Shown here: piece by piece, positions 1 through 64,000 of the stretch
Layout: the number at the start of each line of letters is the position of its first letter
Position numbering within the stretch: the stretch's first letter is position 1
Source: Cerasicoccus arenae
GTDB lineage: Bacteria; Verrucomicrobiota; Verrucomicrobiia; Opitutales; Cerasicoccaceae
Direction: 5' to 3'
Length of the DNA stretch: 64,000 bases
Assembly (NCBI RefSeq): GCF_014651635.1
Contig: NZ_BMXG01000012.1
Span: 62,001-126,000, forward strand
Translations under genes and position numbers: made by a program
The notes under the pieces: model-generated
Database searches by the model: none
What the model saw: only the letters and a program-made list of their open reading frames with translations
What the model was told of the DNA's origin: nothing

Positions 1-194
1 GTGACATTACTCAGGTGGACCTTCCTCGCTCCAAGATGTCAGGCCTCAAACAGGCCGTGCAAATCCTCGCCAACATCAAGGGCATTAAGCTCTTTTACTT
101 CGACGCAATGGACGTCGTCCGTCATCCGCTCGTGAGCCGAATCATCCAGGCCTACGAAAAATGCAACCTTGAGAAACAGAACGACCGGCGTTAA
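1..194 (+). CDS. PhoH-family ATPase, C-terminal fragment
   Basis: Only the last 64 or so residues are inside the window; the gene starts to the left. The frame begins at base 3 and stops with TAA at 192-194. The visible tail reads DITQVDLP, then a helix and the sequence DVVRHPLVSRII, followed by AYE. This is the characteristic end of PhoH/PhoL-type P-loop ATPases, where ITQ-DLP follows the ATPase core and the DVVRHPLV stretch is near-invariant. PhoH proteins are cytoplasmic nucleotide hydrolases linked to RNA metabolism. The next two genes, an HD-domain phosphodiesterase and ybeY, form the usual PhoH neighbourhood, which supports the call. The ATPase motifs lie outside the window, so activity cannot be judged. 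Confidence 0.85.
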   Translation, partial: DITQVDLPRSKMSGLKQAVQILANIKGIKLFYFDAMDVVRHPLVSRIIQAYEKCNLEKQNDRR

Positions 195-223
195 ACTGCC
201 AGCCTCTGCAGAAAGGAATACAC

Positions 224-2665
224 ATGCCCATTCTGCCCAAGAAAAAGTCGAAAAAACAGCAAACCGCGGATGCGCGCCGGAAACGGCGCGATGCGGAGCC
301 GCAGAAAGCGGCGACCTTCTTTGAGACGAGTCAGGCAGTGTCATTTGGCATTTTCTTGCTGATGGCCTTCCTGATCATTGTCATTTGCTTTTTGGGGCAA
401 TCCCCCGCTGGTCCGCCAATTACACCTAAGCAGGTTGCCAAAGTGCGCATCGTGGCGGACTTCCCGTTTAGCTTCGAGAGTAAGCTGGAGACCGAGCGTG
501 CACGCCAACAGCGCCGTCAACGCGTACTCCCGCGTTACCGCCTCGATCAAAAGCCTTTCCAAGAGTTTAGCACTGCGATTGACGGGCTAAACTCCGCTTT
601 GGAAACCGAACTGATGCCGGAGTTGGCCAACCTGCCGCGCAATGAATGGCCTCCGGTCATTGACCAGTTCACCGCCACCTACGGAGCGGAAACCGGCCTA
701 ACGGTTAGTGCTGACGATCTTGCCATTTTGCTGGATAAAACAACGCCTGAGGAGCGTGCTTCTTTACTCCGAGAAGGCTCACTGGCCCTGCGTGACGTTA
801 TGCACGACGGTGTATTCGAGCAACCAGCCAGTGCTACGACTAGTATGGACGGTTCGCTGCTTGTTCCGATGGTGGTTATCGGTGGCCGAGGCGATAACAT
901 TCAGTCTGAAGAAGAGGCGGCCCGCCTGCTTAACATTAATTTGGCGGGTCTTGGGGACGACTTGAGCCTTTCCCGTGCGCTTTACCGGATATTCCAGAAA
1001 GGCCTCAAGCCCAACCTCGAATATGATGTGGAAACGACGGAGTCCATCAAGGAGCAGGCCGCCGCTGGCGTGGAGCCGGTTCATGTGGTTTTCCTGCAGG
1101 GGCAGGTCATCGTGGAACCGGGCAATATCGTATCATTGGAGCAAGTGGAAGCGGTCGCAGCCTACCGAGAACAGTTGACTAAAAGTGCGGAAATTGTCTG
1201 GGGCTTCAACGCCACGCTGGTGCACCGTTCAGTCATGACGATCGTGCTCATGCTGTGCGGAATCTTGTTCATGCAGACGGTCTTTTCGCTTAACGGGCGT
1301 TCGAACCGTCGCTTCGGGCTGATTGCGACAGTGCTGATCATCAATTTACTGCTCTTGCGAGTCATCCAGCAATTCGGTGAAACGTCGTTCTTTGGCGGTA
1401 ATAGCAGTTTGTTGGCCATGTTGCCCTTTGCCGCGCCTGTGGCCTTGGGTGCCATCGTGATGGCGATCATGGTTGGCCCTCGTCCTGCGGCTTTGATTAC
1501 GATTGCTGTCAGCGCGTTGCATTCGCTGATGTGGGGGGGGGCTATTGACAGTTTCCTCGTTTCCTTATTGGGCGGCATGGTGGCGATATATTTTGCGCGG
1601 GAAGTCCGTTTGCGGGGTAAGTTGATGCGTGCCAGCTTGGCTTCGGGCCTCGTCGTGGCCTTGGTCGCAGCCTTTCTGGGCTTTCTCAACGAACTCCCGC
1701 CGATAACGGTGGGCCAGCAGGTGTTAACTGCCATCGGTGCAGGCTTAGTCACCGGTGTGATTGTTATTGGTCTGTTGCCGATTATGGAGCACATCTTCAA
1801 ATACACGACAGACATCACGCTACTGGAGTTGACGGATTTCAACCACCCGCTTCTACGCAAACTGCAGATGGATGCCCCCGGCACGTACCACCACTCGCTG
1901 ATGGTCGCCAATTTGGCCGAACGTGCCGCGAACGAAGTTGGGGCTAATGCCTTGCTTTGCCGCGCAACCAGCCTCTATCACGATATTGGCAAGACGGTGA
2001 AGCCGGAGTATTTTACCGAGAATCAGCACGAGGGCTATAATCCGCACGATGAGCTAACGCCTGCGATGTCGGCGTTGATCATCAAAAGCCATGTTAAGGA
2101 AGGCGTTGACATGGCTAAACAGCATAAGCTCCCAGACATCTTCATTGACATTATCCGCCAGCATCATGGCACAACGCTGATCAAGTATTTTTACAGCAAG
2201 GCATGCAACCGCCAGCAGCAGACAGTCCTGCCGCTTCAGTCAGGTACCTCGAATCCGCCTTTTGAGCGCCCAGAAGACGTTGATGAAAGCACTTTTCGCT
2301 ATGAAGGCCCCAAGCCGGAGTTTCTGGAAAGTGCGATCATCTTCTTTGCAGATGCCGTCGAAGCTGCTTCACGCAGCCTGAAGAAGGTCACCCCACAAAG
2401 CGTTGAGGAACTAGTCGATAGCATTTTCTCCGCGCGTCTGGATGATGGTCAATTGGACAATGCGCCGGTGACTGTGGCACAGATTCGAAAGGTCCGCGAT
2501 AGCTTTTGCTTCACTCTGCTAAACATGCTGCACAGCCGCGTGCAGTATCCGAAGGATGACGTGGCGAAGAAGAAGCGGGGCCAATCCGCCTCGCCCGTTC
2601 CCATGCAGGAAACCCAGTCCGCCATTCATGCCCAGAATCCTTCAGGTAAACGCACAGCTGTATAG
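224..2665 (+). CDS. pgpH: 7TM-HD cyclic-di-AMP phosphodiesterase, PgpH type
   Basis: An 813-residue membrane protein with the PgpH layout: a basic N-terminus, one membrane segment near residues 45-65, a long extracytoplasmic domain to about residue 325 (7TMR-HDED type), a block of hydrophobic helices to about 540, and a cytoplasmic HD hydrolase domain. The HD signature LYHDIGK sits near residue 586, with further metal-ligand candidates downstream in IIRQHHG. Characterised PgpH proteins hydrolyse the second messenger c-di-AMP; that substrate is inferred here from family and architecture. The start ATG follows the phoH stop by 29 bases, preceded by an AGAAAGGA ribosome-binding site. The gene overlaps ybeY at its 3' end. 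A run of nine G at 1533-1541 encodes Trp-Gly-Gly in a membrane helix and is in frame. Confidence 0.88.
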   Translation: MPILPKKKSKKQQTADARRKRRDAEPQKAATFFETSQAVSFGIFLLMAFLIIVICFLGQSPAGPPITPKQVAKVRIVADFPFSFESKLETERARQQRRQRVLPRYRLDQKPFQEFSTAIDGLNSALETELMPELANLPRNEWPPVIDQFTATYGAETGLTVSADDLAILLDKTTPEERASLLREGSLALRDVMHDGVFEQPASATTSMDGSLLVPMVVIGGRGDNIQSEEEAARLLNINLAGLGDDLSLSRALYRIFQKGLKPNLEYDVETTESIKEQAAAGVEPVHVVFLQGQVIVEPGNIVSLEQVEAVAAYREQLTKSAEIVWGFNATLVHRSVMTIVLMLCGILFMQTVFSLNGRSNRRFGLIATVLIINLLLLRVIQQFGETSFFGGNSSLLAMLPFAAPVALGAIVMAIMVGPRPAALITIAVSALHSLMWGGAIDSFLVSLLGGMVAIYFAREVRLRGKLMRASLASGLVVALVAAFLGFLNELPPITVGQQVLTAIGAGLVTGVIVIGLLPIMEHIFKYTTDITLLELTDFNHPLLRKLQMDAPGTYHHSLMVANLAERAANEVGANALLCRATSLYHDIGKTVKPEYFTENQHEGYNPHDELTPAMSALIIKSHVKEGVDMAKQHKLPDIFIDIIRQHHGTTLIKYFYSKACNRQQQTVLPLQSGTSNPPFERPEDVDESTFRYEGPKPEFLESAIIFFADAVEAASRSLKKVTPQSVEELVDSIFSARLDDGQLDNAPVTVAQIRKVRDSFCFTLLNMLHSRVQYPKDDVAKKKRGQSASPVPMQETQSAIHAQNPSGKRTAV

Positions 2666-3092
2666 CCGTCTCGTCGTGGACGAGGCGCAACTGCGCCACT
2701 GCTTCACGCTACTAGATGGAATGGAGCACTATGGCGCGCCGACGGGAGAGCTCTCGCTCGTGTTTATGAGTGACACGGATTTGGCTCAATTGCACGCGGA
2801 TTTCCTTGATGACCCAAGCCCGACGGACGTTATTACGTTCCCTGGCGACGAGGAAATGGATTTTGCCGGCGAAATCTGTGTGAGTGTGGATCGTGCTCGT
2901 GACGAGGCCCCCAAGCATGGCTTGAGCTTCTCGGAGGAACTGACGCTGTATCTCGTGCATGGTTGGTTGCATTTAGCTGGGTTGGACGACTTGGATGATG
3001 CTTCACGTGAGGAGATGCGATTTGCAGAAAGCCTTTGCGTCCAATTACTTCATGCGGAGAAGGCTATTCCGGAATTCGTGCTCCACTCATAA
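2628..3092 (+). CDS. ybeY: Endoribonuclease YbeY (16S rRNA 3' end maturation)
   Basis: A 154-residue protein of normal YbeY length when started at the ATG at 2628, 38 bases inside the end of pgpH. The longer frame from 2556 adds a proline-rich, non-conserved N-terminus and is less likely. Family landmarks are TDVITFP near residues 66-72, GEICVSVDRA, and the metal-binding segment HGWLHLAGLDD. YbeY is a zinc-dependent single-strand endoribonuclease involved in rRNA maturation and ribosome quality control. The first two ligand histidines are at residues 111 and 115. The third ligand position, His in many family members, is Asp121 here. The phoH-pgpH-ybeY order is conserved in many bacteria and suggests cotranscription. 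Confidence 0.9.
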   Translation: MPRILQVNAQLYSRLVVDEAQLRHCFTLLDGMEHYGAPTGELSLVFMSDTDLAQLHADFLDDPSPTDVITFPGDEEMDFAGEICVSVDRARDEAPKHGLSFSEELTLYLVHGWLHLAGLDDLDDASREEMRFAESLCVQLLHAEKAIPEFVLHS

Positions 3093-3143
3093 TATGCGTG
3101 GTCTGAAAATGGCCATTACGATTGACTTAATAGGCCACTTATC

Positions 3144-3166
3144 GCGTAGTGGTGGGACTACTACGC
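3144..3166 (+). promoter_or_regulatory. Leader hairpin abutting the start of the response-regulator gene
   Basis: GCGTAGT at 3144-3150 pairs perfectly with ACTACGC at 3160-3166, with a nine-base loop containing GGTGGG. The ATG at 3170 follows three bases later, so the stem would sit in the ribosome footprint of that gene. No T-run follows, so it is not a terminator. A role in translation control is inference. Confidence 0.35.
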
Positions 3167-3169
3167 TGC

Positions 3170-4468
3170 ATGGGAAGGAAAATCCTCATAGTCGATGACG
3201 ACACTGATTTTAATCAACTGCTGACAGATATCTTCAGCCAGGCGAGCTATGACGTCGACTCCTGTGAAGAGCCTGAACATGCGGTAACTCAGTTTCAGAA
3301 TGAGAATTACGATTTAGTCGTTACGGACCAGAAAATGCCGGGCATGTCTGGCGAAGAACTCATCCGCACGCTCAAGAAGATCAAGCAGGACGTGCCGATT
3401 ATCATGGTTTCCGGCTATTTGGACAACGACACAATCCGCAGCCTCATTCGAGAGGGGGTGGGTGGCGTTTTCCTTAAACCGCTCAATGTGTTTTCGTTGC
3501 TCAAGCGAACGGCGACGCTCATTGAAGAGCGTGAGGCTGGAATGCGACGAGAATCCGGGCAGGAGGACGGTGATGACGACGATGATAACTTCCACCATAA
3601 CCTTCCGTTTAAGTTCGAAACCTTTCCGGCTAAGGATCGGCATTCACGCGAGTTTGCCCAAAAGCTTTACGGTCTGCGCGATTTTAAGACGAACCTTGTC
3701 ATGGTTGCTCCGCGTGGCACGGATTTGGAGGCGATCACCGATGACCTGAGCCATTTCGATTCTGGATGCAAAGACCTCTATCTGCTGCTTGATCGTTCCC
3801 GCATTGACCGGGAATCCATGATGAAGATCATTGTGCAGTCGACACAGAAAGGTTGGGAGCGCGTTACTTTTGTCATTGCTGGGGCCGAAACCATTACTCG
3901 CGAGCAGTATTCACTGATTATGCGAATCGGACGCAAGAAGGACCCCTTTGACACGATTCCCTTCCCGATGCGGTTTATTTTTTGTGTCAGCCGTGACTTA
4001 GATTTACTCTACGATGAGCGCGTGGTCGACGATGCCGTTTATATGTTTATGGGCACTACGGAGATCGCCGTGCCACAGCTTTCAGACGTGCCGGATGATA
4101 TTGGCGAACTGGGAAACCGTTATCTAGAAATAGAAGCCAAGGCGCACGGTTTGAGCAAAGTGCCCAAGCTAGAGCTAACCGCAAAGACTTATCTACGCGA
4201 ACAGAAGTGGGCAGGCAATGCCGCAGAACTTCACCGCTTCATGCGCATGGCAGTACACTTGGATAAAGCCACTCTGAGCATGGAAGACTTGGAGCGGGTC
4301 GAGCAAAAACTGTCTTCTGCGGTGGGTGGAGCTCGTAGCCTGCTACAAGGCTTGCAACTCTACCGCGATGAATACGTGAAGGCGGTGACGATTCTGCTGG
4401 GGGATCAGTCTGCCGCCAGTCATGCATTGAAGGTTGACGAGGAATTTATGGAGCGGATTCTTAGTTAA
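3170..4468 (+). CDS. Response regulator with degenerate NtrC-like AAA+ and Fis-like domains
   Basis: A 432-residue protein from the ATG at 3170; an in-frame GTG at 3149 would add seven residues. Residues 1-125 are a receiver domain with acidic pocket DDD near 9-11, phosphoacceptor Asp53 in VVTDQKMPG and the conserved lysine in FLKP. After an acidic linker (DDDDD) the rest follows the outline of an NtrC AAA+ module. VAPRGTD stands where the Walker A loop should be, then comes a PQLSDVPDDIGEL-like segment, a WAGNAAELHRF stretch matching the WPGNVREL lid, and a C-terminal helix pair resembling a decayed Fis domain. Walker A lysine, Walker B acid pair and GAFTGA are all absent, so sigma-54 activation is unlikely. 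It pairs with a similar gene at 5289 and lies upstream of a GspE-like ATPase. Function unknown. Confidence 0.75.
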   Translation: MGRKILIVDDDTDFNQLLTDIFSQASYDVDSCEEPEHAVTQFQNENYDLVVTDQKMPGMSGEELIRTLKKIKQDVPIIMVSGYLDNDTIRSLIREGVGGVFLKPLNVFSLLKRTATLIEEREAGMRRESGQEDGDDDDDNFHHNLPFKFETFPAKDRHSREFAQKLYGLRDFKTNLVMVAPRGTDLEAITDDLSHFDSGCKDLYLLLDRSRIDRESMMKIIVQSTQKGWERVTFVIAGAETITREQYSLIMRIGRKKDPFDTIPFPMRFIFCVSRDLDLLYDERVVDDAVYMFMGTTEIAVPQLSDVPDDIGELGNRYLEIEAKAHGLSKVPKLELTAKTYLREQKWAGNAAELHRFMRMAVHLDKATLSMEDLERVEQKLSSAVGGARSLLQGLQLYRDEYVKAVTILLGDQSAASHALKVDEEFMERILS

Positions 4469-4501
4469 CGCTAATTTTAGCTTATTTAATCGTTGTCGAT
4501 T

Positions 4502-5161
4502 ATGGAAAAACTGACGCTGGAACCTACCCTACACATTCGTTTTACGAATGATTTTACAGCGGTTAAAATAGATGGAGATCTCGACGATCCCAGCAGCTTT
4601 GGCCTCACACTGATGACTGCGTTACGTTCCCTGAACTCGGGGGCAGAAGGGTTATCATTGGGCGAGGTCAAAAGCATCCGAGGCCACGATTCAAGTGAAG
4701 GCTTTCAGCTTACTTTGGATGATGCTGGCCATAATTTTAAAAAGTATGAGCAGGTTACCCAATGGGCTGATTTTGATGGGACGACGGCTGATGGCGTATG
4801 CTATTATCCAGTGATTCCTGCAGCGGCAGATCTCACATCTTGGCTAGACCAACTGCCTAACGTTCGTTGGCGGGGCTTGCGTATTCAGGCTGATGACGAC
4901 TGGAAACATTATTTTAGGGAACAAGAAGCTGACGAATCCGTTATTTCCGCTTTTAGCCTGTCGTTTTTGCAATTGGATCTCTTGATTCGTTCGCTGAGTT
5001 TACCACGCCAGCAATTGCAGATAAATTTTGCTGAAAATACGCTCTGGATCGCCGTTAACGACGACAGTGATTTTCTTCTAGTGCTGAGTAGCTCAAACAT
5101 AAGTCATGGCACGCGCGCCACTTTGGAGCGCTGCCTGAGCTTTTTTACCTGGCCTTTGTAA
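4502..5161 (+). CDS. Unrecognised 219-residue protein between two pseudo-NtrC regulators
   Basis: I do not recognise this protein. The ATG at 4502 gives 219 residues; a TTG at 4493 would add three. It has no signal peptide and no membrane segment, so it is probably cytoplasmic. It is rich in Asp, Ser and Leu, with alternating hydrophobic stretches (HIRFTNDFTAVKIDGDL, LQINFAENTLWIAV, FLLVLSS) that suggest a mixed alpha/beta fold. It lies 33 bases after the first degenerate regulator and 127 bases before the second, on the same strand, so it is probably part of the same functional group. Remote-homology search or structure prediction is needed for any function. Confidence 0.7.
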   Translation: MEKLTLEPTLHIRFTNDFTAVKIDGDLDDPSSFGLTLMTALRSLNSGAEGLSLGEVKSIRGHDSSEGFQLTLDDAGHNFKKYEQVTQWADFDGTTADGVCYYPVIPAAADLTSWLDQLPNVRWRGLRIQADDDWKHYFREQEADESVISAFSLSFLQLDLLIRSLSLPRQQLQINFAENTLWIAVNDDSDFLLVLSSSNISHGTRATLERCLSFFTWPL

Positions 5162-5288
5162 GTGAATCTACGCACCTGCCGTAGGGTTGATGGCTGGGGT
5201 CATGGTAAACCATGCTTGAAAGCTCGTTTCCGATGCCTCATAAGCATGTATCACTTTGGCTCATTAAGCGCACATTAATTTAGTAACT

Positions 5289-6629
5289 ATGGCACAGCGA
5301 ATTCTCGTTCTTGATGACGAAGAAAACTACGCCGACATGCTACGTGCATTGTTGGAACAACATTCTTTTCTGGTAGACTCTGTGACGGACCCCGCCCGGG
5401 CGTTAGAGAAACTCCATGGCACTGGTTACGAATTGGTTATCTCTGATTTCAAAATGCCGGGCATGGATGGCGCGGATTTCCTAAGCAAATCTCGGGAAAT
5501 GAATCCCGACTTGCCAGTGATTCTGGTTTCCGGACTGATGAATACCCCAGACCTCGTCAAGGTTGCCAACATGGGTGTGACGCTGGTTCTGGAGAAGCCG
5601 ATCGACATCCAACTGTTCATTAATCACGTCAAACGCTTTGTCCAGCCAGCAACCAAAGATGAGTTTCGGGTGCACCGCCAAGGCAAGAGCGGAGAGGTCG
5701 CTGGTGCCTTGGCTTTTAAGCAAACTTACCCACGCACACTGCATTATTTGTGCGACCGTTCCCACGTCTTCCGTTATTTTTTGGAGCATGTTTGGGGCGC
5801 TGCGAATGAGCAGGATCATATATTTATTTCGGCTCCCCGTGGGAGTGAGGCCGATTTATTGTTACGCGAAGTTTCTCTATGGCGGAAATTTAGCGCCACC
5901 CGAATTCATTGGCTCGATCTTCGCCACCCGGATTGTGTCCGTATGAGTGCGGCTCTGAAGGAGAAAGCGGTGGACAGTAAAACCAGTGAGCTTGTTGGCG
6001 TCATTGGTTTCGCTGATTCATCATTGGCGGCGCAGGAGCAAGTGGTGGATTGTATTCGCGAATCCCCGGAGAATCTTGCCTTCCTTTATTTCATCGAGAG
6101 TGACCTGATTGACTCCGATACGCGTGTGATTGATCCGGAATTGCGTGAATTATTGGAGCAAAGTCTGTGTGTGATGCCCCCGTTGAACGCTCGTTTGGCA
6201 GACCTTGCTGCTTATGTGAAACGTTACTTGCCGCTGATCGCCGAGTCGCTCAAACGGCCGGGCCGATCGGAACTCGACCCCCAAGGAATTGCTTTGTTGC
6301 TTTCCTACACATGGCCTGGGAACTTTCGAGAACTGATTGATGTATTGCGCGTCGCTGTTGCTTTGCAGACTGAAGGTCCGGTAATGCAGCAAGATCTGGC
6401 GACTGCCCTGCAACGTGTTTCCAATCACAATTCTTCCTCTCCCCACGAATTGTTGCCATTAAGTGCTGCGATTCAGGAGCGGCAGCACTACATCGTCAGC
6501 AACGCAATGCGGGAGTCAGGGCAGGATATTGTGTCCACTCTTAACACGCTTGGCGTTGGCCCACAGGCGATCAATCCCGATACGGGCGCAGACAATCTGC
6601 CCCTGATCTATCCAGAACTGATTAACTGA
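5289..6629 (+). CDS. Second response regulator with degenerate NtrC-like AAA+ and Fis-like domains
   Basis: A 446-residue paralogue of the gene at 3170. The receiver domain (1-125) has the DDEE acidic pocket, phosphoacceptor Asp53 in [12 protein letters not shown] and lysine in LEKP. The following region keeps the NtrC AAA+ outline: SAPRGSEAD replaces Walker [10 protein letters not shown] replaces the Walker B/sensor strand, [19 protein letters not shown] matches the LPPLRERxEDI segment, and [18 protein letters not shown] is an almost canonical lid motif. A Fis-like helix pair ([12 protein letters not shown], then LGVGPQAI) follows, with a 20-residue tail. With no P-loop lysine, no Walker B acids and no GAFTGA, ATP hydrolysis and sigma-54 contact are not expected. 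It ends seven bases before the GspE-like gene, so the two are likely cotranscribed. Confidence 0.78.
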
Positions 6630-6636
6630 AATCGTT

Positions 6637-8511
6637 ATGCCTCTCGCACGTATCCAAGCATCAATTGTCCGTAATCTCTGCCAGTTTAACCGTATTACCA
6701 ACGAGCAGGCGGAGCACATCATCAATACCGATGCCGAACTTTCAGGAGAGGAGGTAGAGGCGCTGCTCGCTCAGGATTACGGCATTAGCGAATTTCAGCT
6801 GCTCGCCGCCAAGAGTAAGGCCTTCGGTATGGCACCGTTTAACGCGTTTCATTTCGAGCCTAATGATCGTACTTTCGAAAAGTTGGACAAAGAATTCTGC
6901 GAAGAGCATGTGGTTCTGCCAGTTGGTTTTGTAGGTAATACATTTGTGGTCGCGGTCCACAACCCCTTTGACCTGACCGTTCTCAATTTGGTTCATGAGC
7001 ATACTCGCCGCAAGGTGTCGCCACTACTGGGCATCAAGCGCGAAATCTTGGCAAAACTCAAGATTGGGGGCGACGAGCAGCCCGTTGTCGCGGAAGGTTT
7101 TGGTGATGTTGTTGACGCACTCGACATGGAGTACGACATCGACGAGGAAAAGCTAGAAGAAGGCGATGCCGAAGATTCCGCACCTATCATTCAATTAGCC
7201 AACCGGATCATTGAAGATGCCTATTATTCTGGTGGAAGTGACATACACATTGAGCCTTTTGAAAAAGACTGTCGCATTCGGGTACGCGTGGATGGTGTGT
7301 TGCAGGAAAAACTTTCCGTTTCGGCGAAGGTCTCGGGTGCCCTAATGGCGCGCCTTAAGATCATGAGCAATCTCGATATCGCGGAGAAGCGGTTGCCGCA
7401 AGATGGTCGTATTATTTTTAAGCATTTTACTCGAAAGCCGATTAACATCGATTTACGTGTATCCACTGCGCCGCTCAACCATGGCGAAGGCATTGTCATG
7501 CGTATTCTCGACAAATCTAAGTCGACGCTACCGTTGCCAGCATTGGGCTTTGAGCCGGAGAACCTTGAGCGCTATCGCGAATGCATTACCCGACCTTACG
7601 GGATGATTCTCCACTGCGGTCCCACCGGTTCAGGTAAATCGATGACGCTCTATTCGGCGCTCAATGAAATTAACGATCCAGGCATATGCATCCGCACGGC
7701 AGAGGACCCGATTGAGTACACTTTGCCTGGCCTCTGTCAGATGCAGATGCACCGCAAAATCGGGTTAACCTTCGCCACTGCGCTACGCGCCTTCTTGCGA
7801 CAAGATCCGGACGTCATTCTCGTCGGGGAAATTCGCGACTCGGAAACAGCGGGTATCGCTGTGGAAGCAGCACTTACTGGACACATGCTCTTCAGTACGT
7901 TGCACACCAATGATGCGCCGGGGACAGTTGCGCGTTTGACTGAAATGGGGGTCGAGCCGTTCATGATTTCAGCGTCGATCGTCGCGGTCTGTGCGCAGCG
8001 TCTGATGCGCCGTGTCTGTAAAAGCTGCCGTCAGTCTTACGAGCCTGAATCGCGCGAATTTGAAATTCTCCGCAAGGCAATTCAATTTGAAGGAGGCGGC
8101 ATCTTCCGCGCCAACCGCATTGGCTGTCCTGCCTGCTCGGGTAAGGGCTACAAGGGGCGAGTGGGCATTCACGAAATGATGACTACAAGCGAGGCACTCA
8201 TTGAAGGCATTAACCAAGAAATGGAATCCGCAGAACTTAAGAAAATTGCGATGTTCAGTGGTATGTCGACGCTGCACATGGATTCGATGAAGAAGGTTCG
8301 CTCTGGATTGACTACAATGGAGGAGGCGATTTCCACTATTCCACCAGACATGGAGGACCTTGAGGCTCTTGCTGAAGAATTCGAATTACAGGCCAAGCTC
8401 AAAACCCGAAAGGATAAGGAGCGGAAAAAGGAAATTGAGGAGCTTAAGGCGGAGTCGCTTGCGCTGGAGGCTGAGGAAGCAGAAGCACTCGAGGCAGCTA
8501 AAACGAAATAG
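6637..8511 (+). CDS. GspE/PilB-family secretion or pilus assembly ATPase
   Basis: A 624-residue AAA ATPase of the type II secretion / type IV pilus assembly family. An N-terminal GspE-N-like domain (about 1-150) is followed by the GSDIHIEP segment near 190-200, Walker A GPTGSGKS near 328, and the Asp-box/Walker B region [12 protein letters not shown] near 390. The four-cysteine zinc site (CKSC near 459, CPAC near 496) is typical of PilB/GspE rather than PilT. The family hydrolyses ATP at the inner-membrane platform to polymerise pilin subunits. Unusually, the last 70 or so residues form a charged Lys/Glu-rich helix, probably a coiled coil, beyond the normal family end. No pilC, pilT or pilin gene adjoins it; two prepilin-like genes occur at 35899-37225. 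It closes the operon before a strong terminator. Confidence 0.88.
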
Positions 8512-8540
8512 CCAACAACTGCTAGCTTAGTAAATTGCAA

Positions 8541-8564
8541 ATGCTCAGTGCGCTGAGCATTTTT
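8541..8564 (+). terminator. Rho-independent terminator after the GspE-like gene
   Basis: ATGCTCAG at 8541-8548 pairs with CTGAGCAT at 8553-8560 across a four-base loop, followed by a run of five T. It lies 30 bases after the GspE stop and ends the rightward transcription unit before the leftward sulfatase gene. Confidence 0.85.
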
Positions 8565-8659
8565 GCCTCGATGCTTTGAACGATGCGATTATTCCTCGCG
8601 AAAGGTGATCGGAATAAATTGTCGTGGTGGGGGGCGTGTACCCCTTTGGGGAGCTCAGT

Positions 8660-10108
8660 CTAGGTATTCTCTTTCCAGACCGCACGCGGTGGATGATTCT
8701 GACATGGCGTACAACGCTCAGCGGAGAATTCACGATCACGGTCTTTCAAATAGTCTCCAAGTTGTTCACGGAACTTCGGGAGCAGATCGGCATGAGAGCC
8801 TGAGCAATCATGGAGATCATCGGGATCTTCAAGCGTATTGAAGAGCTGCTCCTCGTGGGTCTTGGCGAACCAAATGTATTTCCATGGGCCTTCGACGATG
8901 AAGTTATGCGTGGCCACGCCAGTGCATTCGCCAAAAAGACGTTCGCGGGTATGGCAGGATTCACCGCGCAGGGCAGGTGCCAGCGATCGGCTGTTGAGTT
9001 CGTTGTTGTACTGTTCAGGCATCTCAACGCCGCAGAGGTCGAACACCGTTGCGGCAACGTCTTCCAAAGACACTAGTCCGTCAAATGAACCTGGCTTGAG
9101 GTCCATATTGCGCCAAGAGACAAAGAATGGAATGTGCGCCGAGGCTTCGTAGGGCAGCGATTTTCTCCAGAGATGGTGGTCACCGAGCATTTCGCCATGA
9201 TCAGAAGTGAAGATAATGATCGTCGGTTCTGAGGCGCGGGGAGAGCCATAACCAAAGGCACGGTTTAGCAAATAATCAATCCGATGGTCGACGTGAGTGA
9301 TCAGGCCATAGTAGCCACGAATGGCGTCGAAAATTTCTTGTTCACGGAATGGCCCCGTCGCGTTGATATTACGGGTGCCGGGTCGCCATTCCTTGTCCTT
9401 TGGTGTCCAGTCGGAGAACACCGGCTGACCGCCATGGTTCGCATACATGTCCCAATATGCTTGCGGCGGGACAAGTGGTGGGTGTGGTGCCCAGTAGCTT
9501 AGGTGAAGGAAGAACGGGCAACTTGGGTCGCGATATTCCGTTACAAAATCTACCGCCCGGTCGGTCAACCAACTGGTGTGGTGGTATTGCTCCGCCAAGT
9601 CCCAAGGGCGTGCGTTGCGGCCGTTGCCGTCTATGCCGATGTTGTTTGGCTGATCAGTGATTCCACGATACTTCAAGTCCTCGGCCCAATCGTTGACGCT
9701 CTGTAATTCAGTGTCAGATCGATCATTTGGGCTCTCGGTGCGGATCATGTGATCGTAGCCGTAGCGCTTGCGCTGAGGATAGAGGTGCAGTTTGCCAATG
9801 AGCTGCGTCTGGTAGCCATGTCGGCCCAGCAGGTCGGGGGAGGAAATTGGGGCATCCCACTCCAAACCGTCCTTATAACCATAGAGGCCGTGGGCTTGAG
9901 GGTGCAAACCGGAGAGTAGGCTGCGTCGCGCAGGAATGCACACTGGGCAGGTTGTGTAGGCTCGCGTGCAGTTCATCCCATCGGCCGCGAGCGAATCCAA
10001 TGTAGGAGTGCGTAGTGTTGTGGAAGGCCGATTGAGTGCAAGGGCATCCCAGCGCTGCTGGTCTGTGGTAATCAGGAGGATGTTTGGTTTCTCTGCGGTT
10101 GCGGGCAT
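8660..10108 (-). CDS. Sulfatase, formylglycine-dependent, cytoplasmic
   Basis: A 482-residue member of the arylsulfatase family. The N-terminus PNILLITTDQQRWD carries the first metal-binding Asp, and VCIPARRSLLSG supplies the Cys-x-Pro-x-Arg signature with Cys57 as the residue converted to formylglycine. A later FTSDHGEMLGDH segment provides further metal ligands. Sulfatases hydrolyse sulfate esters, in marine Verrucomicrobiota mostly of algal polysaccharides; the substrate here is unknown. There is no signal peptide, so it probably acts in the cytoplasm on imported small sulfated sugars. That fits the ABC sugar importer at 12213-15351. A formylglycine-generating enzyme is not in the window and must be encoded elsewhere. 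Confidence 0.9.
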   Translation of the reverse strand: MPATAEKPNILLITTDQQRWDALALNRPSTTLRTPTLDSLAADGMNCTRAYTTCPVCIPARRSLLSGLHPQAHGLYGYKDGLEWDAPISSPDLLGRHGYQTQLIGKLHLYPQRKRYGYDHMIRTESPNDRSDTELQSVNDWAEDLKYRGITDQPNNIGIDGNGRNARPWDLAEQYHHTSWLTDRAVDFVTEYRDPSCPFFLHLSYWAPHPPLVPPQAYWDMYANHGGQPVFSDWTPKDKEWRPGTRNINATGPFREQEIFDAIRGYYGLITHVDHRIDYLLNRAFGYGSPRASEPTIIIFTSDHGEMLGDHHLWRKSLPYEASAHIPFFVSWRNMDLKPGSFDGLVSLEDVAATVFDLCGVEMPEQYNNELNSRSLAPALRGESCHTRERLFGECTGVATHNFIVEGPWKYIWFAKTHEEQLFNTLEDPDDLHDCSGSHADLLPKFREQLGDYLKDRDREFSAERCTPCQNHPPRAVWKENT

Positions 10109-10416
10109 GTGATTATTGCATGGTTGTCAGTTTATGATCGGGGGGGGCAAAGGAACATGTGCATGGCATTGTCGATAACCTTGGCAGGTATTTCAACGGA
10201 ATTCATTCAATCAGTTGATTGACTCTAGTTGTTTTGACGAAACGAGCCTTCGGTCGCTAGCCGTGGTTGGTCGCATGAATATGTATGATATAGGGATGCC
10301 GAAGTTCTGTTTATGAAAACCAGAGGACCTTTGAACGCCAAGGTCGATGTTTTGGTTTGTAGACAAAAAAAGCCCCACTTCTAGGAAGAGGGGCTTTTTT
10401 TAATATTTGAATGAGA
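10109..10416. other. Intergenic region upstream of the sulfatase
   Basis: No convincing gene. It holds a run of eight G at 10140-10147 shortly upstream of the sulfatase start and the terminator at 10365-10401. The sulfatase promoter should lie here, but I see no clear -35/-10 pair on the minus strand. Confidence 0.5.
10365..10401 (-). terminator. Terminator for the VWA-like gene
   Basis: GCCCC at 10372-10376 pairs with GGGGC at 10390-10394, and after an A-A mismatch CTTC pairs with GAAG around a TAG loop. A-run and T-run of seven flank the stem, so it can work in both directions. It sits just downstream of the leftward gene ending at 10417. Confidence 0.85.
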
Positions 10417-11836
10417 TCAGGACTGATTGTCCTTTTTGTCATCATCCGACATTTTTTGAAGGTCTTTTTCGGTGATTTTCCGGAATTTCCCGCCCTTAAA
10501 TGGCTTTTGCAACGATTCCATGATCGCTTGTTCCTTGTCACCAGTGGAATAGCCAACGACGTGCAACGGTGGTAATTGGGTTTTGTGAACTTCGCGGTAG
10601 ATTTCCTTCACGCGATCCCCGATCATCTTAACGAGCTCAGCGGTGCTCATGTAATGTGAAAAGCTTGGGCTCCAGCCGACATCTTTTGGGGGATTTGGGG
10701 CGGAGAATCCGCCGGGCCAGCCGCCTTCACGGATTTCTGGAGGAAGTCCACGGCGTCGACGGTCTGCTTGGTAATCGGCGACTTTCTTTTTAAATTCTTT
10801 ATAATCCTCTTGGTATTGCCTGTATTCTTTAGAATCCTTGTTTTTAGCAAACGCCTTTTGGTAATCGTGGTGGCGTTTTTGGAAGTTTTTCAAATCCTTC
10901 TCAGTTACTGCACGTCGAAGATTTGGGGTGCCGTCGGTAATCATGAAGATCGCATCTGCTCCACGTTCCGTCGCTGCGAGGATGGCCAAGTCCATACGTG
11001 AACTGCCTGCACCGATCTTTTGTTGCTCAGGGGTACGTTCTTGGAGTTCGAAGACGGCGTCTGGGTCGTCTTTGTCTCCGGATACGCGGACGAGATTATG
11101 GCGTAATATGGGCAAATCGGTCAAGTCGGGGATGACAGAGAATCCCCTGGCCCCCTGATAGCTGAATCTGCCGTTTTCGTATTTCCAGAAGCGGTCAATC
11201 CAGCGTGCTGCTGCTTGACGATTAGCTTCGGTGGCGGCTACTGGATTTGCGCGGAAGGTTTCCAAGTTATCGTCAAAGGCGTAAATGTTAAACAATGTTC
11301 CGGGTTTGAGGTTGTTGATCATCTTGGTGATCTCTTCCTTAACACGGGCATAGCCTGCGACATCGCCGCGTTGCTTCTCGACCATGCTCTTTGCGGTATC
11401 GAGAATGAAGGCCACATTTTCGCCGTTGTCCTTGATGCCAAAAAAATCCACGGCCGATTTGGAGAAATCGACGCCACCTGCGCCAAAGCCACCGCGGCCA
11501 CCGCCGACTCCACCGGTGCCGACTGAGACCATGGAATCAACCACGGGGATGTTCACATTGATGTCAGGCAGGTTGATTTGAGAAATATTCGTCACCGCAA
11601 TGCGCGCCTTTGGGCGTGCGCTACTTTTTTGGGAGCTTTTCAGCGTCACTTGATGCTGGGGCGGGTCGGGGGGGGGGGGGGGGGGGGAGGACCGGGGCTT
11701 CCATTTCTGGTTTTTCCGGGCGCATGGTTGACCATATGGTAAAACCACCCAACAGAGCTAGGCCTGCAACGTGAACAATGAGACTGACGGCTACCACTTC
11801 TATGAGTGGCAGGTTAACTTTCCGTTTTCTGGGCAT
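10417..11836 (-). CDS. VWA-like membrane-anchored protein, split by a frameshift in a poly-C tract
   Basis: Two overlapping frames together make one gene. The first, from the ATG at 11836, gives a short basic N-terminus, one membrane helix (VAVSLIVHVAGLALLGGFTIW) and a proline run, then goes out of frame and stops at 11621. The second carries the rest down to 10417. The switch falls in a 20-base C run on the coding strand (11668-11687). With 19 or 22 C the frames join into about 472 or 473 residues. The downstream part has a VWA-like core: FILDTAKSM resembles the DxSxS metal site near residue 146, and MITDGTPN comes later, after a Gly-rich stretch. Such proteins are usually exported or periplasmic binding modules. 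The break may be a sequencing error, a true null, or phase variation. Confidence 0.72.
11668..11687. repeat. 20-base G/C homopolymer inside the VWA-like gene
   Basis: Twenty consecutive G on the plus strand (C on the coding strand) encode the proline run after the membrane helix. The length is incompatible with one continuous frame: one base fewer or two more restores it. Such tracts are prone to slippage in replication and to miscalling in sequencing. Confidence 0.9.
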
Positions 11837-12212
11837 TTTAGGGGGGGGAAGGAGGGACGACTAAGGAAAATGGAGGCCGCTTTGGTTTTGCCACAACAGC
11901 CCTAGTAAAATAAGAATAGCCCTTTATAGTTTGTCAACGAGTATTCTATGCAATTGAGTGCCGCGATTATCCTAGTGCCTGTCAATACTGGGGTGATTGA
12001 CGAATAGATTTTGCTGATAATGACCTCAACGCCGTTGCTATGAGCCGTATAATATTGGAATCAAGGCCATTGAGGGGAATCTGCCAAGTGATTTGAATCA
12101 TAAGAATGGGTGCCAGTAGCATTCTCAACTGCGTCGTCGAAATCAAGATTCCAGTTGGCTTGGCTGAAAGCTCACTTGCCTTTGTGGGCTGGTGATGCTT
12201 TTATCAGGAGAT
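11837..12212. other. Divergent intergenic region between the VWA-like gene and the ABC importer
   Basis: No gene seen. It contains a run of eight G at 11841-11848 just upstream of the leftward gene and a TATAAT hexamer at 12048-12053 that could be a -10 box for the rightward importer operon, though no good -35 box is placed correctly. No strong hairpin. Confidence 0.45.
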
Positions 12213-13598
12213 ATGACCGGGTGCCATTTCCCCGCCAGTATACCTCTCCGCCATTATTTAATCTCGATTTGCATGCTGGGCGCTGTGCTGTCGGCGCTGG
12301 TTGGTTGTGGCAGTGAGAAGGCGGACAGGCGCATCAAGCTTGATTACTGGGAGGTTTGGAGCGGTTTTGAGCGCGACGCCATGCAGACTCTGGTTGATGA
12401 GTTCAACGCCTCCCAAGATCGTATTTACGTTAACTTCCTCTCTGTCAGTCAGATGGAGCGTAAGCTATTGCTCGCCACTGCGGGCGGAAATCCGCCAGAC
12501 ATCGCGGGTATGCGTTCGACGGACATTGCGCTGTTTGCTGAGAATGGTGCCTTGACGCCGCTGGACTCTTATGCCGCGCAGTATGGCATCGAAGGCGAAA
12601 ATTACCTGCCAGCCATCTGGGATTTGCTCAACCTCCATGGCCGGCTTTGGGCGCTGCCAACGACGCCCGGCAATAGCGCCCTCCATTGGAACAAACGCCT
12701 CTTCCGTGAAGCTGGTCTGGACCCCGAACGCCCGCCACGAACCATTGCCGAACTGGAGGCCTTTAACGATCAGATCACGCGCTTTAATGCGAAAGGAGAA
12801 ATCGAGGTGCTTGGCCATTTGCCACAAGAACCCGGATGGTGGCAAGACATGTGGGTCTATTGGTTTGGTGGGGCGTTGTGGAACGGGGAAGACGCCATCA
12901 CCGCAGATGACCCGAGAAACCGTGATGCGCTGGAGTGGATGGCAACCTATCCCGAGCGTTTTGGCCAAGATAAGCTGACTGCCTTCCGTGATTTGAGTGG
13001 CAACTTTGCCTCGCCGCAAAACCCGTTCTTTCGTGGTCGCATAGCGATGGTACTTCAAGGGACGTGGATGTATAATTTCATCCAAAACTTTGCCCCGGAA
13101 GATTTCGAGTGGGGCGTGGCTCCGTTTCCAAGTGTGAAGCTGGAGGACTACGGCGTGAATATCGTGGAAACCAACTTACTCGTCATCCCCAAGGGTGCGC
13201 AGCATCCCACGGAGGCCTTTGAGTTTATTGCGTGGATGCAGCAGCCAAAGAATCTGGAGAAGTTGAATCTCCTTCAGCGAAAGTTCAGCCCGTTAGTGGA
13301 GGTCAGCACGGGATTTTACCAAAAGCATCCCAACCCCCATATTCGCATTTATCGAGACTTGGCTGCTGCGCCCAAAGCGATTTCGCGACCACCGCTCACG
13401 ACTTTCGTTGAATATCAGGCCGACATGATCAACGCCTACGATGCCGTGATCAGACAAAACGCGACACCGGAAGAAGCGTTGGACGCCGTGCAAAAACGTC
13501 AGGAACGGCTCTTTGAGCGCATGTATAACCGCTGGCAAAAAGTGAAGGATACTCGGCAGGAAGAATGGGCAAAAGTAGATGCGGAGGTTGCTCAATGA
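12213..13598 (+). CDS. ABC sugar importer, substrate-binding lipoprotein (MalE/UgpB type)
   Basis: A 461-residue extracytoplasmic solute-binding protein. The N-terminus has a hydrophobic signal ending in the lipobox ALVGC (lipid-modified Cys32 from the ATG at 12213). Starts at 12192 (GTG) or 12195 (ATG) are also in frame and only lengthen the leader. The body matches family 1 sugar-binding proteins: KLDYWEVWSGFE at the start of the mature part, the FNASQDRIYVNF stretch, GGNPPDIAG, and the GRIAMVLQGTWM motif typical of the C-lobe. It delivers a sugar or oligosaccharide to the two permeases that follow; its stop overlaps the first permease by ATGA. Sugar specificity cannot be read from sequence, but the sulfatase nearby suggests a sulfated glycan fragment. 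Confidence 0.88.
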   Translation: MTGCHFPASIPLRHYLISICMLGAVLSALVGCGSEKADRRIKLDYWEVWSGFERDAMQTLVDEFNASQDRIYVNFLSVSQMERKLLLATAGGNPPDIAGMRSTDIALFAENGALTPLDSYAAQYGIEGENYLPAIWDLLNLHGRLWALPTTPGNSALHWNKRLFREAGLDPERPPRTIAELEAFNDQITRFNAKGEIEVLGHLPQEPGWWQDMWVYWFGGALWNGEDAITADDPRNRDALEWMATYPERFGQDKLTAFRDLSGNFASPQNPFFRGRIAMVLQGTWMYNFIQNFAPEDFEWGVAPFPSVKLEDYGVNIVETNLLVIPKGAQHPTEAFEFIAWMQQPKNLEKLNLLQRKFSPLVEVSTGFYQKHPNPHIRIYRDLAAAPKAISRPPLTTFVEYQADMINAYDAVIRQNATPEEALDAVQKRQERLFERMYNRWQKVKDTRQEEWAKVDAEVAQ

Positions 13599-14512
13599 CG
13601 GGTCAGGAAAAATATAATCTGCGGATGGGCCTTCTCTTCATTAGCCCGTGGCTTTGCGGCTTTATACTCACGGCGCTTTATCCGCTGGTCAGCTCCTTGG
13701 GATTATCGTTCACGGACTACTCTGTGTTATCAAAGCCAGTCTTTGTGGGCACGGATAATTACCGTGATTTGGCGACTGATGAGCTGTTTTGGCAATCGCT
13801 GTGGAATACCTTTTATTTCGCCGCAATCTCGATCCCGTTAAACCTCGGGTTGGCGTTGGCATTGGCCATCATGCTCAACCTTAATCTGCCGGGCAAAAAA
13901 TATTTCCGCACGATTTATTTCCTGCCTTCGCTGGTGCCAATGGTCTGCCTAGCGGTTCTCTGGCAGTGGATGCTCAATGGGCGCTTGGGGCTGATCAACG
14001 CGATGTTACGCCCGATTACCGATGTGCTGAGCGCGGTGCTGGAGGTCAGCATTAGTCCGCCAAATTGGTTGGTCGATCCGGCCTATGCCAAGTTGGGCCT
14101 AGTCCTTGCGGGTATGTGGGGTGTGGGCAACGCGGTCGTTATTTTCATGGCGGGTTTGCAGGACGTGCCACGTGCGCTCTATGATGCGGCGGACCTCGAC
14201 GGCTGCAATTTTTGGCAGAAAACGCGCCACGTCACGCTGCCGATCATTTCGCCGGTTATTTATTTTAATGGTATTATGGGGCTGATTGGTTCGTTTCAAG
14301 TGTTCGCTGTGCCTTACGTGATGACAGATGGCGGGGAAGGCCCCGCCCGCTCTCTACTGTTTGCAGCGACCTACATTTTTAATAAGACCTTCCGCAGTTT
14401 GAGCATGGGCTATGCCTGTGCGATTTCGCTGATTCTGTTTCTGATCATTCTGGCACTCACACTGGTCGCGACAAAGCTCACCAAGCGCCACATTCACTAC
14501 GAAGGCAAATGA
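13595..14512 (+). CDS. ABC sugar importer permease, MalF/UgpA type
   Basis: A 305-residue inner-membrane permease with six predicted helices. It starts at the ATG at 13595, overlapping the binding-protein stop in an ATGA; the frame from 13565 only adds residues read from inside the upstream gene. The first helix LLFISPWLCGFILTALYPL and the cytoplasmic EAA loop YDAADLDGCNFWQKTRHVTLP are typical of MalF/UgpA-like carbohydrate permeases. The EAA loop docks with the ATP-binding subunit. It forms a heterodimer with the next gene product. No ATP-binding protein is encoded in the cluster, so a shared MsmX/UgpC-like ATPase elsewhere is likely. Confidence 0.92.
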   Translation: MTGQEKYNLRMGLLFISPWLCGFILTALYPLVSSLGLSFTDYSVLSKPVFVGTDNYRDLATDELFWQSLWNTFYFAAISIPLNLGLALALAIMLNLNLPGKKYFRTIYFLPSLVPMVCLAVLWQWMLNGRLGLINAMLRPITDVLSAVLEVSISPPNWLVDPAYAKLGLVLAGMWGVGNAVVIFMAGLQDVPRALYDAADLDGCNFWQKTRHVTLPIISPVIYFNGIMGLIGSFQVFAVPYVMTDGGEGPARSLLFAATYIFNKTFRSLSMGYACAISLILFLIILALTLVATKLTKRHIHYEGK

Positions 14513-15351
14513 CAAGCCAAACCGCACAACGAGTTCAGAAGCTCTGCCTCTACCTCTTGCTGGTAGTTGGGGCGATTGCCTTTCTGGCACCGTTTGCCTG
14601 GATGGTCTCCACTTCGCTCAAGCCATTAGAAGAAACTATGACCATGCCGCCGCGCTGGATTCCCAAGGAAATCCTCTGGAGCAATTATCCTGAAGCTGTT
14701 GCAGAAATGCGCTACTTCTGGCGTTACACGGCGAACACGCTTTTCCTCTGTTTTATGACGGTCACCGGGACGGTCTTGAGCAGCGCAATCGCGGCCTATG
14801 GATTTTCCCGCATTGAGTGGGTGGGGCGAGACAAGGTATTCCTCCTCGTTTTAGCCACGATGATGATTCCCTTTCCGGTGGTGATGGTGCCAATGTACAC
14901 ACTGTTTAAATTGATCGGCTGGACGGGGACTTTCAAGCCACTCTGGGTTCCGAGTTTTCTGGCGGCTGCCTTCAATGTTTTCCTGCTGCGTCAGTTTTTT
15001 CTCACCTTGCCCAAGGACATCTCGGAGGCGGCACGCATCGATGGTTGCAGCGAGTGGCAAATCTTTTGGCGCGTGATTTTGCCCCTGGCCAAGCCCGCGC
15101 TGATCGTAGTGGCGTTGTTTCAATTTATGGCAACTTGGAACGATTTTATCGGGCCGCTGATCTATCTGAGTGAGCAACAAGACATGACGCTTGCGCTCGG
15201 CTTACAAGCTTACGAAAGCAAGGGCGGCGGCACGAACTGGAACTATCTCATGGCTGCCTCTACGTTGATCGTGTTGCCGGTGGTCGGGCTGTTTTTCATT
15301 AGCCAACGTTACTTCATTGAGGGCATTGCCACAACCGGCGGTAAGGGCTGA
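14509..15351 (+). CDS. ABC sugar importer permease, MalG/UgpE type
   Basis: A 280-residue inner-membrane permease, overlapping the previous permease by ATGA at 14509. The N-terminal helix followed by FAWMVSTSLKP is diagnostic of the MalG/UgpE subfamily, as is the EAA loop EAARIDGCSEWQIFWRVILPLAKPA. The C-terminus ends with FFISQRYFIEGIATTGGKG, the usual ending of carbohydrate permeases of this type (FIEGLTAGAVKG-like). Together with the MalF-type partner it forms the transmembrane channel. A 95-base gap follows before the FAD oxidoreductase, containing an imperfect inverted repeat at 15397-15424. Confidence 0.93.
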   Translation: MTSQTAQRVQKLCLYLLLVVGAIAFLAPFAWMVSTSLKPLEETMTMPPRWIPKEILWSNYPEAVAEMRYFWRYTANTLFLCFMTVTGTVLSSAIAAYGFSRIEWVGRDKVFLLVLATMMIPFPVVMVPMYTLFKLIGWTGTFKPLWVPSFLAAAFNVFLLRQFFLTLPKDISEAARIDGCSEWQIFWRVILPLAKPALIVVALFQFMATWNDFIGPLIYLSEQQDMTLALGLQAYESKGGGTNWNYLMAASTLIVLPVVGLFFISQRYFIEGIATTGGKG

Positions 15352-15446
15352 CGAGTTAAGCGGAATGACGGGTGACAGTCGCAGAAAAAATGTATTGATG
15401 CTTTCATTCGTTGTCGAAGGCATCATAGAGTTGTGCTCATCACACT

Positions 15447-16706
15447 ATGGATTCCTACGATGTCATCGTCATCGGGGGAGGGCCTACGGGTTTCCCCGCC
15501 GCCATTCAAGCTGCTCGCATGGGTGCCAAAACTCTCTTGGTTGAAAAGAGCGGCCAGCTAGGCGGCTCGACCACGCTCAATCGGGTCGCATTTCCAGGCA
15601 TCTTTCATGCTTGGGGCCGGCAAGTTATCGCTGGCATCGGTTGGGATGTTGTTTGCCGAACAGTCGAAGTGGATGGTGGTGAGTTGCCCGATTTTTCAGA
15701 TATTCATGCCCGCCATTGGCAGCATCAAGTGCGGCTTTGCCCGACCATTATGACGGCACTCATCGACGAGGATATCCAGCAGTCCGGCTGTGAGCTGCTC
15801 TTGCACACGATCCCGGCCTCCGTTACGCGTGAAGACGAGCAATGGCAGGTCCAACTGTGTGGTAAGGAAGGCTTATTTACCGTTTCGACAAAGTGGTTGA
15901 TCGACGCTAGCGGAGACGCCAATGCGGCGAGGATGGCAGGTTGCCCAATCCAACCGCGGAACGAGGAACTGCAGCCCGGAACGCTTGTTTTCTGTTTGGA
16001 AGGCTACGATTCGAAGGATATTGACATCGACACTCTTGATCTAGCGGCGCAGCGTGCATTGGCTGAGGGCAAGCTTGAGCGCGGCGATTTCGGTTGGGGT
16101 GGTCATTCATTTGGGCAACTGGTCCGCTCACGCGGCAAGAACGCAATCCACACGCCAGAAATCGATGCTGTGGACAGCGCGGGCAAGACTCACGCCGAGT
16201 TGAAAAGCCGTGCTGCGCTGCTGCGAGTCTTTCGTTTCCTCAAGAAGTATCCTGGTTTTGAGGGGCTGCACATTGCTTGGTGCGCGCCCGAATGTGGCAT
16301 TCGTGAGACGCGCTGCATCGTCGGCGAGAGCCAAATTACCTACGACGATTATATCTCTGGTAAACGCTGGCCGGATGCGGTCTGCTACAGCTTTTACCCG
16401 ATCGACCTGCACACGCACGATGGCCTGAAATACGAAAAACTGGCTGAAGGCGTCGTGCCAACAATTCCTCTGTCTGCGATGATTCCTGTCGGGACCACGC
16501 AATTTCTGGCCGCCGGTCGCTGTACTTCGGGTGACCAACTGGCGCATTCGGCCTACCGGGTGCAAGCCAGTTGCATGGCAATGGGGCAGGCTGCGGGCGC
16601 TGTCGCTGCGCTTTGTGCGCAGCAGGGCCAAGCCAATGCAGCCCAAGTGGATTTTGCCGAATTGAAATCTGCTCTTGAGGCGCAGGGTGCAGTTTTCCCC
16701 GATTAG
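15447..16706 (+). CDS. FAD-dependent oxidoreductase (PF12831 type)
   Basis: A 419-residue flavoprotein. The N-terminal Rossmann fold has the dinucleotide-binding motif IGGGPTGFPAAIQAARMG with Glu in LLVEKSGQLGGSTT, and the C-terminal part contains the second FAD contact around FLAAGRCTSGDQLAHSAYRVQ. The pattern matches the FAD-dependent oxidoreductase family often found with carbohydrate genes in Verrucomicrobiota and Planctomycetota. The substrate is unknown; oxidation of a sugar or sugar-derived alcohol is a plausible guess from context. It lies on the same strand and 95 bases after the ABC importer. A related protein is encoded convergently 35 bases away. Confidence 0.85.
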   Translation: MDSYDVIVIGGGPTGFPAAIQAARMGAKTLLVEKSGQLGGSTTLNRVAFPGIFHAWGRQVIAGIGWDVVCRTVEVDGGELPDFSDIHARHWQHQVRLCPTIMTALIDEDIQQSGCELLLHTIPASVTREDEQWQVQLCGKEGLFTVSTKWLIDASGDANAARMAGCPIQPRNEELQPGTLVFCLEGYDSKDIDIDTLDLAAQRALAEGKLERGDFGWGGHSFGQLVRSRGKNAIHTPEIDAVDSAGKTHAELKSRAALLRVFRFLKKYPGFEGLHIAWCAPECGIRETRCIVGESQITYDDYISGKRWPDAVCYSFYPIDLHTHDGLKYEKLAEGVVPTIPLSAMIPVGTTQFLAAGRCTSGDQLAHSAYRVQASCMAMGQAAGAVAALCAQQGQANAAQVDFAELKSALEAQGAVFPD

Positions 16707-16741
16707 AAAACTGCGTAGATGTGGTGGATGCTAAGAAGCCT

Positions 16742-18094
16742 TTAGACCGGCAACATCAGAGACCCGCCATCAGCCATGAGGGTGCGCAGTTTGGTGGGGC
16801 TGACTGCAGCGGCGGATTGCTCGTTCTTGAGGGCAAGGTAGGCGGCGACGCCCGCGGCTTCACCAGTTTGGTTCATGTTGACCATGACTCGGATTGCGCC
16901 GTGAGCCACGGAATCTGCGTCGATGAAGCGACCGGCAGCCAGCACGTTGTCAAAGGGCCCTTGCGGAATTAGGCTGCGGTAGGGAATTTGGTAATAGGTT
17001 GGACTATCTGGAGTTTCCGGGCGCCAGCGACCAATCTCATGGGGATAACCTGGCCGGGCACGAATTTCGCGTCCGTCGAGGTAACGAAAAGTCAGGCCGG
17101 GCTTGTCATCGTGATGAATGTCCACCCGGTAGGAGCCGTAGGCGATGGCGTCGTCAAAGTGATGGCCGTGGAGCACTTCATCACCCGTGATTTGGTGATG
17201 ACAACGCACATGACGCGTTTCGCGAATGCCGATGCGGGCGGGCAGAGATTGCAGGATAAGCTTTGAGTTTGGGGCGTGCTGTCGCATGATGTCGTGGATT
17301 GCGCGGACTTGGCGGCGACCTTCTATCTCGGCGCGAGTGAAGCCCTCCGCCGTCGAGCAGTCATCGTAAACGCGGGTGCCTGCCAGCATGAAAATATCGG
17401 AGCCGGGAATTTTCCCGCCCCAAGCGAAGCCTTGTGGCAGATTGAATGCTTCGCCGTGCTCGCGGATTAATTCGCCCCAATTAACACCTTCTAATGTTTC
17501 CCATCCACTAAAGGCGGCGCAGGCGGTGGAGGGTTGGCGATGGGCGGCGATATAGGTTTCCAGACCGAGGCGCTCGCACAGGTCGCCGTCGCCAGTGGCG
17601 TCGATGAAGAAACGCGCTTTGATCGCTTGGCGCCCGCTTTTGTTTTCGACAGCGATTGCCTTCAGTTGACCGTCTTGGACTATTGGTGCGACGAATGACG
17701 TGTGAAGCCAGGGGCGGACACCGTGCTCCAGAACAAGCTCGTCCAGTTCGATTTGCATTTCGGCCGAATTAAAGCGCCAGCCAACGTTGGGATTGGCCAG
17801 ATCTTCGTTGACGGCGTCGCGGCGTTTGAGTCGGTCAATAAGCTCCTGACTCAGGCCCGCGAAGATACGTTTCTTAAAGGCTTCATCCAGCGGTGTATGC
17901 CAGACGTTGACCGAGGAGATTGTTGCGACGCCGCCGAAGCTGCCCATCTTTTCGATAAGGGCTACGGATAGGCCGAGGCGGGCGGCTCGAATCGCCGCAA
18001 AAACTCCGGTGCAGGAACCGCCAAGCACACATAAATCAAATTCACCAGTGACGGGCAACTCCCGCGCAGGCTCGTGGAGGGTATCACATGACAT
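16742..18094 (-). CDS. FAD-dependent oxidoreductase (PF12831 type), second copy
   Basis: A 450-residue flavoprotein related to the gene at 15447. It has the FAD-binding CVLGGSCTGVFAAIRAARLG motif, Glu in ALIEKMGSFGGVAT, a FFIDATGDGDLCERLG segment, and the C-terminal NVLAAGRFIDADSVAHGAIRVM contact. The GDGD-LCE segment and the HVRCHHQITGDEVLHG stretch are typical of this family. It converges on the first copy and diverges from the LacI-type regulator at 18236, a common arrangement for a regulator and its target. The substrate is unknown; a sugar-catabolic role is inferred from neighbours. Confidence 0.85.
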   Translation of the reverse strand: MSCDTLHEPARELPVTGEFDLCVLGGSCTGVFAAIRAARLGLSVALIEKMGSFGGVATISSVNVWHTPLDEAFKKRIFAGLSQELIDRLKRRDAVNEDLANPNVGWRFNSAEMQIELDELVLEHGVRPWLHTSFVAPIVQDGQLKAIAVENKSGRQAIKARFFIDATGDGDLCERLGLETYIAAHRQPSTACAAFSGWETLEGVNWGELIREHGEAFNLPQGFAWGGKIPGSDIFMLAGTRVYDDCSTAEGFTRAEIEGRRQVRAIHDIMRQHAPNSKLILQSLPARIGIRETRHVRCHHQITGDEVLHGHHFDDAIAYGSYRVDIHHDDKPGLTFRYLDGREIRARPGYPHEIGRWRPETPDSPTYYQIPYRSLIPQGPFDNVLAAGRFIDADSVAHGAIRVMVNMNQTGEAAGVAAYLALKNEQSAAAVSPTKLRTLMADGGSLMLPV

Positions 18095-18190
18095 GTGTGT
18101 GAAGTCTGGGATTTTTTTTTCACAGAGCCAGCCGTTTCTAATATTGGTGTTAAGGTATGCTCTAGAGATCAGTCCGTTTGCCCATTAGCT

Positions 18191-18217
18191 TTGACAGAAT
18201 GCATGCCTGGATATTCT
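18191..18217 (+). promoter_or_regulatory. Candidate promoter of the LacI-type gene
   Basis: A perfect TTGACA at 18191-18196 is followed after 15 bases by TATTCT (18212-18217), with a GCATGC palindrome between them. It lies 20-45 bases before the regulator's ATG. The spacing is short, so the -10 assignment is tentative. Confidence 0.35.
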
Positions 18218-18235
18218 TTATTAAAGTGTTAACAA

Positions 18236-19246
18236 ATGGCCTCTCTAAAAGAAATTGCTTCTGACGTTGGCGTCTCCCACGCCTTAGTCTCCCGAGTGTT
18301 GAGTAACCGTATGGGCACCACGCGTGTCAGTGCCAAGACTCGACAGGCAATCGTGGATCGGGCAAAGGAACTCAACTACATTCCTAATCCACTTGCGGTG
18401 GCGCTCAAGCGTGGTCGCAAAGGCGCGGTGGGTGTCTTCGTGCATGGTGTTGGTATTGAAGGCAGTGAGCTGAGTTTGGCTTTCATCAAAGCAGCGGGTA
18501 AGCAGCTTACAGAGCGTGGCTACAATCTGTGGATGCAGTTTTTTAAGGATAAGGACGAGTTCCTGAGTGCCTGTAATGAGCAGTTGATGAGCAAGGTGGA
18601 CGGGCTGATCCTAGCGGGCATAACCCACGATGAGTTGGTCGAGAATGTTCGTGAAATCGAGCAGCGTGGCTTGCCGGTTGTGTTCTCTTGTCATGGCGAT
18701 ATTGAGAAGCATGGAGTAACGAATTTCCAAGTGGACTCCGAAGCGCAATGCTATCTGACGACCAAGCATTTGCTGGAGCAAGGATGCCGTCGAATTGCCC
18801 ATACCTTTTGCTTGCCCTTGCGCCATCGTGGCTATGTGCGTGCCCACGAAGAACTCGGGCTCTCTCCGGAGGATAATTTAACTGTATCTACTCCAGACTT
18901 CACCCGCAAAACGGGTTTTGATGCGGTGGATCAGCTTATGAAGGCTGGCCTGAAGTTTGATGCAGTCTGCTGTCAGTCAGATGGGCAGGCGGCGGGTGTT
19001 TATCAATACTATGCGCTCAAGGGGATTCCGCGCGCCGAGTGGCCGCTGGTTACTGGTATCGACGATTCGCCGATTGCGCGTGATTTCTCGATTGTGCCGC
19101 TGACCTCTAGTACTGCTGAAATGGATACGTGCGCCGGGTTGGCCGTGAATGCTATTCATAAAAAAATTGAGAACGAACCTTTTGAAGCCATTACCGCCGT
19201 GCCGCCACGTTTGATCATTCGTGAGTCGACGACTCGCGTGAGTTAA
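18236..19246 (+). CDS. LacI-family transcriptional regulator
   Basis: A 336-residue repressor-type protein. Residues 1-55 form the LacI helix-turn-helix and hinge: SLKEIASDVGVSHALVSRVLSN is the HTH, and YIPNPLAVALKRGRKGAVGVFV runs from the hinge into the first strand of the periplasmic-binding-like core. The C-terminal domain binds an effector, usually a sugar. It is divergent from the FAD oxidoreductase at 16742-18094 with 141 bases between, so it probably controls that gene and possibly the importer operon. Effector and operator are unknown. Confidence 0.93.
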   Translation: MASLKEIASDVGVSHALVSRVLSNRMGTTRVSAKTRQAIVDRAKELNYIPNPLAVALKRGRKGAVGVFVHGVGIEGSELSLAFIKAAGKQLTERGYNLWMQFFKDKDEFLSACNEQLMSKVDGLILAGITHDELVENVREIEQRGLPVVFSCHGDIEKHGVTNFQVDSEAQCYLTTKHLLEQGCRRIAHTFCLPLRHRGYVRAHEELGLSPEDNLTVSTPDFTRKTGFDAVDQLMKAGLKFDAVCCQSDGQAAGVYQYYALKGIPRAEWPLVTGIDDSPIARDFSIVPLTSSTAEMDTCAGLAVNAIHKKIENEPFEAITAVPPRLIIRESTTRVS

Positions 19247-19378
19247 GCTGTTCTGCGTGGTTACTGAACGCTTCCAGTCATTCATCGTCGCCTTCACGCT
19301 GATCTGTTTCTTTTGGTGCAATGATCGGGGTGAGAAACTGCTCGCCGAAGGCTGCTAAATGGCCAACGAATAACCGAC

Positions 19379-19735
19379 ATGCTGAAATTCTACGAATACG
19401 CCTCGTGTTCGACGTGTCGGAAGGCGCGTCAATGGTTGGATGCTCAAGGGGTTGCCTATGAACGGTTGCCAATCCGTGAAACACCGCCTTCGCCCGATGA
19501 ACTCCAGACCATGCTCGACGCCCACGGTGGAGAGATTAAGCGCCTCGTCAATACGTCCAGCGCGGACTATCGCACAACGGGTCTCAAGGATGACCTGCCG
19601 GGGCTTTCGTCCAAGGAGGTTTTTAACCGTTTGCAAGAAACGGGGAACCTCGTGAAGCGGCCCTTCCTGATCGGCGACGGCGTTGCACTGGTCGGCTTCA
19701 AAGAAGACGATTGGGCTGCCGCGTTTAAGACTTAA
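19379..19735 (+). CDS. ArsC/Spx-family thioredoxin-fold protein
   Basis: A 118-residue single-domain protein of the ArsC/Spx/YffB superfamily. MLKFYEYASCSTCRKARQWLD gives the first strand and helix with a CxxC at residues 10-13, and GNLVKRPFLIGDGVALVGF provides the conserved Arg-Pro turn. Members include glutaredoxin-coupled arsenate reductases and the transcription factor Spx. The paired cysteines resemble Spx and some YffB-like proteins as much as arsenate reductase, so arsenate reduction should not be assumed. It stands alone, followed by a terminator belonging to the gene on the other strand. Confidence 0.82.
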   Translation: MLKFYEYASCSTCRKARQWLDAQGVAYERLPIRETPPSPDELQTMLDAHGGEIKRLVNTSSADYRTTGLKDDLPGLSSKEVFNRLQETGNLVKRPFLIGDGVALVGFKEDDWAAAFKT

Positions 19736-19805
19736 TCCAGTTTATAACTGGTAGCGCTGGTGCTTCCTCGCGCCGCAGTTTCATCCGATAACGCTTTTCA
19801 GGCAC

Positions 19806-19845
19806 AAAAAAAGCCATTGCCAGTGTATGAGACACTGGCAATGGC
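19806..19845 (-). terminator. Strong terminator after RNase E/G
   Basis: A perfect 14-base stem (19813-19826 with 19832-19845) with loop ATGAG. On the minus strand the stem is followed by seven T (A-run at 19806-19812). It sits 23 bases beyond the stop of the RNase E/G gene. Confidence 0.92.
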
Positions 19846-19867
19846 CTGAAATTGGCGTAGGCCTAAT

Positions 19868-21619
19868 TTAGCGAAGTTCCTTGCCGGTTTCAGCATCAAG
19901 GATGCGGAAGTTTTCGACGTGGTAGGCAGGATCGGCTCGGAAGGAGAGCTGGACGTTGTAGGCCTGTTCGATGTCGATCAGGTGTTGGGCGTCCTCCCGG
20001 CGTAGGCGCTCTAGATTGGTCGGATGGATGAGCACACGCATGTTGAGCTCGCGTCCGACGTTTGTATCGTTGGCGCGGGCGTGGCGGATGATACTTACCA
20101 GGCGACGCTGGATTTCCACGCTCATACTGCGGGGGCTCTTTACGATACCTTTGCCGGTGCAATAAGGGCAGCCTTCGTAAATACCAGAGGAGTGACTTTC
20201 CGAATGACGCTGGCGCGTCATCTGCATAATGCCGAGCGGGCTGATAGGCAGGATGTGGTTCTTGGCCTTGTCCTGCGCCATTTCCCGACGCATACGAGAA
20301 AGCACAGCATTGCGATCCTTCTTGGACTTCATGTCGATGAAGTCCATGATGATCAGACCACCAATATTGCGCAGACGAACCTGCCGGGCGATCTCGGATG
20401 CTGCTTCCAAGTTGACGTTGACGATGTAATTCTTGCCGTCCTTGTCCTTACCTCGGTGTCCGCCGGTGTTAACGTCTATCGCCACGAGTGCTTCTGTTTC
20501 TTCGATCACGATTTCCCCGCCACCAGGCAGAGGCACGCGACGCTGAAAGGTCTGCTCGATCTGGCGTTCAATGTTGAAGCGCTCGAAGATCGGGATGTCA
20601 TCGGTGAATTGAGCAATCTTCCGGCGCGAGCGTGGTGAAATCTCATTGACCGATTCGATCATTGCGCGGTGGCGCTGATCACTGTCGACCAAGACGCGGT
20701 CAATCGACTCGGTCAGGAAATCACGGACGGTGCGCTCGATGATATCAGGCTCTTGATAGAGGAGGGTAGGGCCTTTTTCATTCTGAAGCCGATGCTGAAT
20801 GTCCTCCCACTTTTTGAGCAACATGTGCAAGTCGCGGACGAAGAAGCGGTGCTTTTTACCTTCACCTGCTGTGCGGATGATGACGCCCATGCCCTCGGGG
20901 ATTTGCAGGCCGCGAAGGATGCCTTTGAGGCGGTCACGTTCTTCACGCTGCTCGATTTTGCGCGAGACACCGCACTGGCCGCTGAACGGCATGAGGACGA
21001 GGAACCGGCCGGGTAGGGCGAGGTTGGTTGTGGTGCGTGGGCCTTTGCTGCCGATCTGTCCCTTGGTGATCTGGAGAATGATCTCTGTGCCAATTGGGAA
21101 GAGCTTCGGGATGTCCTTCAGGTTAGGCTTTTCAACCTTGGTGGTTTTGCTTGCCTCGGAACGTGTGTCGCGAACGATTTCAATGGTGCTGTCTTCCTGT
21201 GCGCCAGGGATGATATCCCAGTAGTGTAGGAAGGCATTCTTGGGCTGACCAATATCCACAAAAGCGGCTTTGAGGCCGTTTTCCAGATTCTGGATTTTTC
21301 CTTTGAAAATCGCACCGACCATGCGTTGTTCGCCAGAGCGTTCCACTTCGAACTTGTCCAGCACGCCGTCGACCAGCAGGGCGACACGTGTTTCCAGCGG
21401 TTCGGCGTTGATGATCAGTTCACGGTAAGGTTCGTGCTTTTGAGAGGACAATGCGCGTGCAATTTTTTGAAGAATCGGTTGCTTTTTCGCGCGTTGGCGC
21501 GATTCGTTTTTGAGCTTTTCCGCGGGAATATGCTCAATCACTTCCTCCTTGGGTGGATGTTGAAGATCTTCGTGGAGGTTGGCGTCGACTGATTCTTTAG
21601 TGTTGGGTGATGGATTCAT
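19868..21619 (-). CDS. rng: Ribonuclease E/G family endoribonuclease
   Basis: A 583-residue RNase G-like protein. After a charged N-terminal extension of about 65 residues comes the S1-type RNA-binding domain ([20 protein letters not shown], then NAFLHYWDI). The catalytic region follows with [12 protein letters not shown] near residue 380, which carries a metal-binding Asp, and the zinc-link CPYCTGKG near 478 that holds the dimer together. It cleaves single-stranded RNA in mRNA decay and rRNA or tRNA processing. It lacks the long C-terminal scaffold of E. coli RNase E, so RNase G-like is the better name. It lies 104 bases downstream of rodA on the same strand, an association also seen elsewhere (rodA/mre genes with rng), and ends at a strong terminator. 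Confidence 0.92.
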
Positions 21620-21681
21620 GTTGGGCTTGGCCTTAATGGTTTAAGTTCGGCCAGTGGCTCCGGTGTTAAAAACAGCTACGT

Positions 21682-21706
21682 CCCGGGATGCAATTTACTC
21701 CCGGGG
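21682..21706. other. GC-rich inverted repeat between rodA and rng
   Basis: Two CCCGGG palindromes at 21682-21687 and 21700-21705 can pair across a 12-base loop. No T-run follows on the minus strand, so it is not a classical terminator. It could be a processing or pausing site in a rodA-rng transcript. Confidence 0.3.
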
Positions 21707-21723
21707 TGAAAAAACGGTCCCGA

Positions 21724-22971
21724 TTAGGAAAAATCCCTTCGATAGCGATAAACGCTCTGAATGAGACCTTGCAGGATGCAGCAGCTAAGAACAAAGGAAC
21801 CACCGTAACTGAGGAACGGCAGAGGCAGCCCAGTAATGGGCATCAGGCCGATCGTCATACCGATGTTTATGAAGACGTGGATCATTAATATAACGGAGAC
21901 TCCGACGGCCAATAAGGCGCCGAAGCGGTCGCGCGCCATCCCGGCGATTCGGATGCCGTTTGCGACCAATATAAAAAAAAGAGTGATTACAATTAAACCG
22001 CCGACGTACCCGGACTCTTCAGCCAGGACCGCGAAAATGAAGTCATTAGTCGCCACCGTAGGTGGGAGATAACCAAGTTTTGCCTGGGTGCCTTCACCCA
22101 AGCCTTTCCCGGTTAATCCGCCTCCGGCAACGGCGTAAAGTGATTGGTTGAGGTTCCAAGCCACGCCAGTGCCCCTTGGGTCAACGACCGAGGGAGCGGC
22201 AAAGGCGAGGATCCGGTTGCGCTGGTAGTCCTTGAGTGGCAACAGGGAATGCTGTTCGTATCGGCCTGCATCGCGCAACGGCTCATAACCGTTGTCACGC
22301 ATGAAGTCCTGATAGCGGTACACATCCATGCTCACCCAAAGAACCGCCAGGAGGAATAAACCGAATACCGTGGCAAAGAACTTCTCGGAAAGCTTGGAAA
22401 CGTAAAGCAGGCTGAAAACCATTGGCGGAAAAACCAGCGAAGACCCTAAATCGGGTTGCAAGAAAATCAAGAACACTGGGATTGAAGATGCTATGCCGAC
22501 TTTGATCAAGACCTTAATCGAGTCCCGAAACGTCCCCACCTCTGAACGGGCGAGCAGGCTTGCAACCATCATCAATGTGCCAATTTTCGCGATTTCGGCG
22601 GGCTGAATGGAGATTGGGCCGAAGTCCAGCCATCGTGTAGAGCCCCAGCGCGTTTCAACGAGTGGAATACTGAAGTTCATCCCCTTAGCCGCTAAAATGG
22701 GATGGATGAGGGCTTGGAGCGCCAAGGGCACTAAAAGCGCCACGCAGAACCAGTAGAAAATATGGGCGTTTTCGAGGTAGAATTTGTAATTAACCAGCGA
22801 AACGACGGTGTAGGTGAAGCCTCCGATGACCAGCCAGACAATCTGCATTTTCCAAGCCCCACCGCCCAGGTATTTTTGCGCTGAGTAGATGAAAAATACG
22901 CCCATTACACCCAGGATTGCCATACACAGCGGGCTAATCCAGTCACTGCGATGCTCTTCCCCAAACTGCAT
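21724..22971 (-). CDS. rodA: Rod-shape-determining protein RodA (SEDS glycosyltransferase)
   Basis: A SEDS-family membrane protein of about 415 residues from the ATG at 22971. A GTG start at 23070 would add 33 residues before the first helix. About ten membrane helices are visible. Family landmarks include GSTRWLDFGPISIQPAEIAKIG in the large loop region, the FLQPDLGSSLVF motif with the conserved Asp, and the C-terminal GLPLPFLSYGGS. RodA polymerises peptidoglycan strands with a class B penicillin-binding protein during elongation. The W-x-FG-x-xxQPSE/AE signature favours the RodA/FtsW family; the DLGSS motif and the neighbouring rng favour RodA. The gene is probably cotranscribed with rng downstream. 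Confidence 0.9.
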   Translation of the reverse strand: MQFGEEHRSDWISPLCMAILGVMGVFFIYSAQKYLGGGAWKMQIVWLVIGGFTYTVVSLVNYKFYLENAHIFYWFCVALLVPLALQALIHPILAAKGMNFSIPLVETRWGSTRWLDFGPISIQPAEIAKIGTLMMVASLLARSEVGTFRDSIKVLIKVGIASSIPVFLIFLQPDLGSSLVFPPMVFSLLYVSKLSEKFFATVFGLFLLAVLWVSMDVYRYQDFMRDNGYEPLRDAGRYEQHSLLPLKDYQRNRILAFAAPSVVDPRGTGVAWNLNQSLYAVAGGGLTGKGLGEGTQAKLGYLPPTVATNDFIFAVLAEESGYVGGLIVITLFFILVANGIRIAGMARDRFGALLAVGVSVILMIHVFINIGMTIGLMPITGLPLPFLSYGGSFVLSCCILQGLIQSVYRYRRDFS

Positions 22972-23309
22972 GAATCGGCGCAGGGGGAATCGTCGGAGGT
23001 ATTCGGTGAGTGTGTAAACCAACGGGGGCACAATTAAGATAAGGAAACATTCATGTCGCAAAGCAAGCACGCGGCCAGATTTTCTTGCGAATAGGTGACT
23101 TTTGGCAGGTCATTCGGGCGAGTTACTTGAGTAACTGGGTGTTTTTGCCTCTTCAGGTGTTTTGCTCGCACTTTCCAAACAGACTCAGGCTGGGTAGTCC
23201 CCTCCTCGTTCTTTGGTGGAATGAACCGTAGGCCTTGTTTGGCAGGATTGTTTTACCGTGGTCATTATTTCTGCTGGGCGCGGTGGTCAGAAATCTATTA
23301 ATTCATGTC
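22972..23309. other. Divergent intergenic region, rodA / glycosyltransferase
   Basis: No gene seen. The frame of the rightward glycosyltransferase is open back to 23235 and that of rodA to 23070, so the true gap may be shorter. Promoters for both directions should lie here; I could not place convincing boxes. Confidence 0.4.
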
Positions 23310-24431
23310 ATGCACGATATTAACGCACCGACCGTATTGCACTTTGTGGGTGCCGGACGAGATGTAGGGGGTACGCTCTCCTACGTGCGTTCGCTCACAC
23401 GTCAGAATGGCGCACGGAATGTCCTCATTGTGCAGAAGGGCTTCACTCAAACGCGGGAGCCCTACATGCGTTTATTAAAAATTAAAGAGGGCGATTACGG
23501 CTCGCTGGTTTCACCGATGGCGGCTTTGGACAGCCTGAAGCAGATTTTTTGGCTCCGGCGCAAACTTGGGCGTCATCCTCGTAGGATTTTTCACGGTCAT
23601 TCACGCGGTGGGGTGCTCATTGGAATCGTCTTGGCCCTTTTAGGCTACAAAAATGTGGTCGTCACGATCCACATCAATGGCAGCCAACGGTGGTTTTATC
23701 AGTTGGGGCATCGGATACTGAAAGATCGGATGATCTTCCTCTGCCCTGCGATGAAGCGCTATTACGGCCTGTCGGCAGATAATTGGCGGGATTGTATTCC
23801 CGGCAGTGTAACGCCAAAAATGCGTCGCCCCGGTAAAACCAATCCGCCGTTTTTTGGCCCGCAGAGCGAACAAAAGCTCACCCTTGGTGGCTGTGGTATT
23901 GTGGTGGCTTGGAAACGCTGGGAGATCATTCTGGAGGCATTGGGGATGCTTTCGCGGGACCTGCGTAGCCGCGTGCGATTCGTCCATGTGGGAGATCCGT
24001 TGGACGAGGCCATTTCCAAGGAATACGCTCAGAGGCTTCGCAATCTGGTGACGCAGCATCAGTTAGAGGACATCGTCGAGTGGCGGGGGCACCAGAATGA
24101 CCTCAACGACTTTTATTCCGAGATCGATTTACTCGTGCATCCGGCTGAAAACGAGCCATTCGGCTTGTCAGTGGTGGAGGCTCTTTTTGCCGGGACGCCT
24201 GTGCTGGCCAGTGATAGCGTTGGAGCGGCGGACTTACTGAAAAAAGAGAACGGCCTGACCTTCCCCACGAATGACGCCCGAGCACTGGCGTCCGTAATTG
24301 CCAGCATTCTCAGTGGTGAGACGCCTTTCCCGCGGGTCAATCGCCAGAGCCTTCGCCCACTGGAGCCTGATTACCTGGGGGCGCGTTGGGCCGAAATCTA
24401 CGCCCGCCTTATGGATCGCACATTGGCCTAA
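23310..24431 (+). CDS. Glycosyltransferase, GT4-like (GT-B fold)
   Basis: A 373-residue cytoplasmic glycosyltransferase from the ATG at 23310; an open extension to 23235 looks like non-homologous leader. The N-terminal half begins VLHFVGAGRDVGGTLSYVRSL, the usual acceptor-domain entry with a Gly-rich loop. The C-terminal half has the nucleotide-sugar site HPAENEPFGLSVVEALFAGTPVLAS with the E-x7-E pair of family 4. It transfers a sugar from a nucleotide donor to an envelope glycan; neither donor nor acceptor can be inferred. It is not in an obvious polysaccharide cluster. Orientation is divergent from rodA. Confidence 0.85.
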   Translation: MHDINAPTVLHFVGAGRDVGGTLSYVRSLTRQNGARNVLIVQKGFTQTREPYMRLLKIKEGDYGSLVSPMAALDSLKQIFWLRRKLGRHPRRIFHGHSRGGVLIGIVLALLGYKNVVVTIHINGSQRWFYQLGHRILKDRMIFLCPAMKRYYGLSADNWRDCIPGSVTPKMRRPGKTNPPFFGPQSEQKLTLGGCGIVVAWKRWEIILEALGMLSRDLRSRVRFVHVGDPLDEAISKEYAQRLRNLVTQHQLEDIVEWRGHQNDLNDFYSEIDLLVHPAENEPFGLSVVEALFAGTPVLASDSVGAADLLKKENGLTFPTNDARALASVIASILSGETPFPRVNRQSLRPLEPDYLGARWAEIYARLMDRTLA

Positions 24432-24558
24432 ACGTGCAGCTTTGGTAACACACGTCGGATGGATCAAATCGGCGGTTTCTTAAGCGCAGGCTTTGCATGG
24501 GGGGCTTAGACGCTTGCTTCCTGCAGTGAGATAGCAAAAACTGTCTGCATTACCCGTA

Positions 24559-25614
24559 ATGCCAAGTAAGGCTCCAACCCTGCAAACTATTGCTGATCGC
24601 GCTGGCGTGTCCAAAAACACCGTGTCATGCGCGTTGCGTGCGGACCCGCGTATTCCAAAGAAGACGCAGGAGCGCATCCGGCAAATTGCCAACGAGGTAG
24701 GCTACCGCCCCAACCCGATGGTCGCCGCTTTAATGCAGAGCTTACGACAGGCACACCCAGTTGCCAAGTCGGCAAATTTGGGCTTCGTCCACTGTTTGGA
24801 TGGTCCGGATGAATGGCGGAGCCGCAGTTATTACCTGCAACTTTTTCAGGAGGCAGAAGCACGTGCCAACGAGCAGGGCTATAACCTGACTCCGATCTGG
24901 GCAGGAGACCCCGAAATGACTCCTGAGCGCTTTACTGGGGTGCTGCGTAGTCGCGGGGTTCTGGGGTTGGTGATTGGGCCAGTTTCGACCTACAAACGGC
25001 TACCTGTCGAGTGGCAGCACTTTGCTTCCGCGGCTTTGGGTGTCTCGCTCAAGGAGCCTTTGCTGCACCGCGCTGCGACTTTTTTTGCTCACACGATTCC
25101 CCGGGCCTGGTCCGAGTTGCGCACTCTGGGCTATCGCCATATTGGGGTCATCTTTTCTAGTAGGGACAATTTGCGGGTCGATTACGCGCTGGAAGCGGGT
25201 TGTGCCATTCAGCGGTCACAATTGCCTAAGGGAGAAATTCTACCGATTTTGCGGCGAGAATCACTGACCCAGGAAGAACTCAATGACTGGTTACTGGAGA
25301 ATCAGGTCGATGCGATCATCTCCGCCTATGCCCACCACATCGTTTCTCTACTAGAAAACTCGGGCCGACGTGTTCCCGAGGACATCGGGCTCGTTGCCTT
25401 ACTCAGTGAGTGGGAAGAACTGCCCGGTGCCTTTATCCGACGGGATTGGGCCGCGATTGGCTCCGCCACGGTGGACCTCGTGATCGGTCAACTCTTGCGC
25501 AACGAACGCGGCATTCCCAAGAAACCCAAAACGGTGCTCATTGAGGGTGAATGGGACCCCGGCAACCTCGTTCCCTTGGAAACTGCAAGTAGCCAGGGTA
25601 ATTCAGCACCCTAG
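24559..25614 (+). CDS. LacI-family transcriptional regulator
   Basis: A 351-residue regulator. The HTH TLQTIADRAGVSKNTVSCALR and hinge YRPNPMVAALMQSLRQ are clear; the core domain includes IGVIFSSRDNLRVDYALEAG and the conserved C-terminal IGSATVDLVIGQLLRNERG. It is a LacI/GalR-type sensor for a sugar-derived ligand. The regulator runs towards the Gfo/Idh/MocA gene on the opposite strand, with 60 bases between the stops. It could control that operon or act elsewhere; the divergent partner that would be the usual clue is missing. Confidence 0.92.
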   Translation: MPSKAPTLQTIADRAGVSKNTVSCALRADPRIPKKTQERIRQIANEVGYRPNPMVAALMQSLRQAHPVAKSANLGFVHCLDGPDEWRSRSYYLQLFQEAEARANEQGYNLTPIWAGDPEMTPERFTGVLRSRGVLGLVIGPVSTYKRLPVEWQHFASAALGVSLKEPLLHRAATFFAHTIPRAWSELRTLGYRHIGVIFSSRDNLRVDYALEAGCAIQRSQLPKGEILPILRRESLTQEELNDWLLENQVDAIISAYAHHIVSLLENSGRRVPEDIGLVALLSEWEELPGAFIRRDWAAIGSATVDLVIGQLLRNERGIPKKPKTVLIEGEWDPGNLVPLETASSQGNSAP

Positions 25615-25631
25615 GAAATTCGGACTTGGAT

Positions 25632-25660
25632 GGCACCCCGAACGGTTTGCCGGCCTTTTT
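25632..25660 (+). terminator. Weak terminator after the second LacI gene
   Basis: GGCA and TGCC arms with an inner CC/GG pair form an imperfect hairpin, followed within four bases by TTTTT at 25656-25660. It sits between convergent genes. The stem has two mismatches, so confidence is low. Confidence 0.35.
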
Positions 25661-25674
25661 AGAATGATAATGCC

Positions 25675-26712
25675 TTACTGATAAACGGCGGGCAGGGCCT
25701 TGCCTGCCTTGGCGCTTTGGCCTGCGAGGTCAAGGATGTGGATTGGGCGGCGTGACCACTCGGGCGTGATGATCAAGTCAGCTTTCCCGGTCAGATACTC
25801 CGCCACGTTTTGGTAATAAAGCTCCTGTTGGGTCTCCTCCTGCTTGCCTTCGATGGTGGTCTTGCTTGGGCCATCCTTCTGGACGAGACGGTAGCTTTCG
25901 TGGGGGTCAAGGAAGGTGACGGAGCCTTTGGTGCCAACGACGCGCATCATGCCAGCTGCGGGGTCACTGTCCAAGTTGGTGATAGTCAATTCGACACGGG
26001 CACCACTGGCAAAACGGACAATTGCGGTGGCCTCGTCTTCATTGGCGTCATCACCCCAACGGGTTTGATCGGCCCAGAAGCCATCGAATGCAAAACCGGA
26101 CACTTCGACAATCTCGCTCTTGATAAGCTGGAGCGAATACTCAAGCAGGTGCACGCCCCAGTCATAGAGTTGGCCGCCGGAAATCGTACGGCTGGTGCGC
26201 CACCAGTCACCGGGCTTAACGCGGGTGCCCATGCGACAGTGGATCTTGTAAATTTCGCCCAATTTATCCTCGGACAGTAGCTTGATCGCGGTCAGCGGGA
26301 TGCCATCCCAGTGACGGTTGTGGTATGTCGAAAGCATGACGCCGGATGCGTCAGCAGCAGCGATCATCGCGTCGCATTCAGCCGTGGTGATGGCCAACGG
26401 CTTTTCGCAGACCACATGGCGGCCAGCCTTGAGCGCCTTGAGGGCCAGCTCAGCATGGGTATTGTGTGGCGTAATGAGCACAATCAGGTCGACATCAGAG
26501 CCAGCCAACATTTCGTCGATGGAGGCGAACTTTGCAATGCCGGGGAAGTCGGTCGTCGCGGCTTCGAGTCGGGTAGGGTCCATCTCAGCAACGGCAACCG
26601 GGACCATGCCCTGGGCCTTGAGCTCATTGAGATGTTTTTTTCCCATGTTGAAGGCACCGCCGTAACCGACAACGCCCACTTTGATGTCACTTGTTTTGGA
26701 GTAGGATTTCAT
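25675..26712 (-). CDS. Gfo/Idh/MocA-family NAD(P)-dependent oxidoreductase
   Basis: A 345-residue oxidoreductase. The N-terminal Rossmann domain starts IKVGVVGYGGAFNMGKKH, and the family motif CEKPLA is present near residue 100. The C-terminal alpha/beta domain has the GGQLYDWGVHLLEY segment, whose Asp and His correspond to the substrate-binding helix. Members oxidise or reduce sugars, inositols and related polyols using NAD(P). It begins two bases after the stop of the HAD gene, so the two are transcribed together. The nearby LacI regulators suggest a sugar-catabolic role; the exact substrate is unknown. Confidence 0.92.
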   Translation of the reverse strand: MKSYSKTSDIKVGVVGYGGAFNMGKKHLNELKAQGMVPVAVAEMDPTRLEAATTDFPGIAKFASIDEMLAGSDVDLIVLITPHNTHAELALKALKAGRHVVCEKPLAITTAECDAMIAAADASGVMLSTYHNRHWDGIPLTAIKLLSEDKLGEIYKIHCRMGTRVKPGDWWRTSRTISGGQLYDWGVHLLEYSLQLIKSEIVEVSGFAFDGFWADQTRWGDDANEDEATAIVRFASGARVELTITNLDSDPAAGMMRVVGTKGSVTFLDPHESYRLVQKDGPSKTTIEGKQEETQQELYYQNVAEYLTGKADLIITPEWSRRPIHILDLAGQSAKAGKALPAVYQ

Positions 26713-26714
26713 GC

Positions 26715-27740
26715 TTAATCGAAAAGGTCTTTTTGTTCGTCTGTTGGTTCTGGATCAAATTTTTTCTGCTCGGGTGGGTGCTGATGCCGGGGCGGCTTTT
26801 TCACCCGTAGGGCCAGGGCGGCTTCGCTTTCGGCTACAAGGCGTTCGCAAATGCGGCGGACTTGCATCTTGAGCCAGCGCGTTGTCTGGGAATTTGCGGT
26901 GTAGTCGGCCGGGCCGTAGCTGTCCACTCGGCCATCCTGCAGGAGTTGGTCATTTTGCAGGAACTCGTTTTCGCGGGCGGGATCGTAAACCGCGTAGGTC
27001 TTGCCGCCATTGCCTCGAACCACGGAAAACACGGGCACATCACTGGGGCCGTCGGCGATGTAGATCATGTTTTCGATCGGTACGCGGCGGTCTTCCGGCA
27101 GCATTTTCGAGTTTACGTCGATATCCGCGTTTTTGTTGGAGCCCTTGTTGATCTCGAAGATGTAGCGGGTTTTGATGGTGTTGTCGACCATGACGCCGAT
27201 TTGGCTGATCTCAAAGTCCATTGGGATCTCTAACTCGTTCTGATTGAGGTAGAAAGGAGGAAGTGGGGATTCAATGAACTCGCATCCAAAGACACCATCG
27301 ACCTCGGGAGCGATTTTGCAGCCACGAATCATCTCGGCCAGACCCGTGCTGACGATGTAGTGCTCCAGTACAATATCATGTTGGCGAAAAGCAGCCTCAG
27401 ATTGAGTGACCGTGCGCAGCTCATGGAAGCACTCAGGCAAGCCGGGATAAAGCAAAAGCTCAGCGCCTAAATCGCGCAACATGCTGTTACGCAATCCTTT
27501 AAGTGGCCCGTTTTTGATGTAGCTGAGGAGGTGATTCAGATAAACCGTGTCTGGCGATACATGGACCCCTCGTTCGCTGTAAATTTTGGGCAACTCGTTG
27601 ACTTCCCGCCAGAAAATTTTTTCGTCGATATTGTATCGGCGGAAGAGTGGTTCCTGCATGTAGCCGGGGATAAGTGTCTTATCAAAATCCCAGATACAGG
27701 CGACAATGCGGCGACGGTTCAGGCTATGGGCTGCGGACAT
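26715..27740 (-). CDS. HAD-superfamily phosphatase
   Basis: A 341-residue haloacid-dehalogenase-type hydrolase from the ATG at 27740; another ATG at 27758 adds six residues. Motif I is [12 protein letters not shown] with nucleophile Asp near residue 19 and the acid/base Asp two positions on. Motif IV is the strong [11 protein letters not shown]. The large insert between them resembles the PSP-like subclass I cap. The substrate is a phosphomonoester that I cannot specify. A very basic, proline-rich tail follows the domain. It is upstream of, and almost touching, the Gfo/Idh/MocA gene. Confidence 0.85.
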
Positions 27741-27892
27741 GGTGAATGTGGTCGCCAAATACTGGCCCAGCTGTCCGTCACAGGGCGAGTCTCAAAACGC
27801 GTCGGGGCACTTTTCCTCATCGGACATGCTTACAAATCTACCTGCAATCTTAGGTTGAAAAACCCATGCGCTGTGTGTTGGATAGGGGAACT

Positions 27893-29119
27893 ATGGACCA
27901 CCGTTTCCCTCCTGGTCCGCCGCCCCCCCCCCCTGGCGGTGGTCAGAGGCCCCCTTTTTCAAGAGGAATGGGTCCGCCATCAGGCCCCCCCCCTCACGGG
28001 CCACCGCCAGGCCCTCCTCCGCCGATGCGGCCTCCACGGAAGAAACCTGGAGAAGAGGACCCAGACGCCCCCATTCGCAAGGGCCGATGCCTGATTCGCG
28101 AAGATGACAGCTATACGCCCAAGCCTGCCTTGGCTAACGTTGACAAGCCCAAGGCGAAGCCAGAGCCAACGCGGACTCAAAAATCATCCGATTATCGGCT
28201 GATTAACGACATTCGCGTCAGTAAGAATTTTTTCTGGGTAACGGCTTCAGCACTCGGGCTGATCCTGATCGCGTCGATCGGTGTCCCCGTTTTTCAAGTG
28301 CTCCGCGATGCACCAGACCGGATGAAAACTGCGGAAGCTGAAACCGAACCGAGTGATTCAACCTCAGTGACGACCGAGCCGGGAATACAAGCATCTCCAT
28401 TGCGCGATTCCTATCAGGAATTAAAATCCGCCGCCCTCCGCCGGATTGATGAGCCAAAGTCGAAATTGGAAGAAATCCTGATCGCCAATGCGGAAATCAC
28501 CGGTATGGCCAATGCACGGACTTGTTCGGCTGAAGGGACTGCGATAGCCAACGGTCGCCAATACGACCTGAATTTCTTCGCGAAAGCACCGAATCTGTTG
28601 CGCCAAGTCCTGACCTTGGATGACCTTAAAATCACAAGTGTCTACAATGGCACCGCTGGTAAATTGGAGGCGATGGATTACACGAAAAAACGCTCAGTCG
28701 AACGAGACATGACGCAGTTGCAGGATCTTACAATACTGATGTCGTCGCTCCCCAATTTGCCGATTTGGCAGTATGAAGCGGATTCGACGAAGATTAGCGA
28801 TGGCGGGCAGCAGATATACGAAGGCGAGCTTTATTATGTGGTGGTTAACCGAGGTATTCACCTCTTTGAGATCATGCACTACTTCGACATCGAAACCAGT
28901 TTGGAGCGTGTGCGCCGAGCTACGGTCATTTCCGATGATCAGGAATTAAGCATTACCGTCAAATTTTCGGAGTATCAACAGATCGGTCAATTTTACACCC
29001 CGATGGAAATCAACGTGTTGGAGGAATCTGCGGTACAAGTAGTTAGTAAGATACTCGTCGAGAAATGGAGCTTTAACCAAGGACTTTTGCCGAGTCTGTT
29101 CAGCCTCGACAATTCTTAG
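27893..29119 (+). CDS. Membrane protein with proline-rich cytoplasmic arm and extracytoplasmic domain
   Basis: A 408-residue protein from the ATG at 27893, which has a GGGGA ribosome-binding site; the ATG at 27866 would add nine residues. The first 60 residues are almost entirely Pro, Gly and Arg. After a basic linker comes one membrane helix near residues 112-135 (FFWVTASALGLILIASIGVPVF), then an extracytoplasmic region of about 270 residues. The latter has a lipoprotein-localisation-like flavour (CSAEGTAIANGRQYDLNFFAK, QQIYEGELYYVV, FYTPMEINV), but I would not assign it to LolA. The function is unknown. The poly-Pro arm is encoded by C runs of 11 and 9 bases, both in frame here. Confidence 0.75.
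   Translation: MDHRFPPGPPPPPPGGGQRPPFSRGMGPPSGPPPHGPPPGPPPPMRPPRKKPGEEDPDAPIRKGRCLIREDDSYTPKPALANVDKPKAKPEPTRTQKSSDYRLINDIRVSKNFFWVTASALGLILIASIGVPVFQVLRDAPDRMKTAEAETEPSDSTSVTTEPGIQASPLRDSYQELKSAALRRIDEPKSKLEEILIANAEITGMANARTCSAEGTAIANGRQYDLNFFAKAPNLLRQVLTLDDLKITSVYNGTAGKLEAMDYTKKRSVERDMTQLQDLTILMSSLPNLPIWQYEADSTKISDGGQQIYEGELYYVVVNRGIHLFEIMHYFDIETSLERVRRATVISDDQELSITVKFSEYQQIGQFYTPMEINVLEESAVQVVSKILVEKWSFNQGLLPSLFSLDNS
27923..27933. repeat. 11-base C run encoding prolines
   Basis: Eleven C in the Pro-rich arm of the membrane protein starting at 27893. The frame is open as sequenced, but gain or loss of one base would truncate the protein near its start. A second run of nine C lies at 27985-27993. 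Confidence 0.85.
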
Positions 29120-29143
29120 CCCCCCCCTTCGGCGCATATATCG

Positions 29144-29833
29144 CTAGAGTAGTTCGCGATCCAGAAAGGATGTCGCGCTGTCCGAGGTGGCGATAATGTG
29201 GTCGAGTAATTGAACGCCGACGGCCTTGCATGCTGCTTGGATGGCCTCGGTCAAGCGCAGGTCTTGCGGCGAAGGCTCCAATTCGCCAGTTGGGTGGTTG
29301 TGCGCAATGACAACATACACCGCATGGCGTTGAAGGGCGGCCCGAGCTACTTTTTGCGGGTAAACACTCGCACGATTAGGCAACCCGACCTCCAACCGTT
29401 CGATGCCGTTTTTCATGAGCTGGTAGGCATGGTCGAGGTAGGCAACTTCGAAGACTTCGTTATTCAATTCGCCGAGACGTGCGCGCCATAGGTCGATGAG
29501 AGAATCCACGCTGTCGAGCATTGGCCGTTCCTCGGCTTGCTGACGCAGGTAAAGGATCATCGTTTCCTTGATGATGCGTAGTGCGACTGGCGTCACTTGG
29601 CCAATACCGTCTTGGGCTTGTAATTCGTCCAAAGGTGCATCGAGAATGCCCTTGAGCGACCCAAATTTTGCGAGCAGGGCCTTGGCTAATGGCTTGGTGT
29701 CCCGACGGGGGATGCAGAGCGTGAGTAGCAGTTCGATGGCTTCATGGTCGGCAAAATGGTCCAACCCCCCCCGCATAAATCGCTCGCGGAGGCGCGCCCG
29801 GTGGCCGAGATGGTGCGGCGTATCCTCGCTCAT
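29144..29833 (-). CDS. radC: RadC family protein (JAB/MPN domain)
   Basis: A 229-residue protein with the full RadC layout. The N-terminal helix-hairpin-helix region (LGHRARLRERFMRGG, later AQDGIGQVTPVALRII) precedes a JAB/MPN metalloprotease-like domain. The domain contains VVIAHNHPTGELEPSPQDLRLT near residue 176, with the HxHP and distal Asp that bind zinc. The exact role of RadC is unsettled despite its name. It converges with the membrane-protein gene at 27893-29119, with only 24 bases between the stops, and is divergent from the gene at 29915. A run of eight C on the plus strand at 29765-29772 lies within it and is in frame. Confidence 0.93.
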   Translation of the reverse strand: MSEDTPHHLGHRARLRERFMRGGLDHFADHEAIELLLTLCIPRRDTKPLAKALLAKFGSLKGILDAPLDELQAQDGIGQVTPVALRIIKETMILYLRQQAEERPMLDSVDSLIDLWRARLGELNNEVFEVAYLDHAYQLMKNGIERLEVGLPNRASVYPQKVARAALQRHAVYVVIAHNHPTGELEPSPQDLRLTEAIQAACKAVGVQLLDHIIATSDSATSFLDRELL

Positions 29834-29914
29834 GGCGGCGGACTTTCAACGAGTGGTGCCCAGGCCTCAAGCGTCAATATCGAAGATTGCAATTTTCCTA
29901 AAAATCAGTAGGGT

Positions 29915-30760
29915 ATGAACATGCGATTGTTAGCCTACATTGTTCTGGCCCTACTTGGCGGGGTGACAGCTCATGCCATTGAGGTTGGGGACACCCGCAC
30001 TGCAGTCATTGCGGAGTTGGGATCGCCAATTGGAGAGCTGGACCTTGGTGATCGCGAACGTCTGATGTTTGCTGCGGGCAATGTCACGCTAGTCAACGGA
30101 GTTGTGCAGAGCTTTGACATTAAGTCTGCGGCTCAGCTCGAGCGACAGGAGGTCATTGCCCAACAGATCGCTGCTCAGTGGGCTGAACGCAATGCTGCTG
30201 AGTTGGCAGAAAGTATCGACAAAGGCCGTGCTCAATTGGATTACTTCAAGCTCTCCTCCACGAAGTTGACCGATCAAGACATCAAATCCCTCATGGCGCA
30301 TTGGATAAAAATCCGCAATGAGTCCCCCGAGGCCGATATTACCGCAGAGTATGACGCCACTCTTGCACTGGCAGAGGCACGGGCCGACGAGATTGCCCGT
30401 AATCGCGAGGAGCAGCGCATTACAGAGCTTGAGCGCCGAGTTGCGAATGCCGAACAGCGCGCCGCTGCCGCCCAACAGCAGGGATCCTATTCGCAGCAAG
30501 TTTCTTACACCTATCCTGCGTGGTACTATCCCCCAGCCCCACGATCGGTGGTAGTCGTTACTGGCAGCGGGGTTATCACTGGCGGTGGTGGTAATTGCTA
30601 TCCACAGCGTCCCGTGCGCCAACCTGGACTTTCGGCGAGCTACACCAGTGATAATTTCAGCGTAAGCTATAGCAGCGGTTACGGCAGTGGCTATAATCGC
30701 ATTGGCTCGCGCTTCGTCCCGCAATCTCGCCCAATTACCATCACGCAGACGGGCCAGTAG
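29915..30760 (+). CDS. Secreted protein with N-terminal SmpA/OmlA-like part and Tyr/Ser/Gly-rich C-terminus
   Basis: A 281-residue protein with a signal peptide (LLAYIVLALLGGVTAHA) cleaved around residue 21. The first mature part, IEVGDTRTAVIAELGSPIGELDLGDRERLMF, has the GDTR-x3-ELGSP pattern seen in SmpA/OmlA-like (BamE-type) domains; this match is suggestive only. A coiled coil rich in Ala, Glu and Arg follows (about 165-190). The last 90 residues are dominated by Tyr, Ser, Gly and Pro, low complexity that could be surface exposed. No function is assigned. It is probably exported to the periplasm or outer membrane. Confidence 0.65.
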   Translation: MNMRLLAYIVLALLGGVTAHAIEVGDTRTAVIAELGSPIGELDLGDRERLMFAAGNVTLVNGVVQSFDIKSAAQLERQEVIAQQIAAQWAERNAAELAESIDKGRAQLDYFKLSSTKLTDQDIKSLMAHWIKIRNESPEADITAEYDATLALAEARADEIARNREEQRITELERRVANAEQRAAAAQQQGSYSQQVSYTYPAWYYPPAPRSVVVVTGSGVITGGGGNCYPQRPVRQPGLSASYTSDNFSVSYSSGYGSGYNRIGSRFVPQSRPITITQTGQ

Positions 30761-30869
30761 CGCCTGCGATAGGTACCGTATTAATTGAGCAGCTATTTGG
30801 CTGAATTATCGGTTCAAAGTCTGATGGAAGCTGCTTCCCTTTGCTTGGGAAGTTGCTAGGATTTCTTCA

Positions 30870-31274
30870 ATGCCCGATTCCCAGCCGCAAAAAGCCGCCG
30901 TTGAGTTGCCTGGCCTGCGGGTGTTGGTCGATAAAGTGATCTACCAACAGATCGAAGATCCGAGCGACGAGCGTGCGTACGCATTTATCTATTTCATTAC
31001 GATTGAAAATCTGTCGGACCGCACCGTTACGCTGCTAGGGCGCAAATGGATCATTGATCACGAGGATGGCAGTAAGCTGGTGGTCGAGGGGGATAAAATT
31101 ATCCAGCAAACACCTCGCCTCGAACCCGGTGAGAGCTTTTCTTACAACAGCTACCACGTGAGCAGCCAGGACGCGACGGCGGAAGGTGCTTTCCACGGTC
31201 TGGACGAGCAGGGTGGGGCAATTTTTACACGTATTCCGCGTTTTACCATGAACATTCCACACGAAGAAAATTGA
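30870..31274 (+). CDS. apaG: ApaG-domain protein
   Basis: A 134-residue protein whose whole length is one ApaG domain: FIYFITIENLSDRTVTLLGRKWIIDHEDG is the hallmark first half, and PRLEPGESFSYNSYHVSS the second. ApaG is a small beta-sandwich protein of unclear role, linked in some bacteria to Ap4A hydrolase and to methyltransferase KsgA. In this genome it is followed by a beta-CASP nuclease-like gene; the TTG at 31271 overlaps the apaG stop but the ATG at 31334 is the more likely start. A modest hairpin (CTTCCC with GGGAAG, about 30828-30856) precedes the gene. Confidence 0.92.
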   Translation: MPDSQPQKAAVELPGLRVLVDKVIYQQIEDPSDERAYAFIYFITIENLSDRTVTLLGRKWIIDHEDGSKLVVEGDKIIQQTPRLEPGESFSYNSYHVSSQDATAEGAFHGLDEQGGAIFTRIPRFTMNIPHEEN

Positions 31275-31333
31275 AATCAGCTCAAGACACTCTGCCATCG
31301 ACTCCGCCTGAGAAGGATCCACACTCATCGATT

Positions 31334-32689
31334 ATGAAACTCACGGATTTAGGGCGTCAAAGGCGCATCGGTGCGAATAGCCTGTTGGCGGAAATTGGGC
31401 CATTTCGAGTTCTCATCGACGCCGGGCTCGATCCCAAGTCAGTGGGGCGGGATTCCACACCTAATTTTGACTTGTTGGGTGCGGGACCGCTGGATTTGGT
31501 TGTGTTAACGCATTGCCATCTCGACCATTTGGGTTCGTTGCCAATTGTCTGCCGCGAGCACCCGGAAGCGCTTTATGTGTCGAGCCGTGCTTCGCAGATG
31601 CTTGCCCAGCGTATGCTCCGCAATTCGGTCAATGTGATGAAGCGTCAACGCGACGAGTTACACAACAGTGACCTACCGCTCTATACTTTTAATGAAGTTG
31701 ACCAAGTGGACCGCGCTTTACTCGGGATGGCCTTTGGCCAGTCACGTAAGATTGAGCGCGACGGCGAGGAGTTGGTCTTTACACTGCATCGTGCCGGGCA
31801 CATTGCCGGGGCCGTTGGTGTGAGCTTCGTTTACAAGCACCGCCGCATATTTTTTACGGGTGATGTAATGTTTGGGCCGCAAGCGACGCTCGATGGCGCA
31901 GACTTTCCGCTGGAACAAACGGATACCCTCGTGATGGAAACTACGCGCGGCGCTAAAGGCCGTGTGCCTGACCGGTCCAGAGAAAGCGAAGTCGAGCGGC
32001 TAATATCCACCATTGCGCACACTGTTTCGCGTGGTGGTTGCGTGCTCATCCCAGTTTTTGCACTTGGGCGTATGCAAGAGCTATTGCACCTGCTTCAGGA
32101 GGCACGTCAGCGGGGCCAATTGCCGGAATGTCCGGTCTTCTGCACAGGACTAGGGATGGATATCGTTGATTATTTTGACGCTATCACGCGCAAGATTGGT
32201 GGACTACATTTCCGTCGAACGGTGCTCAAGGCGCTTAAAGTTCAGCCGCCACCGCCGTTCAAGCCTGGCCGCAGCCCTGGTCAAGGTGGCATCTATCTAC
32301 TCTCCAGCGGAATGATGGTCGAGCACACGCCTTCTTATCATGCTGCTGCCGCGATGCTGGACGACCACGCCAATTCGATTTGTTTTGTCGGCTACTGTGA
32401 TCCGGAGACGCCGGGGGGAGAGCTGCTGGCTACTGCCCATGGAGATAGCTTTTTGTTTCGAGTGATTGACCACGCGACTTCTGTCCGTGCTCAAATTGAG
32501 CAATTTGATCTCAGTGGGCATGCTGACCGAGATGAGCTGCTGCAGTTCGCACGCACGCTCGACCCGCGCACAGTGGCCCTGACGCACGGTGATCCCGAGG
32601 CCCGTGAATGGTTCTTTGACCAACTGATGGACTCCAACCCGAAGCTCCAAATTCACGATCTGCTGCCCAATGAAGTTGTCAGCATGTGA
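31334..32689 (+). CDS. Metallo-beta-lactamase/beta-CASP RNA-processing nuclease-like protein
   Basis: A 451-residue protein from the ATG at 31334. The MBL core begins MKLTDLGRQRRIGANSLLAEI and has the zinc signature THCHLDH at 59-65, followed by GDVMFGPQ. The beta-CASP insert is recognised by GGCVLIPVFALGRMQELLHLL, and the SSGMMVEH and DLSGHADRDELL motifs supply later ligands. Proteins of this group cleave or trim RNA in bacteria and archaea and are related to CPSF73-like nucleases. It is long enough to be complete. The start of the longer frame (TTG, 31271) overlaps apaG and looks spurious. Confidence 0.9.
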   Translation: MKLTDLGRQRRIGANSLLAEIGPFRVLIDAGLDPKSVGRDSTPNFDLLGAGPLDLVVLTHCHLDHLGSLPIVCREHPEALYVSSRASQMLAQRMLRNSVNVMKRQRDELHNSDLPLYTFNEVDQVDRALLGMAFGQSRKIERDGEELVFTLHRAGHIAGAVGVSFVYKHRRIFFTGDVMFGPQATLDGADFPLEQTDTLVMETTRGAKGRVPDRSRESEVERLISTIAHTVSRGGCVLIPVFALGRMQELLHLLQEARQRGQLPECPVFCTGLGMDIVDYFDAITRKIGGLHFRRTVLKALKVQPPPPFKPGRSPGQGGIYLLSSGMMVEHTPSYHAAAAMLDDHANSICFVGYCDPETPGGELLATAHGDSFLFRVIDHATSVRAQIEQFDLSGHADRDELLQFARTLDPRTVALTHGDPEAREWFFDQLMDSNPKLQIHDLLPNEVVSM

Positions 32690-32750
32690 AATTAATCCAA
32701 AATATTGATTTGAACCGAGTAATAGACTCTATAAGATTTGTTCTCAGGTC

Positions 32751-33365
32751 ATGGGAAGCAAAACTTTGTCAGTCGTTTGGTGGCGTATTTTAGTGTTAGT
32801 CGGAATGATGTTCGCATTGGGTACGGTGGGCGCGGTTAATCTGCCCTTGGCCTTTTTCTTCGATGATCCAGAAGATGATCGCGAGGAAGCAATTGAAGAT
32901 GCGGGCGAATGGTCTGAGTCAGATTTGGTGACGGTTAATCGGCCTGGCTTTACATTGCAGTATCCTAAGGATTGGCGCCTTGCCACGAATCAGGCTGATT
33001 ATAAGCCAGATAGCCTTTTCACTATCGAAACACCGGGTTCCTCCCACATTGTTATTGAGATTTTCGACGCTGCGCCGGGCATGGATGTCAGCGGTGCGAT
33101 GGATGATGTCTTACAGGCCCTCGACGGGCCTGCGGTTGAGACCTATTCCTACGGCAGCTTTGAAACATGGGGTAATTATAAGGGTGTCGGCAAGCACCTG
33201 AAGGGCAAAATTATGAGTATGATTCCCGGTGGTTGCCGTGTGTTCGCCGCGGTTGTCCCTGGCACCAACAAGGGTATTCTGATTACGGAATTTTATATGT
33301 CCGAGGACCTGCCAGTCGCCTTGCCCGGTTATGACCTGATCAGCCGGACTTTGGTGTTTAAGTGA
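32751..33365 (+). CDS. Membrane-anchored hypothetical protein, PsbP-like core
   Basis: A 204-residue protein with one N-terminal membrane helix (ILVLVGMMFALGTVGAVNLPLAFFF) and a short acidic stretch (DDPEDDREEAIEDAGE). The rest looks like a PsbP/DUF1795-type fold: GFTLQYPKDWRLATNQ near residue 65 is the typical entry strand, and it ends with LISRTLVFK. Such domains are often found in envelope-associated proteins of unknown job. The family link is suggestive, not firm. It stands alone between a nuclease-like gene and the convergent monophosphatase. Confidence 0.65.
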   Translation: MGSKTLSVVWWRILVLVGMMFALGTVGAVNLPLAFFFDDPEDDREEAIEDAGEWSESDLVTVNRPGFTLQYPKDWRLATNQADYKPDSLFTIETPGSSHIVIEIFDAAPGMDVSGAMDDVLQALDGPAVETYSYGSFETWGNYKGVGKHLKGKIMSMIPGGCRVFAAVVPGTNKGILITEFYMSEDLPVALPGYDLISRTLVFK

Positions 33366-33422
33366 GCAAATCGTTAAGGAAAGAGTGATGTAGGGTTAGG
33401 CCCCACCGTTTTCCCCAATGCT

Positions 33423-34247
33423 TCAAATATCCAGCTTAGCCGCGGCTTCAACGAAGGCCAAGGAACCAGCGGCAAAACGTAGCTTAGGCTGATCGACATG
33501 GAATGAGCGAAGTGGGAACACCGGTTCAGTGTACCAGTGGAATTCACCACCAGCACCCTTGATTAGGGCGTAAGCTGCGGCTATATCCCAGACCTTGACA
33601 CGACAGTCCAAGCTGCCGTCCAACTTACCCAATGCCGCGTAGGTCAAAGCGAGCGTGCTGCTGCCAAACGAGCGCACGCGATAGGTTTCTAGCCAAGGCT
33701 GGAGCGTATCTGCCTCTCCGGCACCCAGAGGGAAGTGCAGTGAAATGATGCTGTGCCTGTCCAGCGGAGTCGACTTTACGGTGACTTTCGTATTGCCGTC
33801 GAGTACTCCAAAATCCGGTCCACCTTCAGTCAGGACGCCACGGGCCAGATCATAAACAAAGCCGTAGATCGGCTCGCCGTTGCGTAATAGTGCTAGCGAA
33901 ATCGCGCACAGAGGGATACCGAAGAAGTAGTTGTTGGTGCCGTCGATGGGATCAAGTACCCAGCAAAATTCAGCTTCGAGCGACATCAGTTCGTCTTCCG
34001 GACTGGATTCCTCGCTGCAAAAATCGTCCTTTGGGAACGAACCCCGCAATTCAGCGAAAAGCTTTTCCGAGATGGCGAAGTCTGCAAAGGTGACACGAGT
34101 GTCATCGGCCTTCCAATCACTCGCGACAGAGCCGAATTGACGATGAAAGAAATCCACCTGCTGCTGGACTGCTACGCGCCCGGCATTAATCCGGTGCCGG
34201 ACGCTGGTTGCCGGATCGCGGCGTAGTTTGGTGGCAAGTTTACCCAT
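33423..34247 (-). CDS. Inositol monophosphatase family phosphatase (HisN/SuhB-like)
   Basis: A 274-residue magnesium-dependent phosphatase. The metal-binding motif WVLDPIDGTNN places Asp99 and Asp102; the upstream EES near residue 80 supplies the first acid, and VWDIAAAYALIKGAGG is the second conserved block. The substrate range of the family includes inositol phosphates, histidinol phosphate and 3'-phosphoadenosine phosphates. The overlap with lysA at TAATG makes it translationally coupled to that gene, so histidinol phosphate is conceivable but unproven. Weaker points are the unusual spacing at the N-terminus, which is longer than in SuhB. Confidence 0.88.
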   Translation of the reverse strand: MGKLATKLRRDPATSVRHRINAGRVAVQQQVDFFHRQFGSVASDWKADDTRVTFADFAISEKLFAELRGSFPKDDFCSEESSPEDELMSLEAEFCWVLDPIDGTNNYFFGIPLCAISLALLRNGEPIYGFVYDLARGVLTEGGPDFGVLDGNTKVTVKSTPLDRHSIISLHFPLGAGEADTLQPWLETYRVRSFGSSTLALTYAALGKLDGSLDCRVKVWDIAAAYALIKGAGGEFHWYTEPVFPLRSFHVDQPKLRFAAGSLAFVEAAAKLDI

Positions 34248-35506
34248 TATACTTCATCAACTTCGTTTTGCAGGATCTGTTCCAATGTCTGTCGACGTCG
34301 GATCAGCCGCAAGGTTCCATCCTTTTCCAGCAGTGCTTCAGCGGCCTCGGGGAAACTATTGTAATTCTTTGCGCTCATCGATGAGCAATACGCGCCAGCA
34401 CCTTCGATAACACACAGGTCTCCTATTGCAGCCTTGGTGAGTGTGCGTGGCTGGAGGGATTCCGGATCATCCGCGCCCACCGTCAACACGTCGCCTGATT
34501 CGCAACAGTGGCCAACGACGAGATAATCCGCAGTTCCTTCGGTTGGTTCGTTGGGCGAAATGATGATCGGGTGCTGTGCAGCGTAGAGGGAAGGGCGGAG
34601 AATTTCCGTCATCCCGCCATCGAGCTTGAGGAACTGGCGTCCATCGAGCCCGCCAGTAGCCACGATATCCTGCACGGTCGTGAGCAGGGAGCAGGCATTG
34701 GCGAGCAGGAAGGTGCCAGGCTCGATTTCCAAGTGGATCTTTCGGCCGGTTTCTTCGGCGAGGGCTACAAAGGCCTCCTTGACCGGTTCGCCGACGACTT
34801 GGAGGTCCGTCGACTTTTCAAAATCCATGCGGCCGACCTTGAATCCGCCGCCCAGATTGAGCGTCTTGACGTCCGTGAATCGGCGTACGAGAGCCAGACT
34901 CAGGTGGGAGACGCGCTCCCAGACGGCTGGATCGCTGCCGGAGCCAATGTGTGTGTGGATGCGCTCGATGGTTAGATTGTTGGCTTGGGCGATTGCCTCG
35001 ACTTCGTCTGCCCATTCATGCCAAATGCCAAAGCTGGAGTGCGGGCCGCCGACGTTGGTTTTGCCGGTGCCACCTGAGCCAAGGCCTGGGTTAAAGCGGA
35101 CGCCACATAATTGGCCGGGGAAGAGTTGGCCGAAACGCTTGAGCTGTGCAAGGGAACAGGCGTTGAAGCGGATGCCCGCCGCATGCAGTTCACCAAAGTC
35201 TTCCGGCATTTGTTGAGTGCTGAGTGAGATGTTGCCCGCAGGAACGCCTGCCTTGAGGGCGCGGCGGACTTCCCAGCCCGAGGAGGCGTCAATGTGCAGG
35301 CCGAGAGAGGTGAAGCGCTTAAGAATAGCTGCATTGGGGGAAGCCTTCATTGCGTAGCGGACGGTCAAGCCGAAGGCATTGGGGAAGGCTAGCGTCCGTC
35401 GCGCCTGTGTTTCGAGGGCGTCGGCGGAATACAGATAGAGTGGCGTGCCGTAGGCCTCGCGCGCGTTTTGGCTCTGCTGGGTGGTTATGTTACGCAGTGT
35501 TTCCAT
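34247..35506 (-). CDS. lysA: Diaminopimelate decarboxylase
   Basis: A 419-residue PLP enzyme of alanine-racemase fold III. The PLP lysine is Lys54 in YAMKASPN, and HIGSGSDP plus NLGGGF are the phosphate-contact motifs of the family. [13 protein letters not shown] near the end contains the substrate-site Cys/Tyr region typical of LysA. It converts meso-diaminopimelate to lysine, the last step of lysine synthesis. Its stop overlaps the next gene by one base (TAATG). The upstream intergenic region is long (35507-35898) and shows no lysine riboswitch that I can recognise. Confidence 0.92.
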
Positions 35507-35898
35507 ACTGAAAAAACGTTGAGGAAGGACTACTTTCGCTGCCTTTGCCAGACTGTTTTCTGAGTGAGAAGGGGGGGAGGGGGACTTCCTGAGCGGAAAA
35601 TTGCATGCTAATAAGCAGGTTTTTCCGTTGATTTCTGCCGTGGTTTTCAGCTGGAAATAGGGTTCAATTTAAGGCTATGAGAGGGTGTTTAGATGTTTTT
35701 ACGATATTTTATCACAGTTACAAAATGCTGCTAATGAATCTTTTGCACGTTTATCGGGAGTGATAGATGGGATGGGTAAGGGCCATGTCGGCTTATGTCT
35801 TGAGGGCCTAGCCAAACAACATTAGGTTGAGGACTCTATATCATACCAACGTTATACCGCCCTATTTGGGCCATGAATATCATCAACAATAATCCATC
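35507..35898. other. Non-coding divergent region between lysA and the first prepilin gene
   Basis: No gene seen in 392 bases. It contains a purine-rich block with seven G at 35571-35577, then AT-rich DNA. TTGAGG around 35826 and TTATAC about 19 bases later are loose promoter-like hexamers for the rightward gene. No terminator-like hairpin or riboswitch was found. Confidence 0.45.
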
Positions 35899-36453
35899 AT
35901 GTGTATCATTACTCGGGCGAGCGCACGGCGCGGCGACTCTCCCTCAATACCTACTCGCGCGTCATCGGATACTGACAACCATTCTGCGTTGTTAGTGCCC
36001 AAGCGGCATCGTGGTTTCACTCTCGTGGAAATCATGGTTGTCGTAGTGATCATCGGTCTGTTAGCGGCAATCGCCTTACCGGCCTTCCAGAGAGCACGTC
36101 AACGCTCGCAAAATACCCGTTTGGCCAATGATTTGCGGCAGTTCAGTGGCGCTTTCGAGACATATAGTCTGGAGAACGGAGTTTGGCCACCCGACGTCAA
36201 TCAAGGTATCCTGCCTCCTGAAATGGTTGGTTACATTGTCATCGATAAGTTTGAGTCAGGAACGATCTACGGTGGTAATTACGACTGGGAAGGACCAGGT
36301 GCCTTCAGCTTTATAGCTGGAGTCAGCATTCGTAGTTCAAATCTAGAAGACGAACAAGCGATTGGCATTGATGAAATTCTCGATGACGGTGATTTGAGCA
36401 CTGGGAAGTTCCGAAACATTAGCGGTGCCTATGTATATATACTAGAGGAATGA
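35899..36453 (+). CDS. Prepilin-like protein (type II secretion/type IV pilus family), copy 1
   Basis: A 184-residue pseudopilin-like protein. The class III signal HRGFTLVEIMVVVVIIGLLAAIALPAFQ gives cleavage between Gly39 and Phe40, with Glu at mature position 5 and a hydrophobic helix following. The ATG at 35899 yields a very long leader; an in-frame GTG at 35995 would give the usual seven-residue leader, and I cannot decide between them. The mature globular part is small and ends with a repeat-like DDGDLSTGKF. The paralogue at 36683 has the same closing motif. Such proteins are processed by a prepilin peptidase and assembled by a GspE/PilB ATPase; one of that type is at 6637. Confidence 0.85.
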   Translation: MCIITRASARRGDSPSIPTRASSDTDNHSALLVPKRHRGFTLVEIMVVVVIIGLLAAIALPAFQRARQRSQNTRLANDLRQFSGAFETYSLENGVWPPDVNQGILPPEMVGYIVIDKFESGTIYGGNYDWEGPGAFSFIAGVSIRSSNLEDEQAIGIDEILDDGDLSTGKFRNISGAYVYILEE

Positions 36454-36479
36454 CCCTCTGTTACAGTGATTTCAGTAGC

Positions 36480-36511
36480 AACGCGGACGATGGATTTCGT
36501 CCGCGTTTTTT
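36480..36511 (+). terminator. Terminator between the two prepilin genes
   Basis: An 11-base perfect stem (36480-36490 with 36497-36507) and a six-base loop run straight into six T. It separates the two paralogous genes into different transcripts. Confidence 0.92.
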
Positions 36512-36682
36512 ATGCATTTATTACTCATTTAAACAATTAGTTATCAAATGGTTATGGTTTGAACAGATGGTAAAAAAACGAGATATCCGGCTTGCTCGAA
36601 ACTAACGGCTTGAGGGTGTTTACTTCAGGTCCTACGTATGAATGCTCATTCGATAGGCCATTATAACTAAAATTATCATCCA

Positions 36683-37225
36683 ATGAAAAACCAACTCCCA
36701 AGCAATGCTCCGCGCAACGAACTTGCCCAACAGCGAGCTAATGCGCATCACTGTCCCGCTCAATCGGCACATTCGGCTCACTATTTGGGTTTCACCCTCG
36801 TCGAAGTCATGGTTGTTGTGGTAATCATCGGATTGCTGGCGATCATGGCGATGCCTGCCTTTCAGAAAGCGCGTCTGGGGACGCAAAACTCTCGAATGGC
36901 CAATGACTTGCGTATATTTAAACAAGGATTTGAGAACTATAATCTTGATCGCGGCGTTTGGCCGCAGGAAGTAGCCGCTGGCGTACTACCGACTGAAATG
37001 GCCGGTTTTCTGGCTGCCACTGTTTTTGAGGCCCGCACAGTAGTGGGCGGTCGCTACGACTGGAATTTCCAGAACGGGACTTATCAGGCGGGCATCGCAA
37101 TTGCGGGATCGTTTATGGACGACGAACAGGCCACCAATATCGATTCCATGCTCGATGATGGTAACCTCAGCACAGGCGGCTTTCAAGGTGACGGTGGCGA
37201 CTACGTGCTCATTTTAATGCCGTGA
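36683..37225 (+). CDS. Prepilin-like protein, copy 2
   Basis: A 180-residue paralogue of the gene at 35899. The cleavage motif is YLGFTLVEVMVVVVIIGLLAIMAMPAF; the ATG at 36683 gives a 36-residue leader and no alternative start in frame shortens it sensibly. The leader is rich in Gln, Asn, His and Ala. The remainder follows the copy 1 outline closely, including the GGRYDWNFQNG and DDGNLSTGGF segments, so the genes arose by duplication. Both likely contribute fibre or pseudopilus subunits. A terminator between them and a 229-base gap suggest separate promoters. Confidence 0.85.
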   Translation: MKNQLPSNAPRNELAQQRANAHHCPAQSAHSAHYLGFTLVEVMVVVVIIGLLAIMAMPAFQKARLGTQNSRMANDLRIFKQGFENYNLDRGVWPQEVAAGVLPTEMAGFLAATVFEARTVVGGRYDWNFQNGTYQAGIAIAGSFMDDEQATNIDSMLDDGNLSTGGFQGDGGDYVLILMP

Positions 37226-37268
37226 TACGCCTTCTCGGGCGCGTAATTGGGGAAAACATGCCCCGAAT

Positions 37269-38363
37269 CTAACGATGCAAAGGCGGTGCCTTGATCGTTA
37301 ATGGGATGCGCTTGCCGCGAATGTCTACCGTAAGGTCTGCGAGGTCTGCGTCTGCGGCAATGAGTGCACTGCCGATTGGACAATTGAGGATAGGTGACTG
37401 CGTGCCGGACACCACAACGCCGACTTGCGTGTCTCCTGTGAAAACAGGTGTCTCCGCCCGAGCGATGCGGCGGTCATTCATCGTGAAAAAAATGAGCTGG
37501 CGCTTGGGGCCGTTGGCTTGCTCGTTGACCAACGCCTGCTTGCCAATGAAGTCGCCCGGTTTGTTCAGCTTAACAGTCCAGCCCACGCCGCCTTCGGTGG
37601 GGGTAATGTCGTCACCTAGCTCATGGCCATAGAGTGGCAGCCCAGCCTCTAGGCGTAGGCTATCCCGCGAACCTAGACCGCAAAGCGCGAGGCCAAGAGG
37701 TTGGCCAGCTTCGAGAATAGTATCGGCGAGTTGTCGCGCATGGCCCTGATGACAGTAGATTTCTACGCCGCCTTCACCCGTGTAACCAGTGCCGCAGATC
37801 AAACAAGGGATGCCAGCCAGCTCCGTTTCCAGGACTCGGAAGCGTTTGACCGCCAAGGTCTTGCCTGTTGGGGGTTCCGCGACGAGATTCAGGATTTCTA
37901 TGGCCTTGGGGCCTTGGAGCGCGAGTTGGGCATAGGCCGCTGAAACGTCTTCAATGGTGCAGTCATAGCTGCCCTTATGGGCGTTTATCCAGTCGAGGTC
38001 CTTTTTTGTATTCGAAGCATTGAGGCAGAGGAGAAACTCGGTTTCACGCAGGCGGTAAACAATGAGATCGTCGACGACGCCACCGCTCGGGTGGCACATC
38101 GGAGAATACACGCCTTTGCCGATCGGAGTTCCCGCGATTTTATTAGGCAAAAGGTAATCCAAGAACGTCTCTGCGTCGGGGCCGGTGACGAGTGCTTCGC
38201 CCATGTGGCTGACATCGAACAGGCCAGCGCGCTCACGCACGGCCACGTGTTCTTCGAGAATGCTGACGTATTGGACGGGCATTTCCCAGCCGGCAAAGGG
38301 AACCAGGCGTGCGCCGTGGTCAAGGTGAAATCCGTAAAGGGGCGTGTGCTGAAGCTCGCTCAT
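37269..38363 (-). CDS. gcvT: Aminomethyltransferase (glycine cleavage T protein)
   Basis: A 364-residue protein matching GcvT over its length: LVPFAGWEMPVQY at the start, GLFDVSHMGE for the folate site, SGGVVDDLIVYRL, TGYTGEGGVEIY and SRDSLRLEAGLPLYGHEL are all family motifs. It transfers the methylene group from the lipoyl-bound aminomethyl intermediate to tetrahydrofolate and releases ammonia. gcvH and gcvP are not adjacent; downstream is the convergent prepilin gene. The glycine riboswitch often found upstream is not present in the 90-base gap before it. It could also be an YgfZ-like relative, but the motifs favour true GcvT. Confidence 0.93.
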   Translation of the reverse strand: MSELQHTPLYGFHLDHGARLVPFAGWEMPVQYVSILEEHVAVRERAGLFDVSHMGEALVTGPDAETFLDYLLPNKIAGTPIGKGVYSPMCHPSGGVVDDLIVYRLRETEFLLCLNASNTKKDLDWINAHKGSYDCTIEDVSAAYAQLALQGPKAIEILNLVAEPPTGKTLAVKRFRVLETELAGIPCLICGTGYTGEGGVEIYCHQGHARQLADTILEAGQPLGLALCGLGSRDSLRLEAGLPLYGHELGDDITPTEGGVGWTVKLNKPGDFIGKQALVNEQANGPKRQLIFFTMNDRRIARAETPVFTGDTQVGVVVSGTQSPILNCPIGSALIAADADLADLTVDIRGKRIPLTIKAPPLHR

Positions 38364-38400
38364 GAGTCGGATTGTCTAACAATCTGTCGCGGGGCCAAGG

Positions 38401-38433
38401 AAAAACCCGGCGATTACGAAAATCAGCCGGGTT
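38401..38433 (-). terminator. Terminator after the PEGA lipoprotein gene
   Basis: AACCCGGC (38404-38411) pairs with GCCGGGTT (38426-38433), extended by GATT/AATC with a one-base bulge. On the minus strand the stem leads into a T-run (A-run at 38401-38405). It separates the PEGA gene from gcvT. Confidence 0.82.
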
Positions 38434-38453
38434 GGTGGGAAGGATGAGGCCGT

Positions 38454-38960
38454 TTAGTTGGCGTAGAAACCGACAATCTGGTCGACGATGTATTTGTGCT
38501 CGACGGGGCCGATTTGGCCGGATTCGCGTCGGGCGTCAACTTCGGTAATGATGGCTGCCATTTCGCTGTAGGCGTCTGGGCCACGACTATTGGGCAGCAC
38601 TTCGGTGACGAGCTGCGCTTTGATTGGTCGTGGGGATAGGTCGTAGTAGAGACCGGTATCTTCCATGACGCCAAAGCGCACTAAGCTTTCACCAGCATCA
38701 TTGCGCGTTGGCATAACGCTTTCGTTCATTGTCTTGTAGCCCGTTTTTTCCAGAGTGATCTGGTGTGCTTTCAAACGACCTAGCTCAACTGTGGCTGGAG
38801 TTTTGCCATAGCTTTCGCCATTAATGGTGACATCGGCACCGGTCGGAAAAGAATAAATGGTAACTGGTTGCTCAAATCCTTCTTCGAAAAGCTCACAGCC
38901 GGAAAAAGTTATGGAGGCGGCCAGAGCCAAGGAAGCAACGAGAATTCTTGGAGTATGCAT
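38454..38960 (-). CDS. PEGA-domain lipoprotein
   Basis: A 168-residue secreted protein. The signal peptide ends near FSGC, giving a lipidated Cys22; Phe at -3 is less usual but the Gly-Cys pair is right. The first mature domain is a clear PEGA repeat (YSFPTGADVTINGESYGKTP, followed by HQITLEKTGY), a small beta fold seen in surface and S-layer-associated proteins. The C-terminal part, rich in Asp and Glu, has no recognised domain. The gene is monocistronic with its own terminator. Function unknown; an envelope role is likely. Confidence 0.82.
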   Translation of the reverse strand: MHTPRILVASLALAASITFSGCELFEEGFEQPVTIYSFPTGADVTINGESYGKTPATVELGRLKAHQITLEKTGYKTMNESVMPTRNDAGESLVRFGVMEDTGLYYDLSPRPIKAQLVTEVLPNSRGPDAYSEMAAIITEVDARRESGQIGPVEHKYIVDQIVGFYAN

Positions 38961-39166
38961 AACGTAAGGAGTTGTCTGGGAATGAAATCAAACGCCGTTT
39001 TTCAGAACCGGTCAAGGGAGAAAGCGAGCCCAATGAGGTAAATCTTTTATTCAATCTATCACCTTATGTATGCTTATGCAAAGTGTAACATGAAGGTGGC
39101 ATTTGTAGGCGCGAGATATGCTTGCTTTTCAGGTTACCAACCTTTGACATATTAGATTATTTCCCA

Positions 39167-39232
39167 ATGGAATCAGAAGACATAGAACCTTTCCCTAGCG
39201 CCGCGGGCCCTCGGTCCGCCCTCTTGCGATGA
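39167..39232 (+). CDS. Possible 21-residue leader ORF before the CorC-type gene
   Basis: An ATG at 39167 opens 21 codons (MESEDIEPFPSAAGPRSALL, then Arg) whose TGA overlaps the ATG of the next gene in an ATGA junction. Such an overlap is typical of translationally coupled genes. There is no visible ribosome-binding site and no evidence of conservation, so it may be chance. Confidence 0.25.
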   Translation: MESEDIEPFPSAAGPRSALLR

Positions 39233-40335
39233 CTGAATACATACCATTCGCCATTGCAGTAGTCTTTACACTTACGGTGTCCGCGTTCTGTTCGCTGCTG
39301 GAGGCAATGATTCTTAGCACGACCACTGCCGAAATCGAAGCTCTTAAGCAGAAGGCCCTACATCGAGGTGAACTGCTGGAGCGTTTTAAGGCCGATATCG
39401 AAGAAACATCGTCTGCGATCTTAAGCCTGAACACCGTTGCGAATACCTTGGGTGCTACGGTCACTGGTGTGTTGGCAGTACAGGTCTTCAGCGATTCGCC
39501 CTCATACATCGCTAAATACGTTGTGCCGGGCTCGATGACGGTGGGTATCTTGATCCTATCGGAAGTGATCCCGAAGAATTTGGGCATCCTCTACCGTCCG
39601 TCGTTACAGCCATACATGGTTTATCCGCTGCATGGCGTTCGCATGATCATGCTGCCCATCTCGTGGCTCTGCAAGACGCTGGTCCAGTTCATCGCCGGTA
39701 AGCGATATGTTGAGGAATCGGGCGAAGAAGAGATTATTCTGCTGGCTGAGAAGAGCGCCAAAGAAGGCACGCTGACTGCCGACGAAAGCTTGATCATCTC
39801 CAATGCACTGAGTCTGGACGACGTTAAGATTGGTGAAATTATGACTCCGCGCACCGTGGTGTCGGCCTTTGAATGCAGTGAGACGATTGGCTCCGTTTTT
39901 GCGCGCCTGCCCAACATCCCCTTTGCCCGTCTCCCGGTTTACGAGGAGAACATTGACAACATTATCGGTGTGGTGCGCCGCCGGGACTTGCTCAAGGCGA
40001 AAGCAGAAGACCGCGATAGCCTGACCATCAAGCGTTTGGTGCAGGAGGTTATTTACCTCCCTGACACCGCCAACGCCGCCCACGCGCTCCAGCAATTCCT
40101 CAAGCACCACCAGCAACTAGCGGTCGTGGTGGACGAGTTTGGCTCCGTTACTGGTGTGGTTACCATGGAAGACGTCATGGAGCATATTCTGGGTCAGGAA
40201 ATCTTTGAAAAGGACGACATTGCTGTGGACATGCGTGAGCTGGCCCGCCGCAAACAGATGTCTGAGGCGCGTCGTGAAGCCCGGAATGATTCCGACGCCG
40301 AGGCCGCACGTGAGGCCAAAGAAGCAGCAGGATAG
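39229..40335 (+). CDS. CNNM/CorC-family transporter-associated protein (DUF21 and CBS domains)
   Basis: A 368-residue membrane protein. The N-terminal half is a DUF21 domain with three to four membrane helices (IAVVFTLTVSAFCSLLEA, TVGILILSEVIPKNLGI). Two CBS repeats follow: the first begins VKIGEIMTPRTVVSAFEC, the second near LAVVVDEFGSVTGVVTMEDVMEHILG. The last 40 residues are Glu/Arg/Ala rich. Related proteins (CorC/YfjD/CNNM) are involved in magnesium or divalent-cation homeostasis; direct transport remains debated. Compared with typical members the C-terminal transporter-associated domain is missing, replaced by the charged tail. Confidence 0.88.
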   Translation: MTEYIPFAIAVVFTLTVSAFCSLLEAMILSTTTAEIEALKQKALHRGELLERFKADIEETSSAILSLNTVANTLGATVTGVLAVQVFSDSPSYIAKYVVPGSMTVGILILSEVIPKNLGILYRPSLQPYMVYPLHGVRMIMLPISWLCKTLVQFIAGKRYVEESGEEEIILLAEKSAKEGTLTADESLIISNALSLDDVKIGEIMTPRTVVSAFECSETIGSVFARLPNIPFARLPVYEENIDNIIGVVRRRDLLKAKAEDRDSLTIKRLVQEVIYLPDTANAAHALQQFLKHHQQLAVVVDEFGSVTGVVTMEDVMEHILGQEIFEKDDIAVDMRELARRKQMSEARREARNDSDAEAAREAKEAAG

Positions 40336-40464
40336 GCCTTACGGGGCTAATTGACGAGCTTGCTTGAGCCACCAAATTGGTAATTGTGCATTGACGGCGA
40401 GGCAAAGTTGATTTTTGTTATTTGATTCTGCGTACGGGATTTGCTGTAGGCGGATACAGGGGCA

Positions 40465-40860
40465 ATGTTAGTCGATATTCTCAAGAGCAAGATTCTTCGA
40501 GCCGAAGTCACCCAAGCAGAGGTGGACTATGAGGGCTCGTTAGCCATTGATTCCGAGTTGATGGAGCGCATCGGCCTGCTCCCCTACGAGAAAATCCTCG
40601 TGGGGAACATCACTAATGGTGAGCGACTTGAAACCTACGCCATTGCGGCTCCCGCGGGTTCCCGTGAGTTTGCTCTCAATGGTGCTGCTGCCCATCGCGG
40701 CAAGCCAGGCGATCTGCTGGTCATCATGTCCTTTGCGCGTATGACGCCTGAGGAAGCCGCTAAGTGGTCTCCTCGTGTAGTCGTGCTAGCGGATAGTAAC
40801 CGGACAATCATCAAAGAGCGTTTGCCAGACGAAACCGCGGCAGAATTTCGCGTTGTTTAG
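40465..40860 (+). CDS. panD: Aspartate 1-decarboxylase proenzyme
   Basis: A 131-residue pyruvoyl enzyme. The self-cleavage site is Gly24-Ser25 in DYEGSLAID, at exactly the family position; Ser25 becomes the pyruvoyl group of the alpha chain. Further landmarks are [10 protein letters not shown] (Tyr58-equivalent region), the G-AA-H-R segment and [10 protein letters not shown]. It makes beta-alanine for pantothenate and coenzyme A synthesis. It stands alone rather than with panB or panC. The start ATG at 40465 fits the family N-terminus without change. Confidence 0.95.
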
Positions 40861-40905
40861 CCTAAAGGCGTAAGCCACCGGCCAACTGCCCCCCCCTCTG
40901 AGGCC

Positions 40906-41745
40906 TTACGGCGTGTAGGGACCGACTGCGTTGAAATACCAGCGCCCGATGCCAGTCATGCCTTCGGCGCGGAATTCACGTCCGTTAATACGCACGGCGA
41001 TGTTTTCAATGTTTGAGGCAACGATCATGATCGGGCCTTCACGCATGAAGCTGATTTCGTCACCCGCTGCGATGGAGCCTGAGGCTTGGCGGATGCGTTC
41101 TTTAAATTCCTGATTTCCGTCGAGTGAGTTGACGACTACGCTGGTGTTGCCCAAGCCGATAATCGTTACTTCCGTTGGAGTGGCCGGGATGGCCGGATCG
41201 GCGGCGACCACAGTGTCGCTCTCTTGAATAGTTGTGTCCGGCTCGCTGGAGAAAATGGACTGCACCAGTAGTGTCAGCAGACTGATGATGATGAATACGC
41301 CGACGAAGATGCCGCCAATTTTCCAGTAGAGTGCAGTGTCTGACTGTTGCTCCATGGGCTCAGACGGCTGGCTGTCTGGGTTGGCCCGTCGAGGTTCTTC
41401 GTGTTGGCCAAAGGGGGGGGTGGATTCGCTGCTGCCGAGCGGCGTAGTGCGCTCAGGCAGATCCATGCGGCCAAAGAATTCCCGGGCATCACTACGTTTG
41501 ACTTTGCTGCGGCCCATCATGGCGGCGTCGAAGTCGATCATCAGCTTATCGGTGTCGAGCTTCAGAAAGCGGGCATAGAGTTTGAGGAAACCACGCTTGT
41601 AAACGTCAGGCAGATCAAAATCGAAATTATTGTTCTCTAACGACAGCAACAAGTCGCCTCGAATTTTGGTGGCTTCGGAGGCCTCCCGTATCGAAATCCC
41701 TTGTCGCTTTCGCGCTTCTTCCAATCTGTCCCCGATATTCGGCAT
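40906..41745 (-). CDS. RodZ-like HTH membrane protein
   Basis: A 279-residue bitopic protein. Residues 1-75 are a helix-turn-helix of the RodZ/HTH_25 type (IGDRLEEARKRQGISIREASEATKIRGDLLLSLENNNF, then YKRGFLKLYARFL). A proline-rich linker follows, one membrane helix near 145-170 (IGGIFVGVFIIISLLTLLVQSIF), and a C-terminal extracytoplasmic domain of the DUF4115 kind. RodZ links MreB to the membrane in rod-shaped cells. It follows ftsK on the same strand after a 121-base gap. A run of eight G at 41413-41420 (plus strand) encodes prolines in the linker and is in frame. Confidence 0.85.
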   Translation of the reverse strand: MPNIGDRLEEARKRQGISIREASEATKIRGDLLLSLENNNFDFDLPDVYKRGFLKLYARFLKLDTDKLMIDFDAAMMGRSKVKRSDAREFFGRMDLPERTTPLGSSESTPPFGQHEEPRRANPDSQPSEPMEQQSDTALYWKIGGIFVGVFIIISLLTLLVQSIFSSEPDTTIQESDTVVAADPAIPATPTEVTIIGLGNTSVVVNSLDGNQEFKERIRQASGSIAAGDEISFMREGPIMIVASNIENIAVRINGREFRAEGMTGIGRWYFNAVGPYTP

Positions 41746-41866
41746 TAAACCTTAACGTTGTTGGGAAATATCGGCGGGGCGCAAGACGGAATTAATCATG
41801 CTCATGATTAACAAGGATTTAATCTGCTCAAATTGGTCAATTCAGCCCAGAAATCTGGAGTGATTT

Positions 41867-44566
41867 CTATTCGGCACCTTCGAGGATTTCGCGTGGGCTG
41901 GAGCCGTTGTCGGGGCCGACGATGCCCTCGTCTTCAAGGATTTCAATGATGCGCGCGGCGCGATTGTAACCAATTTTCAACTTTCGCTGGAGAAATGAAG
42001 TGGAGGCGCGTTGGTGGGTGCGAATAATTTCGATAGCTTGTGGCACGAGCTCGTCGTCAAACTCGCCTTCTACGCCTCCGCCATCGCTGTCACCTGCCTC
42101 GATCTGCTGTTGGACTTCTTCCGCATACTCAGGTTCACCGTTCTTGTCCTTGAGATATTCGACGATGTTGTTGATTTCGTCGTCGGACACAAATGCCCCC
42201 TGAGCGCGAACCAGGTTGGAGGTGCCGGGGGGGATGTAAAGCATGTCTCCCTTGCCGATGAGGGCGTCCGCTCCTTGTTGGTCAAGGATCGTGCGGCTGT
42301 CGACTTTGGAGGCCACCTTGAAGGAAATGCGGGTCGGCAAGTTGGCCTTGATGACGCCAGTGATGACATTTACTGATGGGCGTTGTGTGGCCAGGATCAG
42401 GTGAATGCCAGCTGCTCGGGCTAACTGAGCGAGGCGGGCGACGCCGGTTTCGATGTCTTGTGGCGCGACCATCATGAGGTCGGCAAGCTCGTCAATGATA
42501 CAGACGATGTAAGGTAGCTTCTTTTTGGGAATCTCATAAGCGTCGTCATCGCGGGGGACTTCGAGTCCGGCAACACGTTCCTCGGGGGACATGCTAGCAC
42601 CCTGTTCGCGTTCGAGCTGAGCGAGTTTTTCCTGCTCTTCCTTGTCGGTGGCCAGTTTCTTGTTGAAACCCGCAATGTTGCGCACGCCGACTTTGGCAAA
42701 AATCTGGTAGCGTCGCTCCATCTCGTTGATCAAATACTTCAGCGCGCCGGGGACCTTTTTGGGGTCGGTAACGACTGGGATCAGCATATGCGGCAGGTCA
42801 TTGTAAACCTGCATTTCGACGACTTTCGGGTCGACCATGATGAAGCGCAAGTCTTCGGGCCCTGCGTAATAGAGCAGCGATGCGATGACGGCGTTGATGC
42901 AGACCGTTTTACCTGAGCCAGTGGACCCCGCAATCAGCATGTGAGGCATCTTGGTGAGGTCTTCAACGATGGCTTTGCCAGTCACGTCCTTGCCGAGTAC
43001 GACGGGAATCTCGGCCTTGGACTCCGCCCAGGCCCTTGATTCGACGATTTCTTTCATGCAGACGGGCTTCGGGTGTCGATTGGGCACTTCCACGCCAACA
43101 GTGCCCTTGCCGGGCACTGGTGCGATGATACGTACGGCATCTGCCTTCAGGCCGAGAGCGATATTCTTATCGAGATTGAGGATTTTTTCTACGCGGACAC
43201 CGGGGGCGGGGGTCACCTCATAGCGGGTGATGACGGGGCCGGTGAGGACTTCGGCGGGTGCCACTTTGACGTTAAACTCTTCCAGTGTCTGGATGAGCTG
43301 TGCGGCCATTTCCTCGTAGTTTTGGTGGTCATTGTCGTTGCTGTGCGGTGGATCAGCGAGGAGGCTGAGTGGAGGGAAAATGTAATCGCCACGGCGATCG
43401 GGGCGGTTGGAATCCGCTTTTTCCGTCTTCTCACTTTCAACAATGGTAATGCCGCCGACACGTCTGGTAACGCTTCCAGTGTCTTCGTCAGGCTCTGAGA
43501 CCTGCTTAAAGGGTGGCGTTGTCTTGGCCTTGAAGGGGCCTGCCGTGCCTTTGGGCTTAAAGGGGGGGAGGGAAAGGCTTTCTTTTTTGGGTTTGGCTTC
43601 GGGGGGGGAGGGGGGGGGGAGGAAGCTCTCGTGGCCCTCGTCTTCAGCCTCCGCATTTTGTTCGATTTCAAATTCTTCGGCCTCAGGGATATAGTTATCC
43701 ACTGCAGGTTCGGGATTACCGAGGATTGATTCGCCGGAGGTCAATGGCTTGCGAGCCACTTTCGGGCCGTCTTCCGCTAGAATCGCTTTTTTTGTTGAAG
43801 GTGGTTTCTTGGGGACGTCTTTTCGTTTCTCTGCGAGGTCGTTGGCGCGTTTGGCCTCGATTTCGTCCCGTGCGCGCTGTTTTTCATCGGCTAGCTGTTG
43901 TTTTGCGCGCAGTTCTGCACGTTGCTCGGCGAGTTCTGCCCGGCGGCGGAAGTAGGCGCGAATGTTATCAGTAAAGAGGAACAGTCCGCTGAAGAAGACC
44001 AAGGCACCCAGCAGGATGGCGTTGCCGAGCTCACCCAAATATAGTCGGGTGTAGTCGTTGCAAAGGATTTGGCCGAAACCACCGCCTGGCCCTTGGGGAA
44101 AGGGGCTGGAGTCTGGCGCTTCGGCTACTTTCTCGACCTGCACAGCGTCAACCGGCTGTGGTTCGGTCCCCCATTTATCAAAAAGCGTCGCGAGTCCGGT
44201 CAGAGCCAGAATAAAGACGAGCATTGATAGGTATAGGCGCATGCGCACACGGTGAGCGCGCTTGAAGAAGAGTAGGTAGGCCACCCAAAGGAACGCGAAG
44301 GGGATGAGCCAAGAGACGGCACCAAACATGCGCAGCAGCAGGGTGGCGGTATTGGCACCAAGCACACCAATTTTGTTCGTGGTCGTCTCTGCTTCAGCGC
44401 CAACGGCAAACTGGCTGGACTGTAGGCGCTCGAAGTCGAACATGGCCACCAGAAGCAGCACACCAATGAGTAGTATGACTATACCCCAAAGCGGTCGTGA
44501 TTGCTCACGAGGGGCAAACGATTTCTTTTGAGGTGCGGATTGCGTTTTTTTGCCGGATGCGGCCAT
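41867..44566 (-). CDS. ftsK: DNA translocase FtsK/SpoIIIE
   Basis: An 899-residue DNA translocase. Four or five N-terminal membrane helices anchor it at the division site; a long linker rich in Pro, Lys and Glu runs to about residue 400. The motor domain has Walker A GSTGSGKTV near 545, Walker B FIMVDPKVVEM region and the ATQRPSVNVITGVIKANLP motif. The C-terminal gamma winged helix (SFLQRKLKIGYNRAARIIEILE) reads chromosome polarity sequences. It pumps chromosomal DNA during division and activates dimer resolution. The linker is encoded partly by G/C runs of 8 and 10 bases (43601-43619) plus one of seven at 43562-43568, all in frame. It is divergent from manA. Confidence 0.95.
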   Translation of the reverse strand: MAASGKKTQSAPQKKSFAPREQSRPLWGIVILLIGVLLLVAMFDFERLQSSQFAVGAEAETTTNKIGVLGANTATLLLRMFGAVSWLIPFAFLWVAYLLFFKRAHRVRMRLYLSMLVFILALTGLATLFDKWGTEPQPVDAVQVEKVAEAPDSSPFPQGPGGGFGQILCNDYTRLYLGELGNAILLGALVFFSGLFLFTDNIRAYFRRRAELAEQRAELRAKQQLADEKQRARDEIEAKRANDLAEKRKDVPKKPPSTKKAILAEDGPKVARKPLTSGESILGNPEPAVDNYIPEAEEFEIEQNAEAEDEGHESFLPPPSPPEAKPKKESLSLPPFKPKGTAGPFKAKTTPPFKQVSEPDEDTGSVTRRVGGITIVESEKTEKADSNRPDRRGDYIFPPLSLLADPPHSNDNDHQNYEEMAAQLIQTLEEFNVKVAPAEVLTGPVITRYEVTPAPGVRVEKILNLDKNIALGLKADAVRIIAPVPGKGTVGVEVPNRHPKPVCMKEIVESRAWAESKAEIPVVLGKDVTGKAIVEDLTKMPHMLIAGSTGSGKTVCINAVIASLLYYAGPEDLRFIMVDPKVVEMQVYNDLPHMLIPVVTDPKKVPGALKYLINEMERRYQIFAKVGVRNIAGFNKKLATDKEEQEKLAQLEREQGASMSPEERVAGLEVPRDDDAYEIPKKKLPYIVCIIDELADLMMVAPQDIETGVARLAQLARAAGIHLILATQRPSVNVITGVIKANLPTRISFKVASKVDSRTILDQQGADALIGKGDMLYIPPGTSNLVRAQGAFVSDDEINNIVEYLKDKNGEPEYAEEVQQQIEAGDSDGGGVEGEFDDELVPQAIEIIRTHQRASTSFLQRKLKIGYNRAARIIEILEDEGIVGPDNGSSPREILEGAE
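43601..43619. repeat. Interrupted G homopolymer in the ftsK linker
   Basis: Eight G (43601-43608), one A, then ten G (43610-43619) encode a Pro-Ser-Pro run in the FtsK linker. The reading frame is intact, but a slip here would truncate the protein before the motor domain, so the tract must be kept in register. Confidence 0.85.
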
Positions 44567-44777
44567 AATAAAGAGGAATCAAAAATACCAAGCGGAGGTG
44601 TTAAAACAAGCCATAAGGAGAAAGCTGGACGCTTCAAGGCAACCTTAGTGTTTTAATTGAGTCTACTATCAATAACATTTGCGCCAGTTCTAGGCCTATT
44701 GATTCATCATGCCGATGGTGGAGCGACTACTAAAGTGCCTTATTGACCAATAAGCTAGAGTGAGTAAGTTTAATTCA

Positions 44778-45731
44778 ATGCGTTTTATCTCTTTCAAGCC
44801 AATTTATCAACAACGTGTTTGGGGTGGCCGTGGCCTCGAAGCCAAACTGGGTCGCTCGTTGCCAGATGACCAGCCTTACGGGGAATCCTGGGAAATCGTC
44901 GACCGTCCCGAGGCCCAAAGCGTACTGCATGGTGCGGAGTTGAGCGGGCTGACGCTGCGTGCGGCTCTGGAAAAACATGCGACTGAGCTGATGGGGCCGG
45001 ATTGGAACTCCCAGACGCCGTTTCCTATCCTCGTCAAGTGGCTTGATTGTCAGGAGCGCCTCAGCCTGCAAGTGCACCCACCGGCAGACATTGCGCCGAG
45101 CCTCGGTGGTGAGCCGAAGACGGAAAACTGGTATGTTGCCGATTCCGAGCCCAGTGCGGGTCTGATCGTCGGCCTGAAAAAAGGTGCCACGCGCGAAGAA
45201 TTTGAGCGCCGTCTGGCGGATGGCTCACTTGAAGAATGCGTGCACCGCATGAAGGTAAGTCCAGGCGAATCAATGTTTGTCCGCAGCGGCCGCATCCATG
45301 CCATCGACGGCGGGAACCTTATCTTGGAAATCCAGCAAAACTCGGACACTACGTATCGCGTCTACGATTGGGGGCGTGTCGGTCTGGACGGCCAGCCGCG
45401 CCAGCTTCATGTGGAGGAATCGCTCCAGTGCATTAACTTCGAGGACTTTGAGCCGGAGACGATTAAGCCAGCACCCGGGGAGCAGACGCTGGTTGAAAGC
45501 GAAATCTTTAATCTGACCAAGCGTGAGCTTCGGGCGGGTGAACGTTTGGAATTCTCTGCGAACGAGCAGCCCCGCCTGCTCAGCGTTGTCCAAGGCAGTG
45601 TGCGTGATCTGGAAGACGGTGCCAAAGTCCCCACCGGCGCAAACGTCCTTCTGCCTTACGAATCGGCTTTCACTTTCGTCGCGGCCAAGGACAGCGTCGT
45701 ACTCATCACGGATGGTTTTGCGCACGGTTAA
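44778..45731 (+). CDS. manA: Mannose-6-phosphate isomerase, type I
   Basis: A 317-residue cupin-type zinc isomerase from the ATG at 44778. Landmarks of the family are IYQQRVWGGRGLEAKLG, LVKWLDCQERLSLQVHP with the zinc-ligand His, and PKTENWYV; the later GRIHAIDGGNLILEIQQNSDTTYRVYDWGR is diagnostic of the short Bacillus-type ManA. It interconverts mannose 6-phosphate and fructose 6-phosphate for GDP-mannose supply or mannose use. The next gene starts inside its last 20 bases, so the two are coupled. An upstream GTG at 44760 would add six residues. Confidence 0.93.
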   Translation: MRFISFKPIYQQRVWGGRGLEAKLGRSLPDDQPYGESWEIVDRPEAQSVLHGAELSGLTLRAALEKHATELMGPDWNSQTPFPILVKWLDCQERLSLQVHPPADIAPSLGGEPKTENWYVADSEPSAGLIVGLKKGATREEFERRLADGSLEECVHRMKVSPGESMFVRSGRIHAIDGGNLILEIQQNSDTTYRVYDWGRVGLDGQPRQLHVEESLQCINFEDFEPETIKPAPGEQTLVESEIFNLTKRELRAGERLEFSANEQPRLLSVVQGSVRDLEDGAKVPTGANVLLPYESAFTFVAAKDSVVLITDGFAHG

Positions 45732-46455
45732 ATTCGCGGCGAAAACCGCAGTTTTATTTTGTCTGCTGGCCGTTTCTGGGCTGCAAGGGCAGTCTACCGG
45801 GGCCTCGCCTGCGCATACGGTTTCGCCCGAGCTCTCGGACGAAGATGTCTGGAGCTTTATTGGCTATCTTTATGGCTACGATGAAGAGGAGGAGGCCAAA
45901 CTTGCGCGTTTGACGCCCGAGCAAAAGGCTAACTACATCCAGAATGTTCGCCAGATGGCGCAGGATATGAACGTGAAGAACCCCAATGAATTCACCCATG
46001 AAGAGGTGGTGTATTTCTCCACGATGCGGGAAACCTTCCGCCGTTCCAAGATGGACCTGCGTTTTGCCTTGGAATACGGAAGGACAATGACGGAGGCCGA
46101 CGCGATCCGAATTGGTCAACTGGCCGCCGTCATGATTCGAGATTATCAGAAGGAACCGAATCTTGCGGATTTGGTCTATGACCGCTACAGCCCGGAGTAT
46201 CCGATTCCCACCGAGCTGGGTTTTCTCAATCCATTACGCGTCCGCGTGGCGAAAAATGCGGTTGAAATGCAGCTCTACACCAACGTCTATAAACCCAACG
46301 GGCCGCAGGTACGCATTTATGTGCTGGCCGATGAGGAAAATGATGCCTATCAGGTTTTTTACGAAAATAATTTGGAGAAACGAAAAATCTGGCGAGTTGC
46401 TACGCCACGGACACAGATAAAATCATCGTATGGGCCTGTTCAAAATCGTCACTAA
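45712..46455 (+). CDS. Secreted hypothetical protein downstream of manA
   Basis: A 247-residue protein that starts at the ATG at 45712, overlapping the manA end by 20 bases; the open frame further upstream is only a shadow of manA. The N-terminus is a signal peptide (KFAAKTAVLFCLLAVSGLQGQS). The mature part is acidic and helical in its first half (LSDEDVWSFIGYLYGYDEEEEAKLARLTPEQ), with a later beta-rich segment. I do not recognise a family. Its last 26 bases overlap the next gene in another frame, so this pair and manA form one transcription unit. Confidence 0.7.
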   Translation: MVLRTVKFAAKTAVLFCLLAVSGLQGQSTGASPAHTVSPELSDEDVWSFIGYLYGYDEEEEAKLARLTPEQKANYIQNVRQMAQDMNVKNPNEFTHEEVVYFSTMRETFRRSKMDLRFALEYGRTMTEADAIRIGQLAAVMIRDYQKEPNLADLVYDRYSPEYPIPTELGFLNPLRVRVAKNAVEMQLYTNVYKPNGPQVRIYVLADEENDAYQVFYENNLEKRKIWRVATPRTQIKSSYGPVQNRH

Positions 46456-47203
46456 GCCAATTGGCTGCCTGCTGACTCTCGTCGGCGCTCTGGTGGTGGG
46501 CATTGTCCTGCTCGCGGTCGGATTTATCTGGGCGGTGGATGAGCTGTCACCCGAGATCGCCGAGCGCGCCATTACTGAGGCGACCGGTTTCCCGACTACG
46601 GTTGAGGATGGTAGCGTTAGCTTTAAGAACCAGACGCTTACGCTGACAAATATCGAGATCGACAGCCCGAATGACTTTCCTGATCGCGAGTTCCTGCACA
46701 TTGCGGAGTTTACAGTTGGCTTGGACCGTCAGAACTGGAATGCCGAAAAAATGGCCCTCAGCGAGGTAACACTGATTATCGACGAGCTGTCCTTTGTTCA
46801 AGGCAACACCGCTGTCTCCAATCTGGAAGCCTTTATTGAGTCTGCCGAGGAAAACTGGGCCAAGGCCATCCTGCAGATTCAGGAGCAGGCTGCCGAAAAA
46901 GATCAGACCGTTCCGGGTAAGCTAGTCATTGCCGAGCTTAATCTGGAACTGCGCCGCGTGAAGCTAGCCAATGTATCCGGCCCGGAGACCATTTACCGCG
47001 TGTTGGATGTCAACTACGCCAAGACGTTTCAGAATGTGGAGGAAATCCGCCCCATCATTGAAAGCATCGCGGCAGATCTACAGGCTAATGGTCTGGAGAA
47101 TATTGCCCAAACCCTTCAGCAAAAAGATCAGGAGATGGACGAGCAAACCGTCATCAAAATGCTTGAAGAGCAGATGCGTAACAACCTCGCCAATCCGCAA
47201 TAG
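46430..47203 (+). CDS. Membrane-anchored hypothetical protein, AsmA-like outline
   Basis: A 257-residue protein with one N-terminal membrane helix (CLLTLVGALVVGIVLLAVGFIWAV) followed by the phrase ERAITEATGFPTTVEDGSVSFKNQTLTLTNIEIDSP. That pattern is reminiscent of the first strands of AsmA/DUF748-type proteins, which act at the inner membrane in lipid or outer-membrane biogenesis. The similarity is by eye only. The C-terminus is a Gln/Glu-rich helix. It overlaps the preceding secreted protein by 26 bases. grpE follows 85 bases later. Confidence 0.65.
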   Translation: MGLFKIVTKPIGCLLTLVGALVVGIVLLAVGFIWAVDELSPEIAERAITEATGFPTTVEDGSVSFKNQTLTLTNIEIDSPNDFPDREFLHIAEFTVGLDRQNWNAEKMALSEVTLIIDELSFVQGNTAVSNLEAFIESAEENWAKAILQIQEQAAEKDQTVPGKLVIAELNLELRRVKLANVSGPETIYRVLDVNYAKTFQNVEEIRPIIESIAADLQANGLENIAQTLQQKDQEMDEQTVIKMLEEQMRNNLANPQ

Positions 47204-47288
47204 TGCGGAAAATACGCTTGCCGCGCAAAAAATTCCTTTGTTTTAGGGCTTTTTCGGTTAAGTTAGGCAGCTTTTCTTAATTCAAGTC

Positions 47289-47885
47289 ATGAGCAGCGAT
47301 ACCCAAAAACCAATCGACGAAGAGCCGCAGCCCAATCCAGGGGCAGCCGACGCCGACGCGGCAGAAACCGGTGCGGAGGACGGCGTGAGCGCCTTGTTGG
47401 CGCAGATCAACCAGCTACAGGAGGATTTGGCGGCCCAAAAAGACCGCACCCTGCGCGCCGTAGCCGACCTAGATAACTATCGTCGCCGCGTCTCCCGCGA
47501 AAAAGATGATTTGCGCAAAAACGTGGAGTCAGGCGTCATCGAAGACCTTTTGCCAGCCTTGGATAATTTCCAGATGGGCCTCGATCACGCCGCCAAGGCG
47601 TCCAGCGCCGCAGATGTCGCGAAGGGGTTCGAATTCATCGTTTCACAGATTTCGCAAATCCTTGAGCAGCGTGGCCTTGTCCAGGTGATGCCGAAGATTG
47701 GTGACGAATTTGACCATCACCAGCATGACGCCGTGGGCCACGAGGCTAGCGACGAGACGCCCGATCATCATATTCTCAAGGTGATGCGTGTGGGCTACCA
47801 ACTCCACGACCGCCTGTTGCGGCCCGCCTCTGTGGTGGTGTCCTCTGGCCCAGCTAAGGCTGGCGAAACTGCGCCTGAATCTTGA
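47289..47885 (+). CDS. grpE: Nucleotide exchange factor GrpE
   Basis: A 198-residue protein: an acidic, disordered first 35 residues, then the long coiled coil ([33 protein letters not shown]) and the beta-domain [26 protein letters not shown]. GrpE exchanges ADP for ATP on DnaK. DnaK itself is not adjacent; dnaJ follows five bases later. I found no CIRCE element in the 85 bases upstream, so HrcA control is not indicated. Confidence 0.94.
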
Positions 47886-47890
47886 ACACG

Positions 47891-49036
47891 ATGCCACACG
47901 ATTACTACGAGCTACTGGAGGTTGCGCGGGAAGCCACTCAGGACGAGATTAAGAAGGCCTACCGCAAGATGGCCATCAAGTATCACCCGGACAAAAACCC
48001 AGACAATCCTGAGGCTGAAGAAAAGTTTAAGGAAATTTCCGAAGCCTACGAAGCGCTCAAAGACCCCGACAAGCGGGCAGCTTATGATCGCTACGGCCAT
48101 GCCGCCTTCCAAGGTGCAGGCGGCGGCGGCGGCGGTTTCCATGACCCCTTTGACGTCTTCCGCGACTTCTTTGGTCAAGGTGGCGGCGGCGGCCAAGGCG
48201 GCGGTGGCGGCATCTTTGAAGAGTTTTTCGGTGGCGGCGGTGGCGGCCAACGTGGCGGCCCGACCCAGGGTGAGAATCTCGGCGAAGACCTAGAGATTTC
48301 CTTGGAAGAAGCAGCCGAAGGCGTGACGAAAGAAATTGCCTACCGTCGACACGAAACCTGTGACTCTTGTGATGGATCTGGCGCAGAATCCGGCAGCTCC
48401 CGCGTTAAATGCGGGACTTGTGGTGGCGTTGGCCAAGTCATCTCGTCGCGTGGATTTTTCCAGGTACGCCAAGCTTGCCCGACTTGCCAAGGGCAGGGCA
48501 CAACGGTTGAGAAGCCGTGCGGCAGCTGCCGCGGACACGGCGTCCAAGTTAATACACACAAGGTCAAGCTGAACATCCCGGCGGGCGTTGACACCGGTTC
48601 GCGCCTGCGATCACGTGGTAATGGGAACGCTGGCCAGCAGGGCGGCCCCTACGGCGATCTTTACGTCACCTTGCACATTGCGCCGCACGAGATATTTGAG
48701 CGCCACGGTGACGACCTGTATTGCCTGATCCCAATTAAGTTTACGCTGGCAGCCCTCGGCGGGATGATTGAAGTGCCGACGCTCACCGGGCGCGCTTCGC
48801 TCAAGATTCCTTCGGGCACGCAAGGGGGCACTAAGTTCCGTTTACGTGGCAAAGGCATGCCTGCTTTGCGTGGCAACCACATCGGCGATGAAATTGTCCG
48901 CGTGGAAATTGAAGTGCCTAAGAAGCTTGGGGGCGAAGAACGCGCGGCCTTGGAAAATTTCGCTGAAGTCTGTGGCGACGCCGACGAGCCCGTTGAAAAA
49001 GGATTTTTCGATAAGGCGAAAAAGTGGTTTGAATGA
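47891..49036 (+). CDS. dnaJ: Chaperone DnaJ
   Basis: A 381-residue type I J-protein starting at the ATG at 47891; a TTG at 47882 would add three residues and overlap grpE. The J domain ends around residue 70 with HPD at 32-34. The long Gly/Phe region (about 75-130) is unusually Gly-rich, encoded by GGCGGC-type codons. Four CxxCxGxG zinc repeats follow ([32 protein letters not shown]), then the substrate-binding beta domains. It delivers unfolded proteins to DnaK and stimulates its ATPase. The 3' end overlaps the next gene by ATGA. Confidence 0.95.
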
Positions 49037-49542
49037 CGATGACGGATTTGCCTAATCCTCGCTTGCTCAGTCTTCGCGATGCGGTAGCCCGCCGCGATAA
49101 GCTGCGCACGGAGGGGAAGCAGGTTGTCCTGACAAACGGCTGCTTTGATCTGCTGCATACAGGGCACGTTTATTTCCTAAGTGAAGCAGCCAAGTTGGGT
49201 ACTGCGCTGTTCATCGCCCTGAACGGAGATGCCAGCGTGCAAGCGCTCAAGGGGTCAACTCGCCCGGTTCAGAATGCTACCGAGCGTGCTTATTTGCTTG
49301 GTCAGCTGAACTTTGTCGATACGCTGATCACTTTCGGCACGCCCCGCCTCACGGCGGAAATTAAGGCCCTCAAACCCGATGTTTATGCCAAGGCGGGGGA
49401 TTACACTCTGGAGACACTGAACCTCGAAGAACGCTCGGCATTGGAAGCCGCTGGAGCGCAAATTCGCTTCCTACCTTACCTTGAAGGCTACAGCACCACG
49501 TCTTTGATTGCCAAGATCAACGCCGCCGCCCAAACTTTTTAA
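49033..49542 (+). CDS. rfaE2: Heptose 1-phosphate adenylyltransferase (RfaE domain II)
   Basis: A 169-residue nucleotidyltransferase. [22 protein letters not shown] contains the HxGH nucleotide-binding signature (residues 42-45), and the [16 protein letters not shown] segment is typical of RfaE domain II. The conserved ISSTxxI of other nucleotidyltransferases appears here as GYSTTSLI. It activates D-glycero-beta-D-manno-heptose 1-phosphate to ADP-heptose for lipopolysaccharide core synthesis. The kinase domain is separate and not in the window. It overlaps dnaJ by ATGA and precedes purN by two bases. Confidence 0.9.
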
Positions 49543-49544
49543 CT

Positions 49545-50132
49545 ATGTATCGCGTTGCCATTTTAGGTTCTGGTCGAGGCAGCAATGCCGAGGCGATTCT
49601 TCGCGCTCAGGAAGAGGGTCGCCTGGGTCCCACACATGTGCTCGGCATTTTTTCCGACCAGCCCCACGCCCGCATTCTCAAGCTTGGGCCACAGTTTGAC
49701 ACGCCCAGTGTCTATCTCGACCCCGGCCCTTACAAAACGAAATTTACGCCCGACGCCGAGGCCCACTGGGCGCACGCTATCGAAAGCGTTTCGCCTGATC
49801 TTGTCGTTTTGGCGGGCTTTATGCGCGTGCTTAAGGCACCGTTGCTCAAGGCATTTGCTGGGCGGATCATTAATCTGCACCCCAGTCTTTTACCGGATTT
49901 TCCGGGGCTCAACTCGATCAAAGCGGCTCATGAAGCAGGGGTAAAGGAAACCGGATGTACCGTTCACTGGGTGAACTCCGAAGTCGATGGCGGGGAAATT
50001 ATTTCCCAAGCCAAGGTGCCGATCTATGCTGAGGATTCACTGGCCGATCTCGAGGCGCGTGTGCACATGGCTGAACACGCTTTGCTGCCCGCAGTGATCC
50101 GCAAGCTTTCCGAGGCCGCTGCCTTTAATTAA
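49545..50132 (+). CDS. purN: Phosphoribosylglycinamide formyltransferase PurN
   Basis: A 195-residue transformylase. The first strand and loop VAILGSGRGSNAEAIL, the central VLAGFMRVL, and the active-site segment INLHPSLLPDFPGLN with the catalytic His are present; TGCTVHWVNSEVDGGEII carries the catalytic Asp. It uses 10-formyl-tetrahydrofolate to formylate GAR in purine synthesis. It starts two bases after the RfaE2 stop. No other purine gene is adjacent. Confidence 0.94.
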   Translation: MYRVAILGSGRGSNAEAILRAQEEGRLGPTHVLGIFSDQPHARILKLGPQFDTPSVYLDPGPYKTKFTPDAEAHWAHAIESVSPDLVVLAGFMRVLKAPLLKAFAGRIINLHPSLLPDFPGLNSIKAAHEAGVKETGCTVHWVNSEVDGGEIISQAKVPIYAEDSLADLEARVHMAEHALLPAVIRKLSEAAAFN

Positions 50133-50191
50133 TACTGACCTGCTGCGCGACTTAACGCTGCGTCGCAAAGCAACTCATACATCGCAAAGCT

Positions 50192-51073
50192 ATGCACGAA
50201 GTCTCCTGCATTATTTCTAATGAACTTGCCGAATCGCTCGAAGACTACTTCTGCGAATACGTGCGCTCATCTTGGTGTTTGCTTCGTATTCGCGATGAAG
50301 ACCCGATCACGCTCCAGGGCTTTTTCCAGGAACGTGTCGAGGCTGAGCGTGAGTACGCCGAGATGCGCGAGCAGTTCACTGAGCTGCCTGCTGCTCCCAA
50401 CTGGCGTGAGTTTGACGACAAGGAATGGCAGGATGCTTACAAGGCTTTCATCGATCCGTGGTCCTATGGCGACCTGCATTGGGTGCCTGTTTGGCGGCGT
50501 GATGATTACGTCGTTCCCGCTGGTGAAACCGCTGTTTACCTCGACGCAGGCATGGCCTTTGGCACTGGAGCGCACGAGACTACACGCCTGATGGCTAAGC
50601 GTCTGTTGGACTTTCGAAACGCCTACACCGGCTTTGCCACCAAGCGCGTGATCGACGCCGGTTGTGGTAGCGGCATTCTCGCAATGTCGGCTGCTAAGCT
50701 CGGTTTTAACGAAGTTTACGCCTTTGATCGTGATCCTGAGGCTGTTCGCGTCAGCATCGAAAATCGCGCCTTCAATGATCTACCCGACGCAAGTGTGGCC
50801 TTTGTCGAAGCGGGCCTGGAAGATGGACTTATCAATCGCAAGGCCGACCTCATCCTCGCGAACATTCAGGCCGATGTTTTAAAAATCCATGCTGAGTCTT
50901 TGGTCGCCGCTACAGCACCCGGGGGCGTTTTGGCCCTGAGCGGTATCCTTGCCGAAGAAGTCGACAGCGTACGCGCAGTCTTTGCTCCATTGGTTGAGGC
51001 CAAGTTCGGTGAGGTGAAAATCGATTCGCGCGTTGACGGCGAATGGTGCGACCTGACGGTTTTCGCGAGCTGA
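50192..51073 (+). CDS. prmA: Ribosomal protein L11 methyltransferase
   Basis: A 293-residue SAM-dependent methyltransferase with the PrmA layout: an N-terminal substrate-recognition domain, the linker motif LDAGMAFGTGAHETTRLM, SAM motif I VIDAGCGSGILAMSAAKLG, VYAFDRDPEAV and LILANIQADVL (the N-x-Q/L-A substrate motif, here NIQAD). It trimethylates ribosomal protein L11. It lies 59 bases downstream of purN. A 155-base gap with no recognised element follows. Confidence 0.93.
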   Translation: MHEVSCIISNELAESLEDYFCEYVRSSWCLLRIRDEDPITLQGFFQERVEAEREYAEMREQFTELPAAPNWREFDDKEWQDAYKAFIDPWSYGDLHWVPVWRRDDYVVPAGETAVYLDAGMAFGTGAHETTRLMAKRLLDFRNAYTGFATKRVIDAGCGSGILAMSAAKLGFNEVYAFDRDPEAVRVSIENRAFNDLPDASVAFVEAGLEDGLINRKADLILANIQADVLKIHAESLVAATAPGGVLALSGILAEEVDSVRAVFAPLVEAKFGEVKIDSRVDGEWCDLTVFAS

Positions 51074-51228
51074 GTTCGGAATTAGCGAAAACGAGTTCAA
51101 CAATCAGACTGCAAGGACGATTCAGGAAACTAAGCGTATTGCCGCCTTCTCATTAGTTAGCGTCGATATTGTCCTTGTCCTAGTGGGTCGTTTCGGGTGA
51201 CAGTGAGTAAACGCTTCAGACACATGCT

Positions 51229-52047
51229 ATGGAACTGAGTGACTACAAGCACTACTTGATCAAGAAGGACCAAAACGACAACTTGTCGAAGGTCTCACCT
51301 GACCCTTGGAAAGACCTTCCGGAATGCAAGAAGGAGGCACGGGAGGAGCTGAGTGATCTCCACATCCGTCTCGCCGAGTTACAGCAGCGATTCTTTGTCG
51401 ATAAGAGTAAAAAGCTGCTTTTTGTGCTGCAAGGCATGGATACCAGCGGAAAGAATGGCACGATCAAGCATGTCTTCCGAGGGGTAAATCCACAGGGCGT
51501 CCACGTATCGAGCTTTGACAAGCCAACGAGCCACGAGCTGGCGCATGATTATCTGTGGCGTGTGCACCGCAGCACGCCAGCAAACGGTGAGATTGTGATT
51601 TTTGACCGTAGCCATTACGAAGATGTGCTCGCGGTGCGGGTGAATGAATTGCGTCCTAAGGCTATCTGGAAAAAGCGCTTTCGCCACATTAATGATTTTG
51701 AGCAAATGCTGATCGACGAAGGCACGATCATCCTCAAGTTCTTTCTTCACATTGATCGCGCTACGCAAAAGGAGCGTCTGCAAGAGCGACTGGATCGGCC
51801 CGAAAAAAATTGGAAATTCGATCCATCGGACCTCGTAGCCCGCAGTCGATGGGAACAATATGTGGAGGCCTACGAGGAAGTCTTCGACAAGACGAGCCAC
51901 CTAGATGCACCGTGGTATGTCATTCCGGCCAATAAGAAATGGGCGCGGAACTTATTGGTCGCTCGTATCGTCGTAGCTTGTCTGGATGATCTCCAATTGA
52001 GTTACCCCAAAGTCACATACGATCCGAGCAGCATCCAAATCGATTAG
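51229..52047 (+). CDS. Polyphosphate kinase 2 family protein
   Basis: A 272-residue PPK2 enzyme. Walker A is QGMDTSGKNGTIKHVFRGVNPQGV with the lysine near residue 77, and the lid/Walker B segment NGEIVIFDRSHYEDVLAVRV is typical. Arg- and Lys-rich FRHINDFEQMLIDEGTIILKFFLHI follows. PPK2 proteins transfer phosphate between polyphosphate and nucleotides; the subclass (NDP or NMP phosphorylating) is not decided by eye, though the single short domain resembles the PPK2-related type. It is not part of an obvious operon. Confidence 0.92.
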   Translation: MELSDYKHYLIKKDQNDNLSKVSPDPWKDLPECKKEAREELSDLHIRLAELQQRFFVDKSKKLLFVLQGMDTSGKNGTIKHVFRGVNPQGVHVSSFDKPTSHELAHDYLWRVHRSTPANGEIVIFDRSHYEDVLAVRVNELRPKAIWKKRFRHINDFEQMLIDEGTIILKFFLHIDRATQKERLQERLDRPEKNWKFDPSDLVARSRWEQYVEAYEEVFDKTSHLDAPWYVIPANKKWARNLLVARIVVACLDDLQLSYPKVTYDPSSIQID

Positions 52048-52089
52048 CGTGCAAGCAGCGGCGCGGGTCCGAGCATCGCTGGCGTCAAA

Positions 52090-53217
52090 TTAGTTGGAAA
52101 ATGTCACTCGAAAAACCGCGCTTTCATTGGGAGGGCTAATCAACTCTACGTCGCCACCCTGAGCGACCATTAATTCTTTCACCAATGCCAAGCCTAGGCC
52201 GAATGACGCTTCGCCCGCAGTGGGGTGTGCAGATAGTCGTTCAAAGCGACGATAAAGTCGGGCGTAGTCTTCGGGCTTAAAACCGGGTCCCTCGTCACTT
52301 ACCAGTAATTGTGGTCGTCCAGTGCTGTCACTAAGGGCTTGGATCGTGACTGTTTTGTCTTTGGGTGAATATTTTACTGCGTTACTGACGAGGTTGTCCA
52401 CTACCTCGGTCAACAAGGATCGATCTGCATGGACAATCGGAGAGTTCCCGGGATCGAAGTTCAGAGTGATATGTTTTTTGAGAGATTGACCGGTATTGCG
52501 AATGCCGACAGTCTCGAAAACTGCTGATAGGGGGAATTCAGAAAACTCGGGCTCAAAATGGCCAGTGTGGCTGATCTTTGCGTTTAGGAGTTCACTAAGC
52601 GTATAGAGCGTCTTGTCTGCGCTTGCCGCCATAGCGCGTAGTAGCTTGAAGTTGGATTCGGGAAAATCTCCCGAATGCTGCTCTGGGTAGTCTTCTAACA
52701 AGACGTCAATAAGGGCACGGATGGAGGCAATGGGCCCTCGGATATCGTGTGCGATGATGCCAACGAGTTCGCTTTTCTGCATAAGGTGGTGCTCTAGATC
52801 CTTGCGCTGTGCTTGTAACTTGAGGTGTGTGTGTACTCGGGCAATTAGTTCCGTTGGTCTGAAAGGCTTGGTCACATAATCGACGGCACCAGCCTGAAAT
52901 CCAGCTTCGATGTCATCCGATTCCACCCGAGCGGTTAGAAAAATTACGGGTACGTCAGCCAATTGTTTTCGGGTTTTGAGCTGACGGCAGCAGGCGAGGC
53001 CATCCATGCCGGGCATCATAATGTCCAATAGAATCAGATCAGGTGTGTGTGCATTCAGCCATTCCAAGGCCTCCTCACCACTGATGGAAAAGGCCATCGA
53101 TAAGCTTTCACCGGACAGGGTATTGCCTAGCAGTCGCAGATTTTCGGGTTGGTCGTCAACCGCTAGGACTAAGGGTTGAGATTCGGATTTAGATTTATCG
53201 ATGAGTTCCATGAGCAT
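52090..53217 (-). CDS. Receiver-histidine kinase protein (REC first, then kinase)
   Basis: A 375-residue cytoplasmic signalling protein with the receiver in front. Residues 15-135 form the REC domain with DD near 21-22, phosphoacceptor Asp65 in LILLDIMMPGMDG and Lys in VTKPFRP. The HisKA-like helix carries His157 in IIAHDIRGPIAS. The catalytic domain has the N box EVVDNLVSNAVKYSP, G1 DEGPGFKPED and the FGLGLALVKELM G2 box. It has no membrane segment. Its start lies 23 bases inside the large hybrid kinase gene, so it is translated from the same transcript. It probably receives phosphate from, or signals with, that kinase. Confidence 0.9.
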   Translation of the reverse strand: MLMELIDKSKSESQPLVLAVDDQPENLRLLGNTLSGESLSMAFSISGEEALEWLNAHTPDLILLDIMMPGMDGLACCRQLKTRKQLADVPVIFLTARVESDDIEAGFQAGAVDYVTKPFRPTELIARVHTHLKLQAQRKDLEHHLMQKSELVGIIAHDIRGPIASIRALIDVLLEDYPEQHSGDFPESNFKLLRAMAASADKTLYTLSELLNAKISHTGHFEPEFSEFPLSAVFETVGIRNTGQSLKKHITLNFDPGNSPIVHADRSLLTEVVDNLVSNAVKYSPKDKTVTIQALSDSTGRPQLLVSDEGPGFKPEDYARLYRRFERLSAHPTAGEASFGLGLALVKELMVAQGGDVELISPPNESAVFRVTFSN

Positions 53218-56200
53218 TTTCTTTGAGCAGGTTTAATTGCTCCCTCAGGATTGACAGTAACTGCTTGATTGCCACGACATCAAAGGTCTGCGCGGCTTGC
53301 TTCAACTCGTCACCAGTAGCCTTAAGCCAACTGGCTTGATGTTGTTTTGAGATGTTTGAGATGTGTTCGGCCAACGCATCAATGTCATTCATAATAATAC
53401 CGCTATGGTGGCGTTGCAACTCAGTCAGTAGGATTTCGATCACATCCGCCGGGAGTGAACTTGAACTATTCGTGTCAGGCGTGGTATTGCATGCAAACGG
53501 TATTGGCGTTCGCCACTCAGTATCGCCCTTTAGCCACCGGTGGCAGGCGTCCAGCAGTTTATGCGGTGCGACGGGCTTGATGAGGCACTCGTCAAAGCCT
53601 TCGTCCATTAATGCACTTTCTGAGCGTTGTAGGCTCGCGGTTACAGCAATGATTGGCGTCTGGGAAATGTTGGGGTTCTCACGTATTTTCTGGCAGACTT
53701 CCCAACCGTCCATGTCTGGCATAGCGATGTCGAGTAATATGAGGTCGGGGTGATGTTCGATGGCCATAGCCAGACCTTCTTTGCCGTTCTTGGCTTCCAG
53801 CAAAGTCACTTGTGTGTAGTCCGCGAATACTGCTCGTATTAGGTCTCGGTTGGTCGACACATCATCGACGACGAGGATGCTTGCTTCATGGAAGATGATC
53901 CGTCGGTTCGATTTGTTGGCAATTGCCGTGGGGTCCAATATGGCTTGAGGCACATTCGGCAGATTGAAGCGGAATGTTGTTCCTTTGCCCTCGACGCTTT
54001 CATAGTCGATAACTCCGCCCATCAGGTTGACGAGTTTGGCGGAAATGGCTAGACCCAGTCCGGTGCCTCCTTGGGCGGAGTTTCCAGCTTGCTCAAAGTT
54101 GCCAAATGCGCGCGATCGGAACGATTCTGGAATGCCACGCCCGGTGTCACGGACGGAGAAAGATAAGTCAAAGAGGCCGTTTTTTTCCTGCCCGTCGACA
54201 CTCAATGATATAGAACCGTTATCAGTAAACTTGGTCGCGTTGGACAATAAATTCAGCAGTACTTGGCGGAGACGGAAATCGTCGATGAGCAAATTTTCCG
54301 GCAACAGATCCGCGACTTGAGAGTTGAGCTTTATGCCCTTGGCGTCGGCTTGGAGGCGGAAGACGTCCTTTAGCTCAGCGAACTCCTTGCGCAGGTTAAC
54401 TGGTTTGGGGGCTAATTCGATTTTCCCGGCTTCAATCTTGGCGAGGTCGAGGAGGTCATTGATCAGGCTCATCAGGGTCTTTCCGCTGGATCGAATGGAG
54501 CGGAGGAACTGAGCTTGCCGTGCGTCCTCGATCTCATTGCTCAGCAGTTCTGCAAAACCGAGAATTGCATTCATCGGTGTACGGATTTCGTGACTCATGT
54601 TCGCGAGGAAGTTGGTCTTGGTTCGATTTGCGGTCTCGGCTTTTACGCGCATGGCGATCAGCTCCTGTTCGCGGAGCACGTCTTCGGTGATATCGGCCGT
54701 AAACATGATGATGCCGCCGACAGAATCATCCACATCTGTCCATGGGCGAATTTCCCACCGGATATAATGTTTGTGATCTGAGTCTGGTGCTTGCCAGCAG
54801 TCGCGTTCACTGTAGGCGTTTTCTCCGGCCAAACAGCGTTGGTGGATGTCTTTCCATTCGTCGGTTATATTGGGGAAAACTTCGTAATGTGATCGGCCAA
54901 TCAGGGTCTGGCCCTCGAGACTGTAGTCGGTCATCCAGCGGTTGCTGGCGGCAATGTAGCGCATCCTGCGATCAAACATAGCTACGGCTGCTGGCGCATG
55001 GCTAACGTAGGCTTCCAGTCGTGATTTTTGACGATTAAGGGCCTGCTGGACTTGCTCCAGTTCTTGAAAGCGTTTTTTGCTCAGGTGAAATAAATAAACT
55101 AAGGCTGCCAAGATGATGGCGAGCACGCTGCCGCCGACTAAAAAAAGTGCTTCCAGACGACGGTCGATGGCAATCGATTGTGCATCTACGGTTACTTGAA
55201 GCGCCACGTTAGGACTTAATGCAACGGTGTGAACGCCTATGGGTAGCTCGCTGGATGAGGCCTCGGGAAGCACGAGGGGGGTAATCCGAAAGCTCCCGAT
55301 ATCAGGGAGTTCATTCTCCATCGACTTAAGGGCGTCCGCGATGAAAAGCTGCTGGTCCACTACGGCGATTAAAAGCACGTGTCCGGCGTCCGTGTGGTTG
55401 GTGTCGGGCTCAAATACCCAATAGCAAAGGTTTTCTTGGCCGACGGGCTCCGGTGCTCGCGAAATCTCGATTTCAGCAGTATCGCGGAGCGGCCGCATCT
55501 CCTCGTCCAGCCATTGGTCGAAACGTTTGGATTCGGTGGCTGGGTAACGCCAGTCAACGCCGATCTCTGGTTTGCGAACGCGCATGTATTCCAGCGAATG
55601 AAAGTCAGTGAGATAATGGGCAGCGTCGGTCTCCCATAGTCTAAGTTGGGCCTTTTCTTTCTTTACCACTCGACCTGCCATTCGGGAGAGCGCCAGTTTT
55701 AATTGGACATTATGCGAATCCAGTAGATCGGAGAGAAATGCCGCTCGCACATTGGCGAGTTCCTGGCGCCGCTGTTCTGATTGTGTTGCAAAACCGAGGT
55801 AGATTGAGCCAACAGCGAATAAGGTTCCGACCAGCGTTGGCACCCACATCAAGCGAAATGCGGCATCGTAAGAAGCACGCCCGCAGCGAAAACGTTGCAT
55901 GATCAACCCTACCGACAAGAGGAAAAATCCGGCCGCCGTATGGACTGCCATTTCCGAAAAACGTGCCCCCACCCAAATGATGTTTGGAATATCGACTACA
56001 TAACAGAACAAAGCGGCACCCGAAAACCCGCCCAGCAGGCAGGCAACCAGTATAATGCACACTTCGATTTTTGGCTCTTTTATCGGTAGCACTGCGAGTA
56101 CCATCGCGATGCCTCCCAGCAGAAAAGAAATGCTGGTTAGCAGAGACATGCGTCCTGGTTTGGGGGAATTATCCGCAATGAAGGGGACTCCAAGCAAATG

Positions 56201-56524
56201 ATCGATACCAAGATCCCAACCCAAGATATGCTGTAAAAGGTTAAGTAAGCCCCATAGGAGCAACATACCAGCAAGCCAGCGCTCTAGCTGCCAACGGTTC
56301 CAGCGCGGGTCTGATAGGTAAAGTAGGCCGCAGGCAAAAAACAGAAATCCTAATGCGGTAGACGCCTGCATCGGCGCGAGGCCGGGAGCAATCTGCACAA
56401 TAGCGCTGATTTCCAGCAACCAACCAAGCAAGACCACTAGTGCTGTTAGCGCAACTATAAGCGAAATGCCCGTAGATGCTGGACATCGGCGTTGTTCGCC
56501 ATCTGGCGGTGAAATCATTGCCAA
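53195..56524 (-). CDS. Membrane hybrid histidine kinase with PAS and C-terminal receiver
   Basis: An 1109-residue sensor kinase. About seven or eight N-terminal membrane helices (residues 15-250) lead to an extracytoplasmic, CHASE-like region of about 200 residues, then another membrane helix near 465-485. A PAS domain ([30 protein letters not shown]) precedes HisKA, where [23 protein letters not shown] carries the phosphoacceptor His. The HATPase has the usual boxes and [19 protein letters not shown]. A receiver follows ([10 protein letters not shown], Asp in [13 protein letters not shown]). The last 120 residues are helical and may be an Hpt-like or linker region; I do not see a clear Hpt His. 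Its signal is unknown. A perfect inverted repeat lies upstream. Confidence 0.9.
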   Translation of the reverse strand: [1109 protein letters not shown]

Positions 56525-56638
56525 TAATCTAACATCACGTAATCCCGTTGGCGAATGAATTTTACTTAAATGGTATGAATCTAGTGTTTTGGTTCTTAGG
56601 TAAACTGATTACTCAACAAATCAGGAATGTGAAATGAG

Positions 56639-56664
56639 ATAGCTTAAAGCCATCTTTAAGCTAT
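56639..56664. promoter_or_regulatory. Perfect 11-base inverted repeat upstream of the hybrid kinase
   Basis: ATAGCTTAAAG at 56639-56649 and CTTTAAGCTAT at 56654-56664 are exact inverse complements with a CCAT spacer. It is AT-rich with no T-run, so it looks more like a protein-binding site than a terminator. It lies 115-140 bases upstream of the kinase start and downstream of the leuB terminator. Confidence 0.45.
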
Positions 56665-56693
56665 TGGGTTCAGGGACAGCATATACTGAAGAC

Positions 56694-56723
56694 AAAAAAA
56701 GGGGGGGCCATTACTGGCCCCCC
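56694..56723 (-). terminator. Terminator after leuB
   Basis: Seven G, then CC, then ATTACT, then GGCCCCCC (56716-56723) form a strong GC stem; on the minus strand it is followed by seven T (A-run at 56694-56700). It ends the leuB transcript 37 bases after the stop codon. Confidence 0.9.
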
Positions 56724-56759
56724 TTCAAATTCGTTCGGTTACTTTAACTTTTAATCTTT

Positions 56760-57866
56760 TTACTTTAATCTTTCAATAATCGCCTTGGCCATTTCGCGGG
56801 TGCCAATGCTGGATTTACCAAAAGCAATATCTCCCGTACGAATGCCGTCTTGGACAGTCTTCTTGACGGCGTTGCCGATGCGGTCTGCGATGGCGTCGTA
56901 GCCAAAGCTGTAACGGAGCATCATGGCGGCAGAGAGGATTTGTGCGCATGGGTTGGCGATGCCTTTGCCCGCGATGTCTGGTGCGGTGCCGCCAGCAGGC
57001 TCATAGAGGCCGAAGGGCTTGCCGAAGCGGTTTTGTCCGGTGCCGAGGCTGGCGCTGCTCATCATACCGAGCGAGCCGCAGATCACGCCCATTTCGTCGG
57101 AGAGAATGTCGCCGAACATATTCTCCGTAAAGAGCACGTCGAACTGGTTAGGATCACGCGCCAACTGCATGGCAGCGTTGTCCACATACATGTGGCTCAG
57201 TTCGATCTCGGGGTGGTTCTTTTTAAAATAGTCCGTGACGGTCTGCCGCCAGAGAACGGAGGTTTCGAGCACGTTTGCTTTGTCGACGGAGCACACACGC
57301 TTGCCGCGCCCGTAGGCGGCGATGGCGGCGACTTCAGCAATGCGTTCGATTTCACTGGTCTTATAAACCATGGTGTCGATCGCTTCCTTTTGGCCGTCGT
57401 CGAGGGTGCGGGTTGATTTGGGCTGGCCGAAGTAAATGCCACCAGTCAATTCGCGGATGCAAACGATGTCGATGCCGTCGGGAATGCGGTTGGTCTTGAG
57501 CGGGGAGGCATCCACTAGCTCTGGGAAGAGTAGGCCAGGGCGAATGTTGGCGAAGAGGCTGAATTCCTTACGTAGGGGTAGAAGAGCCGCGCGCTCAGGC
57601 TGCTCCTTGGGCGGCAGGTTTTCCCACTTGGGCCCGCCGACCGAGCCGAACAGGATCGCGTCCACGCCACGGCAGACCGATAGCGTGGACTCAGGGAGTG
57701 CTTCGCCGTGGTTGTCGATCGCGATACCGCCGACGTCGGCGGTGGCGAAATCGAGGTCCAGCGCCTCTGGTTTGGTCGCGGCGGAGAGCACCTCCAACGC
57801 AACTTCCATAACTTCAGGCCCGATTCCATCTCCGGGCAATACTGCAAATTTCAAGGTTTCGCTCAT
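56760..57866 (-). CDS. leuB: 3-isopropylmalate dehydrogenase
   Basis: A 368-residue isocitrate/isopropylmalate dehydrogenase. It begins LKFAVLPGDGIGPEVMEVAL, has RIPDGIDIVCIRELTGGIYFGQPKS (the loop that distinguishes LeuB from isocitrate dehydrogenase), and the metal-binding ENMFGDILSDEM. The C-terminal FGLYEPAGGTAPDIAGKGIANP completes the signature. It oxidatively decarboxylates 3-isopropylmalate in leucine synthesis. leuC and leuD are not adjacent. It has its own strong terminator. Confidence 0.95.
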   Translation of the reverse strand: MSETLKFAVLPGDGIGPEVMEVALEVLSAATKPEALDLDFATADVGGIAIDNHGEALPESTLSVCRGVDAILFGSVGGPKWENLPPKEQPERAALLPLRKEFSLFANIRPGLLFPELVDASPLKTNRIPDGIDIVCIRELTGGIYFGQPKSTRTLDDGQKEAIDTMVYKTSEIERIAEVAAIAAYGRGKRVCSVDKANVLETSVLWRQTVTDYFKKNHPEIELSHMYVDNAAMQLARDPNQFDVLFTENMFGDILSDEMGVICGSLGMMSSASLGTGQNRFGKPFGLYEPAGGTAPDIAGKGIANPCAQILSAAMMLRYSFGYDAIADRIGNAVKKTVQDGIRTGDIAFGKSSIGTREMAKAIIERLK

Positions 57867-58201
57867 AGGGAAAGCCTCTTGAAAAAGGCGCGCCGCTATG
57901 AAAACGCAACGGAATTTTTCAAGCCCTGTGGCCTTGGGGCCATAGTCCTTTGTCTAACTGTTCATCTAGGGGCGTGCCCGTTATCCTTAACGAGCAAACA
58001 TCGGCCTCACTGTTTTCAGTCAGTTGAAACTGCCCGATAGAGATATCGGGCGCTGCCTTAGTGGAATCCATAAGTTTTTTCATGACATAGCTGCGGGACC
58101 AGCGCCTCTTTAACAGAACCCCGCTGTGCTATTAGCAAAGATGAAGATGATTTGAATCGCTGCTTGACCCCAGAGCAGGAGGGACTAAGCCTCTTGCGCC
58201 G
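57867..58201. other. Divergent intergenic region, leuB / plsX
   Basis: No gene seen. In particular rpmF, often found before plsX, is absent. A perfect eight-base hairpin closed by a GAGA tetraloop sits at 58032-58051 without a T-run. No clear promoter boxes were placed. Confidence 0.5.
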
Positions 58202-59281
58202 ATGAGCAGCCGTTCCGCCAGCGACTATCCGATTGCCGTTGACGCCATGGGTGGAGACCTAGGCCCGGCGGAGGTTGTCGCGGCGGCGCATCTCGCACTC
58301 AAGGAGGTCAAAGGTCTCAATGAACTGATTCTTGTTGGCGATGAAGGCCAGCTCGGGCCGCTACTCAAGGGTTGTGGGCTGGATACGGATTCTCGTGTGC
58401 GCATTTGCCATGCCCCCGAGGTCATCGGGATGAAGGAGAAGCCCAAGGAGAGTTATAAAAAGAAGGACTCGTCGATGATCACCGCGCTCAAGCTGGTGGC
58501 TGATGGCGAGGCTGGCGCGGTCGTCAGTTGTGGTAACACTGGGAGCCTGATGTTTTCTGCGACTCTTATGTTGCGCAAGCTGCCCGGAGTCGAGCGCCCG
58601 GCCTTGGCGACTATTATTCCGAGTCGTGACCACCATTTTCTGTTGATCGATGCTGGTGCCCAGCCAGAGACATCACCTAAGCAACTGGCGCACAACGCAA
58701 TCCTCGGCTCCGCCTATTATGCTGCGGCCATCGGCAAGGAGCGCCCACGGGTAGGCCTGTTGACCATTGGGACCGAGGAAGGCAAGGGCACGAAGCGGAT
58801 CACTGAAACCCACGATTTTCTGAAGGCTCTCGGCGAAGCAGGCATCATCAATTACCTTGGCCCGATCGAAGGTTTTGATACATTTAAGAATGTTGCGGAT
58901 GTTGTTGTATGCGATGGGTTTACGGGAAACATCCTCCTCAAGACGCTGGAGTCCTGCTACGGCTCGCTCAAGGAAACGCTCAAGGACGAGCTAATGGCGA
59001 CGCCGATGCGCAAGTTAGGCACTTTCCTAGCTCAGGGTGCTTTCAAGGCCATGAAGAAGACATTCTCGCCCGATAATTACTCTGGCGCGCCTCTACTGGG
59101 ACTCAATCACTTGGTGCTGAAGACTCACGGCTCAAGCGACCGCTACTTCATCCGCAGTGCAATCCGTATTGGGCTGGAGACGCTTCGCCACGACATGGAC
59201 GAGCAGGTGCAAAAAGACATTGAAAAAGGCAATGGTATCATGAAAGCTCCCGCGATGGCTTCCGTTTCGGCGGAGAACTAA
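58202..59281 (+). CDS. plsX: Phosphate acyltransferase PlsX
   Basis: A 359-residue enzyme with the PlsX signature throughout: PIAVDAMGGDLGPAEVV at the start, then KKKDSSMITALKLVADGEAGAVVSCGNTGSLM, LLTIGTEEGKGTKR and VCDGFTGNILLKTLE. It converts acyl-ACP to acyl phosphate for phospholipid synthesis. It is the first gene of a lipid cluster in which fabH follows after one intervening gene (DUF3047-like). The start at 58202 fits the family length. Confidence 0.94.
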   Translation: MSSRSASDYPIAVDAMGGDLGPAEVVAAAHLALKEVKGLNELILVGDEGQLGPLLKGCGLDTDSRVRICHAPEVIGMKEKPKESYKKKDSSMITALKLVADGEAGAVVSCGNTGSLMFSATLMLRKLPGVERPALATIIPSRDHHFLLIDAGAQPETSPKQLAHNAILGSAYYAAAIGKERPRVGLLTIGTEEGKGTKRITETHDFLKALGEAGIINYLGPIEGFDTFKNVADVVVCDGFTGNILLKTLESCYGSLKETLKDELMATPMRKLGTFLAQGAFKAMKKTFSPDNYSGAPLLGLNHLVLKTHGSSDRYFIRSAIRIGLETLRHDMDEQVQKDIEKGNGIMKAPAMASVSAEN

Positions 59282-59346
59282 CCTTGGCAAATTACGCCTG
59301 CCCAACCCCGGCACTGGCGAGCTCCGAAATAGACGCACAATCCAGA

Positions 59347-60081
59347 ATGATAACGAATTATTGGCTGCCCCGCATGGCGACGCTGGTCCTCGGGGCCGGT
59401 TTCCTTTTATCCTCCGTATATGGAGATCCGCCGGTGATTCCGACTTCCGCGCCTTTTATCGTCGAGCAATTCAATGAGCTGGAGAACTGGGAGCCGCTGG
59501 ACTTCCCATTGCAGAGTAATAGTGAATACAGCATTACGCCCGAGGGCTATTTGCGTGCGGAGGCCAATGACTCTGTGTCCGCTATCATCTTGGCCAAGCG
59601 TTTTCAACCCGCCGCCACTCCGTGGCTCACTTGGCGCTGGAATGTGGAGAACACTTTCGTCAAGGGCGACGCCCAGAGCAAATCTGGCGACGATTTCCCC
59701 ATGCGTGTGAGCGTTTGTTTTAAATTTGACCCGAAGAAGGTGTCGGACAACGAACGCCGCTGGTTTAAGATGCAAAAGCTGGTTTGGGGCGATTACCCGC
59801 CCTACCGCGTGCTGCACTATGTTTACGCGAACCGGGTGGACCTGCCCGAGCGCTATTTGCCCTGTCCCTACTCTGAGCGCGCCCGTATCATCGTCCAGCG
59901 TTCGGGTGTTGATGGCCTCAAGCAATGGCACGAGGAGAAAGTTAACATAATGAACGATTTTCGTGCCGCTTTTGGCGAAGAACCGCCTAAAGACGCTGTG
60001 ATCAGTATCATGGCAGATGGCGATAACACCCACGAATCCTCCACGGCGTTTCTGGATTGGATTGAAATTTCGTCGCAATAA
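59347..60081 (+). CDS. DUF3047-like secreted protein
   Basis: A 244-residue protein. The ATG at 59347 gives a signal-like hydrophobic N-terminus (MATLVLGAGFLLSSVYG); the longer frame from the TTG at 59284 has a non-hydrophobic start. The body includes LTWRWNVENT, GDDFPMRVSVCFKF and the C-terminal TAFLDWIEI, which are the landmarks I know for the DUF3047 family. That family is of unknown function and often periplasmic. It sits between plsX and fabH, almost touching fabH (two bases), which suggests coupling to lipid or envelope synthesis. Confidence 0.75.
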   Translation: MITNYWLPRMATLVLGAGFLLSSVYGDPPVIPTSAPFIVEQFNELENWEPLDFPLQSNSEYSITPEGYLRAEANDSVSAIILAKRFQPAATPWLTWRWNVENTFVKGDAQSKSGDDFPMRVSVCFKFDPKKVSDNERRWFKMQKLVWGDYPPYRVLHYVYANRVDLPERYLPCPYSERARIIVQRSGVDGLKQWHEEKVNIMNDFRAAFGEEPPKDAVISIMADGDNTHESSTAFLDWIEISSQ

Positions 60082-60083
60082 TC

Positions 60084-61079
60084 ATGTCTGCCACATCGGT
60101 TCTCATTTCCGGCCTGGGCGCCTGCATCCCTGATAAAATCGTAACCAACGACGAGATCGCTGAGTTGGTGGACACATCGGACGAGTGGATTCGCTCTCGC
60201 TCCGGCATTGCCGAGCGGCGCGTGGCGGGCGAAGGCGAAACAGCCTCCAGCTTGGGCGCTTGTGCTGCCAGAAAAGCTTTGGCTGACGCCGGCGTTAGCC
60301 GAGACGAAGTCGACCTGATCATCGTTGGTACGATGAGCCCTGACATGCCTTTCCCGTCCACCGCATGCTTGATTCAGGCTGAACTGGGGCTGAAACCAAT
60401 TGCCGCATTTGATGTGGTGGCGGCTTGCTCGGGTTTTCTATATATTCTCGAAGTCGGCCTTCAGATGATGCGTTCGGGGAATTACCGCCACGCGCTGATC
60501 ATTGGTGCGGAAAAGATGTCGAGTATCCTAGATTGGCAGGACCGCTCGACTTGCGTGCTTTTTGGCGACGGTGCAGGGGCCGCATTGCTTACCCGTTCGG
60601 ATTTGCCTGACTGCGGCGTGGGGAAGGTCATCATTCGCGCCGACGGTTCTAAGATGGATTTGTTGAATATGCCTGCGGGTGGTTCGCAACTGCCAGCTTC
60701 CGTTGACACGGTAAACACGCGCCAGCACTTCCTGAAGATGAACGGCAAGGAAATCTTCAAACACGCCGTGCGCGAAATGGGCGATATCACCTTGGAAGTT
60801 ATTGAGAAGAATGGCCTGAAGCCGGAGGACATCAAGTGCTTCATCCCGCATCAGGCCAATATTCGCATCATTGAATCCATCTCTAAGCGCTTGGGCGTGT
60901 CGATGGACCGCTTTTACGTCAATATCGACCGCTACGGCAACACGTCCGCTGCGTCGGTGCCGATTGCCATGTGGGAGGCGCGTCAGCGCGGCCGCTTTGG
61001 CCCGGGCGACACCATTTTATTAACCGCCTTTGGGGCGGGACTCACCTGGGGCGGGGCGGTCATTCGCTGGCCGAAATAA
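60084..61079 (+). CDS. fabH: 3-oxoacyl-ACP synthase III (FabH)
   Basis: A 331-residue ketoacyl synthase. The catalytic Cys115 lies in VVAACSGFLYIL; His near 256 in IPHQANIRI and Asn near 286 in YGNTSAASV complete the triad. TSDEWIRSRSGIAERR is the usual KASIII entry. It condenses acetyl-CoA with malonyl-ACP to start fatty acid chains. It follows the DUF3047-like gene by two bases and, with plsX, forms the conserved lipid gene pair. No fabD or fabG follows. Confidence 0.95.
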   Translation: MSATSVLISGLGACIPDKIVTNDEIAELVDTSDEWIRSRSGIAERRVAGEGETASSLGACAARKALADAGVSRDEVDLIIVGTMSPDMPFPSTACLIQAELGLKPIAAFDVVAACSGFLYILEVGLQMMRSGNYRHALIIGAEKMSSILDWQDRSTCVLFGDGAGAALLTRSDLPDCGVGKVIIRADGSKMDLLNMPAGGSQLPASVDTVNTRQHFLKMNGKEIFKHAVREMGDITLEVIEKNGLKPEDIKCFIPHQANIRIIESISKRLGVSMDRFYVNIDRYGNTSAASVPIAMWEARQRGRFGPGDTILLTAFGAGLTWGGAVIRWPK

Positions 61080-61178
61080 CGCATTACAGACTCAATTGAA
61101 TCATTGATCGAAGGATCTGCAACGGAATCGGCTTGCTAGAGCCCGCCGAGGCCTCTTTACATTGAAATCGTGGCAGCT

Positions 61179-62558
61179 ATGAAACACTACAAGTTCGCGA
61201 GTGGCGCATTAGCGCTGTCGATATTGATCTGCGCAAGCGCGCAGGCAAAACTGGTTTGGACATCCGAAGAAGGTTGGCATGCCGAAGGCGGCGTGACGCA
61301 GGCTATTCTGGGCGATGAACTCACCAGCGGGGGCAGCGAAGGTTCAGCCTTGCACTTGATGAACGAGGCGCGGCGCGAACAGGAAGATGGTAGTCTTGGC
61401 GATGCGTTGGGCACCTACGATGACGTTATTGACGACTATCCGAACTCCGTTTATGCGCCTGAAGCTCATTATCAGCGCGGAGTCATTTACACCAAGAGAA
61501 GCCAGTTCAACAAGGCTCGGGATGAGTTCGACGAGATTCTTAGGCTCTATCCTAACTACGATAATTTCAACGCCGTGATCGAAGGCATGTATAACCTTGC
61601 CGAGCGCATTCAGGATGGCGACTTGCCTTATCTCTGGGGCTTCATGCCTTGGTTCACTGATCCTGCTGTGGGCATCGAGCTATACGAAACCATTGTGGAG
61701 AATGCGCCCTTTAGCGAGTACGCCCCCTTGGCCCTCATGAATATCGCCTTGATGGCGCGTGACGATGACAAGCCCGAGGAGGCCATCGACGCCTTGGACC
61801 GCTTGATTAATAATTACCCGCAGAGCCTTTTGGCACCAGATGCCTATCTCCAGCTTGCCGACGTTTATGCTTCACTGGTGCAAGGCGCTTCTTGGGACCA
61901 AGGTGCCACCCGCGAAGCAGTCAGCTTTTATCAGGACTACCTGATCCTTTACCCGGACACACGTGGCTCCTATGAGGCCGAAGCTGGTCTCTACTACATG
62001 CGTGAGACGCTGGCCGAGAGTAAGTTCGAAGTGGGTGAGTTCTATTGGAAATTTCGTAATAATCCACGAGCCGCCCGCGTGATGTACAGCGAAGCGATCA
62101 CCGTGGCACCGCAGTCAGCCATTGCTAAAGATGCAGAAGCCATGATTGCCAAAATTGATTCCGGCGTTGAGCCGCCAATGAATCCGGCAGACTGGGTTTT
62201 TGGCCGCTACCAACGCCCAAGCTACAACGCTTACGAAGACCAATCGAAGATCGATGCGCTTGATGATCAGGCTTTCCAAATCGAGCAATCCGAGGCTTTC
62301 TTGGAAACTCCTGGCTCTGAGGCGCTGGAAGAAGTCTCTGGTGACGATGTCAAGGAATACGAAGGTGTGGGCATGCCCATGCAGGATTATTTAGTCGATC
62401 CGGACACTGGTGCGTTGATTCCTGGCCCCGCCGTCCCGCTGAACCCAGACAACATGATTCCTTATAATCCGCCTGGCCCAAACACCAAGGAGCAAAAGGA
62501 AGTTGATCAGTTCCAGCAGGAGCAGTCACAAAACCAAAACGTTCCTTCTGGCGGTTAA
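61179..62558 (+). CDS. Tetratricopeptide outer-membrane assembly-like protein (BamD-like)
   Basis: A 459-residue exported protein from the ATG at 61179; a GTG nine bases upstream is also in frame. The signal peptide (ALALSILICASAQA) lacks a lipobox cysteine. TPR-like repeats dominate residues 55-310: ARREQEDGSLGDALGTYDDVIDDYPNS, then HYQRGVIYTKRSQFNKARDEFDEILRLYPNY and several more, in the style of BamD/YfiO. The last 130 residues are low-complexity, rich in Pro, Gln, Asp and Asn. True BamD is a lipoprotein of about 250 residues, so this is a relative with an added tail. It overlaps lptE by TAATG. Confidence 0.75.
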   Translation: MKHYKFASGALALSILICASAQAKLVWTSEEGWHAEGGVTQAILGDELTSGGSEGSALHLMNEARREQEDGSLGDALGTYDDVIDDYPNSVYAPEAHYQRGVIYTKRSQFNKARDEFDEILRLYPNYDNFNAVIEGMYNLAERIQDGDLPYLWGFMPWFTDPAVGIELYETIVENAPFSEYAPLALMNIALMARDDDKPEEAIDALDRLINNYPQSLLAPDAYLQLADVYASLVQGASWDQGATREAVSFYQDYLILYPDTRGSYEAEAGLYYMRETLAESKFEVGEFYWKFRNNPRAARVMYSEAITVAPQSAIAKDAEAMIAKIDSGVEPPMNPADWVFGRYQRPSYNAYEDQSKIDALDDQAFQIEQSEAFLETPGSEALEEVSGDDVKEYEGVGMPMQDYLVDPDTGALIPGPAVPLNPDNMIPYNPPGPNTKEQKEVDQFQQEQSQNQNVPSGG

Positions 62559-63082
62559 TGAATTACCCGCGCCCAATCATGCGCCTGATTTTACTCTTTC
62601 CTGCCCTCATGGGCTTATTACTTGCCGCTGGTTGTGCGAACTACCAGATGGGTGATCACGTTGAGGTGCCTTTCAAGACCGTTTACGTGAAGCCAGTGAT
62701 CAACCGCTCCTTCGCGCCACAGGCCGAAGTCATCTTAGCCAACCAACTGATTGAAGACCTGAACCGCAGTGGTCAGGTTAAAACGGCTGATCCAGGTGCG
62801 GACGTCACGCTTAACATCGTCCTTTCGGACTACCAGCGGGGCGTGAGCGCCACTCGACCGCAGGACACTCAGCAGGCGCGGGCATTCACCCTGACGCTAA
62901 CTGCGACCGTGACACTGATCAATAACAAGACCGGCGAGGTCTACATTGAACAGAGGAACATCACGGCGCAGCAACAGGCCTTTACCGAGGGTGGCTTCAT
63001 TCAGTCTGAGTATCAGGCAATGCCGATCCTTACCCGCAAGCTCGCGGAAATGATCTCCAGCCAAGTGTTGGGAGCCTGGTAG
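62558..63082 (+). CDS. lptE: LPS assembly lipoprotein LptE
   Basis: A 174-residue lipoprotein. The signal peptide ends in the lipobox LAAGC. The mature part has YVKPVINRSFAPQAEVILANQLIEDLNRSGQV and ADVTLNIVLSDYQRG, which match the LptE outline (NRS-P--E, then L---L---G). LptE plugs LptD and helps insert lipopolysaccharide into the outer membrane. Its start overlaps the stop of the BamD-like gene by one base, so both belong to one envelope-biogenesis unit. A start at 62579 would give a shorter signal peptide. Confidence 0.85.
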   Translation: MNYPRPIMRLILLFPALMGLLLAAGCANYQMGDHVEVPFKTVYVKPVINRSFAPQAEVILANQLIEDLNRSGQVKTADPGADVTLNIVLSDYQRGVSATRPQDTQQARAFTLTLTATVTLINNKTGEVYIEQRNITAQQQAFTEGGFIQSEYQAMPILTRKLAEMISSQVLGAW

Positions 63083-63273
63083 AAAATGCCTCGTTCCAAA
63101 GAATCCTTATAGCCCTCGGGAAGGCGTTCAGTCGCACTTAATAGGGTTTTTAACCACAGGCGTGGCAAAGTGCTTGAGCCCCCAAGGGGCCTTCGGTTCC
63201 AGTACTGATGAGAGGGGCGATGTTCTCCATAATGAAAAAAAAGGGGGGGGCGAGGTCGGTTTCAGTAGATGAA

Positions 63274-63651
63274 TTACTGGCAGCCTTGATCGCAGATCGC
63301 TTCGGCGCAGCCCGGGGTTTCCGCCTTGATGCGTTCGGATAGGGCGGCGCGTTGGCGCAAGTCTTTGGCAAATGATGTGTCTTCGGCATAGCAATCCTGC
63401 AGGCACTTGAGGTTTTCTCGGAGTAATGGGTGCTTGGCGTCGGTCAGGCTGTAAATCATCCACTGGGCAAAACGTTCTCCTTCTACCATGCCGAGTTCCT
63501 TCATGTAGCGCAGTTGCTTGGAAATCTTGACTTGGTCGGACTCTAGTATCTCCACTAAGTGGCAGACGCAAAGCGGGCCATGCTGAAGTAAATTAAGGAT
63601 GCGCAGACGCTGTACGTCGCAAAGACACTTATAAACCTGAATTATTTCCAT
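63274..63651 (-). CDS. ArsR/SmtB-family metalloregulatory repressor
   Basis: A 125-residue winged-helix repressor. The ATG at 63651 gives a normal ArsR N-terminus (MEIIQVYKCLCDVQRLRILNLL); upstream in-frame ATGs at 63660 and 63666 run through the palindromes and are less likely. GPLCVCHLVEIL supplies Cys28 and Cys30, the CxC of the alpha3 arsenic/antimony site in classical ArsR. The recognition helix is SDQVKISKQLRYMKELGMVE. Several more Cys lie in the tail (CAEAICDQGC). It probably represses its own promoter and releases DNA on binding a thiophilic metalloid. No arsenic efflux gene is in view. Confidence 0.88.
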   Translation of the reverse strand: MEIIQVYKCLCDVQRLRILNLLQHGPLCVCHLVEILESDQVKISKQLRYMKELGMVEGERFAQWMIYSLTDAKHPLLRENLKCLQDCYAEDTSFAKDLRQRAALSERIKAETPGCAEAICDQGCQ

Positions 63652-63681
63652 GATATGCATATTCATATATTGGCATATGCC
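63652..63681. promoter_or_regulatory. Candidate ArsR operator: two palindromes at the repressor start
   Basis: ATATGCATAT (63653-63662) and GGCATATGCC (63672-63681) are perfect palindromes whose centres are 19 bases apart, in AT-rich DNA immediately upstream of the likely ArsR start. Position and symmetry fit an autoregulatory operator, which is inference. Confidence 0.5.
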
Positions 63682-63804
63682 GTCAATACAATTATTGCTG
63701 GTTGGTCTGGCGGATTCGTCGATGGTATAAAAGTATTGGCAAACAGCTGAAATTATCCAGTTGTCGAGAAGCTACATTTGCTAACGCTGCCATTTACTAA
63801 TGCT

Positions 63805-64000
63805 ATGTCTAAACTCGATATCATCTCGCTTTGCTTGATTTTCTTTGCGGTCCTTACGATTGTGCTGGGGATTGTTAAAATCCACTGCTACCCAGGAACC
63901 ATTGCAAAGCAGCGAAATCATCCGCAGGCAAAGGCGATTGAGGTCACATCATTACTTGGTCTGATTGCCTTTCCGTTATGGATGTTCGCGTTAATTTGGG
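63805..64000 (+). CDS. DUF3302-like membrane protein, 5' part
   Basis: The gene runs off the right edge after 65 codons. An ATG at 63805 opens a frame with one membrane helix (IISLCLIFFAVLTIVLGIV), then the segment PGTIAKQRNHPQAKAIEV, and a second helix (LLGLIAFPLWMFALIW). The KxRNHPxAxAI segment between two helices is the hallmark I know for DUF3302 (YiaW-like) small inner-membrane proteins. These often precede an HlyD-type membrane-fusion protein, which may lie just outside. It is divergent from the ArsR gene, so it may share the palindromic control region. Confidence 0.7.
   Translation, partial: MSKLDIISLCLIFFAVLTIVLGIVKIHCYPGTIAKQRNHPQAKAIEVTSLLGLIAFPLWMFALIW

Follow-up and report, generated by a model that had tools for sequence, protein, structure and literature searches.

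Receiver proteins with a degenerate NtrC-type AAA+ core are encoded beside pilus motor genes in Opitutales

Results

Gene organization of the locus

A stretch of 64,000 nucleotides from the marine bacterium Cerasicoccus arenae (Verrucomicrobiota, Opitutales; genome size ~4.1 Mb), referred to here as the window, was analysed. The interval 3170-6629 holds three genes, RR1, MID and RR2, of which MID was absent from an earlier sequence-only reading. A gene for a motor ATPase (pilB) follows.

3170..4468, + strand: RR1; receiver in residues 1-120 (Asp53), linker, pseudo-AAA+ region in 149-380, remnant Fis-like tail
4502..5161, + strand: MID; 219 aa, with a roadblock/LC7 (MglB-like) fold in residues 105-219 of the predicted model
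5289..6629, + strand: RR2; receiver (Asp53), pseudo-AAA+ region in 146-380, degenerate tail
6637..8511, + strand: PilB/GspE-type motor ATPase; Walker A GPTGSGKS intact, MshEN-type N-terminal domain

RR1 starts at the ATG at 3170, and pilB begins 7 bases past the end of RR2. Between RR1, MID, RR2 and pilB no terminator-like sites were listed on the + strand, the scan being no richer than shuffled sequence. The 6637-8511 gene product was matched by Pfam T2SSE (E 5.2e-125) and by a PilB model with E 4.7e-170, yet under the equivalog cut-off. The same locus is found in Cerasicoccus maritimus and C. frondis, the nearest named relatives. The C-terminus of RR2 (window 6600-6626), just ahead of the pilB start, reads L(L/I)YPEL and is conserved in most orthologues; it may be a docking peptide.

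RR1 and RR2 have the fold of sigma-54 activators but not their functional residues

NtrC-type activators require Walker A, the Walker B acids and GAFTGA, all three, to remodel sigma-54 polymerase. RR1 and RR2 had been described as a receiver, an AAA+-like core and a Fis-like region in that order, and the first two parts were borne out. The receiver domain was detected by Pfam in RR1 (E 5.5e-24) and RR2 (E 6.2e-21), and AAA_lid_14, the AAA+ lid, matched both. The lid motifs reported earlier were recovered as WAGNAAEL at RR1 347 and WPGNFREL at RR2 342. The Fis-like region proved to be a remnant: the tail of RR1 and RR2 aligns to the first Fis helices, and in the alignment the recognition helix (RRTLxRKL in canonical members) is missing from RR1, RR2 and a third paralogue, RRC. 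HTH_8 was detected by Pfam in none of 34 RR1 and 22 RR2 orthologues.

RR1 and RR2 are homologous over their full length (23% identity, E 1e-26; 99.9% in profile comparison). The AAA+ sigma-54 activator fold was assigned from a structure model for RR2 and from profile alignment for RR1. The RR1 profile aligned over its full length to NtrC1 (PDB 4l4u, E 4.4e-24), and the end-to-end alignment of the RR2 profile was with NtrX (PDB). When the AlphaFold model of RR2 (pLDDT 83) was compared with known structures, NtrX, NtrC1 and NtrC4 came out on top, followed by LuxO, VpsR and FleQ; the value against NtrX 5m7p was E 4.5e-18. The AAA+ fold is present in this model. Superpositions of the whole RR2 chain gave a large rmsd because the domain arrangement differs, and the structural claim therefore concerns the fold and not the arrangement.

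To locate the functional motifs, canonical NtrC paralogues from the window's genome served as anchors of the alignment; they carry GETGTGKEL, LFLDE, GAFTGA or GSFTGA, and FREDLYFR. In RR1 and RR2 the sites for Walker A, Walker B, GAFTGA and the arginine finger (FRxDLYYR) are empty or replaced. The alignment confirmed the loss of the Walker B acids and GAFTGA that had been read from the letters, and it added the arginine-finger motif to what is gone. The receiver active site is intact. Asp53, named earlier as the phosphoacceptor of both proteins, is D in 33/34 RR1 and 22/22 RR2 orthologues, S81 and K103 are present in all, and the acidic pair is kept. Judged by these residues, the receivers are likely to be phosphorylatable. 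Descent of RR1 and RR2 from the sigma-54 activator family is clear, but they depart from it in the residues that define its function.

Loop variation and selection

RR1 orthologues were found in 35 of the 132 genomes of the order Opitutales, spread over 11 families; two further weak matches are omitted from this count. Walker A and GAFTGA occur in none of 34 RR1 and 28 RR2 orthologues, and a search for orthologues with intact GxxGxGK and GAFTGA returned none among RR1 and RR2. Proteins with GETGTGKEL and GAFTGA at two loci (L166 and L168) were placed by the tree among canonical NtrC paralogues and rejected as orthologues. The proposal that a receiver is retained on a core incapable of sigma-54 activation was supported in all orthologues found and by the RR2 model.

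The sequence-only reading had also taken the Walker A loop to be replaced by APRG in both proteins and the shared APRG to mark an ancestral loss. Walker A is indeed always absent and APRG is present in both (RR1 180, RR2 182), but it is not a feature of the family. APRG is carried by 1/34 RR1, that of the window itself, and by 2/22 RR2, and the four loop letters are identical in just 2 of 748 RR1 x RR2 pairs. The usual RR1 loop is GExG, that is, the first half of Walker A with GK lost; in the congeners of the window it is TPRG. RR2 loops are variable, with the last Gly as the sole conserved position. APRG was ruled out as a conserved motif on these grounds, and its occurrence in both proteins is recent and coincidental.

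The claim that the proteins are kept under selection was upheld, with dN/dS of 0.03-0.16 for the receiver and AAA parts. Within the genus the values were 0.060 (RR1) and 0.034 (RR2) for receivers and 0.065 (RR1) and 0.156 (RR2) for AAA parts, and 0.03-0.20 over every part of the two proteins, all of them rough because of near-saturation at synonymous positions. Across the taxonomic family of the window, conservation is by far the highest in the receivers, at identities of 0.80 (RR1) and 0.83 (RR2) versus 0.48 and 0.45 for the AAA parts. In one family RR2 is a stand-alone AAA-like protein of 233-235 aa without a receiver (L188 4918-5619, L189 4543-5250); RR1 there has an extra stand-alone receiver, so that the domains are split.

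A class-wide search with RR1 was also carried out, and its best few matches (L210-L214, L221-L223) were inspected. Canonical NtrC of the window's genome score in the same range as the matches below about 160 bits, and such matches are therefore probably canonical NtrC.

A third paralogue follows pilC1

RRC lies directly downstream of pilC1 in 17 of the best 30 pilC1 loci, the other 13 being without RRC; the pilC upstream of it was confirmed by T2SSF. In several related families RRC consists of a receiver and an AAA+ domain with Walker A and a degenerate Walker B site, and in some families its P-loop is damaged (GTQK, GTGH). GAFTGA is absent from all RRC examined. HTH_8 scored 20.6 bits in one RRC protein, below the cut-off of 22 bits. 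The RRC of the window's genome and of close relatives has shrunk to 173-186 aa: the receiver and the same tail remain, and the AAA+ domain is deleted.

L215 3809-4330: RRC of the window's own genome; receiver and tail

When 14 canonical NtrC were included in a tree, all the degenerate proteins fell on one side of a branch with support 95/92. RR1 and RR2, with a few Opitutales relatives, form one clade (100/100), and RRC is the first branch within the degenerate clade, in a rooting that depends on the canonical set chosen. On this clade, loss of the ATPase core appears to be ancestral to RR1 and RR2. As read from the tree, the sigma-54 loop would have been lost before the ATPase residues and the AAA+ domain itself last (in RRC).

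MID is predicted to have a roadblock fold

MID is located between RR1 and RR2 in the taxonomic family of the window only and is missing outside it. Its AF2 model (pLDDT 86, pTM 0.85) shows a roadblock/longin-type fold, and Foldseek paired it with MglB (probability 1.00, E 8e-4). Residues 105-219 gave a structural Z of 7.9 over 104 residues, a modest value (<8), with roadblock proteins in nearly all of the top rows. In the N-terminal half, strands and helix follow each other much as they do in the C-terminal half. The fold was assigned by model comparison, the sequence profiles having given nothing usable: MID had no Pfam match, and Robl_LC7 matched neither MID nor anything else in the genome. 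Matches to C-type lectins among PDB sequence profiles (E 0.04 or worse) were judged to be chance. MglA is the known motility partner of roadblock proteins. As a candidate partner of MID it was rejected, the sole match in the genome being of 21 bits, below the cut-off, and inside an 839-codon frame.

Association with pilus/secretion motor genes

The taxonomic family of the window (10 genomes) keeps the order RR1-MID-RR2-pilB, except that RR1-MID and RR2-pilB are on separate contigs in G006 and that a contig end cuts pilB in G009. Over the whole order and the window, 27 RR2 loci have a readable flank; RR2 precedes pilB in 19 of them, either immediately or separated from it by a single small MshEN-like gene, and is away from pilB in 8. 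The close PilB orthologue is present in 32/35 genomes with RR1 versus 19/97 without it (Fisher p 4e-14, inflated by kinship). At L166 (7453-8817) and L168 (7034-8398) a canonical NtrC gene is found directly after RR1, and RR2-pilB is elsewhere.

In most genera other than Cerasicoccus, the gene immediately preceding RR1 encodes a MshEN-like protein of ~170 aa, whose Cerasicoccus counterpart lies at a different place in the genome. The Pfam MshEN cut-off was reached by one of three small proteins tested. Small orphans of this kind (L034 3525-4064, L152 3422-3931, L227 4967-5497) share a conserved RSNRFLGSALxEKGLI and resemble the N-terminal (MshEN) part of PilB/GspE; they could conceivably have a c-di-GMP function in trans.

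Other pilus-type genes were noted in the window's genome. A second PilB-like ATPase (L201 3768-6362, contig C31) has 864 aa, is 58% identical to the PilB of the window and carries an N-terminal extension that looks GAF-like by eye; long PilB proteins related to it are found across the order. A separate pil cluster on contig C1 (L216 7002-14287) encodes two PilB-like ATPases, one PilT-like ATPase and pilC2. The 402-aa protein after pilC2 (L216 13079-14287) has, by eye, a histidine kinase and a receiver, and is a possible partner kinase.

Discussion

The RR1/RR2 family adjoins pilus/secretion motor genes and therefore probably switches a machine and not genes. In the explanation that we favour, with a probability of about 0.55, RR1 and RR2 belong to a pseudo-NtrC family of the Opitutales whose members have become adaptors of a type IV pilus/type II-like machine under the control of their receivers. 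By sequence and, for RR2, by the model, an NtrC-type sigma-54 activator has lost its sigma-54 loop, ATPase residues and DNA-recognition helix, while the phosphorylatable receiver was retained, as was the AAA+ fold as a scaffold. The genes of RR1 and RR2 are tied to pilB and that of RRC to pilC, that is, to the cytoplasmic motor and the platform of the pilus machine. Phosphorylation of the receiver would then most probably shift pairing or docking and so license, inhibit or place the PilB/PilC1 machine, with the roadblock-fold MID as a putative further adaptor in Cerasicoccus and relatives. A bolder version, in which the PilB hexamer is the docking site of RR1 and RR2 and PilC1 that of RRC, phosphorylation directly gates pilus extension or secretion, and the AAA+ domain passed from ATPase to scaffold to deletion in one paralogue, is tentative and somewhat doubtful. 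Adjacency to pilB and pilC could reflect shared expression only. The canonical NtrC after RR1 at L166 and L168 fits a link to transcription and counts against the adaptor reading, as do the 8 RR2 loci away from pilB, the 13 pilC1 loci without RRC, the missing MID outside the family and the failure to find MglA.

Alternatively, RR1 and RR2 might control pil genes from DNA as sigma-70 regulators without ATP hydrolysis, like the GAFTGA-less NtrC of Rhodobacter and Caulobacter or VpsR. Action of GAFTGA-less NtrC at sigma-70 promoters is documented (PMC10274813), the RR2 model has VpsR and FleQ among its structural matches, and the neighbouring pil genes are possible targets. We consider this unlikely, since the recognition helix is missing in RR1, RR2 and RRC and HTH_8 was undetected in RR1 and RR2; furthermore, the examples on record work at promoters, and the R. 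capsulatus NtrC needs ATP binding, whereas RR1 and RR2 are without the Walker A lysine. The sequence-only reading had left a choice between scaffolds and anti-activators. The latter would be pseudo-AAA+ subunits that co-assemble with canonical NtrC and thereby poison the hexamer or modulate it, for which the AAA+ fold kept in the RR2 model, the canonical sigma-54 activators encoded in the same genome and the canonical NtrC directly after RR1 in two genomes can be cited. The elements of the NtrC ring interface (arginine-finger region, nucleotide site) are gone, however, RRC has dropped the whole AAA+ domain, and synteny in the great majority of loci is with pilB or pilC. Anti-activation is accordingly judged improbable, and a scaffold seems the better fit because the genes follow pilB/pilC rather than sigma-54 activators.

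Of all parts the receiver is the best conserved, and it can occur by itself, as in RRC (130-186 aa) and in the stand-alone receivers of one family. This would suit phosphate sinks or plain two-component adaptors, with the AAA+ part as passive packing and no special relation to pili. Purifying selection on the AAA+ parts (dN/dS 0.065 and 0.156) and recurrence of the pilB/pilC association in many families speak against such a role, for which we see little chance. Decay of former NtrC activators into pseudogenes would explain the vanished catalytic motifs, but it is contradicted by the low dN/dS in every part and by reading frames that stay open and a gene order that persists throughout the family's 10 genomes, and is very improbable indeed.

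The adaptor reading can be set against known systems. No report on the RR1/RR2 system was found in a search of the literature, mostly outside subscription journals, on Verrucomicrobia/Opitutales pilus regulators and pseudo-NtrC. With NtrC/NtrX-type enhancer-binding proteins of group 1 (NtrX 5m7p, NtrC1 4l4u, NtrC4 3dzd), RR1 and RR2 have in common the receiver-AAA+ architecture and fold, the lid/sensor II motif and the phosphoacceptor Asp. In contrast to these proteins, RR1 and RR2 are without Walker A, Walker B acids, GAFTGA, arginine finger and DNA-recognition helix. The NtrC proteins of Rhodobacter and Caulobacter lack GAFTGA and act at sigma-70 promoters (PMC10274813). Like RR1 and RR2, these proteins and VpsR combine an NtrC architecture without the sigma-54 loop with a retained receiver; RR1 and RR2 have in addition lost the Walker A lysine and the recognition helix, and the AAA+ domain is deleted in one paralogue. 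The documented GAFTGA-less NtrC still act at promoters, whereas here a pilus-linked clade across a bacterial order has shed its sigma-54 loop, ATPase residues and DNA helix and, last of all, the AAA+ domain, and the receiver and the link to motor genes persist. If its members act on the motor, this would be a clean, traceable conversion of a transcription factor into a machine regulator, and a candidate control layer for pili in Verrucomicrobiota.

In Myxococcus, the pseudo-receiver FrzS and a small-GTPase pathway bring PilB to the type IV pilus machine, and the polarity module includes the roadblock protein MglB (PMC11580455). The FrzS/SgmX/MglA-MglB network and the RR1/RR2-MID locus both combine a receiver-type protein linked to PilB with a roadblock-type protein. 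They differ in that FrzS is a receiver with a coiled coil and without phosphorylation residues, and in that no MglA was found in the window's genome, MID being a roadblock match at the level of fold only. The closest parallels in ancestry are the GAFTGA-less NtrC, which regulate from promoters, and the closest functional parallel is the Myxococcus pilus network.
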